In this document: positions 1 to 41,224 of the stretch, piece by piece
Layout: every line of letters starts with the position of its first letter
Numbering within the stretch: the stretch's first letter is position 1
IMG/VR virus record: IMGVR_UViG_3300042934_000901
Coordinates: 1-41,224 of that record
Direction: 5' to 3' (one strand)
From: a virus
Length of the DNA: 41,224 nucleotides
Notes under the pieces: generated by a model
Database searches by the model: none
The model's input: the letters and a program-made list of their open reading frames with translations, nothing else
Told to the model about the DNA's origin: nothing
Translations under genes and position numbers: made by a program

Positions 1-160
1 CTACAAAAAACAATTCATCTTCATTTTCGTGATGATGCCAATCAAATTCCCCTTTTAGTTTTGCTAATTTAATATGGGAATCGTTTAACTCCCCAACTAT
101 TTTAGGACTCCAATACTCGTTAAACAGACTAAATTTTTGAGATAAATTAATTTTATTCAA
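1..160 (-). CDS. Cupin-domain protein, N-terminal part (host gene, cut by window edge)
   Basis: This leftward gene runs off the left edge, so only about 53 N-terminal residues are visible. It starts at a TTG (158-160) with an AGGAG ribosome binding site 8 nt upstream (169-173). The peptide begins MNKINLSQKFSLFNEYWSPK and later shows the motif WHHHENEDELFFV, the classic metal-binding HxH...E stretch of small single-domain cupins of the mannose-6-phosphate isomerase type. Such proteins are cytosolic and bind a metal, but their substrate varies widely and cannot be assigned here. It lies outside attL, so it is chromosomal and not part of the prophage. AT-rich codon use is compatible with a host housekeeping gene. 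Confidence 0.75.
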   Translation of the reverse strand, partial: MNKINLSQKFSLFNEYWSPKIVGELNDSHIKLAKLKGEFDWHHHENEDELFFV

Positions 161-192
161 AAGTATCACTCCTCGTTACTAATTAAATATTT

Positions 193-315
193 TCAGTTCG
201 GTAAAGCGGGTTTATTTCCTCTTTCGATCCTTAACCTGTCCAGTTCATACACACATTCTCTTAATTTGTCTACTCTATAATACCTTAGGGGACAACCCAT
301 GGGACAACTTAACAT
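193..315 (-). CDS. Doubtful 40-residue host ORF
   Basis: An open frame begins at ATG 313-315, just after the old tRNA terminator, and ends at 193. The encoded peptide carries a basic amphipathic helix (VDKLRECVYELDRLRIERG) faintly like the first helix of Spo0E-type phosphatases, but it stops before a second helix. There is no ribosome binding site, and the ORF starts within the terminator's U-rich tail. It may be a remnant or non-coding. A longer version of the frame reaching back into attL would only exist because of the prophage junction. Confidence 0.2.
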   Translation of the reverse strand: MLSCPMGCPLRYYRVDKLRECVYELDRLRIERGNKPALPN

Positions 316-352
316 AAATAAAAAATACGCAAGTTCGCAAACCCGCGTATTT
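313..352 (-). terminator. Original chromosomal terminator of the tRNA-Pro gene
   Basis: Read on the minus strand, an 8-bp stem (AAATACGC, 345-352, with GCGTATTT, 323-330) is followed by a U-rich tract. It lies directly after the 3' end of the tRNA copy in attL. Before integration it would have ended the tRNA-Pro transcript. Phage DNA now separates it from the functional tRNA. Confidence 0.6.
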
Positions 353-356
353 ACTG

Positions 357-414
357 TATTTAATTGGTCGGAGCGACATGAGTTGAACATGCGGCCTCTA
401 CCACCCCAAGGTAG
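357..414 (-). repeat. attL, left copy of 58-bp attachment core
   Basis: The 58 bases are identical to 41099-41156. They contain the 3' part of tRNA-Pro on the minus strand, from the anticodon arm through the T arm to CCA, plus 8 bp beyond it. The flanking bases diverge at both ends (g/a at the left, g/c at the right). This copy lacks the 5' half of the tRNA, so it is a tRNA fragment and not a gene. Confidence 0.92.
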
Positions 415-541
415 GCGAACGGCAATCTAGAAAATGTCCACCGGCCCAGTAATTATGCGGGTCGGTCACATTATCTTAAAAACTTCCTTCTATATAATAT
501 AAGGCATATATAGGCATAAAAAGGGGTTTATAGGTGGCTAA

Positions 542-563
542 GCTACATTTTTTGCTACATTTT
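542..563 (+). repeat. Putative integrase arm-type sites, left arm
   Basis: Two copies of GCTACATTTT start at 542 and 554, 12 bp apart. The same word occurs twice at 40996 and 41007 beside attR, in the same orientation. Short repeats flanking the core on both sides are what the N-terminal arm-binding domain of a tyrosine integrase recognises. The remaining sequence at 415-590 shows no gene, only a GC-rich imperfect hairpin near 445-475. Confidence 0.55.
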
Positions 564-590
564 AAGTCAAGCTTTCCTTAAATATATAAA

Positions 591-1145
591 CTATGTTCCA
601 AAATTTTTACTTCTCAATTCATTAAATTCTACATTTAATTTTTTGCGTGCTAACCCATTTAATTTATATGGCATGACACATGTCATTTCATTATCATATA
701 AACCCAAACTAGCAATACCAGATGATGCTAATCTAATAATAATCCCATAACTTTCTAATAGCTTTACACGCCTATCGAAACAATTAAGAGACGCCGTTTC
801 CCTAAAAATATTTGAATCATGCTCATAAAAGGCAAGAAGAACCGATATTTCGTCTTCAGCAAGATCCTGAAGCCTTTCTAAAACTAAATTTTTCCAGTCC
901 CTTCTTCTTTTCCATTCACTAAAAAAAGAAATTAATCTTCCACTAATTGCAACTAAAAGATAAGCGCCAGAAACTATAAAAATCGGACCTAAATACTTAT
1001 CATATTCTGCTTTAATTGGATAAAGCATTAATTTTTCCTGAAACTCGCCTGGTAAAAAAATAACTGCAGCAGAAGTTAAAAAGAATATCATTGCTATATA
1101 AATAATACTAAGTTTTTCAAATATTACCTTTATAATTGAATCCAT
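591..1145 (-). CDS. SieB-like superinfection exclusion membrane protein
   Basis: The protein has 184 residues. It has two hydrophobic segments near the N-terminus (about 9-29 and 54-72) separated by the stretch FLPGEFQEKLMLYPIKAEY, then a basic WKRRRDWKN stop and a soluble C-terminal domain of about 110 residues. This layout and the FLP...EKL linker match superinfection exclusion protein B (SieB) of lambdoid phages, an inner-membrane protein that aborts infection by related phages. ATG at 1145 is preferred because GTGAGGA lies 7 nt upstream; a TTG 6 nt earlier has poorer spacing. It sits after the late-operon terminator, so it is probably transcribed on its own in the lysogen as a moron. The family call is from pattern only; another two-helix phage membrane protein is possible. 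Confidence 0.62.
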   Translation of the reverse strand: MDSIIKVIFEKLSIIYIAMIFFLTSAAVIFLPGEFQEKLMLYPIKAEYDKYLGPIFIVSGAYLLVAISGRLISFFSEWKRRRDWKNLVLERLQDLAEDEISVLLAFYEHDSNIFRETASLNCFDRRVKLLESYGIIIRLASSGIASLGLYDNEMTCVMPYKLNGLARKKLNVEFNELRSKNFGT

Positions 1146-1180
1146 ATGCAAATCCTCACTTCAAATATAATCTATCTCAT

Positions 1181-1208
1181 ATATTAGCATACCATATGAT
1201 ATTGTTAA
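1181..1208 (-). promoter_or_regulatory. Possible promoter of the SieB-like gene
   Basis: On the minus strand TTAACA (1203-1208) lies 16 bp before TAATAT (1181-1186), in the gap between the late terminator and the SieB-like gene. The -10 match is imperfect, so this is a weak call supported mainly by the need for separate transcription. Confidence 0.3.
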
Positions 1209-1235
1209 TTTAAACAGTCCGATTCTGCGATTAAC

Positions 1236-1266
1236 AAAAAAAGCCCGGTAGCCTAAGCCACCGGGC
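1236..1266 (-). terminator. Late-operon terminator
   Basis: On the minus strand GCCCGGTGGC, loop TTAG and GCTACCGGGC form a nearly perfect 10-bp GC-rich stem (1243-1266). It is followed by a run of seven T (1236-1242). It lies 6 nt after the last lysis gene and ends the structural and lysis operon. Confidence 0.9.
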
Positions 1267-1271
1267 AATGA

Positions 1272-1733
1272 TTAATCTCTGAGAGCAAGATAAGCTATGG
1301 CCAGATACCCAATATCTCTCCGTAGTTTTAAATTCCTATTTTGCGATGTTAATTTCTTGTGTTCTTCCTTGACCTCTTTCTCTAACTCTTTTAAGGATTG
1401 ATTGGCCTTCGTCAGCGCTAGATTCGATTGATCCAAGTCGATCCTGGCCAACGTCGATTCGGTCTTCAATTTCTCTAACTGCATCTGCAATTCCACCAAT
1501 TTCATTTGCGATGCTTCCAGCTTCAGCCGCACTTGATTCGAGTCCGCTTTCGATTGCTGTAACTCTGTCTTTAGCTGCACTATTTGCTCTTTCAACATTT
1601 GAAAGATCTGATCTAACCGCGTCAGCTCCGACTGGGTTATTTGATACGTTTCCTCCTCGGCCGCCGAGCAGGTACCCGGCGACACAACCAACAACAAGCA
1701 GCAGCACAATAACAGTAAGTGTTTTTTTATCAA
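1272..1733 (-). CDS. Spanin-like coiled-coil exported protein (overlapping pair, long partner)
   Basis: The 153-residue protein starts with TTG at 1733, 10 nt after the GGGAG ribosome binding site. It has a basic N-terminus and a hydrophobic core (HLLLLCCCLLLVV), with a likely cleavage after CSA at about residue 24. A heptad-rich coiled coil covers roughly residues 30-135, and a basic patch (LKLRRD) plus a short hydrophobic tail ends the protein. It overlaps the 135-residue gene at 1336-1743 over almost its whole length in another frame, as Rz and Rz1 genes do. Last place in the lysis cassette supports a role in disrupting the outer membrane or linking the two membranes. No clear lipobox is present, so which partner is the outer-membrane subunit is not settled. 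Confidence 0.65.
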   Translation of the reverse strand: MIKKHLLLLCCCLLLVVSPGTCSAAEEETYQITQSELTRLDQIFQMLKEQIVQLKTELQQSKADSNQVRLKLEASQMKLVELQMQLEKLKTESTLARIDLDQSNLALTKANQSLKELEKEVKEEHKKLTSQNRNLKLRRDIGYLAIAYLALRD

Positions 1734-1743
1734 TGTTACTCAT
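1336..1743 (-). CDS. Spanin-like membrane coiled-coil protein (overlapping pair)
   Basis: The 135-residue protein begins MSNIDKK and has one hydrophobic helix at about 9-29 containing LLLVVGC, which could be either an inner-membrane anchor or a lipobox with Cys20. The rest is Ala/Glu/Arg-rich with coiled-coil character and ends in RVRERGQ. ATG 1743 directly abuts the GGGAG ribosome binding site, so its initiation may be weak or coupled to the upstream small gene, whose stop lies 5 nt before. The frame is open over the whole of the neighbouring coiled-coil gene and encodes a sensible membrane protein, which argues against chance. It is the more i-spanin-like of the two. An accidental open frame cannot be fully excluded. 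Confidence 0.55.
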   Translation of the reverse strand: MSNIDKKTLTVIVLLLVVGCVAGYLLGGRGGNVSNNPVGADAVRSDLSNVERANSAAKDRVTAIESGLESSAAEAGSIANEIGGIADAVREIEDRIDVGQDRLGSIESSADEGQSILKRVRERGQGRTQEINIAK

Positions 1744-1748
1744 CTCCC

Positions 1749-1913
1749 TTACAGCCATACTTTTGCAACAAGAGCTACAAGTAGAACTGCGGCCGCAAGC
1801 CCCAGCCATACCTGCCACTTTGCAAAGTTATGTTTTTCGGCTGCAGCCTCCACTCCATCATCGATGGCATGGCCAACATCATTTACCTTTTTCTTCAGCT
1901 CATCTTTTTTCAT
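1749..1913 (-). CDS. Small single-helix membrane protein of the lysis cassette
   Basis: The gene encodes 54 residues. A charged N-terminal half (MKKDELKKKVNDVGHAIDDG) is followed by a C-terminal membrane helix (about 36-53, WLGLAAAVLLVALVAKVW). AAGGGAG lies 11 nt upstream. The stop TAA merges with the ribosome binding site of the spanin pair, suggesting translational coupling. Position between amidase and spanins suggests a holin partner, antiholin or small holin-like protein, but no family is recognised. Confidence 0.7.
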   Translation of the reverse strand: MKKDELKKKVNDVGHAIDDGVEAAAEKHNFAKWQVWLGLAAAVLLVALVAKVWL

Positions 1914-1936
1914 AATCTCAATCTCTCCCTTATTTG

Positions 1937-2512
1937 TTAATTATTAATTTGTACCCAATAATCAGTGACGCCACGGGCAATAGCCCTGGCCATGGCATCC
2001 TGCCAGGCCGGATCAGCAAGCTTGGCCGCATCATGGACATTCGAAAGAAAGGCTAATTCCACCAGGGCGGCCACTGCCTGTGTGTGACCGGTAACGTAAA
2101 GGGATGTATTCTTAATCCCCCGATCAATCAAGTCACCTAAGCCAATCAGCTGCGCTTGGATGCAAGTGGCCAAAATCGTTCCGCGCACACTGCCTAGGCA
2201 GTAATAAGTTTCTGTCCCTAAAGCGGCCGGATTATCTACTCTGTTACAATGGATGGATGCAAAGATATCAGCGCCCGCTGCATCTGACGCATCACACCGA
2301 GCTTGCAGCTCAGCAGTTGCTGAGGCATTCGGATAAGCTACATCAACATCCATGTCCCTGGTCATGACTACCTGGCAGCCAGCCGCTGTTAGGTAGTCAC
2401 GCGCCAGGCTGCCAACAATCAGAGCAATGTCCTTTTCCTGCAGGCCATTGTCGCACGCTCCCGGATCGGAGCCTCCATGACCACAATCAATACAAATAAT
2501 AGGTGCTCTCAC
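1937..2512 (-). CDS. N-acetylmuramoyl-L-alanine amidase (Amidase_3 endolysin)
   Basis: The 191-residue protein cleaves the amide bond between N-acetylmuramic acid and L-alanine in peptidoglycan. It is a single Amidase_3 domain: the IICIDCGHGGSDPGA motif near the N-terminus supplies the first zinc histidine, followed by ASIHCN with a second metal ligand and VELAFLSN with the catalytic glutamate near the C-terminus. There is no signal peptide or wall-binding domain, so the enzyme should depend on the holin for release. The start is the GTG at 2512, 8 nt after AAAGGAGG; a GTG three codons earlier overlaps that site. The upstream holin gene ends 2 nt before it. Confidence 0.93.
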   Translation of the reverse strand: MRAPIICIDCGHGGSDPGACDNGLQEKDIALIVGSLARDYLTAAGCQVVMTRDMDVDVAYPNASATAELQARCDASDAAGADIFASIHCNRVDNPAALGTETYYCLGSVRGTILATCIQAQLIGLGDLIDRGIKNTSLYVTGHTQAVAALVELAFLSNVHDAAKLADPAWQDAMARAIARGVTDYWVQINN

Positions 2513-2513
2513 G

Positions 2514-3173
2514 CTATTCACCTCCTTTCCCTATGTTCGCAGGTAACTCCGTATTCAACGGAGGCGGGGGCGTAATGCCCCCCGGCTTTGTCTGCATTGT
2601 ATTGGCAGCAGTCATTGTCATGGAAAAGTTACTGCCTGTTATGCGGGTAACAATCGTGGCTATAAGCTGCTTAAAATAGTCCAGTTTCTTATAGCCATAC
2701 TCTTCCAGATTGCGCAGAACGGACGAAATCTCCGCAATCATGATACCGGTATAAATTCCTCCACAGATGGATTTATTCACCGGCAGCCCAAACAACGAAA
2801 TCTCAGGGATCTTCATAATTCCTCCGGCCATTAGAATCAGAAACCCATAGGCCATAAACTTATCAGACCAGCATTTTCGAAGAGCCGTTGCAGTGATGAA
2901 ATCAGGTTTCCAGGCATAAAGAAAGCCGCATATCAATGCGGCTAAATCAATGCTCTCTTCCGTATGCCCGATAGAAATAAGATATTTTTTTGTCAGCGCC
3001 ACCCATTTACTCAGCGTATCAAGGATTACACACAGCAGGACAAATCCAATGATTGCCTCCGATCCACCAAAGAGATAAACAAAGCCGGCCGACAAGAGAT
3101 TGTACGGCCAGCTATCGACAATGGTATGGATTCCTCTTCGTAAAGCTTGATTTATTGCCTCCATGTCAATCAA
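2514..3173 (-). CDS. Phage holin (holin_4/TcdE-type family)
   Basis: The 219-residue membrane protein resembles toxin-secretion/phage-lysis holins. A short amphipathic N-terminus is followed by hydrophobic segments around 27-50 (AGFVYLFGG...IIGFVLLCVILDTLSKW), 76-88, 105-120 and 130-150. The ILDTLSKW motif is the usual (V)LDxLTG(x) landmark of the family in altered form. The C-terminus is soluble and rich in proline. The TTG start is placed 7 nt after GGGAGG. It would form lesions in the inner membrane that let the amidase reach the wall. It is translationally close to the amidase gene. Confidence 0.85.
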   Translation of the reverse strand: MIDMEAINQALRRGIHTIVDSWPYNLLSAGFVYLFGGSEAIIGFVLLCVILDTLSKWVALTKKYLISIGHTEESIDLAALICGFLYAWKPDFITATALRKCWSDKFMAYGFLILMAGGIMKIPEISLFGLPVNKSICGGIYTGIMIAEISSVLRNLEEYGYKKLDYFKQLIATIVTRITGSNFSMTMTAANTMQTKPGGITPPPPLNTELPANIGKGGE

Positions 3174-3187
3174 ATTTTCACCTCCCG

Positions 3188-3484
3188 TTATTTGATTAGC
3201 ATTAACACTGCCCCCCAGGTGCTACCTGCAACCGTAAACCAAAAATCCCATTTGTCCGGTGTGCCTCTACCGCTGTCTTTGTCCCATTGCTCTTTTATGC
3301 GACCAATACTTGCAGTTATCAACCAGGCAAGGATAACTGCCAACAATGGATTAACTAGCGCGGCAAGTAGTACCGCAAGATTTACACAAAGGGAAAAGCC
3401 GCCCAAACAATGGACGACTTTATCTATGTGCGAATTAATATATATTAGAATTATATTAAGAATTTGTACAACCTCCTTTAACAA
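3188..3484 (-). CDS. YfiM/VanZ-like small membrane protein of the lysis region
   Basis: The frame allows 98 residues. It has a DKVVHCLGGF motif, two hydrophobic stretches (LCVNLAVLLAALVNPLLAVILAW), then KEQWD, GRGTPDKWDF and a final hydrophobic TVAGSTWGAVLML. The order DK..H..GG, KE..D, GTPD..D, T..G is that of small YfiM-type membrane proteins often found next to phage holins; their function is unknown. The start is uncertain: the TTG at 3484 has no ribosome binding site, while AAAGGAGG inside the frame is 8 nt before an ATT at 3463, which would start the protein just before the conserved part. Confidence 0.7.
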   Translation of the reverse strand: MLKEVVQILNIILIYINSHIDKVVHCLGGFSLCVNLAVLLAALVNPLLAVILAWLITASIGRIKEQWDKDSGRGTPDKWDFWFTVAGSTWGAVLMLIK

Positions 3485-3810
3485 TCGATAGCATTCTCGA
3501 ACTCCGGCAATGTTTTTAGATGTTCATATGCCTGCTGCACCTCATTGGTGCTATCTTCTGTAATGCTCGGCATAAATGTGTATGATCTATTGCCAATTTT
3601 AACAGTTATTGAATTATCTGCGTAAATCGCTACAAAAAATGAAACACTGTTTTCTTTTTTATTCCACTCCGTACGCTCAACTCTCATATAAGCATTTGGA
3701 TACAATTCACATGTTATTTCCTTAAAATAATCCTGATTATATTTTGCACATTTTTCTGGGTCAGAAACACAATATTTAAGCTTTTCTTCATATACTATTT
3801 GCAAAGCCAT
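3478..3810 (-). CDS. Hypothetical protein downstream of the tailspike
   Basis: The 110-residue soluble protein has no recognised domain. It contains four cysteines (in YCVSDPEKC, ITCEL and the C-terminal DC), a likely beta-rich middle (VSFFVAIYADNSITVKIGNRSYTF) and an acidic C-terminus. Position directly after the tailspike gene suggests a tail fibre chaperone or accessory, but nothing in the sequence proves it. The ribosome binding site is a run of nine G 8 nt before ATG 3810. It overlaps the next gene's frame by 7 nt. Confidence 0.6.
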   Translation of the reverse strand: MALQIVYEEKLKYCVSDPEKCAKYNQDYFKEITCELYPNAYMRVERTEWNKKENSVSFFVAIYADNSITVKIGNRSYTFMPSITEDSTNEVQQAYEHLKTLPEFENAIDC

Positions 3811-3818
3811 CTTATAAT

Positions 3819-3827
3819 CCCCCCCCC
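3819..3827 (-). promoter_or_regulatory. Nine-G tract acting as ribosome binding site
   Basis: Nine consecutive G (minus strand) lie between the tailspike stop and the ATG of the 110-residue gene, in the Shine-Dalgarno position. A mononucleotide tract of this length is prone to slippage, and its length would alter ribosome spacing. Confidence 0.55.
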
Positions 3828-3833
3828 TCTACT

Positions 3834-6293
3834 TTAATATGTTACTACTTTTAGATTTTTGATACTGAACGAATTTCCGGATCTACCAGCAGTAACCCCG
3901 GCAACATTCGCAACAAACAGAACAATTAAATTAAATTCGGATACTGATACTGTTCCATCAAAGTTAACTGGTATTTTAATCTTAATCCAATCTACTGCAG
4001 TATAAACGCCTAGGCTTCCATAGTTTGGAACAAAAAACTTCTGTACGCTAGTGCTGTGAGTAAAATAGCCATTAATACATAGGGCCAAAGTAGGATCGTA
4101 GGCTCCCATTTTAATATCAAATTCAACAAATGCGTTTTTTACACTGCCAAAAGTTCCTACAACAGTAAATTTTATTCCAGTTTGCCCTAGTGCCGATATG
4201 CTAAAATCATTTGTAGTTACTGGAAGAGTGTCACTAGCCGCTAAAGTAACCGATAGTATATCACTCGCAAGCGAATAGGTAGTTGTTCCGTGCACTTGAT
4301 ACATGTTGTAATAATTAGTAAAACCACCATTAGTAAATCCCGTTAATTTAGGTGTGACACTTCCAATACAATATTCAGTTCCATCTAGTACGATTGAATT
4401 TAGTGTGTTCCCGGTAGGGTTATTAACCATTTTCTGATTTGCTACTTTACCGGCTAAAAACTGGAATATGTTCTGGTCAAGCAATAACGCACGGTTTGTA
4501 GTAATATTAACACTATTATTTTTAGCACTGGCTGTAACGTCAACAACTGAGAAAACAGATGAATTGTCTCCATCTGAGTGTTTAACCGATATCGCTGTTG
4601 TCCCTGTAACCACATTACCGCTACCACCTAGTACAACATCAGACCCACTTCCCAAAGCCTTGTTATTGCCAGCAAAATTGGTAGCAATAAAAGAATTATT
4701 AACTACATTTGCACCATCAAACACGATACCATTATAATAGTTTTCATGAATACTGTTTCCAGCACCCTGTATACAAAAAGCTAAATCAGTTAAGTGCACA
4801 GCACCATATTGGGACCCGCTACGTCCATTAGCAAATACCTTATTCCCTACTAACAGTGCACCTCCACGTGTAAATTTTACCCCGTGTTGATCGTTATCGT
4901 AAAATTGAGAGTTTGTGATTTTCACCCCGAATGATGACGAAACTAAGCCACTTTTACTACTTGATAATGATTGCACATCAAGCAACAAAGGCTCTACCGT
5001 GTTATCCAATACGATATTATCTAGGCTAAATTTTACTGATTTTATATGCAGTAGTTTATGAAAGCAGTCTTCCGCTGTAGTCATATATAAGCGGATACCA
5101 CCGCCACCAGCATAATTACCTAACATACAAAAGTTTTTAAGAGTAATATTTTTTGCGTTTTCCGCAGACAAAATGCCGTATCCAGAAGTATGATAAAAAT
5201 AAAAAAATACTCCTCCAAGAGCATCGTCTGTATAATCTCGTCTATTACTTTCGCCAACAATTGTCTTATTGCCTGGAATTACAATACCACTGTTGAACCG
5301 ATAATTCCCCTTGGGGAAATAAAGAGTTGAATAAATTGTAAGCAGATATTGAACTAGTGACGAACAGTCTCTATTGCCAGTAGGATCAGCACCAGCTTCT
5401 ACTACGTTTACCCAGTCAACTCTATGTAAGGCAAGAATATTATTATTAGTTTTAAAAAATCTTGCGTCAATAATATTGCCATTAATTATAGCCGTTGCCC
5501 CTGGCACGACATTAATATTCGCAAGCAAAATGGCTCCGGAGGGAATCGCAGGCGCTACAGGTGTAGTAGCTGCTGTCCCTGGATAGTATGATATTCCTCC
5601 AAGGTCAGTAACAAATACACTATCTATCCTTGGTAATGTAGCATGAGCACCAGGAACTGTTTTTGTGACACCCGCAATATTAAACCGCTGCCCATTAGGC
5701 ATATGGGCTACCCCTGCAGAGATTTGCACAGTCATGCTACTTAGCGCCGATACCTTTAGCCCAGTGATAATACCATAACCTGTAGATTCTACGTTAACAG
5801 CAGGTATTTGCGCCGCACTCTTAGCCGCCGAATCAGCACTCGCCCCCGCATCAGCACTGGCCCGCAGCACATCATTTATAATTGTTTCCCCTGTTGTATC
5901 AGAGCCAATCGGAATAGTCAACGTCCTGCTTATCCGCTCATTGAGCTGCTGGCTGATTGCCGTCTGCTTATCCAGTCCACCCTCAATTGTCTTGGAAAAG
6001 TATGCACCGCCATTGGGAAGGGCGATTTCCTGCGTAATCGGCACTACTCGAAGCAGGGTTATTTTACTATCACTAGTCAAAGCTGCACCGGACAGGGGAT
6101 AGGTTACTTTCTTATTATTAACATCAATCGAATAATTGCTGGTAATCTGAGTCGCTGCGCCAGTTGCGATATTTGTAATGTACAGCTGGATCTCAGAACC
6201 GTTCGTAGAAAAAATAGGAAAGTTATACGGCCAATCCTTTTGAAGGCCATTTCCCACATAATCATGCTTATTCAAGTTACTAGGCAAAGTCAC
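3834..6293 (-). CDS. Tailspike with T7-gp17-like N-terminus and beta-helix
   Basis: The 819-residue receptor-binding protein has several regions. Residues 1-120 (KHDYVGNGLQKDWPYNF..., VVPITQEI, FSKTIEGGLDKQTAI) match the particle-binding domain shared by T7-type fibres and podovirus spikes. An Ala/Ser linker (about 140-165) follows, then a small beta domain (AGVAHMPNGQRFNIAG). From about 295, AGADPTGNRDCSSL and LYFPKGNYRFNSGIVIPGNKTIVGES open a right-handed parallel beta-helix of the pectate-lyase type, with repeated short N/G-rich turns to about 560. The C-terminal 200 residues look like a carbohydrate-binding beta-sandwich. It may cleave or bind surface polysaccharide; catalytic residues cannot be assigned. 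The GTG start has AAGGGG 8 nt upstream. Confidence 0.85.
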   Translation of the reverse strand: MTLPSNLNKHDYVGNGLQKDWPYNFPIFSTNGSEIQLYITNIATGAATQITSNYSIDVNNKKVTYPLSGAALTSDSKITLLRVVPITQEIALPNGGAYFSKTIEGGLDKQTAISQQLNERISRTLTIPIGSDTTGETIINDVLRASADAGASADSAAKSAAQIPAVNVESTGYGIITGLKVSALSSMTVQISAGVAHMPNGQRFNIAGVTKTVPGAHATLPRIDSVFVTDLGGISYYPGTAATTPVAPAIPSGAILLANINVVPGATAIINGNIIDARFFKTNNNILALHRVDWVNVVEAGADPTGNRDCSSLVQYLLTIYSTLYFPKGNYRFNSGIVIPGNKTIVGESNRRDYTDDALGGVFFYFYHTSGYGILSAENAKNITLKNFCMLGNYAGGGGIRLYMTTAEDCFHKLLHIKSVKFSLDNIVLDNTVEPLLLDVQSLSSSKSGLVSSSFGVKITNSQFYDNDQHGVKFTRGGALLVGNKVFANGRSGSQYGAVHLTDLAFCIQGAGNSIHENYYNGIVFDGANVVNNSFIATNFAGNNKALGSGSDVVLGGSGNVVTGTTAISVKHSDGDNSSVFSVVDVTASAKNNSVNITTNRALLLDQNIFQFLAGKVANQKMVNNPTGNTLNSIVLDGTEYCIGSVTPKLTGFTNGGFTNYYNMYQVHGTTTYSLASDILSVTLAASDTLPVTTNDFSISALGQTGIKFTVVGTFGSVKNAFVEFDIKMGAYDPTLALCINGYFTHSTSVQKFFVPNYGSLGVYTAVDWIKIKIPVNFDGTVSVSEFNLIVLFVANVAGVTAGRSGNSFSIKNLKVVTY

Positions 6294-6317
6294 TGTCTCA
6301 TCCCCTTTCTAAATACT

Positions 6318-6355
6318 AAGCGGCAAAATCAACATCGCTGTTGAATTTGCCGCTT
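6318..6355 (-). terminator. Intergenic hairpin before the tailspike gene
   Basis: A 17-bp stem with one mismatch and a 4-nt loop (6318-6334 with 6339-6355) lies between the giant virion gene and the tailspike. There is no U-run, so partial termination, RNA processing or mRNA end protection are all possible. Its minus-strand arm shares the 18 nt GCGGCAAATTCAACAGCG with a palindrome inside the DUF3102 gene. Confidence 0.6.
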
Positions 6356-6370
6356 TGCTTTTATTCATTA

Positions 6371-9300
6371 TTATTCTTGCCGCTCTCGCCGTGGTCTTCT
6401 GCTCTTTAGATCGCTTAGCCTGGGGTCCATGTCATTGGCCAAGACATCATAGGCGTTCCAGAACCAATCGTTAAATTGATCCGGGTACCGCAGACCAAAG
6501 GCTGCGATGCTGGAGCCGCTTTCCAGTAGATCGGCAATACCGGCTTTACCTTCTGCGTATCGCTTGCCGACGCCGTAAATCTTGATCATTTCATCCAGGT
6601 TTCTTTCGGCCGGTGTGATACCAAAGCCGAAGGTCCGGTATCCTAGTGCCGTATCGAGGACAGTTTTAGCCATGGCCCCGCCGACAGGGATCATTCCCAG
6701 CGGCCAGGCTGCCACTTCTTTGAAGAACCATTTCCCCCAGCCGTCCTTCTCATCGTCATCATCCGGCCATTTACCGGACAGCAGCGCCGATAGAGCGCCA
6801 AACAGCAAATACCGGACACCGACAAATTTTATCATACGCATGGCATCTTTTTCTGTCTGGTAAATGCCCTTTTCCATCACCCATCGGTTATATTGGGTAT
6901 TCATGAAGGTCATGAACAAGGTCAGCAGCTTTTCAGTAGGTGAGCCGCGCTGCATGAGTGAAGTGTCCACTCTACGGCCGGAGCCGGTACTGCGTTCAAT
7001 AATAGTTTCTGCAAAGTGGACCGCTTCTTTCTCCATTTTTCCTTCTGCAATGGCTTTCTCATAGGCACCCTTGAACATCGGAATATCACTTAACTGATCG
7101 GCCCACGCCAACATACCGGAACCAAAATCGATTAGTTTTTCCTGAGTAATCGCTATCTTGGCACCTGGCCCTAGCATCGCCTCCTTTACCGGTTCAGAAA
7201 TATTTTCTCTTTCCTGCGCCCACAATAATGGATTGCCGTATCTTGCTTCCCGCAGCTCCCGAATGTTGTAATCCGGGCTTTCCATCTTGTCCCGCATGAG
7301 CGCCGATTTGGCATATACCCAGTCGCGGATCTCCTGGGCCTTAGCCGTATTGCGGAGCGCATGAGGAATATATTCACCCCAGCCATACTTCCAGTAAGCG
7401 TCCAATGCGTCCTTATCACTAAACCCCTTTACGGAATCGCCGTATAAAGTCGGATTGGCCATGTTCTGGATAATCGTAGCCGGACGGAACAACAGATTTT
7501 TGATGACTGTTGCCGATCGCACAAAAGTGGAAAAGTCATTGAACATGCCTTCCACTACCTGGTCCTTGCCGCTGCCCATTGCCCGCTGCCATTCGGTAAT
7601 TACTTTATACCCGGCCTCGCCCAGCTTCCGGCGCAGGACATCGTTCACCTCACCGCGCCGCATAACCTTGTTGATGTCGTGCATGATTGGCCGGAAGGCA
7701 ATGTCATGGGAAACATCATTCACATGACTAAAGATATTGGTCAGATCCAGATCGACGGCGAATTTCGCCCCGGCCTCACGGCTCTTAGATGCACCGGTGC
7801 GGGGATATGGCATGACGCCGATATACCCTTCAGCCAGGGATCTCTCCCGGTTTAGTTCAGCCTGCTTCGAGGCGCGTGGATCTTGCTTCAATGGATAATA
7901 CCCACCGCGCAGATACACTTCGGAACCATCACGCATTATGAATGATAGGGGAACCGCTTCCACTTTTGCGAGTGGTGATCCGGTCATGCGCTGGATCATG
8001 TTGGTGTAAGGATCGTAGAGAATATTGATTGCATCCCAAATCTGCTGAGCCAGCTGAAAATCTTTAGGGTCCAGATACTTGACCAGAACTGCCTTAACCG
8101 ATCCTTCATTCCATACCGAGTTATAGTCCAAGCCAAAGGGCCGTGAGCTTATTAGACGCTTTTTATTGGATGCTGATCCCATGTTCAGCAAAACCGCCCG
8201 CAGTGTGTTCTTTGTGACCGACTGCCCCCACTCACTGATATAGATTTTCTTGTGAGCATCGAGCAGCCGCTGCTGCTTACTGATTCCTACTGATTCATAC
8301 CCTGCGTCAATAGCTTCATAGACCTGGCGCTTTAACCGGCTTTCAAAACTAAGGGCATCTGACAGTGAATAGTACATGGCCTTGGACCATTCGCCAAACT
8401 CCTTGTAGCTATCGAGCTTTAGGAAGAGCTGGGCGGGCCTGGTTAATCCTTTTGTAAACTTATCTACAAAGCTCGGATTGGCCTGTTCAATTTGCTCCGG
8501 CAAAACATCCTTAAGTGGTATCGTTGCATGGACCATTCGCATGACCGTCGCTCCCAGCCCGTCCTTATTCAGAGCCACAAAGCCGTCTGCATTGACGCCA
8601 TTCTTAGCCATTTGCTTAATATTGCGCAACGCAATTTCCAGATCCTTAAACTCCTGATACTTCAAGTACCGTGGATTCATGTATTCCTCAACACTGTTAA
8701 CCAGCCATTCCGGAATATCTACCATGTCCGGATTATCCTTGGTCATGGCCGCCACATAACCGGATAGTGATTCCTGCTTCGCAGCAATGTTATAATCCTT
8801 CCGGACGTAACCGGCCCGGCGCAGCAGATCAGCCGCTTGAATAAAGTGCCGGTCCGATTTAATGGCCAGCCCTTCCTTATCCAACTCATCAGCCACCCAG
8901 GTATCCCGGCCGGAAGACCGCTGCTTTTTCATGAACCGCTCAATCCGTTCAAAATCGCGCCGGACTCGCAGGCTTTCCTGGACCATTGCGTGGTTATACA
9001 GCTGCGCTGCAGCATGCTCCCTGGCAGCCTGTAGATTACCGTCCCGCAACGCCTTTGTCTTGCTTTCTGCTGCCCGGCGCTCCCCGCTCATCCAAGTAGC
9101 CAGGCGCATAGCCTTGTCAAGCGGCATATCGGCAATTGCCTCCTGTGCAGCTGCCTTGGCAGCCTCCCGCTTTAAGCGCATTTCCTTGCGGCTGTTCTCA
9201 CGGGATATCACCCGGCCCAGTTTTTCCTCAATGATCGCCTGCTCTGCCGCTATCAGCATTGCGCTTTCATCCGAGTACATAGCCTCCTGGACTTCCTTGT

Positions 9301-12300
9301 GCAGAGCGATAGAATCAGTCAGGGAATCCTTAAAGGCTGTCATGTGATCGTCCAGCCGGTTCTCAATCGTTTTCTCTGAGGTGTTATAGGTGATTACGTT
9401 CTGAGCCAGTTCAGAACCGGACGTAAAGCCGTGCAGTTCGGCAATGAGTTCAAACTCCACTGCCTGATCCGGCGTAAGCTCCTTGACTTTACCTGACTTT
9501 TTCTTCCGCAGTTCCGAAATTTGCCGATCCATTTCCTGGGCCTCGGCCGTATCGCCTCTCCCCCGCTGCACCAGGGATGCATGAATTGCTTCCAAGGTAT
9601 CCAGCGGCCCCATAGCTGATTCAAAGTCTTCCGGAACAAAGGACTCATTGCCTAAGTACGATTTGGCAACCCGCTTGGCATCGCGTTTGAAAGTTTCCCT
9701 GATGGCTGCTTCCGCTAAGTATAACGGCTGGCCTTTTACCTCTGCCGTAATGCGTACCCGGGCTTCTTCCTCCTCTTCAGCAATCTTTTGCCGGTTTTCA
9801 GCTGTAAATTCCTTAAGCAGGTGCGCCCTGACCTGTGCCTCAGCCCGTTCCCTTGTCCGCTCCAGCTGCCGGTCAAGATCAGCCTTGGCCTGATCACTGA
9901 GGGAATTGTAGACATCATCAGGGATTCTGGCCAGATACCCATCGACAGCCTGCAACTGATCAATTTCCTCCTGGCTGGCCAGCAGCCGGTCAAATACTTC
10001 CCGGATCTCAGGATTGATTTTTACCCGCAGATTGATAATATCCCGGTACACTTCCGTCAGCCATTCGGCAAAGCGTTTAAACAGGCTCCGTGTTTCAATG
10101 GATGGCGCTTTGCCTTCCATGATATAGGCTTCAGCAGCCCGCGCCAGTTTTTCATGAGCGGTGCGGTGATCCAGGATAGCCCTGCGAATTTCGGCCCTTT
10201 CTCCATCGGCAGCCAGCAGCTCATCCGTCATGGCCCATTCTTCATTTGTTCCCTGTGCAGCCAGTGCTGCCGCCTCTGTCCACCGCTCACCCGTAAGCCC
10301 AACAAAGTCCAGCGCTGTCTGCCGGTCCTTCTTCATCCAGGCAGGAGCATTCTCCTGAGCGCCAACCTCCAGCAGATTCTGCATAAAAAAATGTCCAACC
10401 ATCTCATGCACCAGCGTTGAGGGGTCAGACTGCTCAAACAGGGTAATGATGGCCCGGCCTTCCTCCCAGTGGATAGCGCCTTTTGGGTCATTTTTATCTT
10501 GGAAGTAAACAATCGCATCACCGCGCAGATCAGGAGGCACGATTTGGCGTTGTTCACCGGTCAGAGCAGCGCGTCCTGCCGTGTCGCGGGCTTCGATCTC
10601 TCCCGCGAGATTACGGTATTGTTCTACAGGTGACATGACTTTTCTCTCGTCAAGAAGCTTATACCGCTGCAGTTCCAAATTAAAGGTTTTTAATTCAAGA
10701 TCTTCATACTCTGCCATTTGTTCTGCAAGTTGATACTGCCTATTCTCTTCATCGACAGTTAACTCTCGCGCTTTACTGAAGACATATAACTGATTGAATT
10801 CGCGATACAAAGCAGCATATTCTTTGTTTCCATCGAGAATATCCTTAAGCTCCTTGTCAATCTTACTAATTTCTTTAGCAGTAACATCTAAAGGGCTAAA
10901 CATATCAGGATTGCCGCCCCGGGCAAAATCCTCCTGGGCCTGGATCACATGCTGCACTTCATGAAGTAATACTATTCGCCGTTGTTCGGGAGGCAGTTCA
11001 ATATTGATTTCAATCGTGTTGATCGACTGATCATAGCTGCCATTAGTACCGGCCGGCAGCTTAACAAATACCACCTTAACATCTTTCATCCAGGGATAAG
11101 CCTTATAAAGCGTTGGATGGTCCAGGACATTTCCCAGGAGCGGAGCTTTCTTCCGGCTAAGCTGAGCCAGCATCGTGTCGGCCTGGCTCTCTAATTCGGA
11201 CCGAGCGCTAGTATCCTTCATTTTTTTAGCCTTAGACAAAATCCCGGATATTTCACCGGTCATGGATTGCTCCATGCCTTTCAAGTCAATCAGAGCAGCC
11301 TGGCTGTCATCGATCTCAAAGCGCCATTTGCCATCCATACCCTTAAACCAGCCGGTCTGCTTCCGGATCTCTTCCCGGGAGGTTCCTTGGCTCTCCAACT
11401 CCTGGGCTTTAGCCAGCTGCGTCTGATCGGCCGTGTAGGCAGAAAAACCGGCATATTGCTTCATTGCATCTGCCGGTATTTCACCCTGGCGCAGTTGAGG
11501 CGCTTTCTCTCGCAAATACTGGGCAGGATTATCGCTCATGACGTAGGCGTTTTTCACGAGTGCTATCAGTCCCATTCTGGCAACATCCGTTGGCAGTCCA
11601 TTATCCGTCCACTGCTTATAGATGGCATCGGCTTCCGTCCGAACGTCCGAATCACGCCGGTTAATTTCTGCCGCCGTCTTCAGCACATCCTGCTGGCTCC
11701 GCTCCTGTAAGCGCCTAATTGTATAGCCTTCGTCCGTAGCGGCAATATCTTCGGCTAGGGCCTCATGAATAGCAGGTTCCTGGCTGGCGGCTACGTTATA
11801 CTTACCGGTAGGAACTTCTATCATGTGACCGGTTTCCAGTGCAGTCTGCACCTGCTCTTGTGTAACTCCCAGCTTCTCCGTCAGATCCGGTACCGCCGAC
11901 TGAAAGAGCGCTTTCGGATCAATATACACAACCGGCTCACCATTGCCATTTTCAAACTGTTCGACAATCTCCGGGCTGATCTTCAACAGCGGCGACTGAG
12001 CAATTACCTCCTGGCGCTGCCGCAACTGATCTACATGTGCCTTAGCCATTTGCGACTGCACCGCAACATGGATAGAAGAAGCACCGCCGCCCAGAGGAGC
12101 CGCAACAAGGCCGGAATAGATCGCCTCTGAGGTAATCTGCCGAAACTGCCGGACAAACTCATCTTTCTGCTGGCTGACCGTCATGTCCGGATTGCCTGCC
12201 CAGATCTTTGAAACTGCATCCGGGTATTGCTGCAGAAACTCAGTAGCCGCTTCCGTAGCAGCTGCATCAAAGATGGTGAGGGCTTTCTTCTTCGCCGTTG

Positions 12301-13177
12301 ATCCAGCCGGTATTCGGTTTAAAATCTTGCCTAGTGCTACATTCTCCAGCGCCGCCTGAGCAACAGCATTGGCTGCCGATCCGGTAAACGCCCGGCCAGG
12401 CGCGACTCCTTCCTTGCGCATCTCATCATAAGAGCCGCCAAAGATCTGTGCTCCCATCATGGCCCCGGCCCCTACCGGACCACCAACCGACCAGGCCGCA
12501 ACCTGACTGGCCAGTTGCGGCACACCTTCATAAATGTGTGAGACAAGCTGCGCCGTATCATACTCCTGACCTAAGATGCTAAACTTCTGCCCTTGGAACT
12601 GGTATTCCGTAGGTGTTAGTGCATCCGATTCGGATAACTGCTTTAAGAAACGCACCTTCTCATCGCCGGTGATGGCCCCCAGAAAAGAAAAGCGCTTCGC
12701 TGCGTTATACAGTGTCTGATCAGCAGGACTGGAATTAGCCAGTATTTCCCTCTCGTTTTCCGTAGCCGTTTCCACAACGCCTCGTGCAGCATCCACCAGG
12801 CTTTTGCCAACCTTCTGCGCTCCACTTTTCAGAAAGGCACCAGGGCTGGCCAGCGCCTCCAGGGTGGACAGTGTTTTCACGCTCGGTGCATCGCGGACAA
12901 TGGCCATGCGTAGCGGATCAGACAGGAAGGATCTTGTCTTCGGTGAGTTCTTCCCTACATCCTCCAAGTCACTGGCACCGATCAGCGCCTGCACTGCTGC
13001 ATTCGGATTGCGAGCCGCTTCGGTAATATCCATGCCGGTGGACACAGATAACCGCATAATCTTGGCCGCCTGCTCCCGGGGCATCCTGGATACCTGCGTC
13101 AGAAAATCATTTTGTGGTACGCTGAAGTCTTTATTTTGTTCGGCAAAAGTCTGTATTTCTTCCGGTGTTAAGAGCAT
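6371..13177 (-). CDS. Giant polyvalent virion/ejection protein with two HExxH motifs
   Basis: The 2,268-residue protein is one of the very large internal virion proteins of podoviruses, expected to be packaged and ejected with the DNA. Residues about 200-300 are Ala/Gly-rich and hydrophobic, possibly membrane-inserting. A zinc-peptidase-like region has LLHEVQHVIQ near 737 and GEIEARD near 860 (LPD23-type large polyvalent domain). A second HEMVGH motif lies near 922. Long charged coiled coils fill about 1080-1450. The last 350 residues (ERSTGSGRRVD, FMTFMNTQYNRW, then a hydrophobic stretch) match the C-terminal LPD38-type domain of polyvalent proteins. ATG 13177 has GGGGGAG 5 nt upstream; an in-frame GTG six codons earlier does not. 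It is far larger than T7 gp16 (about 1,300 residues). Confidence 0.85.
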   Translation of the reverse strand: MLLTPEEIQTFAEQNKDFSVPQNDFLTQVSRMPREQAAKIMRLSVSTGMDITEAARNPNAAVQALIGASDLEDVGKNSPKTRSFLSDPLRMAIVRDAPSVKTLSTLEALASPGAFLKSGAQKVGKSLVDAARGVVETATENEREILANSSPADQTLYNAAKRFSFLGAITGDEKVRFLKQLSESDALTPTEYQFQGQKFSILGQEYDTAQLVSHIYEGVPQLASQVAAWSVGGPVGAGAMMGAQIFGGSYDEMRKEGVAPGRAFTGSAANAVAQAALENVALGKILNRIPAGSTAKKKALTIFDAAATEAATEFLQQYPDAVSKIWAGNPDMTVSQQKDEFVRQFRQITSEAIYSGLVAAPLGGGASSIHVAVQSQMAKAHVDQLRQRQEVIAQSPLLKISPEIVEQFENGNGEPVVYIDPKALFQSAVPDLTEKLGVTQEQVQTALETGHMIEVPTGKYNVAASQEPAIHEALAEDIAATDEGYTIRRLQERSQQDVLKTAAEINRRDSDVRTEADAIYKQWTDNGLPTDVARMGLIALVKNAYVMSDNPAQYLREKAPQLRQGEIPADAMKQYAGFSAYTADQTQLAKAQELESQGTSREEIRKQTGWFKGMDGKWRFEIDDSQAALIDLKGMEQSMTGEISGILSKAKKMKDTSARSELESQADTMLAQLSRKKAPLLGNVLDHPTLYKAYPWMKDVKVVFVKLPAGTNGSYDQSINTIEINIELPPEQRRIVLLHEVQHVIQAQEDFARGGNPDMFSPLDVTAKEISKIDKELKDILDGNKEYAALYREFNQLYVFSKARELTVDEENRQYQLAEQMAEYEDLELKTFNLELQRYKLLDERKVMSPVEQYRNLAGEIEARDTAGRAALTGEQRQIVPPDLRGDAIVYFQDKNDPKGAIHWEEGRAIITLFEQSDPSTLVHEMVGHFFMQNLLEVGAQENAPAWMKKDRQTALDFVGLTGERWTEAAALAAQGTNEEWAMTDELLAADGERAEIRRAILDHRTAHEKLARAAEAYIMEGKAPSIETRSLFKRFAEWLTEVYRDIINLRVKINPEIREVFDRLLASQEEIDQLQAVDGYLARIPDDVYNSLSDQAKADLDRQLERTRERAEAQVRAHLLKEFTAENRQKIAEEEEEARVRITAEVKGQPLYLAEAAIRETFKRDAKRVAKSYLGNESFVPEDFESAMGPLDTLEAIHASLVQRGRGDTAEAQEMDRQISELRKKKSGKVKELTPDQAVEFELIAELHGFTSGSELAQNVITYNTSEKTIENRLDDHMTAFKDSLTDSIALHKEVQEAMYSDESAMLIAAEQAIIEEKLGRVISRENSRKEMRLKREAAKAAAQEAIADMPLDKAMRLATWMSGERRAAESKTKALRDGNLQAAREHAAAQLYNHAMVQESLRVRRDFERIERFMKKQRSSGRDTWVADELDKEGLAIKSDRHFIQAADLLRRAGYVRKDYNIAAKQESLSGYVAAMTKDNPDMVDIPEWLVNSVEEYMNPRYLKYQEFKDLEIALRNIKQMAKNGVNADGFVALNKDGLGATVMRMVHATIPLKDVLPEQIEQANPSFVDKFTKGLTRPAQLFLKLDSYKEFGEWSKAMYYSLSDALSFESRLKRQVYEAIDAGYESVGISKQQRLLDAHKKIYISEWGQSVTKNTLRAVLLNMGSASNKKRLISSRPFGLDYNSVWNEGSVKAVLVKYLDPKDFQLAQQIWDAINILYDPYTNMIQRMTGSPLAKVEAVPLSFIMRDGSEVYLRGGYYPLKQDPRASKQAELNRERSLAEGYIGVMPYPRTGASKSREAGAKFAVDLDLTNIFSHVNDVSHDIAFRPIMHDINKVMRRGEVNDVLRRKLGEAGYKVITEWQRAMGSGKDQVVEGMFNDFSTFVRSATVIKNLLFRPATIIQNMANPTLYGDSVKGFSDKDALDAYWKYGWGEYIPHALRNTAKAQEIRDWVYAKSALMRDKMESPDYNIRELREARYGNPLLWAQERENISEPVKEAMLGPGAKIAITQEKLIDFGSGMLAWADQLSDIPMFKGAYEKAIAEGKMEKEAVHFAETIIERSTGSGRRVDTSLMQRGSPTEKLLTLFMTFMNTQYNRWVMEKGIYQTEKDAMRMIKFVGVRYLLFGALSALLSGKWPDDDDEKDGWGKWFFKEVAAWPLGMIPVGGAMAKTVLDTALGYRTFGFGITPAERNLDEMIKIYGVGKRYAEGKAGIADLLESGSSIAAFGLRYPDQFNDWFWNAYDVLANDMDPRLSDLKSRRPRRERQE

Positions 13178-13202
13178 AAGGACTCCCCCATTCACCTATC
13201 TA

Positions 13203-15635
13203 TTATTTCCTGGCATCACTGGCCAGTGTACCCAAACCTTCTTTTCTCAGCCGGTCTAGGAAAGAACCAGGTGTAGCATCAGTATTCAGCGGCTGACTGG
13301 CTGCCGGTGATGCAGCACCGTTTTGTGGAGCTGGCTCTGTCTGTTGCTGTATTCCCATTACATAAGGAGCAACCCAGGTTAAGCCCTCCCGTTTCAGCAC
13401 ATCACCTACAGATCCTACCCGCATACCACTTTCCGGATCGTAAACGTCCGGTAAAACTGGTGCCGGGTCCGGCACAGTAGGTTCAATGGGCATCGGCTTA
13501 TTGGCCAGTTCGGGATATAGCTTTTGAATATACTCGTAAGCATTACGATAAGTTGTATCATTAATCCCGATGTTTGCAGTAGCTAAAAGGTTTCGAGCTT
13601 CTCTTGCATAGGGGTCACCACTATCAACCTCACGGTCAACAATATCATTAAAGTTTTGCATACGGCCATAATCACCATTCCATTGGCCAGTTTGTTTAAA
13701 ACCAGTTTCTTGGTTCTGAATATATTTCTCGCCAAATCCTTCGCCATATATTTTATTATATTTTTCAACGAGACTTCGTCTTACAACATTATTATTCGCA
13801 GAATAGTTCATAACGGAGCCCTTTTCCTTGCGTTCCCTTTCAATTATATCCAGGGCAGCAGGATATCGCTTATCCCCTTTAATGCCGTTACGGTTTAATT
13901 CATCCTCAATTTCCACTTCTAGTTTATTCGTCCTCGCGGTATCCCCCGCAAAAGGGCCATTTATTTTAAGATCGGCAGCCCATTTCTTATCCGCGATAGT
14001 AGTATCTTTATCAGATCGACCACCGGCAACCTTTTCGGCCTTTTCCAGATAATCCAGGTAATGCTCACCCGTCAATAGATTGCGGACATTCTCGACGTCC
14101 CGGACGGTTAATGTATTTTCACGGGCAGCTTTATTGAGGAAAGCCCGTGTATCAATATCACTTTCCTGCCTGCTCTTGTATTGCGTTTTCAGCATTTCCT
14201 TCTCATAAGGCTCCAGGCCAGGGGCATTATCAATAAGAGCAAATTTATCAGCCAGCAAGCCGCTGCTTTGGGCGAGAGAATTTTTCAAGCTGATCATGGC
14301 GTCTTCACGAGCCCATGCCTTTTTTGTCCGCTTATCGCTCCACTCGGCATCAATCTGATTATCCAGCCTTATCTTAGTTTCGGGATTAACCTCACCTCTA
14401 GCCTTATCCTGGGCATATTCATGCACACTAGGAAACTCGCCCTGTTTATCATAGAGCCCATATTCCTGACCTTCATCGTTTATCAACGTTGTTTTCCCTG
14501 CCAGGACACGCTTGCCATTTTCTTCTCCAGCATAAAAGGCAACGGCTCCGGCATAAGGACCATATTTATCATAATAAGACTTAAGGATTGCGGGGCCAAC
14601 TTTCTCCTGATTTTCCGGAGTCATGGGAGCATCTGCCGAAAGGCCCACCTTTGGAGCCCATTGTTTCCAGGTATCCGGCATGATCTGATACTTCCCATAA
14701 GCACCGACCGGACTTGTGACCGTGTAATCATCGTTTGATTCAGCCTTACTTACCCTGGAGCTCCAATCAGCAAAACTGACCTTACCTTCAGCCTGAGCAT
14801 AAGCCTTTACCCTAGCCTCATCAATTGAAGACGAGCTATTAACCGCCTCCCTTGCGGCCCGGTCCACTAGGATCTTTTCTTCCCGGACATATATTTTCTG
14901 GTTATATTCAGCCATCTTTGCGGGATCGATCAATGAAGAGTAACTGTTTAGGGTCTTCCTGGCCATTGTTAGATCATTGAAGTTAAGGGCCGCATCAATA
15001 GCACCGCCAATAGAGTTATCCGTGAATTCTCTGAGCTTCTGATCCACGACAGCCTGCGGCTTCCCCTTGGTATTTAAGATAATCCCATTGATGCCGCCGT
15101 CTAGAAACGACTTCATACCATCAGCATTATTCCAATTGGCTACTACCCCACGCTTATTGCTTTCTATAGTTTCTGTTGTCGCAGCATCCCTGGCCAGTTG
15201 AAACTGTTCTGCCTCATAGATAGAGGAATTTTTCAAATAAGTACTGATCTTATTCGTACTCAGGTTAATAAGGAGCTGCTTTTGATTCTGATTCCTTGCC
15301 AGCCCTTCATATTTTTTGGTCTGCTCTTTGTAATAATTAACAGCCTTCTCATAGGAGCCTTTGGCTGCATCCCCTTGCTGAGAAAACAGCCCCGTTTCTG
15401 GTTTGTGAAAAAAGTCTACATCATCAGCGTCAAACTGTGTCCTGAGATCCTGAACGGCCTTTGCATCTTCTTCTTTTTGTCTTTCAATAGCCCTGGCTTC
15501 AATTTGCTGGCCTAGTGCTTCTGTTGCATTCCCTACACCACCGCCAAAGGCATTTACATCACCGCCAGCCTGCACACGAAAAGACGGTAGAGAGGCTTCC
15601 CTTACCCGCCGTGGCGATATTGGTACTGTTGGCAT
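13203..15635 (-). CDS. Internal virion protein with lytic transglycosylase domain
   Basis: The 810-residue ejection protein has an SLT-type lytic transglycosylase domain in its middle (about 290-385). The motif SKAESND carries the probable catalytic glutamate near residue 302, followed by GAYGKYQIMPDTWK and a helical AVAFYAGE segment typical of the lysozyme-like fold. The N-terminus (PISPRRVREASLP) and Gln/Glu-rich helices around it resemble other podovirus core proteins. The C-terminal half is helical and charged, ending in a Pro/Ala-rich tail. It would open the wall locally during DNA entry. ATG 15635 follows GGGAGGG. The neighbours on both sides are virion core genes. Confidence 0.88.
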   Translation of the reverse strand: MPTVPISPRRVREASLPSFRVQAGGDVNAFGGGVGNATEALGQQIEARAIERQKEEDAKAVQDLRTQFDADDVDFFHKPETGLFSQQGDAAKGSYEKAVNYYKEQTKKYEGLARNQNQKQLLINLSTNKISTYLKNSSIYEAEQFQLARDAATTETIESNKRGVVANWNNADGMKSFLDGGINGIILNTKGKPQAVVDQKLREFTDNSIGGAIDAALNFNDLTMARKTLNSYSSLIDPAKMAEYNQKIYVREEKILVDRAAREAVNSSSSIDEARVKAYAQAEGKVSFADWSSRVSKAESNDDYTVTSPVGAYGKYQIMPDTWKQWAPKVGLSADAPMTPENQEKVGPAILKSYYDKYGPYAGAVAFYAGEENGKRVLAGKTTLINDEGQEYGLYDKQGEFPSVHEYAQDKARGEVNPETKIRLDNQIDAEWSDKRTKKAWAREDAMISLKNSLAQSSGLLADKFALIDNAPGLEPYEKEMLKTQYKSRQESDIDTRAFLNKAARENTLTVRDVENVRNLLTGEHYLDYLEKAEKVAGGRSDKDTTIADKKWAADLKINGPFAGDTARTNKLEVEIEDELNRNGIKGDKRYPAALDIIERERKEKGSVMNYSANNNVVRRSLVEKYNKIYGEGFGEKYIQNQETGFKQTGQWNGDYGRMQNFNDIVDREVDSGDPYAREARNLLATANIGINDTTYRNAYEYIQKLYPELANKPMPIEPTVPDPAPVLPDVYDPESGMRVGSVGDVLKREGLTWVAPYVMGIQQQTEPAPQNGAASPAASQPLNTDATPGSFLDRLRKEGLGTLASDARK

Positions 15636-15650
15636 CTTCAGTCCCTCCCA

Positions 15651-16145
15651 TTATGACGTTTTAGACTTTTGATAATTCCCATACCCGGTAAGCATCTTAC
15701 TTGCTGCATCAATATAACCGGCAGTCTTCGCATTTTTAGCCGCTGAGCGATTAGCCCGGGCCTGGTTACGATAATTTACCGCCTCATTCTGCATTCCCCA
15801 AACATTAAAGCCGGTATTGCGGCGCAAGGTTAGTGCATCCATTTCCCCGTTAAAGGCAGTACCGGTCTGAATATCCAGTGGACTGCCGGACGAACTATCA
15901 AGGCCATTCGCCGCAAACATGGCTCGCTGTGTGCCCATATCCGCTTGTGTCTGTCTACGGATCAGCCGTTCCTCACGGGCACCTGATGCCGCTTCCTCCT
16001 GGGCCTGCCGTTCGGCAATTCGGGAGTTTTGATCATTCGCCTTAGCCTGGGCATCGTATGCTGCAGCCTGCGCCTTACCTTGCTGGATGCTCCCGGCCGC
16101 TCCAATAACCGTACCCAATAAAGCTAATTCCGGTCCCATACACAT
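15651..16145 (-). CDS. T7 gp14-like internal virion (core) protein
   Basis: The 164-residue protein begins MCMGPELALLGTVIGAAGSIQQGKAQAAAYDAQAKAN: a short hydrophobic helix followed by a long Ala/Gln-rich helix, the usual look of T7 gp14-type virion core proteins that insert in the outer membrane during ejection. The motif ANGLDSSSGSPLDI is common in this group. An in-frame ATG 9 codons upstream exists, but AAGGAG is placed correctly only for the ATG at 16145, three nt after the previous stop. Confidence 0.82.
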   Translation of the reverse strand: MCMGPELALLGTVIGAAGSIQQGKAQAAAYDAQAKANDQNSRIAERQAQEEAASGAREERLIRRQTQADMGTQRAMFAANGLDSSSGSPLDIQTGTAFNGEMDALTLRRNTGFNVWGMQNEAVNYRNQARANRSAAKNAKTAGYIDAASKMLTGYGNYQKSKTS

Positions 16146-16147
16146 TG

Positions 16148-16600
16148 CTACTCTCTCCTTTTCCATACACAATGGAACAACTCGCCATCATGACCATAGG
16201 GCTGCGGATCGTTAACCGTAAAGCCCAGCCATTTGCTCAGCCGAATAATAAACAGTTTATCTACGTGTGCATAGTTCACTAGATATTCATACTTTTCCAG
16301 CAGTTCATCAATTACCGGCTGCGCTGTCCGGAAAAACGACATCGGCAGCTTTTCTATACCAGCCGGGAACAACAGCCAAAAGCTGGCTCCCGGTCCGGTA
16401 GGGATGCAGCCAAACAAGCACACCGCCTGCCCTTGCTCCTCCGCAATATAGCAATCAGCAGAGCGGGCCACCGATCTTTGCAGCCCCTCCCTGCCGGACA
16501 CTCGCAGTACCGACCAACACTCCTTATCATCCTGCTCGCTCAGCTGGAAACGCTGAACATCGTCAAGCGTTGCCGCACGAACAGCAATCAGCTTAGCCAT
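16148..16600 (-). CDS. T7 gp13-like protein (acetyltransferase-like fold)
   Basis: The 150-residue protein resembles the gp13/DUF2833 family of podoviruses, thought to assist virion assembly and possibly derived from GNAT acetyltransferases. Landmarks are the N-terminal RAATLDDVQRF, central FGCIPTGPGASFWLLF, and C-terminal LVNYAHVDKLFIIRLSKWLGFTV, where N..H...RWL..LGF is typical. ATG 16600 has GGAGGTGG upstream and overlaps the last 8 nt of the tail tubular B gene (ATGGCTAA), so translation is probably coupled. No acetyl-CoA P-loop (RxxGxG/A) is evident, so enzymatic activity is doubtful. Confidence 0.75.
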   Translation of the reverse strand: MAKLIAVRAATLDDVQRFQLSEQDDKECWSVLRVSGREGLQRSVARSADCYIAEEQGQAVCLFGCIPTGPGASFWLLFPAGIEKLPMSFFRTAQPVIDELLEKYEYLVNYAHVDKLFIIRLSKWLGFTVNDPQPYGHDGELFHCVWKRRE

Positions 16601-18929
16601 CCAGCGCCACCTCCGATACAATGGCCAGCACTGTTATAGGGAGCGGCTCAGCCATACGGACACAGATCCGGCCTTCCCGGGTTGAGTTAGAATTCAGCGG
16701 CATTTCCTTGTCTCCGGTATAAATACGAGTCGGTTCACCATACTTTTCAATGGTTCTCATTTTGATCTCATGCATTTTTTTAAATGATGCCCCAACTTTA
16801 GCCCCTCGTGTGCTTTCCAGTCGCAGCGTTACCTTCACGATCTTTTTATACATCGTTTGAATCGTGCCGCTTTTGGTTTGAAAGTCAACATTAAGCGTCT
16901 GCAGATCGCAGGTGTAGGGTAGCCCAATATGAACCTTACCGGCTTCATAGGCAAGCGTTACTGCTCCACCTGTGACTACCCGTGGAGGATGAACATTACC
17001 GTCAGCCAGAATCGCTACCGTCTTACCCTCCAAATGATCCAGGCCAGGAAAGTGCGTTTTTGGCTCTCCGTCATAACTTAGACCACAGTCAACAAAATAC
17101 TGGTCTGCCGGGTCCATATACGTGAATACCTCGCCGTCTTCGTCCGTGTCACTATACAGAGCAGTTTCCCGGCTGGCCATCTGCTCAATAAAGCGCCTGG
17201 TCTGGCCGTTAATTGTGCGCCTGACGACAAACCATACCTCATCCCGATCTTCGCCAGGAACGGTGCAGACGCTCTCAAAGATTCCGTCCGTATCATGCCG
17301 GTGCCAGCCCCAAACCTCCTGCTTGCGTAAATAAGTAAAGCCTAGCAGCAGGCCGTCATCCCGGATGCACCAGACAATGCTACTCGGCTCTTGCTGATAG
17401 GCCCACTCCACAATCTTGCGCTTTTTAAATAAATGCTCGGCCAGCAGCGTGAGCGGATCAGAGTCCTCAAAGCTATCCGACGTCAGATCATACCCAATAT
17501 CCCGAACGATGGTCCCCTTAGACTGCGTATAAAGTATCCGATTGCCGACCACTAGCGGCTTTAGCTTCGACGCCCCAAAATATCCGTGCTGCAGCCCCAT
17601 ACTGGAACTGGGAGTAAACGCTGCATTATCTCCTGCCGGACCAATCGTCCAGTGACCGCCGGAAGTCATGGCAATTACCTTAGACAATGCCACCATAGAC
17701 CGGACAGCGTTCAGCTGCTGTGACACTAACGGGATGGTAATTGCGTCATCGTCCTGCGCTGTCGGATAGGTCACACCGAAATTAGGGTAATCACCGACCT
17801 TAGAGCTCCAGGGCGTTTGCGGTTCCGTCTTCGTATTGGCAAACAAAATCTTATTCTGATAAAAAACCACCGATGACGGCCACCCCCGGTAATCAGACCA
17901 GGAGCCTTCTGCCCACACATCAGTAACTGCTGCCGCCCCCAGCTCCTTTTTAACCGTTGCCGTAGCGTGTGTTGTGTCAGTAACCGCTGTAATCTCCACA
18001 ATTCCCAGCACATCATACGGATACCAGTGCAGATCCGCCCGGACACTGCCGCTGGTGTACTCTGCCATATCCACCCGGAGCAGGCAGATATCGTCTTCAT
18101 CGCCGCTTTCAATTACGTTATAGTCATTACCGGACGCATAAGAGCGCAGCACAGTCCAAGTGGTGCCGTTGTCCTCAGACTTCTTTAGCTGCAGCTTACC
18201 TGTCCATGTTCCATTCGTAATCAGCTGCCATTGTCCTTTCCCTTTCAGAGCCGTCGTATGACCAGCGCCGCCAAGCGTCTCGGATATGGACTGATCTTCT
18301 ACACTGTGTATCAGCTTAAAGAGCGCTCCCACATGACCGGGATAAAAAACAGCCGATGTCGCAACCAGCGAAACACTGCCGGTTACGGCACTCGGCGTTA
18401 TTGTTTTTGCTTTATCCAGGTTATTCGCCATAAAGGGTCCATCATGATAAGGATAATTAGTCAACGTCCAAGAGGTCTGCCCAAGGCGTGACAGCATTTT
18501 CGGCCGATATTTCCCATGGGCCAGATAGAGAACGTCTGCCGACTGGGTATAATCAATCTCCCGCAAATCCGCTTCCAGATAGGGAGTGATTACTGTCACC
18601 GGCTCCCCTTCCTGGGCATGGCCTTCTTCGTATATCACCTGGCCGCCCTGGTAAAAGAAATGGCAGTATCCCTCGCCAAACTCAATCGGGTAAGCCTGCT
18701 CCTCATTAAAACGAAACGGGATCAGGCGGCTTCGTTTATCATGGTGAATTGCATCGGCAATGCAATACGTCCCCGGCCTATTAACGGCTGCACCGTGAGG
18801 CAAGGCGTAAAAATTACGCATTGTCTTCAACCCTGTCGTATACCGCTGCAAATCTTGGCGGGCATCCATGACCGGACTAAACTCACCACCGGTAAACGAG
18901 TTTTGCATGATCTTTAACGGCTCTGCCAT
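16593..18929 (-). CDS. Tail tubular protein B-like (gp12-type nozzle)
   Basis: The 778-residue protein begins MAEPLKIMQNSFTGGEFSPVMDARQDLQRYTTGLKTMRNF. The pattern NSFTGGE(F/L)SP...R.D...Y..G...N.....HG...RPG is the signature of tail tubular protein B / gp12 of T7-like phages, the nozzle of the short tail. A beta-rich middle includes WSDYRGWPSSVVFYQNKILFANT, FGVTYPTAQDDDAI and VVGNRILYTQSKGTIVRDIGYDLTSDSF, all common in this family. The start has GAGGTG upstream. It lies immediately after tail tubular A, the conserved order in podoviruses. Confidence 0.88.
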   Translation of the reverse strand: MAEPLKIMQNSFTGGEFSPVMDARQDLQRYTTGLKTMRNFYALPHGAAVNRPGTYCIADAIHHDKRSRLIPFRFNEEQAYPIEFGEGYCHFFYQGGQVIYEEGHAQEGEPVTVITPYLEADLREIDYTQSADVLYLAHGKYRPKMLSRLGQTSWTLTNYPYHDGPFMANNLDKAKTITPSAVTGSVSLVATSAVFYPGHVGALFKLIHSVEDQSISETLGGAGHTTALKGKGQWQLITNGTWTGKLQLKKSEDNGTTWTVLRSYASGNDYNVIESGDEDDICLLRVDMAEYTSGSVRADLHWYPYDVLGIVEITAVTDTTHATATVKKELGAAAVTDVWAEGSWSDYRGWPSSVVFYQNKILFANTKTEPQTPWSSKVGDYPNFGVTYPTAQDDDAITIPLVSQQLNAVRSMVALSKVIAMTSGGHWTIGPAGDNAAFTPSSSMGLQHGYFGASKLKPLVVGNRILYTQSKGTIVRDIGYDLTSDSFEDSDPLTLLAEHLFKKRKIVEWAYQQEPSSIVWCIRDDGLLLGFTYLRKQEVWGWHRHDTDGIFESVCTVPGEDRDEVWFVVRRTINGQTRRFIEQMASRETALYSDTDEDGEVFTYMDPADQYFVDCGLSYDGEPKTHFPGLDHLEGKTVAILADGNVHPPRVVTGGAVTLAYEAGKVHIGLPYTCDLQTLNVDFQTKSGTIQTMYKKIVKVTLRLESTRGAKVGASFKKMHEIKMRTIEKYGEPTRIYTGDKEMPLNSNSTREGRICVRMAEPLPITVLAIVSEVALDG

Positions 18930-18933
18930 AGTA

Positions 18934-19533
18934 TCACCTCACCAGATAAGCCCGCGCCGAATGGGGCCGCTGCTTGTCGTTCTTCTTACTGCCGCCTTCC
19001 ACTGCTCCGGCCAGCTTGGCATTGGCAATAGCCAGCTGATACTTCGACATATTCTCCTGCGTCTTATTGGAGCTGTTTGTCAGCGGCATGGAAAGCTTCA
19101 GCGCCAGCTTATAGGTTAATGCCTCTTCAAAGAGTGGATCAAACAGATTGGCATCAACAACCTTGATCGTACATTTAGCATAGGCCTGGTAAATATCACA
19201 GCAGATATATTTCTCTGTACCGGTAGATACGATCTCATATTCATTCGGTATTTCCGCGTCAATCCCGCCAATGTCAAACACCTTCCGCACCCATAAGGCA
19301 TTAGGTGGATATTGATAGGCATATTGCCAGCCAGGGATCTCCTGATCAATTTGGCTTAGCAAAATTGTTTTAGTGGCAAAATTCCAGGGGAATTCCCGCA
19401 GCAGAGAATCCCTTGTTTTGGGATAATGCAAGCTGCAGACTTCTGCCTGGGGACTGTATTCATCCATTGCGTTTATAGAACCCTGTCCGATATGCGAGAG
19501 GGATTGATTGCAAATTTCAATGTCAGAGGGCAT
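18934..19533 (-). CDS. Tail tubular protein A-like (gp11-type adaptor)
   Basis: The 199-residue helical protein begins MPSDIEICNQSLSHIGQGSI and continues SLHYPKTRDSLLREFPWNFATK. N..L..IG, (C)..Y...RD.LLR..PWNFA is the well-known pattern of head-tail adaptor/tail tubular protein A. It would form a ring between portal and nozzle. An upstream in-frame ATG 15 codons earlier falls in the preceding terminator; TAGGAGGA is correctly spaced for ATG 19533. Confidence 0.88.
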   Translation of the reverse strand: MPSDIEICNQSLSHIGQGSINAMDEYSPQAEVCSLHYPKTRDSLLREFPWNFATKTILLSQIDQEIPGWQYAYQYPPNALWVRKVFDIGGIDAEIPNEYEIVSTGTEKYICCDIYQAYAKCTIKVVDANLFDPLFEEALTYKLALKLSMPLTNSSNKTQENMSKYQLAIANAKLAGAVEGGSKKNDKQRPHSARAYLVR

Positions 19534-19546
19534 ACATATTCCTCCT

Positions 19547-19586
19547 AAAAAACAAGAGAGGAATGAGCTTTTCCTCATTCCTCTCT
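19547..19586 (-). terminator. Terminator between head and tail genes
   Basis: A perfect 13-bp stem (AGAGAGGAATGAG with CTCATTCCTCTCT, 19555-19567/19574-19586, 6-nt loop) is followed on the minus strand by TTGTTTTTT. It sits after the acidic head gene and before tail tubular A. It probably acts as a partial terminator setting a high head to low tail transcript ratio. Confidence 0.85.
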
Positions 19587-19590
19587 ACTC

Positions 19591-19923
19591 TTATTTTTCC
19601 TCTTCCTTACCAGCCACGTCTTCATTAGGAGCTTCAGCACTTACAGCAGCTTGCTCCGGAGTTTCAGCATCCGCATCAGATTGCACCGGTACTCCTGTTT
19701 GCTCTTCAATTTGCAGTGGAGCTTTGGGTTTTTCTTTGTTTCGTCCTGGGGACTTAGGCTTTTCTTCAGTATTTACCACAAGCGGGACTATGGGATCGCC
19801 AATGCCCTCAAACGCAGTATTTTCTTCGATACCAGGGAAGTAGTCTACCTTTTCACCCTCATAGTACAGCCTGCCGACAAAAGCTTTCCGTACTACTTTA
19901 TATTTTGTATACTTTGCGTACAT
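19591..19923 (-). CDS. Hypothetical head-region protein with acidic disordered tail
   Basis: The 110-residue protein has a structured N-terminal third (MYAKYTKYKVVRKAFVGRLYYEGEKVDYF) and a long disordered region rich in Pro, Glu, Ala and Lys, ending in EEEK. Position between the cement protein and the tail genes suggests a virion accessory, but no family is recognised. ATG 19923 is preferred over an in-frame GTG two codons earlier because AAGGCGG is 7 nt upstream. Confidence 0.65.
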   Translation of the reverse strand: MYAKYTKYKVVRKAFVGRLYYEGEKVDYFPGIEENTAFEGIGDPIVPLVVNTEEKPKSPGRNKEKPKAPLQIEEQTGVPVQSDADAETPEQAAVSAEAPNEDVAGKEEEK

Positions 19924-19935
19924 AGTCACACCGCC

Positions 19936-20343
19936 TTATAATTCCATATCGTCATTGATATACATGACAACCTTGCCGGCCGTCATCGGACCAGTGGCAA
20001 CCGTGAAGTAAGCCCGCAGGTACTGCTCCAGATTTTGCATAGGTACCGGCCATACCCGGTGATATCCTTTTGCAAAAGTAGCTTTGCCTGTTGCAGGCAT
20101 TAAAGCCTGCAGCGTTGCCGGACTGCTAAAAGCGGCTGTATCATCGCTCTGCAGATCAACGGCCATTGTTGCAGCACCATCAGCCGTAAAAGTTTCTGTC
20201 ACTCGAAGATGCAGGTACAGTGGCCGCATCAAGGGGCCGGGAGAACAAAGATTAATCACTTTTGTGGAAGCGGCACTGGCCGTTACAGCCTGTGCCGGTA
20301 TTCCATTCGCCTGCCTGGTAAAACTAAGCTCAACGTCATACAT
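19936..20343 (-). CDS. Bbp16-like capsid cement protein
   Basis: The 135-residue beta-rich protein begins MYDVELSFTRQANGIPAQAVTASAASTKVINL and ends with an acidic YINDDMEL. The composition, the LQSDDTAAFSSPATLQ motif and placement directly after the major capsid gene match the Bbp16 family of capsid cement/decoration proteins named from Bordetella phage BPP-1. It would stabilise the shell after expansion. GGAGGG precedes the ATG. Confidence 0.75.
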   Translation of the reverse strand: MYDVELSFTRQANGIPAQAVTASAASTKVINLCSPGPLMRPLYLHLRVTETFTADGAATMAVDLQSDDTAAFSSPATLQALMPATGKATFAKGYHRVWPVPMQNLEQYLRAYFTVATGPMTAGKVVMYINDDMEL

Positions 20344-20377
20344 AAGTAAACCCTCCTTAAATCATTATTGTAAACTA

Positions 20378-21364
20378 CTAGGAAATGGCTGCCTCGTCTG
20401 TGTCAAGTGCATCACACAGCCGTAGTGGTACACCTAAAAATGCAGGAGTTATCTTTTTATTTGCCAGTTCCATCATGGTCAGAAAGGCATTTGCCTTGTT
20501 GATTGCCTTTTTAGTAAATGCAGCTTTTACTTTCCTGTCACAGTAAAAACGTGCACGCGGAGAAAGCTTCGGAACACTTTCAATCATATCAATCATTATG
20601 TTAAGCAAGTCTGCTGAAGTATCCGATCCACTACCAATACTCGCTAATGCAATCCGATCAATATTGCCACAACGAACAATTTTTTTGTAATTACGAACAG
20701 CAATACCCGTCCTCCATTCCCATAAATCTCGGTAAGCAGGCCAGTAAGTTCCATCATCAAGCTTGACAAGTTCCTCGCCATAGTCCTTGTGACTCAATCC
20801 AACTTCCGTATTCTTAGGATAAAAACCGCAGCAAGATTCTTCGCCCCAATCAATCAGCCAAAGGGAACGATTTGTCGATCCTGTCCCACCAGCTTTAAAC
20901 ACATAATTGCCAAAATCAGGTGTTGTCGTTGCTTTATAAAAATGCGCCAGACCATTAAAGCTCTGTGCATCTTCAGTTTTAACCCCATAAAATAATTCAT
21001 CTGCAATTTTGTTTCCCATAGCTCCAATGTGTGGCCTGTTTTGATTAGCCCGAAATCCAGCCTTATCATCAGCGGCATCTACAAGTTCTTTATCTACCAT
21101 TCCAAGGGTAGTAAACAAAGCTGCCTCCACTTTCAATTGCTTATGAGTCGCTTTATCAGAACCAATCCCTTGATTTACACCGCGAATACTAACTACTGGG
21201 TTAGTAGCCAATTGAGTAGTCTGCAACCCATATTCTCTATTCCCCGGAACAACATACATATCCTCAATGATGTCATTCTCCTCAGCTAAGATATCAATTA
21301 CCTTAGCTGCTCTGCCATCCGGGTCTTGCTGGGACGCATAATCTTTCCAAGTCACTCTATCCAT
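20378..21364 (-). CDS. Major capsid protein (BPP-1-like HK97-fold lineage)
   Basis: The 328-residue protein begins MDRVTWKDYASQQDPDGRAAKVIDILAEEN. It follows the scaffold-like gene and precedes the cement gene, the position of the major head protein, and it has a typical length. Recognisable features are the ATNPVVSIRGVNQGI stretch, GLAHFYKA, WLIDWGEESCCGFYPKNTEVGL and YCDRKVKAAFTKKA. No signal or membrane segment is present. A good GGAGG precedes the ATG. The exact fold is inferred from the family, not visible directly. Confidence 0.85.
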   Translation of the reverse strand: MDRVTWKDYASQQDPDGRAAKVIDILAEENDIIEDMYVVPGNREYGLQTTQLATNPVVSIRGVNQGIGSDKATHKQLKVEAALFTTLGMVDKELVDAADDKAGFRANQNRPHIGAMGNKIADELFYGVKTEDAQSFNGLAHFYKATTTPDFGNYVFKAGGTGSTNRSLWLIDWGEESCCGFYPKNTEVGLSHKDYGEELVKLDDGTYWPAYRDLWEWRTGIAVRNYKKIVRCGNIDRIALASIGSGSDTSADLLNIMIDMIESVPKLSPRARFYCDRKVKAAFTKKAINKANAFLTMMELANKKITPAFLGVPLRLCDALDTDEAAIS

Positions 21365-21389
21365 GTACTAACTACCTCCGTTATTTTAC

Positions 21390-21989
21390 TTATTTCATAT
21401 TAGGGTACAGGGCTTCGCCTAATGATTTTGGCTTAGTCGCCTTGCTGGGATCAATGAATTTTCCTTCCGAAATTTGCTCGCCAATAGACACAAACAGAGC
21501 AATCATTTCCGGATGAACATTGAAACCGGTTTCATTCAAAAAGTCTTTGAAGCTGTCACCAGCAAAGCGGTTCAGCGTATTCTTAGCAAGATTGATTTCT
21601 TCAGCCTTATACTTTTTCTCGCTTTCTTTCATCCAGCCTTGGACCTGCTCCTGTTGCTTGGCCTGCATACTAGCCATACGTGAGCCGTATAGGTCAACTA
21701 GCTCCTGTGCCTGCTCCTGTGTAAGGTTAAGCTTTTTGGCTGTTGCAAAAAAGTCTCCCGCAGTTTCACGGTCAAAGGTCATGCCTTCAGGAACATTAAA
21801 ATCCGCATACTCTTCTGGTGGACCAACTGGCTTTGCAGGTGGCTCTGACGGTGGCGTTGGCGGTGTAGCAGGTGGCTCTGCAGTTGGCGCTGGTGGCGTG
21901 GCAGGCGGTTCTGCTGGCGGCGTTGGCGGTACAGCAGGCGGCTCATCCGCATGATTCTGTAAATTAAATACAAAACGTTGTTTATCCAT
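21390..21989 (-). CDS. Scaffold-like head protein with proline-rich repeats
   Basis: The 199-residue protein has three parts: a short N-terminus (MDKQRFVFNLQNHAD), a disordered Pro-rich repeat region (residues about 16-59), and a helical, charged C-terminal domain (LNLTQEQAQELVDLYGSRMASMQAKQQEQVQGWMK..., SLGEALYPN). Charged helices with LTQEQAQ...L.....M...AK.QEQ are common in phage scaffolding proteins, and it lies just before the capsid gene in transcription order. It probably directs procapsid assembly. GGGGG precedes the ATG. Confidence 0.75.
   Translation of the reverse strand: MDKQRFVFNLQNHADEPPAVPPTPPAEPPATPPAPTAEPPATPPTPPSEPPAKPVGPPEEYADFNVPEGMTFDRETAGDFFATAKKLNLTQEQAQELVDLYGSRMASMQAKQQEQVQGWMKESEKKYKAEEINLAKNTLNRFAGDSFKDFLNETGFNVHPEMIALFVSIGEQISEGKFIDPSKATKPKSLGEALYPNMK
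21813..21944 (-). repeat. 33-bp tandem repeats encoding EPPAxPPxPPx
   Basis: Within the scaffold-like gene about four units of 11 residues (EPPAVPPTPPA, EPPATPPAPTA, EPPATPPTPPS, EPPAKPVGPP) are encoded by degenerate 33-bp repeats. The last unit is shortened. Copy number could vary by slippage without frameshift. Confidence 0.8.
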
Positions 21990-22000
21990 GATAATTCCCC

Positions 22001-22327
22001 CTATTCATTACGGGCTACCGAAGCATTAGCCCACATAACAGCCTCTTCCAGTTTGGTCATTGCTAATGATTTTTCCCTCGACTTAGGGCATAACTCATCA
22101 ATCAAATAGGCAAGCTCCTTAGCCTTATTTCTTAACGCTTCGTACTTTACCGGCTGACCATTGTTAGGCGAGTGATAGCTGAAATTATTTTCGATAACAG
22201 CCTGATCCGGGGTAACCGGAGTATCTTTTATATTCGGCCACACATAGTTACAACTACCGCAGACGTTGTTCCCATTTGGCCTTCTTTCAGTAGACACTCT
22301 AACGCCTTGGCATTTTGGACATTTCAT
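22001..22327 (-). CDS. Zinc-ribbon plus Acb2/Tad1-type hairpin domain protein
   Basis: The 108-residue protein starts with a zinc ribbon (C3, C6, C23, C26). Residues about 50-107 read YHSPNNGQPVKYEALRNKAK, then ELAYLIDELCPKSREKSLAM and TKLEEAVMWANASVARNE. The pattern H.P..GQ..KYE.iR..AKELA..Id.LcP.SrE.SLA.TKLEEAVMWANA.iARN is that of the Acb2/Tad1 helical hairpin, the core of phage proteins that bind cyclic nucleotide signals of CBASS (Acb2) or Thoeris (Tad1). It is expected to act as an oligomeric cytosolic sponge; which ligand is bound cannot be told. ATG 22327 is favoured by GGGGG 7 nt upstream. It lies inside the head gene block, so it should be expressed late. Confidence 0.82.
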   Translation of the reverse strand: MKCPKCQGVRVSTERRPNGNNVCGSCNYVWPNIKDTPVTPDQAVIENNFSYHSPNNGQPVKYEALRNKAKELAYLIDELCPKSREKSLAMTKLEEAVMWANASVARNE

Positions 22328-22332
22328 CACAT

Positions 22333-22361
22333 AACCCCCAAACTAAAATTACAGGGGGATT
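22333..22361 (-). promoter_or_regulatory. Possible hairpin masking the ribosome binding site of the Acb2/Tad1-type gene
   Basis: On the minus strand CCCCC (22354-22358) can pair with the GGGGG (22335-22339) that serves as ribosome binding site of the zinc-ribbon/Acb2-Tad1 gene, closing a 14-nt loop. Pairing would reduce initiation. It could also be a minor stem with no role. Confidence 0.35.
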
Positions 22362-22423
22362 AGCCCTGCGCAGATATGGACCACCTCCTTAAAGTACCTT
22401 CATAAATCGAGTGAGCAGCCATT

Positions 22424-22756
22424 TCACTTCTTATCACCTCTTTCTTTTTCAAGAATCGTTTCGCGCAGCTTCAGTTGAAATAAGAGGTATTCCCGTTCGG
22501 CCTTATGAACCAGGTCAACGCCGTCTAGCCCTAATTCCTTCATGCATCCTTTCAATAATAAAGCGACATTGCGCATCCCTTCTTTAAATTCCGTCTGACC
22601 GTCCGGGCTAAAGCTTATATTGTCTTGTCCGCAGCGCATGACAAGCCATTGAAAAAACCTGCGTCCCTGGGGCAGTTCCATTACAGCCTTCAGGTCATGC
22701 AGGTTTTGTTGTTGTAACTCTATTGCTATTTTCTTTTTCAGCTGCTCCTCTGTCAT
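22424..22756 (-). CDS. Bbp19-like virion-associated protein
   Basis: The 110-residue helical protein contains LKAVMELPQGRRFFQWLVMRCGQ and TEFKEGMRNVALLLKGCMKEL. L...pEGRRFl..LL..cg and EG.RN.aL.l are signature patterns of the Bbp19 family found between portal and scaffold genes in BPP-1-like podoviruses; its function is unknown. It overlaps the portal gene end by 4 nt (ATGA), indicating coupling. Confidence 0.75.
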   Translation of the reverse strand: MTEEQLKKKIAIELQQQNLHDLKAVMELPQGRRFFQWLVMRCGQDNISFSPDGQTEFKEGMRNVALLLKGCMKELGLDGVDLVHKAEREYLLFQLKLRETILEKERGDKK

Positions 22757-24450
22757 TGACCGGCACCGCCTCCCAAGCCGGGAATAAGCGCATCTAACGC
22801 ACTGCCTTGCCCGACAGGAGTATTACCCAGTGTATGCGCTCCCTGTGCAGCAATCTGAGCCATTTGTACATTCTGTTCCATTTGCTGCCGCTGTTCCCTG
22901 GCAGCACGGATTTGTTCAACCTTTTTATCATCCAGGATAAGGGACGGTGGAATACTGAGCATTTCCCCTGCCCGGTCAAGCGTTTCATCCCGATCCCACT
23001 TATCCATAACAGCAGGATCAGCACTACCCAGCTTTATCGCCAGATCAGAGAACTCATAAATCGCGGACATACCAGACAACTGTTGCGCCTGCGCCATGAT
23101 ATTAACATATTCAATCTTCATTACCCGGCCCTCAAGTACTTCAGGCGGTTTAGGGATACGACCACGCTTGTATAAGATTTCAAAAGTACGGTCAACAACC
23201 GGCTTCAGATATTCCGGCTGCAGCAAGGAAAAGGACGGGCCTATCAAACTCATTTTTTCCTGTACCCGCTCAATAATCTCTTGCCTGGTTACATTGCCAT
23301 AGTCGATATTCTCCAGCATACGGAACAGATCAACAAAAAAGTGACGCTTAATAGTCTCTTCTTTACTGGCCTTTAATGCATTGGCATCTGCCAAATTCAG
23401 CTTAACCTGATACAATTCCCTAATTGGAATATCATTCATACCACTGGAGTAATAATTCACTCCATTTGGCAAGGAGTTTAAGGCTGAACTCATGCTTTCT
23501 GCCGGTAGCTGTACCGGTGGATCAACCTGCTTTTTCACACCAACATGAATATCCTCATCGATGACCTGCACAGACTTACTATTTCTCAGCGCATAATGTC
23601 CTGGGCCAAAGCCATACACATCAGCGCCTTTTGTTTCCCATCGGCTGCACACTACAGGGAAGCTGTCGAAGCCGCCAATATCCAGGTAGTCACCGTCTTT
23701 GCACTGGTCCATCCAGTAGACATCAATGAACGGCTTATTCCATTTGTCAATCTTACCATTCTCAGCTGCCTGGTTGGCCATAAGCAGATGCTTTACTGCA
23801 AATACTTCCTCCAGCCGGTTTTGATCATAGCACCGCTGAACAATCTCAGGTACATTCTCCCGGCCAAACATGTCTATCAGTGCAGCAACTGTCATGTGAA
23901 TATTACGGGCAAATCTCCGAATCCGGCCGGTATGATCAACGCCGATAGCGAATTCACCAATCGTAAAGGTGCGATACCGGACATCACTTTCTTCATCTTC
24001 CACAACAAACATAGAAGCTGTGCCAAATGTTCCGCGCTCCTTATGGAACTTGTGACTTTCAGGATAGAAGTTCGACCGGCTAAAAGCATCATGCATGATT
24101 TTGGTTAAGTCATCATACCAATACCGGACTTCTTCCATCTGAGCAATCTCCGGATCAGGATCAGTCGCCCGGAACCACAGCCGTGTTGGAGAGGTGACAC
24201 CGTTCTGCATACCGGCACCATGGGTATTACTCGCATCAATACCGACCGTATTAATCAGGCTATCATCTTTTCGCTTACCGTCGTTTGGTTTGTCTCCATC
24301 AAAGGAACCTAGATACGGATTAATATAATCCCGTATTTCCTTCCATTCCGGAATCCAAGATTGCTGCTCTTGAAACAAGGCTTTATGAATGCGGTTTAGC
24401 TGGCTTTTCTTCAAAAAGTCATTTTCCTTGAGTCCATTCATATACTGCAT
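22753..24450 (-). CDS. Portal protein (head-to-tail connector, podovirus type)
   Basis: The protein of about 565 residues matches the podovirus head-to-tail connecting protein. Landmarks are KALFQEQQSWIPEWKEIRDYINPYLG near the N-terminus, GMQNGVTSPTRLWFRATDPD, HKERGTFGTASMFVVEDEESDVRYRTFTIGEFAIG and the C-terminal helical crown rich in Gln (RAAREQRQQMEQNVQMAQIAAQ). It forms the dodecameric ring for DNA entry and exit. A GTG at 24462 would add four residues, but AGGTGA is spaced 8 nt before ATG 24450. The 5' end overlaps or abuts the preceding small gene. Confidence 0.9.
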   Translation of the reverse strand: MQYMNGLKENDFLKKSQLNRIHKALFQEQQSWIPEWKEIRDYINPYLGSFDGDKPNDGKRKDDSLINTVGIDASNTHGAGMQNGVTSPTRLWFRATDPDPEIAQMEEVRYWYDDLTKIMHDAFSRSNFYPESHKFHKERGTFGTASMFVVEDEESDVRYRTFTIGEFAIGVDHTGRIRRFARNIHMTVAALIDMFGRENVPEIVQRCYDQNRLEEVFAVKHLLMANQAAENGKIDKWNKPFIDVYWMDQCKDGDYLDIGGFDSFPVVCSRWETKGADVYGFGPGHYALRNSKSVQVIDEDIHVGVKKQVDPPVQLPAESMSSALNSLPNGVNYYSSGMNDIPIRELYQVKLNLADANALKASKEETIKRHFFVDLFRMLENIDYGNVTRQEIIERVQEKMSLIGPSFSLLQPEYLKPVVDRTFEILYKRGRIPKPPEVLEGRVMKIEYVNIMAQAQQLSGMSAIYEFSDLAIKLGSADPAVMDKWDRDETLDRAGEMLSIPPSLILDDKKVEQIRAAREQRQQMEQNVQMAQIAAQGAHTLGNTPVGQGSALDALIPGLGGGAGQ

Positions 24451-24454
24451 GTCA

Positions 24455-24661
24455 TCACTCACCTAACAGCTTTTTCTTAGTACTGCCGGTATCAGCCAAA
24501 CCGGAGCCGCTTGTCAGGATATTGTTTTTAAACCCTGCCGCCGCTGCCTGCCGCTTACGCTCTTTATCCGAGGCTTGCTTCATAGCTGTTGCTTCCGAAT
24601 TGTCGACCTGCCGGGGAGCCGGGGCTATCGGCTCTGTCTTTGGCGTACTTGAAAAACACAT
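24455..24661 (-). CDS. Small head-region protein, unknown function
   Basis: The 68-residue protein begins MCFSSTPKTEPIAPAPRQVDNSEATAMKQASDKERKRQ and has a Gly/Ser/Lys-rich end. Short Met-Cys-Phe-Ser proteins with Pro- and Ala-rich sequence are common between terminase and portal in this phage group. No domain is evident. A longer open frame to 24727 overlaps the terminase; AAAGGAG 11 nt before ATG 24661 decides the start. Confidence 0.65.
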   Translation of the reverse strand: MCFSSTPKTEPIAPAPRQVDNSEATAMKQASDKERKRQAAAAGFKNNILTSGSGLADTGSTKKKLLGE

Positions 24662-24665
24662 CTCA

Positions 24666-25508
24666 TCATCTCCTTTGCAATGCGTTGAACCGCTGACCAT
24701 TATTGCCAAAATGCAAACCATTCGCACCTGGCGGTGGCAGTTGCTTCTTCTCTACACCAAAAGTCATGGACGCCACATAGCCAAAAGCATCCATGATATG
24801 GCTGTACTCATTCTTGTCCGGATCTTCCGAATAGCGCCCTGCCACCTCTTTGCGCCGATAACCACCGGTAAAGGCCGCGATAATAAAAGTACAACGCGGG
24901 TCAATCAGCAGCATTGGCTGACCGTCCGGCGTTGTAGTTGTGAGAACATCCCGTATAGCATTGTCCCGCTTTTCAAAGGATACCGGGCCTGGAAGAACTT
25001 TAATGCCGTATTCTTCGCGCAAAATCTGATTTGCTGTCTTCTCATCGGTCTGGGCCCGTTGATTACCTGCCGGATCTCCATAGTCCGTAAACGAATATCC
25101 CGGGAAAAAGGCGCTGCTTTCTGACCTTACCACACGACCATGCGCTTTGATCCCACAGTCCCAGCTTTGCAGCTCCGGATACAGCAGCATAAGCTGTCCT
25201 TTTGCTGTCGGCTGCACACATACTGTCGCAGGCGTCAAGCCATAATCCCAGCCGCGACAGATTGGCCGTCCAGGAATTGGCTGCAGCGGATTCTTTGCCA
25301 CATGATAGTCATACCGGAATTCAGGGTAATAAGCCTTACCGGCAAATACATCAAAGTTAATTTCGTATTCACGCTCCCATGCGGCATGTGTCATACCGGC
25401 TTTATTCTTTGCCTTCCATTCCGGCGAACGCTTGTCGGGATCTGCCGTGTAATGGATTCGCAGGACATGCACGCCTTGGGGCGTTTTGTATTCAGTAATC
25501 CCTTCCAC
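24666..25508 (-). CDS. Large terminase, nuclease part (separate frame)
   Basis: The 280-residue frame starts at GTG 25508 and carries the RNase H-like nuclease of the packaging motor. IHYTADPDKRSPEWK and WEREYEINFDVFAGKAYYPEF are linker motifs. GWDYG (D88), YGDPAG (D145) and HIMDAFGY (D240) give the three acidic metal ligands. The GTG shares its G with the TAG stop of the ATPase part (TAGTG). AAAGGGGG 7 nt upstream could serve as a ribosome binding site. Alternatively this part is reached by a -1 frameshift at the slippery AAAGGGG just upstream. The nuclease cuts concatemers at initiation and headful. Confidence 0.85.
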   Translation of the reverse strand: MEGITEYKTPQGVHVLRIHYTADPDKRSPEWKAKNKAGMTHAAWEREYEINFDVFAGKAYYPEFRYDYHVAKNPLQPIPGRPICRGWDYGLTPATVCVQPTAKGQLMLLYPELQSWDCGIKAHGRVVRSESSAFFPGYSFTDYGDPAGNQRAQTDEKTANQILREEYGIKVLPGPVSFEKRDNAIRDVLTTTTPDGQPMLLIDPRCTFIIAAFTGGYRRKEVAGRYSEDPDKNEYSHIMDAFGYVASMTFGVEKKQLPPPGANGLHFGNNGQRFNALQRR

Positions 25509-26164
25509 TAGATATCCCCCTTTACAATACGGCTAAAGAAACCAGGATTTGCAGAACTGATCAAGCCAACCTTGCCGCCACCTTCAATTGTTGGCTTTAA
25601 GGATGCCCAGGAGTTTTCTGCCTGTTCCCAGAAGGCAACTTCGTCCAGCATGACATAAGTTGCTGTATAACCGCGCATCTGGTCAGCGCCCTGGCCGATG
25701 GCCATAATGTAAGCGCCATTGTCAAACTTAATATAACTATAACCAACACCACTGGGGCCGCTGTTCATCTTCACCGGCCTGGGCCACGGATAACCACAGG
25801 GCAGATGATTGTAGATAAACATCATCCGCTCATCACTCATCAGGAAGGCGCTGTCTTTTTCTTTTTTCGACTGGATGAACACGGATACTCGCGGATGAAA
25901 GATGGCCGCCCAAAGATGCAGGGCTAAAAACAACCAGGATAGCAGCATACGCCGTGTTTTCGGAATTGCAATAATTGACTCTCTCATCCAGACTACACAG
26001 ATATGTGCCAGGTACTCCTTATCAGGAAACCTCTTTGCGCGGCCTTGATCAGCTTCATCCATGGTCCAGCAGCAGTCCTTGATCCATTGCCACGGGTCAC
26101 GGCTCCACCGCTGCCACTCCAGTAGCATTTTAAGTTCCTGCTTCTCTCTTTGCGATAAGCTCAT
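25508..26164 (-). CDS. Large terminase, ATPase part (separate frame)
   Basis: The 218-residue frame holds the packaging ATPase: a divergent Walker A (AIPKTRRM, 66-73; the expected GKS/GKT lysine-serine is replaced by an RRM motif as in other PKxRRM terminases), Walker B VMLDEVAFW (171-179) and coupling motif ISSANPG (202-208). It ends 10 residues after the coupling motif. The normal TerL nuclease domain is absent from this frame and follows in the -1 frame. Together both parts make about 500 residues, the normal TerL size. ATG 26164 has GGAGG upstream and overlaps the small terminase gene by 35 nt. Confidence 0.88.
   Translation of the reverse strand: MSLSQREKQELKMLLEWQRWSRDPWQWIKDCCWTMDEADQGRAKRFPDKEYLAHICVVWMRESIIAIPKTRRMLLSWLFLALHLWAAIFHPRVSVFIQSKKEKDSAFLMSDERMMFIYNHLPCGYPWPRPVKMNSGPSGVGYSYIKFDNGAYIMAIGQGADQMRGYTATYVMLDEVAFWEQAENSWASLKPTIEGGGKVGLISSANPGFFSRIVKGDI
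25517..25523 (-). promoter_or_regulatory. Slippery heptamer A_AAG_GGG at the terminase frame junction
   Basis: In the ATPase frame the codons GTA AAG GGG GAT ATC TAG contain A AAG GGG, which fits X XXY YYZ. A -1 slip reads GGA TAT CTA GTG and enters the nuclease frame without meeting the stop. A small hairpin (5-bp stem, 25471-25484) lies about 33 nt downstream, farther than the usual 5-9 nt. Confidence 0.5.
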
Positions 26165-26699
26165 TGATCCGGTCCTCCACTGCAGTTGGGTCTAAGGTAT
26201 TAACCACTTGAATCGGACCATCACCGGCACCGGTAATTTCCACTTTATCCTTAAACATTCCAACGCTCTTACCCAGCAGCTCCAGCGGCCCCTTTGCGTC
26301 AACCAGCTTAATTTTGGTTGTCGTGCCGTTCTTGGTCTTGGATATGGATATTTCCTGAATGGCCGCTGAGTCATATTCAGATATGTCATCCATATTCTTA
26401 ATCTTGACTTCCCCATCTTTTATATCAACCAAGTTACGGATGTTCGCAAACCCCATACAGGCCAGCCTATCCTGAATACGCTGTACTGAATAATTAAGCC
26501 GACTAGAAAGTTGCGCACGCCTTAACTCAATGAGCTCCTGTATTGCCGGGTTTGCCATAAGTTCAGCGGCGATGACACCAGCTGACCGGGGAGAATACCC
26601 CGCACGAATGGCCGCTGCCGTTTGGTTGTAGTCTACAAAATACTCCTCGACAAAGCGCCGCTGCTTGTCCGTTATCCCCTTCTTCCTCGCTATGTTCAT
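26130..26699 (-). CDS. terS: Small terminase subunit
   Basis: The 189-residue protein begins MNIARKKGITDKQRRFVEEYFVDYNQTAAAIRAGYSPRSAGVIAAELMANP. LT.KQ..FV.EY..D.N.T.AAIRAGYS...A...a..LL..P is the terminase_2 family N-terminal DNA-binding region. A central helical oligomerisation part and a C-terminal segment (GPIQVVNTLDPTAVEDRINELIAKRE) likely contact the large subunit. It selects phage DNA for packaging. An in-frame GTG one codon earlier is equally near the AAGGGGG site; spacing is short for both. It opens the main late block after a small zinc-ribbon gene. Confidence 0.9.
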   Translation of the reverse strand: MNIARKKGITDKQRRFVEEYFVDYNQTAAAIRAGYSPRSAGVIAAELMANPAIQELIELRRAQLSSRLNYSVQRIQDRLACMGFANIRNLVDIKDGEVKIKNMDDISEYDSAAIQEISISKTKNGTTTKIKLVDAKGPLELLGKSVGMFKDKVEITGAGDGPIQVVNTLDPTAVEDRINELIAKREAGT

Positions 26700-26706
26700 C
26701 ACCCCC

Positions 26707-26877
26707 TTAGAAAAGTATCATCTGGCCGCCATCGGCTTCCGTGTCGATCCTGGCCGGGTTCTCTATATTGATTGCGGTTAGCCAGCGTGTACAGTAGGGG
26801 CATTTGATCGTGGAGGAAGGATGAGCCCAGACTACAGAGATTCTGCACGCGGGACAAATGAATTCCGCCAATACCAT
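26707..26877 (-). CDS. Small zinc-ribbon protein upstream of terS
   Basis: The 56-residue protein begins MVLAEFICPACRISVVWAHP and continues TIKCPYCTRWLTAINIEN. Two CxxC knuckles (C8/C11 and C26/C29) form a minimal zinc ribbon. AGGAGG lies 8 nt before the ATG, and the stop sits inside the terS ribosome binding region. Function is unknown; a DNA-contacting packaging accessory or Com-like translational regulator are possibilities. Confidence 0.75.
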   Translation of the reverse strand: MVLAEFICPACRISVVWAHPSSTIKCPYCTRWLTAINIENPARIDTEADGGQMILF

Positions 26878-26912
26878 GAATGCTGCCTCCTGTTAGGTTT
26901 TATTATGGATAA

Positions 26913-26952
26913 GAAAAGACGCACCGACCAGGGACATCCTGGCGGCACGTCT
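26913..26952 (-). terminator. Hairpin before the late operon
   Basis: AGACGTGCCGCCAGG pairs with CCTGGTCGGTGCGTCT across a short loop (26917-26952, minor mismatches), followed on the minus strand by TTTTCTT. It lies upstream of the zinc-ribbon and terS genes and may be an antitermination-controlled terminator at the head of the late operon. Confidence 0.75.
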
Positions 26953-27010
26953 ATAACCAACGCAATGCACTCTATTTTCGTATAACCCAATTCCCTTGAT
27001 AAAAATAAAA

Positions 27011-27040
27011 TAATTCATTAACTAGCCCTAGAATGAATTA
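27011..27040. repeat. Inverted repeat in the early/late boundary
   Basis: TAATTCATT (27011-27019) and AATGAATTA (27032-27040) are perfect 9-bp arms with a 12-nt spacer. The arms are AT-rich, so a protein-binding site is as likely as an RNA hairpin. The 282-base gap 26878-27159 has no gene: it holds two terminator-like hairpins and this repeat, and probably the late promoter, which I cannot place. Confidence 0.5.
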
Positions 27041-27048
27041 TAGCCACT

Positions 27049-27083
27049 AAAAAAGCCACACTGACTGCCTCAGCGTGGCTTTT
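27049..27083 (-). terminator. Early-operon terminator
   Basis: AAAAGCCACGCTGA pairs with TCAGTGTGGCTTTT (27051-27064/27070-27083, one mismatch) and is followed on the minus strand by a T-run. It lies about 75 nt after the last early gene. Confidence 0.85.
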
Positions 27084-27159
27084 GCTGTACTAAACTTTCT
27101 GCACATTATCATAATAACATGGAATATCGTGATTAAAATCGCCTACTAAAATATTTTTT

Positions 27160-27648
27160 TCATAAACAACCTTTTTTTGAAGCAGCCCGAGCCGCTAATA
27201 CAATGAGCTTATTCCACCACTCTTTAATCGTTGTTTCCGCTACCCAATATTTTTCAGGCTTACCACCATAAGCAAGAGCCATTTCTTCAGCGTAACGACG
27301 CTGCACATATACAACCCAGGCTGGCCTGCCCCTCTCATTATTGCCTTCTATATACGCAGCTTCGCGCCGAACCGATAGAAATATTCTCTTTCTTTCACTA
27401 AGACTACTTTCGACTAGCTCCATTAGTTCAAGCCAAGACTCATCTTTGAGCAATCCGGACATTTTTATTATTCTTTGCTCTGTCGGCTTACTAATACCGG
27501 AGCGCCCACCAGCTTTAGGCGCATTAGAGGAATTCAACAACTCCGTCTTATCTATGTAAAACTGTCTTCGCTTATCTGTATAAAATAATAGCCAATCTGA
27601 AGCCAATTCATCATCTTTCTTTAATGCTGCCACTATATTTCCACTCAA
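27160..27648 (-). CDS. Putative late transcription regulator (ArpU/RinA-like position)
   Basis: The 162-residue basic protein is mostly helical. Conserved-looking parts are LSERKRIFLSVRREAAY, GRPAWVVYVQRRYAEEMA and WVAETTIKEWWNKLIVLAARAASKKGCL. It is the last gene of the early operon, separated from terS by terminators: the place where Firmicutes phages keep ArpU, RinA or sigma-like activators of late genes. The sequence itself does not prove the family, and no clear helix-turn-helix can be pointed out. A good ribosome binding site (GGGGAGAAAAG) precedes the ATG. Confidence 0.6.
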   Translation of the reverse strand: MSGNIVAALKKDDELASDWLLFYTDKRRQFYIDKTELLNSSNAPKAGGRSGISKPTEQRIIKMSGLLKDESWLELMELVESSLSERKRIFLSVRREAAYIEGNNERGRPAWVVYVQRRYAEEMALAYGGKPEKYWVAETTIKEWWNKLIVLAARAASKKGCL

Positions 27649-27680
27649 CTTTTCTCCCCTCCTTAAACCCTGATCGCTTT

Positions 27681-27962
27681 TGATACGGATGATACAGGCT
27701 GATACGGGTATGATACGAGTTTTACCAAGTGCCTCGAAGCCTTGATTTCTCTATAGTTACTCTCTGTTTGATACGGATGATACGACTTTTTTTTACTTAC
27801 GCGTGTACGGGGAATAGTATATAAGAATATGGGTTATATGCCCACGCCCGCTCGCGTGAGTTGTCCAAAACCCGTATCAATTGGGCGAGGCCTTGCGGTT
27901 ACTGGCTTTGTAGGCAATATTGCCCGTATCAAAACCCGTATCAAGCCGTATCACCCGTATCA
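27681..27962. other. Iteron cluster, candidate replication origin
   Basis: Eleven copies of a 9-bp word close to TGATACGGN occur. Six are in plus orientation (27681, 27690, 27700, 27711, 27769, 27778) and five inverted (27871, 27923, 27935, 27945, 27954). The two groups face each other across an AT-rich core (about 27787-27860) that includes a T8 tract and TATATAAGAATAT. Four inverted copies encode or follow the C-terminus of the helicase (DTGDTA). Clustered iterons at a replication initiator gene are typical of phage and plasmid origins. The stretch 27649-27940 has no gene besides this. Confidence 0.75.
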
Positions 27963-29530
27963 TTTTTATCTAACATAAGCTCAGCGATGCCCACCCACTT
28001 GCGCACACCATGGGTATCTTCACGGACAGAAGGGAATACGCTCTTCACATGATTATTAAACTTTGTCCGTGATATAGCCCGGTAATTGCCGGAGTGGCAC
28101 CATTTTTCATAGCTCTTATATAACTGATCCTTGCCAATAATAGCGCCAATTTTAAACTCGCAGCAGTCAGCGAAGAACAGGCGCACATTATCATTTTCAT
28201 TTTGATAAATAGCCACTTCTGCTTCTACACTGGCAGGCTTAGAGAACTCCCGTTGACTAAACAAACGCACAAGACCAACAATAGCCTGGTTCAAGAGGCC
28301 AGACAGCTCCTGCTGTGTTGTGATTTTAGACAGGATTGCCGGGTCACGCTTGGGACTGCCTTCCGGAAAGGAATTCGGAAACCGGATTATACACCAGCGC
28401 CGAAAGAAACCATGTGACAAATCCTTCGTAGGCGGCAGCTTGTTCGCTGAAAAGACCATACGGGCATAGTTGATAAATTCAAAAGCCTGCTCCCCTTTGC
28501 GTTCGGCGCTCAGGGCATCACCACTGACTAACGCTTTAAACAGGGCCGTGTCTTCCAGCATCTTAGCTGGAAGGTCACTAAAAATATTAACCAACTTACC
28601 TACCAGATTGGCTGCGCGAAAGCGGTTTTCTGCCAAGTCCTGCAGGGATTCTGCCGAGCAATTTGCCCGGCCAATAAAGGCTTGCAGCAACGCCAGAAAC
28701 TTTGACTTACCATTCGCACCATCACCTAGCATCATGAAAGCTTTTTGAAAGTTAGTGTCTGGAATCAAACAATAACCGAATAGCTCATAGGCCAGCTCCA
28801 GGCAGTCCTCGGGCAGAATATCAGCAAAAAATTGATCAATTGCCGGGCATGTTGCGTCCGGATCATAGTGCACCGGTATGCGTATGCTAGAGAGATAGTT
28901 CGGATCATGGGGCTTCAACTCCGGCGGGTCTGCCATCCAGTCAAGCAGGCCATTTTCAACGTTAATATACCGGGCATCTACGTCCAGCACCGGTTCTGAG
29001 TGCCAAAGGGTAGTTTCAATGTATTTACCGACTTCATTGCCGTGACCATCGCGGTATTCATCCCCCATCAGCTCAACACACCTGCCTTTTATGTATTGGA
29101 ACCCTTTTGGCTTATAGTAACCTTCATCAAAGAAGTACAGCATATTACGGTCATAGACAAAGGTACATTGCTTGTTCATAAGAAATTGAGCCAGGATCGG
29201 CGGCACAAAGTCACCGCTATGGTCAACCCACCGGGGCCGACGAGTTGCCGCTGTCTCCGTTCCTCCAGCCAATTCTTCCTTGATGATCGCTGTACTCACG
29301 CCCAGGGCTTTTGCTACCCGCTTAATAGCTACTTCGCGTTCAAGAGTGGATTTTAACTGCATCAAGACCGGCTTGATTTCCAGATAGTTCTTCAGCTTTT
29401 CATCAGGCTGCAAGCCTTCAAAGACAGTCAACAACGTAAGGTAATCGATAGGAGCCGGAACCGGAGCAGTGTCTTGCTTTTTCCGGGATAATATTTCTTT
29501 TTTCTCTTCTTCTGTCAGGCTTTCAGCCAT
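27941..29530 (-). CDS. P4/D5-type replicative helicase (primase C-terminal family)
   Basis: The 529-residue protein belongs to the phage/plasmid primase P4-family helicase group (superfamily 3 AAA+). The D5_N-like region covers about residues 110-260 (FMNKQCTFVYD..., ENGLLDWM, FFADILPEDCLELAYELFGYCL). Walker A is GDGANGKS near 270, followed by IFSDLP (Walker B-like), the sensor FSANKLPP, and HGFFRRWCIIRFPNSF with the arginine finger. The C-terminus is a winged-helix-like domain (YKSYEKWCHSGNYRAISRTKFNNHV). With the adjacent CHC2 protein it would form a split primase-helicase, loading at the iterons that overlap its own 3' end. It overlaps the upstream gene by 16 nt. Confidence 0.9.
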   Translation of the reverse strand: MAESLTEEEKKEILSRKKQDTAPVPAPIDYLTLLTVFEGLQPDEKLKNYLEIKPVLMQLKSTLEREVAIKRVAKALGVSTAIIKEELAGGTETAATRRPRWVDHSGDFVPPILAQFLMNKQCTFVYDRNMLYFFDEGYYKPKGFQYIKGRCVELMGDEYRDGHGNEVGKYIETTLWHSEPVLDVDARYINVENGLLDWMADPPELKPHDPNYLSSIRIPVHYDPDATCPAIDQFFADILPEDCLELAYELFGYCLIPDTNFQKAFMMLGDGANGKSKFLALLQAFIGRANCSAESLQDLAENRFRAANLVGKLVNIFSDLPAKMLEDTALFKALVSGDALSAERKGEQAFEFINYARMVFSANKLPPTKDLSHGFFRRWCIIRFPNSFPEGSPKRDPAILSKITTQQELSGLLNQAIVGLVRLFSQREFSKPASVEAEVAIYQNENDNVRLFFADCCEFKIGAIIGKDQLYKSYEKWCHSGNYRAISRTKFNNHVKSVFPSVREDTHGVRKWVGIAELMLDKNDTGDTA

Positions 29531-30117
29531 GGAAACACCTTCCTCGCCAAGCGCCAGGCCCGAAGTTTTTCGTCAGGTTCACGGGCATCGGCTATTTCAT
29601 CCAATATATAGTCAATCATAGATCGTTCGTGGACCAGATCAGGGTTATCGTCGTAGTCAAACCAGGTCTGCAGCACTGCACTGCAGGTTTTTTGACGGAC
29701 AACCAGCGCTTGAAAGATCCGGTCATAGTCAGCAGCAAATTCCACTTCCAATACATACTGCTCCCGGGCCTTGGTTCGCGCCTGCCGAACAACCGGATCA
29801 GCCTGTACACTGCCCAGGCCAAAATCTTTAGCCAGGGCAGTTACAGCTGCCTTAAAGTCAACGCCCAGGGCTTCCATTGCCAGGTCTATGACCGTTCCTC
29901 CCCGCTGGCAGCCGTAGCAATACCAATTGCCTTTATCCAAATACAGAGTAAAGCTTGGTATACTATCCCGGCCATGCCAAGGACATTGGGATACGGCTTT
30001 CTTGCCGTGGATTTGCAGATTACCGCCGATATATTGGTCATATGCTTGCCGGATTGGTATGCGCTTGATTTGCTCCACCAGTTCATAATAATCTTCTTTT
30101 GCAGTAAATCGACGCAT
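29515..30117 (-). CDS. CHC2 zinc-finger primase-like protein
   Basis: The 200-residue protein has a DnaG-type CHC2 zinc domain: C45, H48, C67 and C70 in CPWHGRDSIPSFTLYLDKGN followed by WYCYGCQRGGTVIDLAM. Only this domain and a helical C-terminal half are present; the Toprim catalytic domain is missing, so it may be a template-recognition partner of the helicase rather than a full primase. ATG 30117 is favoured by AAAAGGTG 6-8 nt upstream, over an in-frame GTG within that site. It lies between SSB and helicase genes in a replication operon. Confidence 0.87.
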   Translation of the reverse strand: MRRFTAKEDYYELVEQIKRIPIRQAYDQYIGGNLQIHGKKAVSQCPWHGRDSIPSFTLYLDKGNWYCYGCQRGGTVIDLAMEALGVDFKAAVTALAKDFGLGSVQADPVVRQARTKAREQYVLEVEFAADYDRIFQALVVRQKTCSAVLQTWFDYDDNPDLVHERSMIDYILDEIADAREPDEKLRAWRLARKVFPWLKA

Positions 30118-30133
30118 AGGCTGCACCTTTTAT

Positions 30134-30538
30134 CTAAAACGGGATTTCTTCGTCAGTTACATCGCGGCCAAATTGGCCAAAGTCCACCGGTGACTGCTGG
30201 CTGGATTGATCATGCTTTTTCTCATGCAGCAGACTTTTGGCGATAAAATCAGCAACCAGTTCCGTAACACGCCTTTTCTGTCCGTCTGCAGCATCATAAG
30301 AACGCACGCGCATCTTTCCGGAAGCAAATATTTTATACCCTTTCGCCAATGTATTACCACACTCTTCGGCAAGGCTACCCCAAACAACAACCGGTATAAA
30401 GTCCGCAGGGTTTTGTTCCCCCTCTTTGGGTTGCCCACGGTTTACTGCGAGCGAGAAGGTTGTCACGGCCCTGCCGGTTTTTGTGTAACGCACTTCCGGA
30501 TCTTGGGCTAGGCGGCCAATGTAGGCAGCGTAATTCAT
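30134..30538 (-). CDS. ssb: Single-stranded DNA-binding protein
   Basis: The 134-residue protein is a bacterial-type SSB. The OB fold covers residues 1-105 with typical motifs YIGRLAQDPEVRYTKTGRAV, TFSLAVNR, FIPVVVWG, LAEECGNTLAKGYKIFASGKMRVRSY. A short Gln/Ser linker leads to the acidic tip DEEIPF used for binding replication partners. It coats single-stranded phage DNA during replication. The ATG overlaps the preceding gene's stop by 4 nt. Confidence 0.96.
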   Translation of the reverse strand: MNYAAYIGRLAQDPEVRYTKTGRAVTTFSLAVNRGQPKEGEQNPADFIPVVVWGSLAEECGNTLAKGYKIFASGKMRVRSYDAADGQKRRVTELVADFIAKSLLHEKKHDQSSQQSPVDFGQFGRDVTDEEIPF

Positions 30539-30831
30539 TTAGCATCCTCCTTTTGTGTCGGACAATAATATTGGAGAACACATCCGTGATAATTGGTTTT
30601 TAGAATCTCCCAGCAACCGAGGGAGTGGTATACTCCCTTGCATCCGGTATGTGGCAGGACTTCTTTAATGCCTTGCGAAACCAGACGACCAATTCGAATG
30701 AGTTCCTGCTCACTAACATTAATCGTTATTCTCCCGCCAACCCTTCCACATTCTTCGCAGGGATGTGATATATGTGATAGGCACCCCACATGGTTGCAAG
30801 GTCCTCCACTCCTCAATACTTTAGCGTCCAT
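30535..30831 (-). CDS. Cysteine-rich hypothetical protein
   Basis: The 98-residue protein has nine cysteines arranged as CNHVGC, CEEC, C in GCKG, C in GCWE, then C in GCVL and YYC, suggesting one or two metal-binding knuckles. A short helical region SEQELIRIGRLVSQGIKEVL lies in the middle. It is coupled to ssb by a 4-nt overlap, hinting at a replication role, but no family is recognised. AAGGAG lies 11 nt upstream of ATG. Confidence 0.65.
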   Translation of the reverse strand: MDAKVLRSGGPCNHVGCLSHISHPCEECGRVGGRITINVSEQELIRIGRLVSQGIKEVLPHTGCKGVYHSLGCWEILKTNYHGCVLQYYCPTQKEDAK

Positions 30832-31030
30832 TAGTAACGCACTCCTTTCCCCCTAATACGACCTTCCGATATGAACAAAATATATACTCAACAGCAGCTC
30901 CATCGGCTAAAACTTGAATGGTTTTATTTGCACAGTACGAACACTCGGCGCATTTTTCTACAGGATGGTAATTACCACTCATCGGGCAAAGAATTGATTT
31001 TACAGCCTTCAAAATTTCAACGTCACTCAA
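30821..31030 (-). CDS. Small cysteine-rich protein
   Basis: The 69-residue protein begins MSDVEILKAVKSILCPMSGNYHPVEKCAECSYCANK. C15, C27, C30 and C33 with H22 could bind zinc. The start is TTG 31030, 7 nt after GGGAGGG. It overlaps both neighbours by 8-11 nt, consistent with a tightly packed early operon. Function is unknown. Confidence 0.65.
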   Translation of the reverse strand: MSDVEILKAVKSILCPMSGNYHPVEKCAECSYCANKTIQVLADGAAVEYIFCSYRKVVLGGKECVTNGR

Positions 31031-31205
31031 CTACCGTCCCTCCCTGAATACCATACTTAATCCGTTCTGCCGGAGTAGCTATGCGTACTATACAAGGAAA
31101 AAGAATTTCTGATTCGCCGCGCATGGCTTCTATATCTGCACTTTTCAAGACTCTGCGAAAATTTCTACTCTGATTCATGATTTTAACGATCGGCGTGAGC
31201 TTCAC
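31023..31205 (-). CDS. Small hypothetical protein
   Basis: The 60-residue basic protein starts MKLTPIVKIMNQSRNFRRVLKSADIEA at a GTG that overlaps the stop of the upstream small membrane gene (GTGA). GGTGGGAGGATG upstream supplies a ribosome binding site. No motif is recognised. Confidence 0.6.
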   Translation of the reverse strand: MKLTPIVKIMNQSRNFRRVLKSADIEAMRGESEILFPCIVRIATPAERIKYGIQGGTVVE

Positions 31206-31318
31206 TGTCCATCATCCTCCCACCTTCTACGGTTTGCACCAATAAACACGGCCATAATTAGAGCACCAAAACTTCCGGCCAGCATGGCCACTACAATGAT
31301 CCAAATCCAGTGAACCAT
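31202..31318 (-). CDS. DUF3789-like single-helix membrane peptide
   Basis: The 38-residue protein begins MVHWIWIIVVAMLAGSFGAL and ends in a basic/acidic tail (NRRRWEDDGQ). One membrane helix spans about 4-27. It resembles the very short DUF3789 phage and element proteins of Firmicutes, of unknown function. GGAGGGAG lies just upstream of the ATG, and the stop overlaps the next start. Confidence 0.7.
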   Translation of the reverse strand: MVHWIWIIVVAMLAGSFGALIMAVFIGANRRRWEDDGQ

Positions 31319-31335
31319 AGCACTCCCTCCTGCCG

Positions 31336-31361
31336 CCATATTCCCAATAGCGGGAATATGG
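31336..31361. repeat. 10-bp inverted repeat after the DUF3102 gene
   Basis: CCATATTCCC and GGGAATATGG form perfect arms with a 6-nt loop, next to the DUF3102 stop codon. There is no U-run on either strand. It may be an RNA processing or stability hairpin, or a protein site. Confidence 0.6.
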
Positions 31362-31362
31362 T

Positions 31363-32328
31363 TTACAGCTTCTCCTGCATTTTATCGATCAGAGCAGCAA
31401 CAGCGCTCCGGTATTTCTCATGAGCAGCAATATCTGCCTCCTGGATAGTGGACAGGTCAGTCAACACAGCTTTAAAATCATTGACCAACATATCAAAATG
31501 AGCGGCAAATTTAGAGAGCGCAGCTTGCAGTGGATCAGGCTTACCCTGTTTTTCTTCCAGTTCCTGGTTCTTCTGCCTAAGCTCAGCCAGCTCCCGCTCT
31601 ACTTCTTCCGGGATCGCCTCCACAACAGACGCTTCCAGGGTCACAGGCTCATTCAGCCTGTCTGTCAGACGCTGCACCTCAGCCTCGGCAGTAACCAGCT
31701 TTTCCTCTAACTCGTGGATCTTCGTATCAGGCGTTCCATTTTTCTTGGCTTCCTTCAGCTGACTAGTTAACTGCTTTACTTCAGACTTGGCCGTTTTTCG
31801 TTCCGACTCCAGTGTCTTTTGTAAATCCTTTAGGTTGACTTCCATTTCCAATTTCTCTTCATACAGCTTATCCTTCTCTTCTGCAATTTGAAGAGATTTA
31901 TCCTTAAGGATATCTAATTTACGCTGCAGCTCATCACGCTGTTTCATGACCTGCTGCAGCTCCCTGGTTGTCATTTCATCAACCGTCTTGACTTCGCCTG
32001 ACGGTACTACATGGGGAGCAGCAACAAACTCCTCTCGCTGATCGGCGGGCAGATCCAAAAGAGCAAACACCTTAGTAGGCGGCAAATTCAACAGCGCTGT
32101 TGAATTTGCGCACTCCCTCGCCACATTCATAAAGCGCCGAGCTTGTTGATCTGAAAAGTCTACTCTTTCCTTTAGCCAGGGCAACCACTCACCATGGCCC
32201 AGAGATTCCTTAACCAGGATTAAGCGCTTGCCGATTTCAATCAGGTTCTGCGCTGTTTGCTGTTTGAGAATTAATATTTCAGTCGTCAGGGTATCCACTG
32301 CGACGACAGGGCTTTTTACCGGTTCCAT
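31363..32328 (-). CDS. DUF3102-family DNA-binding-like coiled-coil protein
   Basis: The 321-residue protein begins with a DUF3102 domain: LTTEILILKQQTAQNLIEIGKRLILVKESLGHGEWLPWL, FSDQQARRFMNVARE, then LPPTKVFALLDLPADQREEFV. The family is found in phages and conjugative elements and has a helix-rich, ParB-like look; its function is not established. A long coiled coil spans about 125-265, followed by a helical C-terminus. GGAGG precedes the ATG. A perfect 28-bp palindrome lies within the coding sequence for STALLNLP. Confidence 0.82.
   Translation of the reverse strand: MEPVKSPVVAVDTLTTEILILKQQTAQNLIEIGKRLILVKESLGHGEWLPWLKERVDFSDQQARRFMNVARECANSTALLNLPPTKVFALLDLPADQREEFVAAPHVVPSGEVKTVDEMTTRELQQVMKQRDELQRKLDILKDKSLQIAEEKDKLYEEKLEMEVNLKDLQKTLESERKTAKSEVKQLTSQLKEAKKNGTPDTKIHELEEKLVTAEAEVQRLTDRLNEPVTLEASVVEAIPEEVERELAELRQKNQELEEKQGKPDPLQAALSKFAAHFDMLVNDFKAVLTDLSTIQEADIAAHEKYRSAVAALIDKMQEKL
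32082..32109. repeat. Perfect 28-bp palindrome inside the DUF3102 gene
   Basis: GCAAATTCAACAGC is followed immediately by its exact reverse complement. With flanking bases, 18 nt (GCGGCAAATTCAACAGCG, 32079-32096) are identical to the minus strand of the hairpin at 6336-6353. A perfect palindrome this long is rare inside a gene. Confidence 0.9.
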
Positions 32329-32348
32329 AAAGTCAAACCTCCTTTTTA

Positions 32349-33932
32349 CTAAGCAGACACGCTAATTCGTGCCTCTACATTTTTCTTGCCTAACTTCTTT
32401 ATTTCAAATTCTTCTATAAACCACTGAACTTCATCATTCGGACTGCAGTTTTTCTTGCCCCGGCATTGGACAATTTTATTGTCACGGATTTCCATCGTAT
32501 AGAAAGGAGTATTAGGCTCTGAAGCCTTACGGACAGCAAATATGTTAGTCTTTCCGTTCGCGTAGCTCTTCGCATATGTGCCTACACAGTGATTAAGGGC
32601 CTTTCCTTCTGCAATCAGTTCTGCCGTACCCGCAATGGGACGCAACAGCAAGCCAGCGAAGTCAAAGGAGTATTTTTTAAGCATTGAAAGCCTATTTTTT
32701 ATTTTTTTATCCAGCATAACGTCACCTTGAACCTTAACTTGTGCAATAGTGTTTTGATGCGCCCGGTACAAATGTGACGGAAATATTACGCATTCCTGAG
32801 TCAAATCCAGCTCCAGCCGTCGGCAATCTTCTAAGTAATCCTTCCAGTCATGCAGCACAGAATGTTCCTGATACCAATGTTTACGATTATCAGGATCAAT
32901 ATTTTTCTGCGTAAACTGTTTTGTTATATAAGCATCTGCTTTCTTAAGGCTGGCATACTTCAGGACCTTTTGCAGATCGGTAAAATAGCAGTCATATTTA
33001 TCAGCAAAAGTAAACAATTCCGGTAAGGACATTTGTGATTTATCAGCCTTTGTAATTTGCAAAAGCCGCAAAATCAAAGGTGACAACATCACTTCTTTTT
33101 CTTTGAGAAGCTTAATATCTTGACGGGTTAAACGAAGGACATCAAGAATGGACTTTCCCCTCCAATTCACAGCACCGTAGGCGTGATGTCCTTCAAGCTT
33201 TGTTATTACCAAGTCTTCAAACCCAAGCTTCGTCAGATATTCAATACAAGGGTACCTCGCATACAGACTAAAGAATTTGACCATATCATCCTCACAGGCA
33301 TAACGAGGAGCATACGATTCCCACGTGCTATACCTGAAAGGAGTTCCCTTTACTGCAGCCTCAACACTCTCCCGGCAATGAGTAATATTAACGCAGCGAG
33401 AATTTGCCGAGTATTGGCTTCTAAGCGAGAAAACAGTATCCCGTTTCCGAATGGTACCAGTTGTCATTGTATGGGCCCAACTATAAAATCCATACCTTTC
33501 GAACATAAGGCTTTTCCCGGGTTCAAAGATATACCAAGCACGAACCACATACTTTGTTTCCGTAGTGCGGTAATCTCCTGAATAATCTCGGACTGCGTAT
33601 ATGCCACGAGCAATAACAGCTAAGGGATTGATCCGGGATTTCTCGTAATAAACAAAATAGGCTTCATCAATCATTTTTGAGCGGCCTAACCCGCTGGACT
33701 TCACTGTGCAACTTGATTTGCAAGCCGGACAAACCGATCCTGAGTTGTGCTTCAGAATATCAACCTGATACTCTTGTTTACAATGCGTACAATAACCGTA
33801 GCGCTGCTTGCCCTTCTTCCGGACGAATATATACCGGCTGCTCTTAAACACATCATTTTCCGCATACTCTTTAATCTCCGAACACAGCTCCTCATGAAAA
33901 TGATCATGAAAATTCTGCTTAGTCTTATCCAC
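32349..33932 (-). CDS. PcfJ-like protein
   Basis: The 527-residue protein matches PcfJ-like proteins of Firmicutes conjugative plasmids and phages. An N-terminal zinc-finger region has YCTHCKQEYQ and CPACKSSC (two CxxC pairs). A large central helical region follows. The C-terminal core shows IAEGKALNHCVGTYAKSYANGKTNIFAVRK, FYTMEIRDNKIVQCRGKKNCSP, the diagnostic PcfJ block. The biochemical role is unknown. The GTG start has AGGGAG upstream. It lies directly after a PcfK/AcrIIA9-family gene, the usual PcfK-PcfJ pairing. Confidence 0.86.
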   Translation of the reverse strand: MDKTKQNFHDHFHEELCSEIKEYAENDVFKSSRYIFVRKKGKQRYGYCTHCKQEYQVDILKHNSGSVCPACKSSCTVKSSGLGRSKMIDEAYFVYYEKSRINPLAVIARGIYAVRDYSGDYRTTETKYVVRAWYIFEPGKSLMFERYGFYSWAHTMTTGTIRKRDTVFSLRSQYSANSRCVNITHCRESVEAAVKGTPFRYSTWESYAPRYACEDDMVKFFSLYARYPCIEYLTKLGFEDLVITKLEGHHAYGAVNWRGKSILDVLRLTRQDIKLLKEKEVMLSPLILRLLQITKADKSQMSLPELFTFADKYDCYFTDLQKVLKYASLKKADAYITKQFTQKNIDPDNRKHWYQEHSVLHDWKDYLEDCRRLELDLTQECVIFPSHLYRAHQNTIAQVKVQGDVMLDKKIKNRLSMLKKYSFDFAGLLLRPIAGTAELIAEGKALNHCVGTYAKSYANGKTNIFAVRKASEPNTPFYTMEIRDNKIVQCRGKKNCSPNDEVQWFIEEFEIKKLGKKNVEARISVSA

Positions 33933-33945
33933 CCAAAATCACTCC

Positions 33946-34419
33946 CTACAGCAAATCATTAAGGCTGATATCAAAGTCGATTTCCTTCACCGGCTTTGGC
34001 TGTACCGGTGCTGGAGAGCCAGGCGGCACATAGACACCAGGTGCACCGTCAATGCCATAGTATTTTAAGACAATACCAAAGGCTTCCCGATCCGACAGCA
34101 TAGCAAAGTTGCCGGTCTTCTTCTTGGAGGCTGCGTTCCGCATGTCCTCAAGGCTTTTGGTAATCGTTTTTTCTTTATCCATGATCTTTTCTGCAGCCTG
34201 CGGATTTTTATCCAGATAATCCAGCAAGAAGCCGCCAATAATCTGGACATAGGTATTAGTTTTATTTGAGTCTATCTCGGCTTTTATCTTTTCAATCGCT
34301 TTCGCAATCATCATGAACCCTCCTAATGTAAAATCAAACTGTGCTGGGTCTTGGAACAATGGCTCCTGACGCATGCCCTTAGCCCGTAAATACCATTCCA
34401 GTGATTTTTCAAAGCTCAT
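33946..34419 (-). CDS. PcfK-like / AcrIIA9-family protein
   Basis: The 157-residue protein has an N-terminal segment MSFEKSLEWYLRAKGMRQEP and a core FMMIAKAIEKIKAEID, YVQIIGGFLLDYLDKNPQAA, EKTITKSLEDMRNAASKKKTGNFAMLSDREAFGIVLKYYGID. This core is typical of PcfK-like proteins, the family that includes AcrIIA9, an inhibitor of Cas9. The C-terminal tail is Pro-rich then acidic. Inhibitory activity cannot be assumed: many PcfK-like homologues are untested. ATG 34419 is chosen over an adjacent GTG. It pairs with PcfJ downstream. Confidence 0.8.
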   Translation of the reverse strand: MSFEKSLEWYLRAKGMRQEPLFQDPAQFDFTLGGFMMIAKAIEKIKAEIDSNKTNTYVQIIGGFLLDYLDKNPQAAEKIMDKEKTITKSLEDMRNAASKKKTGNFAMLSDREAFGIVLKYYGIDGAPGVYVPPGSPAPVQPKPVKEIDFDISLNDLL

Positions 34420-34428
34420 CACATCAAC

Positions 34429-34782
34429 CTACTTTGAAACGGTTCCCCCGAATGCTTTCTTCATGGCAATCAGTCCGGCAATCTGCTTAAAATCCTGCAC
34501 TGCCAGCTGGCAGATATCCATCAGTTCCCCGGGATAAAAGACTAACACTTCCTCTGTCTGCTTCTGGCTGGCCTTTTCCTCATCAGGGCAGATCCAGATT
34601 GCCCTGCCAAATACCGCTTGATAGGGCGGCAGCACTTCAATTAGATAACTGCGCTCTAACCGGCCAGAGAAGGCAAGCTCCAGGACTCGCTCAGACTCTG
34701 ATTTTTCCACCCGACTGACAGAAGAAACAGGAATAGGCGGGATAATTCCCCGCCTTTTTTCAAATTGGCTGATCAGATCCAT
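34429..34782 (-). CDS. Hypothetical early protein
   Basis: The 117-residue protein begins MDLISQFEKRRGIIPPIPVSSVSRVEKSESERVLELAFSGRL. It contains a beta-type stretch SYLIEVLPPYQAVFGRAIWICPDEEK and a helical C-terminus. No family is recognised. A longer frame opens at 34836, but GGAGG 6 nt before ATG 34782 identifies the likely start. It overlaps the previous gene by 23 nt. Confidence 0.62.
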   Translation of the reverse strand: MDLISQFEKRRGIIPPIPVSSVSRVEKSESERVLELAFSGRLERSYLIEVLPPYQAVFGRAIWICPDEEKASQKQTEEVLVFYPGELMDICQLAVQDFKQIAGLIAMKKAFGGTVSK

Positions 34783-35011
34783 GGCTTTCCTCCGCTTGGC
34801 TGCGCTGCCGGAAGATTTCCCGGACAGCCAGGGCAAAGCCCCTGGCCCGGTACTCTAAATCACCTTTAACAGAAGCATAAGCCTGGAAATACTCGGGTAG
34901 ATCCCGGACAGGGCTGTTATGTAAAAAGCTCTTTTCTAATCCCAATTTATACCCGGCACTGATTTCAGTCAGCCGGTCTTTGTATTTGATTGTGAGACTC
35001 GGTTTCGGCAT
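34760..35011 (-). CDS. Small hypothetical early protein
   Basis: The 83-residue basic protein begins MPKPSLTIKYKDRLTEISAGYKLGLEKSFLHN. The second half, YASVKGDLEYRARGFALAVREIFRQ, is helical. AAGGAGGG lies upstream of ATG. Function is unknown. Confidence 0.65.
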   Translation of the reverse strand: MPKPSLTIKYKDRLTEISAGYKLGLEKSFLHNSPVRDLPEYFQAYASVKGDLEYRARGFALAVREIFRQRSQAEESHGSDQPI

Positions 35012-35055
35012 GATTACGTTCCCTCCTTGACCGATTTGCTTAACTCATGTACAAT

Positions 35056-35568
35056 CTAAGGTAGATGATTTTCGTTAGCGGCTGTTCGAGCAGTCGCTTT
35101 TTCTTTTTGTTTCAGGAATTCCTGAAGCTCCGCAAGTTCGGCACTGCAGCAGGCAGGACTGTTTTGCAGCTGCACTTCAAGTGTCATGATCGCCAGCCGC
35201 AGCTGACTGAGCTTGGCCAGCATTTCTGGAGAAACCTTTCCCCTGGCTAACATGCCTGCTAATTCAGGAATCAGTTTGTCCAACATAGAGAGATTACTGA
35301 TCAGCATAATGGCCGCTTCATGACTATCCATTTCGGTGAAATTATATCCGGCATACTTACCAGCCTCACAGACAGAGCTACAGTAGTTTAGTACCATACG
35401 CCGGTTTTGTTTTAGGGACTTATCGAGCGCCGTAACTTCCTCGGGTTTCGGGATAACTCGGTCATTTACCAGATCAGTCATCCTGTTTTTAGGGATATTA
35501 GCCTCCATTCGTACCTGATGCTGTGACTTTCCACTACGCTGAATCACCACTTTGAGTATCGCCAACAC
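35056..35568 (-). CDS. Phage regulatory protein with XRE-like helix-turn-helix
   Basis: The open frame extends to 35631, but the part before VLAILKVVIQRSG overlaps the preceding small gene and has no start signal. GTG 35568 or TTG 35565 after AAAGAGG is more likely, giving about 170 residues. SGKSQHQVRMEANIPKNRMTDLVNDRVIPKPEEVTAL reads as a helix-turn-helix of XRE type (Q..VA...IP...T..I..GR..P..e). The C-terminal half is helical with a three-cysteine cluster (CCSAELAELQ). It may be a Cro-like early regulator. Confidence 0.62.
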   Translation of the reverse strand: MLAILKVVIQRSGKSQHQVRMEANIPKNRMTDLVNDRVIPKPEEVTALDKSLKQNRRMVLNYCSSVCEAGKYAGYNFTEMDSHEAAIMLISNLSMLDKLIPELAGMLARGKVSPEMLAKLSQLRLAIMTLEVQLQNSPACCSAELAELQEFLKQKEKATARTAANENHLP

Positions 35569-35606
35569 CCTCTTTGTATGAAATAATTTAAATAAGGCTA
35601 TTCCCT

Positions 35607-35747
35607 TTATGGCTTGCCTCCGGCAGGCCACTTTTTAATCAGTACGCTATTGGGATTGGATACCCGGGTAACGGGTCCAACTGCCTGAATAGCTCCTGAC
35701 AAGGCTAACGTTTTCGCTCCTCCTGTCTCATGTTTGGTTGACCGCAT
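35607..35747 (-). CDS. Small hypothetical ORF (46 residues)
   Basis: The frame begins at ATG 35747 and reads MRSTKHETGGAKTLALSGAI, then QAVGPVTRVSNPNSVLIKKW. It fills a gap in the operon and overlaps both neighbours. An internal AGGAGGAG lies before TLALSG, so a shorter product from TTG is possible. Evidence is only the open frame and composition. Confidence 0.4.
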   Translation of the reverse strand: MRSTKHETGGAKTLALSGAIQAVGPVTRVSNPNSVLIKKWPAGGKP

Positions 35748-35925
35748 AAGGCCGATTCTTTGCAATAGGTTCACGTGTCGTCACCTTCCTTACATAGGGA
35801 GCCTGGCATCGTCGATCGTCGGCGCAGACTTTCACAGTACAATTCTTCTGCGCGTCATAAACGCGATGTACTCCTAAAGGCGGCAATTTCCGGCCGCATG
35901 TAGCACAACAGGGGCGTTTACTCAT
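35728..35925 (-). CDS. Small zinc-finger protein
   Basis: The 65-residue basic protein begins MSKRPCCATCGRKLPPLGVHRVYD and has CTVKVCADDRRC. The C..C pairs likely bind zinc. The ATG overlaps the upstream stop (ATGA), and GAGGGGAAAAGG is its ribosome binding site. It may bind nucleic acid; the family is not recognised. Confidence 0.65.
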   Translation of the reverse strand: MSKRPCCATCGRKLPPLGVHRVYDAQKNCTVKVCADDRRCQAPYVRKVTTREPIAKNRPYAVNQT

Positions 35926-36131
35926 GGCCTTTTCCCCTCCTCGTATTCTCGCAACAACTCAGCAGCATTCTCATATGCGACAGACATCCCAGTGAAGTAT
36001 CGATTAGATCTTGGCTCTTCTTCTTTTGCAGCCACTTTCTGAAATGCCGCAGCTAAATCAATCAAATGTGAATGAAACCTATTAACCTTCTCCTTACTTA
36101 GCCCACTACTGCCCCTGGAGACTTGCTCCAT
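35922..36131 (-). CDS. Small helical early protein
   Basis: The 69-residue protein begins MEQVSRGSSGLSKEKVNRFH and is predicted helical with an amphipathic C-terminus (SVAYENAAELLREYEEGKRP). GGAGGGAC lies upstream. It overlaps both neighbours by 1-4 nt. Function is unknown. Confidence 0.65.
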   Translation of the reverse strand: MEQVSRGSSGLSKEKVNRFHSHLIDLAAAFQKVAAKEEEPRSNRYFTGMSVAYENAAELLREYEEGKRP

Positions 36132-36463
36132 TACGCCTGTCCCTCCTTATATTTCCTTAACAAATCCATTGCACTGCCACCCCTATGGGCTTCGATCAAT
36201 ACAGTCAGAAGCTCATATATTTTGTCTGTAGAGATTTGATGCGTATGCTGCAACAGCCATCTGTCAAAGGCAGCCCGGCTTATTTTTTTGTGATTACGGT
36301 CAGCGACAGGTAATGCCGGAAAGTCTTTGCGCCGCCAAAGCACGTATGTGCAGGGCAAGGATATGTCTAATATTTCGGCAACGTCTTGCGGTGTCAGTAT
36401 ATCGTAGAGTGCGTCCTGGTCTAAACCGGGTATGGTACTGGGGATAGCTGCGGTTTGACTCAT
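36131..36463 (-). CDS. Excisionase-like MerR-type DNA-binding protein
   Basis: The 110-residue protein has a winged helix-turn-helix at about 22-70: YDILTPQDVAEILDISLPCT, YVLWRRKDFPALPVADRN, KISRAAFDRWLLQH. LT.e(D/E)VAEiL.is...vy.l......P...ig.r..i....f..Wl is the DNA-binding pattern of excisionase-family proteins. It is the first gene of the early operon, so it may be an excisionase or early regulator. AAAGGAGAGG lies upstream of ATG. Confidence 0.75.
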   Translation of the reverse strand: MSQTAAIPSTIPGLDQDALYDILTPQDVAEILDISLPCTYVLWRRKDFPALPVADRNHKKISRAAFDRWLLQHTHQISTDKIYELLTVLIEAHRGGSAMDLLRKYKEGQA

Positions 36464-36505
36464 CTTCTCCTCTCCTTTTATAACAATTTATTTCTGACTT
36501 CTCTC

Positions 36506-36551
36506 TTGGCAAGGTGCCTCACCCTGCATACACTGTGCTGCACTATAGCAC
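36506..36551 (+). promoter_or_regulatory. Promoter and operator between early operon and RHH gene
   Basis: On the plus strand TTGGCA (36506-36511), a 17-bp spacer and TACACT (36529-36534) form a plausible promoter for the Arc-like gene. GTGCT (36535-36539) and AGCAC (36547-36551) form an inverted repeat that would suit an RHH dimer. The minus-strand TATAGT (36542-36547), a possible -10 for the early operon, lies inside it. Confidence 0.45.
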
Positions 36552-36620
36552 CACACTGAACGCTTTTTGGCACTCCTGTGGTAAGTTAAAAGGTGATTGA
36601 TCTTTCAAGGAGGAGCCATT

Positions 36621-36791
36621 ATGCCATCCAAAATGCCAAAGATAATGGCTCGGACGGATGACGAGCTATTAAAGCCCAAGCTAAAAAAGTTAGCGCGAAA
36701 AAATGGACGAACACTGAGCCGTGAGGTTGAACAGATTTTGAAACGATATGTCGAGCTGTACGAGAGAAATCACGGCGAAATTAAGCTTTAA
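36621..36791 (+). CDS. Arc-like ribbon-helix-helix repressor
   Basis: The 56-residue protein begins MPSKMPKIMARTDDELLKPKLKKLARKNGRTLSREVEQILKRYV. A short strand with basic residues, then two helices with the pattern K...LA..NGRSL..E...IL, is the Arc/Mnt ribbon-helix-helix family. It binds DNA as a dimer of dimers. AAGGAGGAG lies 6 nt before ATG 36621; a TTG upstream would include this site and is rejected. It is likely to bind the nearby inverted repeat and restrain the divergent early operon. Confidence 0.88.
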   Translation: MPSKMPKIMARTDDELLKPKLKKLARKNGRTLSREVEQILKRYVELYERNHGEIKL

Positions 36792-36887
36792 AAAGACTTT
36801 AGTTGTTTTACAAATTATTACAGGGAATGCCCTTTCTCTTGTCGAAGAATGCAAATTAACGCCCATGGTTAGAAAGGGGACAACGAA

Positions 36888-37037
36888 ATGACTGCTGCGG
36901 AAGAAAACCTTCAAAAAGCTCACATAACAAAAGAAATACTTATTACTCTCATCGAAAAGGGATACGTCCATCCAGAAAAAATAGAATCAACGTTTGAAAG
37001 TTTGTACAAAAAAATCGATAACTTAGTTAAAATCTAA
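36888..37037 (+). CDS. Small conserved-looking protein next to the RHH gene
   Basis: The 49-residue protein reads MTAAEENLQKAHITKEILIT, then LIEKGYVHPEKIESTFESLYKKIDNLVKI. It is helical and amphipathic. AAAGGGG lies 10 nt before the ATG. The sequence AACGCCCATG occurs at 36858-36867 just before it and inverted at 37057-37066 just after it. No function is known; it may assist the RHH regulator. Confidence 0.7.
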   Translation: MTAAEENLQKAHITKEILITLIEKGYVHPEKIESTFESLYKKIDNLVKI

Positions 37038-37122
37038 ATTCTAAACTAAATTAATGCATGGGCGTTCTATAACAAGAAACATTTAATCTTCGATCATTGG
37101 CTTATTTCCTGTTGTATAGGAG

Positions 37123-37731
37123 TTGATTATTATAACTCAAACAGAACTAATGGCTTTCTTTGGATCAATAACTGGTTTTGCGTCCTTAGCTATTCATTTT
37201 CGTAATTATCTTGATAACTTACCAAAAGCGACCATTTCTTTTCCTAATCAAGAAAACGCAAACATTTTCTTTAAAATAACTCCAGATGTCGATGGCTATA
37301 ATTGTTCGGCGCGCTGCGCATTTTATGTGCGCATCGAAAATCAATCAGCCAAACCACTCACTATTGTTGAATACAGAATGACCTTAGGCAAGACTCAATC
37401 CATCTCAAACATGAATACTGTAGCAAATGAATCCTATGAGATTCTAACCTGGTCAGTTTCTAATACTCAGTCAGCTTCATACACCTCTTATATCGGAAAA
37501 CAACAGTTACTCCCACCACTTACGATAGAACCCTACGGCTGCAAACAAGGCTTCCTGTTTTTTCTTACAAATTACATCTCTTTAGGTGCTACTTCAGAGG
37601 TTCCACTTGAAATCATAAGCACTCGTAAAACCTTTCATGTGATGGCACCTATCACTGTCCCCAACATTCCATACATGGGAAATGTAAGGCAGGATCGATT
37701 TATTCAGGCAGCGAAAAATAAAGAGCTATAA
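37123..37731 (+). CDS. Hypothetical membrane-anchored protein
   Basis: The protein of about 200 residues has an N-terminal hydrophobic segment (MAFFGSITGFASLAIHF) followed by a beta-rich domain (KATISFPNQENANIFFKI, CAFYVRIENQSAKPLTIVEYRMTLG, LLPPLTIEPYGCKQGFLFFLTN), with the look of an immunoglobulin-like sandwich. The start is unclear: TTG 37123 abuts the AGGAG site, ATT 37129 has better spacing, and ATG 37150 has no site. It lies on the plus strand within the regulatory island, so it could be expressed in the lysogen; a host-interaction role is possible but unproven. Confidence 0.7.
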   Translation: MIIITQTELMAFFGSITGFASLAIHFRNYLDNLPKATISFPNQENANIFFKITPDVDGYNCSARCAFYVRIENQSAKPLTIVEYRMTLGKTQSISNMNTVANESYEILTWSVSNTQSASYTSYIGKQQLLPPLTIEPYGCKQGFLFFLTNYISLGATSEVPLEIISTRKTFHVMAPITVPNIPYMGNVRQDRFIQAAKNKEL

Positions 37732-37843
37732 AGCAAATTACACTAATAAGCTGCAGCAGAACCCGAAAGAACTCAGCTTTATCGTCTTTCCACAACCTTG
37801 GCAGCCACATAACCAATGCCGCACACAACTCCTTAACCGTCAT
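37700..37843 (-). CDS. Small membrane protein downstream of the Cro-like gene
   Basis: The 47-residue protein begins MTVKELCAALVMWLPRLWKD and has a C-terminal hydrophobic helix (FRVLLQLISVICFIALYFSL). A strong GGAGGGGAGG is just before its ATG, 14 nt after the Cro-like stop, so it is in the same transcript. It overlaps the convergent gene's 3' end by 32 nt. Function is unknown. Confidence 0.65.
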   Translation of the reverse strand: MTVKELCAALVMWLPRLWKDDKAEFFRVLLQLISVICFIALYFSLPE

Positions 37844-37857
37844 ACCTCCCCTCCTCC

Positions 37858-38088
37858 TCATCCTGTTCTAGGCAGACAGGCTGCCTGATGGTCTTTGCCT
37901 TCAATCAGCTCTGCTAAGCTTACCCCTAGGGCTACGGCCAATTTCCTTGCATCCGAAATAACTGGTTCTGTTTTGTCGAGTTCCCAGTTACTAAGTGTCG
38001 TCTGGGGAATACCAGCTTTAACCGCAATTTGCTGTTGGGTTTTTTGCTGATTTTGGCGTAAGCTTTTAATCCGTTGACCGAAAGACAT
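37858..38088 (-). CDS. Cro-like XRE repressor
   Basis: The 76-residue protein begins MSFGQRIKSLRQNQQKTQQQIAVKAGIPQTTLSNWELDKTEPVIS. This is a complete XRE helix-turn-helix (Q..iA..aGI.qttlSnWE...teP.i..a.kLA..LGVsl.eLi). ATG 38088 follows GGAGGAGG by 9 nt; a longer frame to 38112 is not needed. Divergent from the CI-like gene and transcribed from the consensus leftward promoter, it would act as the lytic-side regulator, as Cro does. Confidence 0.87.
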   Translation of the reverse strand: MSFGQRIKSLRQNQQKTQQQIAVKAGIPQTTLSNWELDKTEPVISDARKLAVALGVSLAELIEGKDHQAACLPRTG

Positions 38089-38116
38089 ACCATTACACCT
38101 CCTCCGATACATCGTT

Positions 38117-38130
38117 AACGATATATCGTT
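38117..38130. promoter_or_regulatory. Operator O1
   Basis: The perfect palindrome AACGATATATCGTT lies just downstream of the leftward -10 (38139-38144), near the expected start of transcription. A half-site (ATCGTT, 38111-38116) adjoins it. Confidence 0.75.
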
Positions 38131-38138
38131 TTTCTTAA

Positions 38139-38167
38139 ATTATAACTTTGCATCGTTTGCTTGTCAA
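38139..38167 (-). promoter_or_regulatory. Consensus leftward early promoter
   Basis: On the minus strand TTGACA (38162-38167), exactly 17 bp, and TATAAT (38139-38144) match the sigma-A consensus at all 12 positions. It transcribes the Cro-like gene. Operator O2 overlaps the -35 and O1 lies near +1, so repressor binding should silence it. Confidence 0.9.
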
Positions 38168-38179
38168 CGATTTATCGTT
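38166..38179. promoter_or_regulatory. Operator O2
   Basis: AACGATTTATCGTT is palindromic except at the centre. Its centre is 49 bp from that of O1. It overlaps the -35 of the leftward promoter and lies near the likely -35 region of the rightward promoter. Confidence 0.75.
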
Positions 38180-38208
38180 AATCATTTTAAATTACTTTTT
38201 GGTATACT
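38178..38208 (+). promoter_or_regulatory. Rightward promoter of the CI-like gene
   Basis: A good -10 (TATACT, 38203-38208) is preceded by a poor -35 (TTAATC, 38178-38183, 19-bp spacing). It would transcribe the repressor gene, with O3 at +1, suggesting autoregulation and perhaps activation from O2. Confidence 0.6.
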
Positions 38209-38214
38209 GAGTTT

Positions 38215-38228
38215 AACGAAATATCGTT
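38215..38228. promoter_or_regulatory. Operator O3
   Basis: AACGAAATATCGTT has its centre 49 bp from O2. It lies at the expected start of transcription of the repressor gene and 13 nt before its ATG. Confidence 0.75.
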
Positions 38229-38241
38229 AAGAGGTGCGGAG

Positions 38242-38736
38242 ATGGACATTAAATCAAGAATTATCCAATTATGCGAAGAGAGAGGCATAACGCCCAATAA
38301 ACTTGCAGAGCTATCTGATATTACCCAATCAACGCTAAATAGTATAATTAACAACCCAGACCCAAATCCACAGCATAAGACTATAGAAAAGATCTGCAAA
38401 GGGCTAGGCATAACTTTAGCTGAGTTTTTTATGGACAACCAAATCAAGCAGCAAATTGGCGCTGATCTATTCCCTAAGCTGCTGCAGACCATTCAAACAA
38501 TGGATTTACCGCAGGAGATTAAAACAGCAGCCCTGCAAAAGTTCAACAGCCTGGCAGACAGTCAAAAGGAGGCGATTCTGCCGCAGCTTGTTAAGTCAGT
38601 TCAATTCGCTGAAGATACCATTCGTTATGAGGTTGACGGCGCCACCAAAGAGACGATAGACAAATATAAAAGCCTCCCCGATAAGCACAGGAAGGCTTTG
38701 GAAGTCATTATTGATTCTCTGTATAAGTCCCATTAA
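38242..38736 (+). CDS. CI-like XRE repressor
   Basis: The 164-residue protein begins MDIKSRIIQLCEERGITPNKLAELSDITQSTLNSIINNP. The N-terminal 65 residues are an XRE helix-turn-helix (iT.nkLAelsdItqsTLnsIi....pn....Ti.kIckgLgItL.eFF). The rest is helical with no S24 peptidase Ser/Lys motif, so LexA-style autocleavage is not expected; induction must work another way, such as by an antirepressor. GAGGTG precedes ATG. It maintains lysogeny by binding the three AACGA..TATCGTT operators upstream. Confidence 0.87.
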   Translation: MDIKSRIIQLCEERGITPNKLAELSDITQSTLNSIINNPDPNPQHKTIEKICKGLGITLAEFFMDNQIKQQIGADLFPKLLQTIQTMDLPQEIKTAALQKFNSLADSQKEAILPQLVKSVQFAEDTIRYEVDGATKETIDKYKSLPDKHRKALEVIIDSLYKSH

Positions 38737-38842
38737 GTAAAATCGTTAATAGTTTGAGGGCTGTACCTTCCAGCTCTCCCGGATTTAGCAGTTCACAGTT
38801 TTTCTCTATAACACGTTCGACGTACGCCTCTTCCCTATTCAT
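38708..38842 (-). CDS. Small ORF opposite the end of the repressor gene
   Basis: The 44-residue frame reads MNREEAYVERVIEKNCELLN, then PGELEGTALKLLTILLNGTY. It is helical and protein-like in composition, with GGTGGGGG about 10 nt before ATG. It overlaps the repressor gene tail by 29 nt on the opposite strand, so its transcript would be antisense there. A modest call. Confidence 0.42.
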   Translation of the reverse strand: MNREEAYVERVIEKNCELLNPGELEGTALKLLTILLNGTYTENQ

Positions 38843-38912
38843 CGCACTATTCCCCCACCAGTAATTTTTTCTCTTACCCCATTTCTAGCTATAATTTAAA
38901 ATTACCGATAAC

Positions 38913-38935
38913 AAAAAACCGTCTTCTTCAGACGG
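38913..38935 (-). terminator. Terminator, leftward
   Basis: CCGTCT/AGACGG (38919-38924/38930-38935) forms a 6-bp stem followed on the minus strand by six T. It may also help to end the rightward repressor transcript, though no U-run follows on that strand. The gap 38843-39103 holds this and the promoter of the next gene. Confidence 0.6.
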
Positions 38936-39023
38936 CATTATATTACTGCATACATAACCACTCCTGTCATGGGGCCGAATCAGAAAAGAAAAAGCAAGAA
39001 TCAAATCTACAGGTTGACAGTAA

Positions 39024-39052
39024 TTGACATATATAGTTCATTTTATCATAAT
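39024..39052 (+). promoter_or_regulatory. Promoter of the exported-protein moron
   Basis: TTGACA (39024-39029), 17 bp and CATAAT (39047-39052) match the sigma-A consensus at 11 of 12 positions. A second TTGACA lies 11 bp upstream. No operator of the AACGA..TATCGTT type overlaps, so it should be active in the lysogen. Confidence 0.8.
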
Positions 39053-39103
39053 ATTTCTGAAATTGTGCCAAGGTGTGGCACCTTAAAATGGAGATGACGG
39101 CAA

Positions 39104-39676
39104 ATGAAATATCATAGGATTACGTTTTTATTTGTTGCTTTTATTCTCATAACCTTATCAACCAAAAATATTTATGCTCAAGATAGATTTCAATGGATGT
39201 GGTCCACTGACAAAGTGGGGTATTTTTTTGATACAGAAACCATCAAGTTTGGTAATAAACTAGATGAGAAATTATCTGAATCAGTTGCGACTTACGGAAC
39301 TTCTGCCAACCTAAAAGAAGAGACATCTCCTGTTATTATAGATGTCTGGATAAAGACAGCCTATTCTCCGGTCGCAGTTAAAGAAATGCTAAGAGATATC
39401 ACCTCAAATGAATTATTAGTTAAATACGAAAAATTCAGCTACGTTTTAAATCATATGCAAATAAACATACATGCTAAAAAATTTAGAACCCTAGAAAGTT
39501 ATATGTATTCGTCTGACGGAACAATGTTATATAAATCTACGGCTGATTCACATTCATGGGAGAATATCATTCCTGATTCAAATTGTGAAGGTTGGACAAA
39601 TTACATAATCGAATATATTTCCGCTAATTTCGGAGAAGTTCTTGCAAGAAGCAATTATAAAAGCAAACTTCCATAA
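39104..39676 (+). CDS. Exported protein, likely lysogenic-conversion moron
   Basis: The 190-residue protein has a classical signal peptide (MKYHRITFLFVAFILITLSTKNIYA, cleavage probable before QD at 26). The mature part begins QDRFQWMWSTDKVGYFFDTETIKFGN and is beta-rich; MWSTDKVGYFFD and the late LYKSTADSHSWENIIPDSNCEGW give it a lipocalin- or surface-protein-like feel, but no family is certain. Own promoter, own terminator and location between repressor and integrase are typical of a moron expressed in the lysogen. It is more AT-rich than the structural genes. Confidence 0.75.
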   Translation: MKYHRITFLFVAFILITLSTKNIYAQDRFQWMWSTDKVGYFFDTETIKFGNKLDEKLSESVATYGTSANLKEETSPVIIDVWIKTAYSPVAVKEMLRDITSNELLVKYEKFSYVLNHMQINIHAKKFRTLESYMYSSDGTMLYKSTADSHSWENIIPDSNCEGWTNYIIEYISANFGEVLARSNYKSKLP

Positions 39677-39703
39677 GCGATTCCTAAAACGCAAAACATA
39701 ATT

Positions 39704-39739
39704 AAAGACACAGCCCGATTGACTAAGGCTGTGTCTTTT
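39704..39739 (+). terminator. Terminator of the moron
   Basis: AAAGACACAGCC and GGCTGTGTCTTT form a perfect 12-bp stem (39704-39715/39727-39738) with an 11-nt loop and T-run. It isolates the moron from the integrase gene 20 nt downstream. Confidence 0.88.
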
Positions 39740-39758
39740 CACGAAAGGAGCTCCTCCA

Positions 39759-40973
39759 TTGCCAAAAGAATCTACTACTACTAAAACTGCTAAAACTACT
39801 AAAAAGAGAAACCGCCGTGGCCATGGCGAAGGTTCCATTTACCAGCGAAAAAGTGACGGTCTCTGGGTCGGCTCTTTACTTAACGGAACGGACTTCGACG
39901 GAAATTATAAGCGCCCTACCGTATATGGTAAAACTCAGAAAGAAGTGATTGCCAAGCTTGATGCCTTAAAGGAGAAAAAAAATAAGGGACAATTGGCAAA
40001 CAAGACAAAGGTCTCTCTGAATGACTTAATCGAGCACTGGCTGGAATTTGAAATGAAGCCTCCCAAAAAAGCGGAAGGCACTTACTTAAAATATAAGATC
40101 AATTATGAAACCCATATAAAAGACTCCATTGGCAAGCCGCCGGTTCAAAAACTGAAACGTCCCGCTATCGTCGAATTTCTAAGCGAGAAAGAAGATACCC
40201 TAGCTCCGGAAACTGTTAAAATTCTGTTGTCAATTATCCGTCGTGTCATCGAAATTGCCCTGATTGATGAAATTATCCATAAGTCCCCTCTCTTAGGCGT
40301 AAAACGGACCAAGAAGGTGGAGAAAAAGAAGCGCCGGGCCCTTACCCCTGACGAAGAGAAAAAGATCCTGGAAACGGCGCTAGCGTGGTCACAGACGAAA
40401 AATTACAATCCTCATGTATACAATATTTTATTAACTGAGTATGGTTCCGGTCTTCGGCGCTCCGAAGTACTGCCACTAAAGAAATCCGATATCAATTTCA
40501 CCACTAGGGAATTATCTGTCCAACGGGTATACCTAGTCGTAGACAAGAAAGCTAAGCTTGAAGAGCGAGCCAAAACGGAAGCCAGCCAGGAGGCAATTGT
40601 CCTGCCGGAGCTTATTGCCAAGCACCTAGAGTCTATTCCAACCGCGGAGGCACCAAATGATTACCTTTTCCCCGGTGAAGGCGGGCTGCCGATTTATCCG
40701 AACAGTTTCCGGCTGACCTTCAAACGGATCTTGAAGAAAGCCGGTGTAGATGAATCCATTCGCCTCCATGACTTGCGGCATAACTACGCCTCGCAATTGG
40801 TCGCATTAAACGTTCACATTGCGCATGTACAGGCCCAAATGAGGCACACAGATATTAAGACTACTTCTCGCTACACACACACGTCTACGGATGGCCAACG
40901 CGATGCTGCAGCCAAAATGAATGATCATATCCAGGCTCTTTTACCTACTCCCAAAGCCTCTGACAGCAAATAA
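39759..40973 (+). CDS. int: Tyrosine-type site-specific integrase
   Basis: The 404-residue recombinase begins at TTG 39759, 8 nt after GAAAGGAG. It has an N-terminal AP2-like arm-binding segment (RGHGEGSIYQRKSDGLWVGSL), a SAM-like core-binding domain (SLNDLIEHWLEFEMKPPKKAEGTY...) and a catalytic domain. Catalytic residues are Arg in YGSGLRRSEVLPL (about 232), HDLRH (H about 337, R about 340), the His in MRHTD (about 362) and nucleophilic Tyr in SRYTHTS (about 372). It recombines attP with tRNA-Pro and, with an excisionase, attL with attR. Its 3' end is 125 bp from attR. Confidence 0.96.
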   Translation: MPKESTTTKTAKTTKKRNRRGHGEGSIYQRKSDGLWVGSLLNGTDFDGNYKRPTVYGKTQKEVIAKLDALKEKKNKGQLANKTKVSLNDLIEHWLEFEMKPPKKAEGTYLKYKINYETHIKDSIGKPPVQKLKRPAIVEFLSEKEDTLAPETVKILLSIIRRVIEIALIDEIIHKSPLLGVKRTKKVEKKKRRALTPDEEKKILETALAWSQTKNYNPHVYNILLTEYGSGLRRSEVLPLKKSDINFTTRELSVQRVYLVVDKKAKLEERAKTEASQEAIVLPELIAKHLESIPTAEAPNDYLFPGEGGLPIYPNSFRLTFKRILKKAGVDESIRLHDLRHNYASQLVALNVHIAHVQAQMRHTDIKTTSRYTHTSTDGQRDAAAKMNDHIQALLPTPKASDSK

Positions 40974-40977
40974 AATT

Positions 40978-41016
40978 GCTACAAAAAATCTCTCTGCTAC
41001 ATTTTTGCTACATTTT
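40978..41016 (+). repeat. Putative integrase arm-type sites, right arm
   Basis: GCTACATTTT at 40996 and 41007 (11 bp apart) and a related GCTACAAAAA at 40978 lie between the integrase stop and attR. The first two match the left-arm copies at 542 and 554 exactly. Confidence 0.55.
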
Positions 41017-41048
41017 ATCAAAATTGATGCCAAAAGCACAAAAATAAA

Positions 41049-41075
41049 AAGGGTTTGCATTATCTGCAAACCCTT
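41049..41075 (-). terminator. New terminator supplied by the phage for tRNA-Pro
   Basis: AAGGGTTTGCA and TGCAAACCCTT form a perfect 11-bp stem with a 5-nt loop. On the minus strand it is followed by TTTTTATTTT. It lies about 32 nt after the tRNA 3' end and replaces the chromosomal terminator at 313-352. It can also end the integrase transcript from the other side. Confidence 0.85.
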
Positions 41076-41098
41076 GATTTATCTAGCTTTGTGACCAA

Positions 41099-41156
41099 TA
41101 TTTAATTGGTCGGAGCGACATGAGTTGAACATGCGGCCTCTACCACCCCAAGGTAG
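41099..41156 (-). repeat. attR, right copy of 58-bp attachment core
   Basis: Identical to attL (357-414). It carries the phage-derived 3' half of tRNA-Pro, which joins the chromosomal 5' half and rebuilds the gene. The crossover lies somewhere inside the identity. Confidence 0.92.
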
Positions 41157-41183
41157 CGCTCTACCAAACTGAGCTACGCCCCG
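41107..41183 (-). tRNA. tRNA-Pro (anticodon GGG)
   Basis: On the minus strand the 77-nt sequence starts CGGGGCGTAGCTCAG and ends in CGCTCCGACCA. The acceptor stem is 7 bp (one G-U). The anticodon stem CTACC/GGTAG encloses the 7-nt loop TTGGGGT, giving anticodon GGG, with G37 typical of proline tRNAs. TTCAACT forms the T loop region. CCA is encoded. The 3' half from the anticodon arm on is phage-derived. Confidence 0.95.
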
Positions 41184-41224
41184 ACATTTTGCGGCTTTTG
41201 AGAGGCTGCTTTTCGCTGGCCCCC

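Follow-up and report, generated by a model that had tools for sequence, protein, structure and literature searches.

Phage sponges for alarm signals are usually regarded as free-floating sinks, and T4 Acb2 (Vs.4) is a proven sponge. Acb2 forms hexamers with pockets for both cyclic dinucleotides and cyclic trinucleotides. Acb2, known from T4 (Vs.4) and from a Pseudomonas phage, belongs to the Pfam family Acb2_Tad1_hairpin (PF24729), and its protomer has a short N-terminal helix followed by two long antiparallel helices (PMC12043709). Tad1 has its hairpin, which belongs to the same Pfam family, at the C terminus, behind an N-terminal antiparallel beta-sheet domain. Two further sponges, Acb4 (PF13876, defined as the Acb4 sponge family by Chang et al., PMC11722364) and Tad2 (PF11195), have folds and pockets unrelated to that hairpin.

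Here we describe a gene in a viral stretch of 41,224 nucleotides (IMG/VR record IMGVR_UViG_3300042934_000901, positions 1 to 41,224; hereafter the window) whose product resembles Acb2 in its hairpin but adds an N-terminal zinc ribbon and a linker. The gene occupies a slot in the late head operon, unlike T4 vs.4, which is found among the vs and regB genes. The added ribbon resembles the TFIIB-type zinc ribbon (PF08271) in its CPxC...CxxC spacing and beta-ribbon, with matches below threshold across the ribbon proteins (E values from 1e-5 to 0.04). It differs from it in its TERRPxG signature and in being attached to sponges, and there is no sign of a transcription role.

The sponge gene and its hairpin payload

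The gene was taken from the list of open reading frames and spans positions 22001 to 22327 on the minus strand (108 aa, stop codon included). It starts with the ATG at 22327, with an alternative GTG at 22330, and its stop codon ends at 22001; the plus strand of the same interval contains many stop codons. Residues 1 to 32 (22232 to 22327, minus strand) form the zinc ribbon, MKCPKCQGVRVSTERRPNGNNVCGSCNYVWPN, with its cysteines at C3, C6, C23, and C26, as the preliminary description had placed them; Pfam Zn_Ribbon_TF (PF08271) matches residues 1 to 30 just below threshold (E value = 2.6e-5, 24.1 versus 29 bits). The linker (residues 33 to 45; 22193 to 22231, minus strand), read directly from the sequence, holds no ATG or GTG that could serve as an internal start for a ribbon-free isoform. 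Residues 46 to 108 (22004 to 22192, minus strand) make up the Acb2/Tad1 hairpin domain, which was delimited from the Pfam match, the AlphaFold2 model, and the conserved residues, and which ends the protein with TKLEEAVMWANASVARNE. PF24729 matches residues 50 to 106 well over its curated cut-off (E value = 3.6e-24, 85.1 bits versus 27), and it matched none of 14 control genomes. An identical protein is encoded by one further viral contig (IMG/VR contig L002, 99.7% nucleotide identity). On its sequence, the protein is a member of the PF24729 hairpin sponge family, which is itself already known.

We collected 80 viral relatives of the hairpin, most of them ribbon-free and about 67 to 75 residues long, with a few carrying other N-terminal extensions. 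Across 54 aligned relatives, 13 positions are invariant, including Y51, H52, R66, P81, S83, R84, E94, W99, N101, and R106. A profile of the family matches the solved structures of Acb2 homolog 43 (E value = 2.2e-5) and Tad1 (E value = 0.006). The AlphaFold2 model of the protein has a short helix at residues 40 to 48 and long antiparallel helices at 59 to 79 and 84 to 107, the layout of the Acb2 protomer. Its mean pLDDT is 83, with block values of 92 to 96 over residues 61 to 100; its weak part is the ribbon (block pLDDT, 71 to 83), and the overall pTM is 0.58. The top BFVD fold matches were Acb2/Tad1 hairpin proteins (E value = 5e-4), and a Foldseek search of the PDB with the composite ribbon-hairpin model gave no significant best match. 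The Pfam profile, the family profile against solved structures, and the predicted fold all agree with the Acb2/Tad1-type hairpin that had been proposed from the sequence.

Next, we compared the payload with the two described hairpin sponges. T4 Acb2, taken from NC_000866, matches PF24729 at an E value of 7e-20. Its Tyr8 is needed for cyclic-dinucleotide binding (PMC12657218) and aligns by two methods with Y51, the tyrosine that is invariant in the family. T4 Phe82, a contact residue that stacks on the ligand and does not define the family, aligns with A105, indicating that the putative pocket chemistry differs from that of T4 Acb2, and we therefore file the protein under PF24729 rather than as Acb2 in the strict sense. 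The helix turn reads SREKS, like the REKS turn of Acb2 homolog 43, whereas Tad1 has SREN; moreover, the beta-sheet domain found at the N terminus of Tad1 is absent from the protein, which has the zinc ribbon there. The payload is probably of the Acb2 type, with a predicted pocket not identical to that of T4. Judging from its family, the protein very probably binds a signal: the hairpin would assemble into oligomers, and these would sequester cyclic nucleotide alarm signals. As a ligand, gcADPR appears less likely than CBASS-type cyclic di- or trinucleotides. Neither a CBASS SMODS synthase nor a Thoeris ThsB was found in the ribbon-carrying lysogens (G001, G302, and G312), which is uninformative.

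Hairpins of this type also occur in other arrangements. A metagenomic phage (L058:5635-6192, plus strand) has a PF24729-type hairpin behind a RyR domain (PF02026, E value = 1.3e-13), and an isolated phage, Sulfitobacter phage phiCB2047-B (HQ317387, 54486 to 55007), carries a RyR-hairpin fusion with 40% identity to it over 95%. Phage proteins with a RyR domain either break down or sequester cADPR signals (PMC13232231), and the fusion thus looks like a two-signal counter-defence protein. In another contig (L006:5653-6216), the hairpin is fused to a HAD_SAK_2-like phosphatase domain (sub-threshold match), and hairpin regions in several Paenibacillus phages, such as those of Paenibacillus larvae (e.g., KT361655), are annotated as "phosphomannomutase." One Negativicutes genome (G303) has a ribbon-free hairpin gene (L142:9941-10165) between a portal-like gene and prophage capsid genes and, in addition, two neighbouring ThsB-TIR matches (G303:C134:2019-2732; L198 and L199).

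A zinc ribbon common to four sponge families

A scan of the genome collection returned a prophage protein of Anaerospora hongkongensis that was matched by its ribbon only (88% identity over 32 residues). The remainder of this protein belongs to PF13876 (E value = 2.4e-25) and matches the solved Acb4 structure (E value = 1.3e-5); a second phage, L112, also encodes a ribbon-Acb4 protein. We then searched 381 Negativicutes genomes blind to the payload, using residues 1 to 52 of the window protein and subsequently a profile of five ribbons. The ribbon was found in 3 of the 381 genomes (E values = 4e-28, 2e-25, and 3e-25), and the next match had an E value of 1e-3, leaving a gap of more than 20 orders of magnitude. 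All three matches are sponges, each of another family: besides Acb4, the ribbon heads Tad1 in genome G302 (solved structure 8kbb, E value = 1.4e-15) and Tad2 in genome G312 (PF11195, E value = 6e-21; solved structure 9eib, E value = 6e-19). Together with the window protein, the ribbon heads four sponge families. The ribbon-sponge records known to us number six, in four payload lineages, such that the link between ribbon and sponge represents few independent events.

The window ribbon is 62 to 88% identical to those of four other proteins with other payloads. Among these five proteins from four payload families, 17 ribbon columns are invariant, including all four cysteines, and the shared signature M-x-CPKC ... 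TERRPxG ... CGSC ... W-x-N is present in the window protein. Between payload types, 46 to 94% of synonymous ribbon sites differ versus 8 to 28% of nonsynonymous sites; with both Acb4 copies included, pS is 0.41 to 0.94 and pN is 0.05 to 0.28. Judged from these codons, the ribbon is under purifying selection at the protein level.

These data bear on the reading that the ribbon has no targeting role and either aids stability or oligomerization or merely hitch-hikes as a 5' recombination seam for payload exchange. Such a seam would leave the 5' end constant while the payloads behind it are exchanged, the ribbon is rare and absent from the other Tad1 and Tad2 relatives that we found in viral contigs, and hairpin proteins work without it. 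However, what is maintained is the protein sequence and not DNA identity, since nucleotide identity across payloads is only 58 to 80% and pN is far below pS, which argues against a mere seam; in addition, four structurally unrelated payloads would not require one stabilizer. We consider a ribbon without targeting role rather unlikely and a single shared job of the ribbon, regardless of payload, fairly likely.

The distribution of the ribbon follows the host more than the phage. Among 399 genomes drawn from across the phylum, it was matched in Anaerospora only, i.e., in Negativicutes only, and yet it occurs in two unrelated phage types; a search of annotated phages gave nothing better than an E value of 0.7. 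That the ribbon is limited by host lineage, whereas phage type sets no such limit, suggests a partner on the host side; this is the least certain step of the argument. The ribbon may tentatively be seen as a docking element that attaches the sponge to a protein or nucleic acid of the host lineage, instead of to the head proteins of one phage.

Wider scans of viral contigs returned the same few lineages and four diverged TERRP ribbons (L148 to L151) attached to other or uncharacterized payloads, none of them known as sponges. In one (L149:2561-4156), a TERRPDG ribbon stands at the C terminus of a portal-like protein; in another (L150:4001-4348), it precedes a phrog_2452 domain, which is C-terminal in uncharacterized phage proteins, and this payload is a candidate new sponge or inhibitor. 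Two further N termini were not counted as the same ribbon: contig L010 has a four-cysteine segment before the hairpin, but a different one, and contig L019 encodes a zinc protein as a separate reading frame just upstream.

The slot between the Bbp19-like and scaffold genes

On the upstream side, the sponge gene is bordered by a Bbp19-like gene (22424 to 22756, minus strand), whose PF25181 match is sub-threshold here (E value = 2.5e-4) and whose homologues in G302 and G312 pass the cut-off. The downstream border is a scaffold-type gene (21390 to 21989, minus strand; phrog_458, E value = 1.8e-36), assigned from this match and from its position in relatives; the PHROGs label of phrog_458 is "protease." These are the neighbours named in the preliminary description. 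Further out lie the portal or head-to-tail connecting protein (22753 to 24462, minus strand; PF12236, E value = 1.2e-123) and a major capsid protein of the GP7 type (20378 to 21364, minus strand; PF20911, E value = 1.3e-82). Phage relatives of the portal include epsilon15 and other podoviruses, and the window shows synteny with the G302 prophage (helicase, 72%; terS, 59%). The phage is a temperate epsilon15-like podovirus. Given the gene order and sequence shared with G302, its host is very likely a Negativicute of the Sporomusaceae type.

We compared the order of these genes across relatives. The window, G302, and G312 share the order portal, Bbp19-like, X, scaffold, and capsid, where X is the ribbon-hairpin gene in the window, ribbon-Tad1 in G302, and ribbon-Tad2 in G312. 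In nine relatives found via the capsid protein (L153, L154, and seven more), the slot is empty and the Bbp19 gene abuts the scaffold gene; the nearest relative, L153, lacks the sponge gene although its capsid protein is 72% identical to that of the window. The capsid proteins of G302 and G312 are 74% identical, their payloads differ, and their ribbons are 62% identical, showing that the payload has been exchanged between close relatives while the ribbon was kept. The hairpin family was known before; the ribbon architecture of four sponge families and the swapping of payloads in one slot are new, and we found no description of ribbon-headed sponges in the literature searched, whose coverage of the central papers was incomplete.

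The same comparison speaks to the idea that the gene is an accessory of head morphogenesis whose hairpin has lost immune-signal binding. The position between Bbp19 and scaffold and the missing counterpart of T4 Phe82 would suit such a role. However, the closest relatives, with 72 to 74% identical capsid proteins, do without the gene, others have Tad1 or Tad2 in its place, and binding-type residues such as Y51, R84, and W99 do not vary among 54 relatives that come from unrelated phages, which makes this role highly improbable.

The Anaerospora prophage is of another phage type, with a portal that has no significant similarity to that of the window. Its ribbon-Acb4 gene, located between the terminase and portal genes, is the second gene after a Tad1-like gene, and an AAA_33 kinase gene separates the two. 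In L112, the end of a Tad1-type reading frame directly precedes ribbon-Acb4 (upstream of 2989), and in both L107 (7073 to 8381) and L112 two different sponge genes are neighbours between terminase and portal.

Overall, a modular counter-defence gene, in which an exchangeable sponge stands behind a conserved ribbon, is the best explanation of the locus and in our judgement a probable one. The ribbon would be a shared, swappable element heading Acb2-type, Acb4, Tad1, and Tad2 sponges, and three phages of the epsilon15-like type each hold a ribbon-headed sponge in the late-operon Bbp19/scaffold slot, the payload differing each time. It is possible, and we propose it with more reserve than the docking itself, that the ribbon is a universal carrier bringing chemically unrelated sponges to one cell site in Negativicutes phages, for instance to a host component close to the site at which alarm signals arise or are read, the payload being exchanged as host signalling defences change. 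A ribbon head common to four sponge families implies that the location or contacts of a sponge matter. The ribbon can also serve as a payload-blind bait, making new proteins found behind it candidate sponges or pointers to new signals. Finally, the presence of different payloads in one fixed slot of phages whose capsids are 74% identical is direct evidence of the sponge type changing as a cassette. Panoptes is a counter-measure that punishes one sponge type, and cassette swapping bears on how phages avoid counter-measures of this kind.

Position in the head block and expression

The preliminary description had given weight to the placement of the gene in the head block and had asked whether its product might be packaged. 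We rejected this placement as remarkable: most hairpin relatives adjoin terminase, portal, minor-head, or tape-measure genes, and the large neighbours of ribbon-free hairpin genes are mostly proteins of these kinds, such that hairpin genes commonly have this position and it does not speak for packaging. A related reading makes the ribbon a virion-loading tag, which, by binding a component of the head or portal, would get the sponge packaged and carried into the cell with the DNA, to act before gene expression. It is in keeping with this that every ribbon-sponge gene has portal or head genes beside it, that three of these genes share one slot, and that L149 encodes a portal-like protein with a diverged TERRP ribbon fused to it. 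We nevertheless consider a virion tag improbable. The ribbons of Anaerospora and the window are 88% identical despite unrelated portals, which argues against a tag read by one particular head protein; hairpin genes without a ribbon adjoin head and packaging genes just as often; and in the relatives L028 and L030 a hairpin lacking the ribbon is kept immediately upstream of the portal.

The sponge gene is co-directional with the head genes and close to them. No private promoter was seen in the 96-bp gap before it, and a scan of positions 20000 to 25000 gave promoter-like sites in numbers no higher than in shuffled sequences. From this operon layout, late expression of the sponge gene is likely.

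Two minor features of the window were also observed. A short inverted repeat of a C-run and a G-run (CCCCC...GGGGG; 22328 to 22380, minus strand) lies just upstream of the start codon of the sponge gene and overlaps the likely ribosome-binding site, with a terminator-like stem flagged at 22369 to 22351. In the late block, positions 6371 to 13195 (minus strand) encode a large polyvalent protein of 2274 residues with LPD23, LPD22, and a DUF6782 metallopeptidase-like region.
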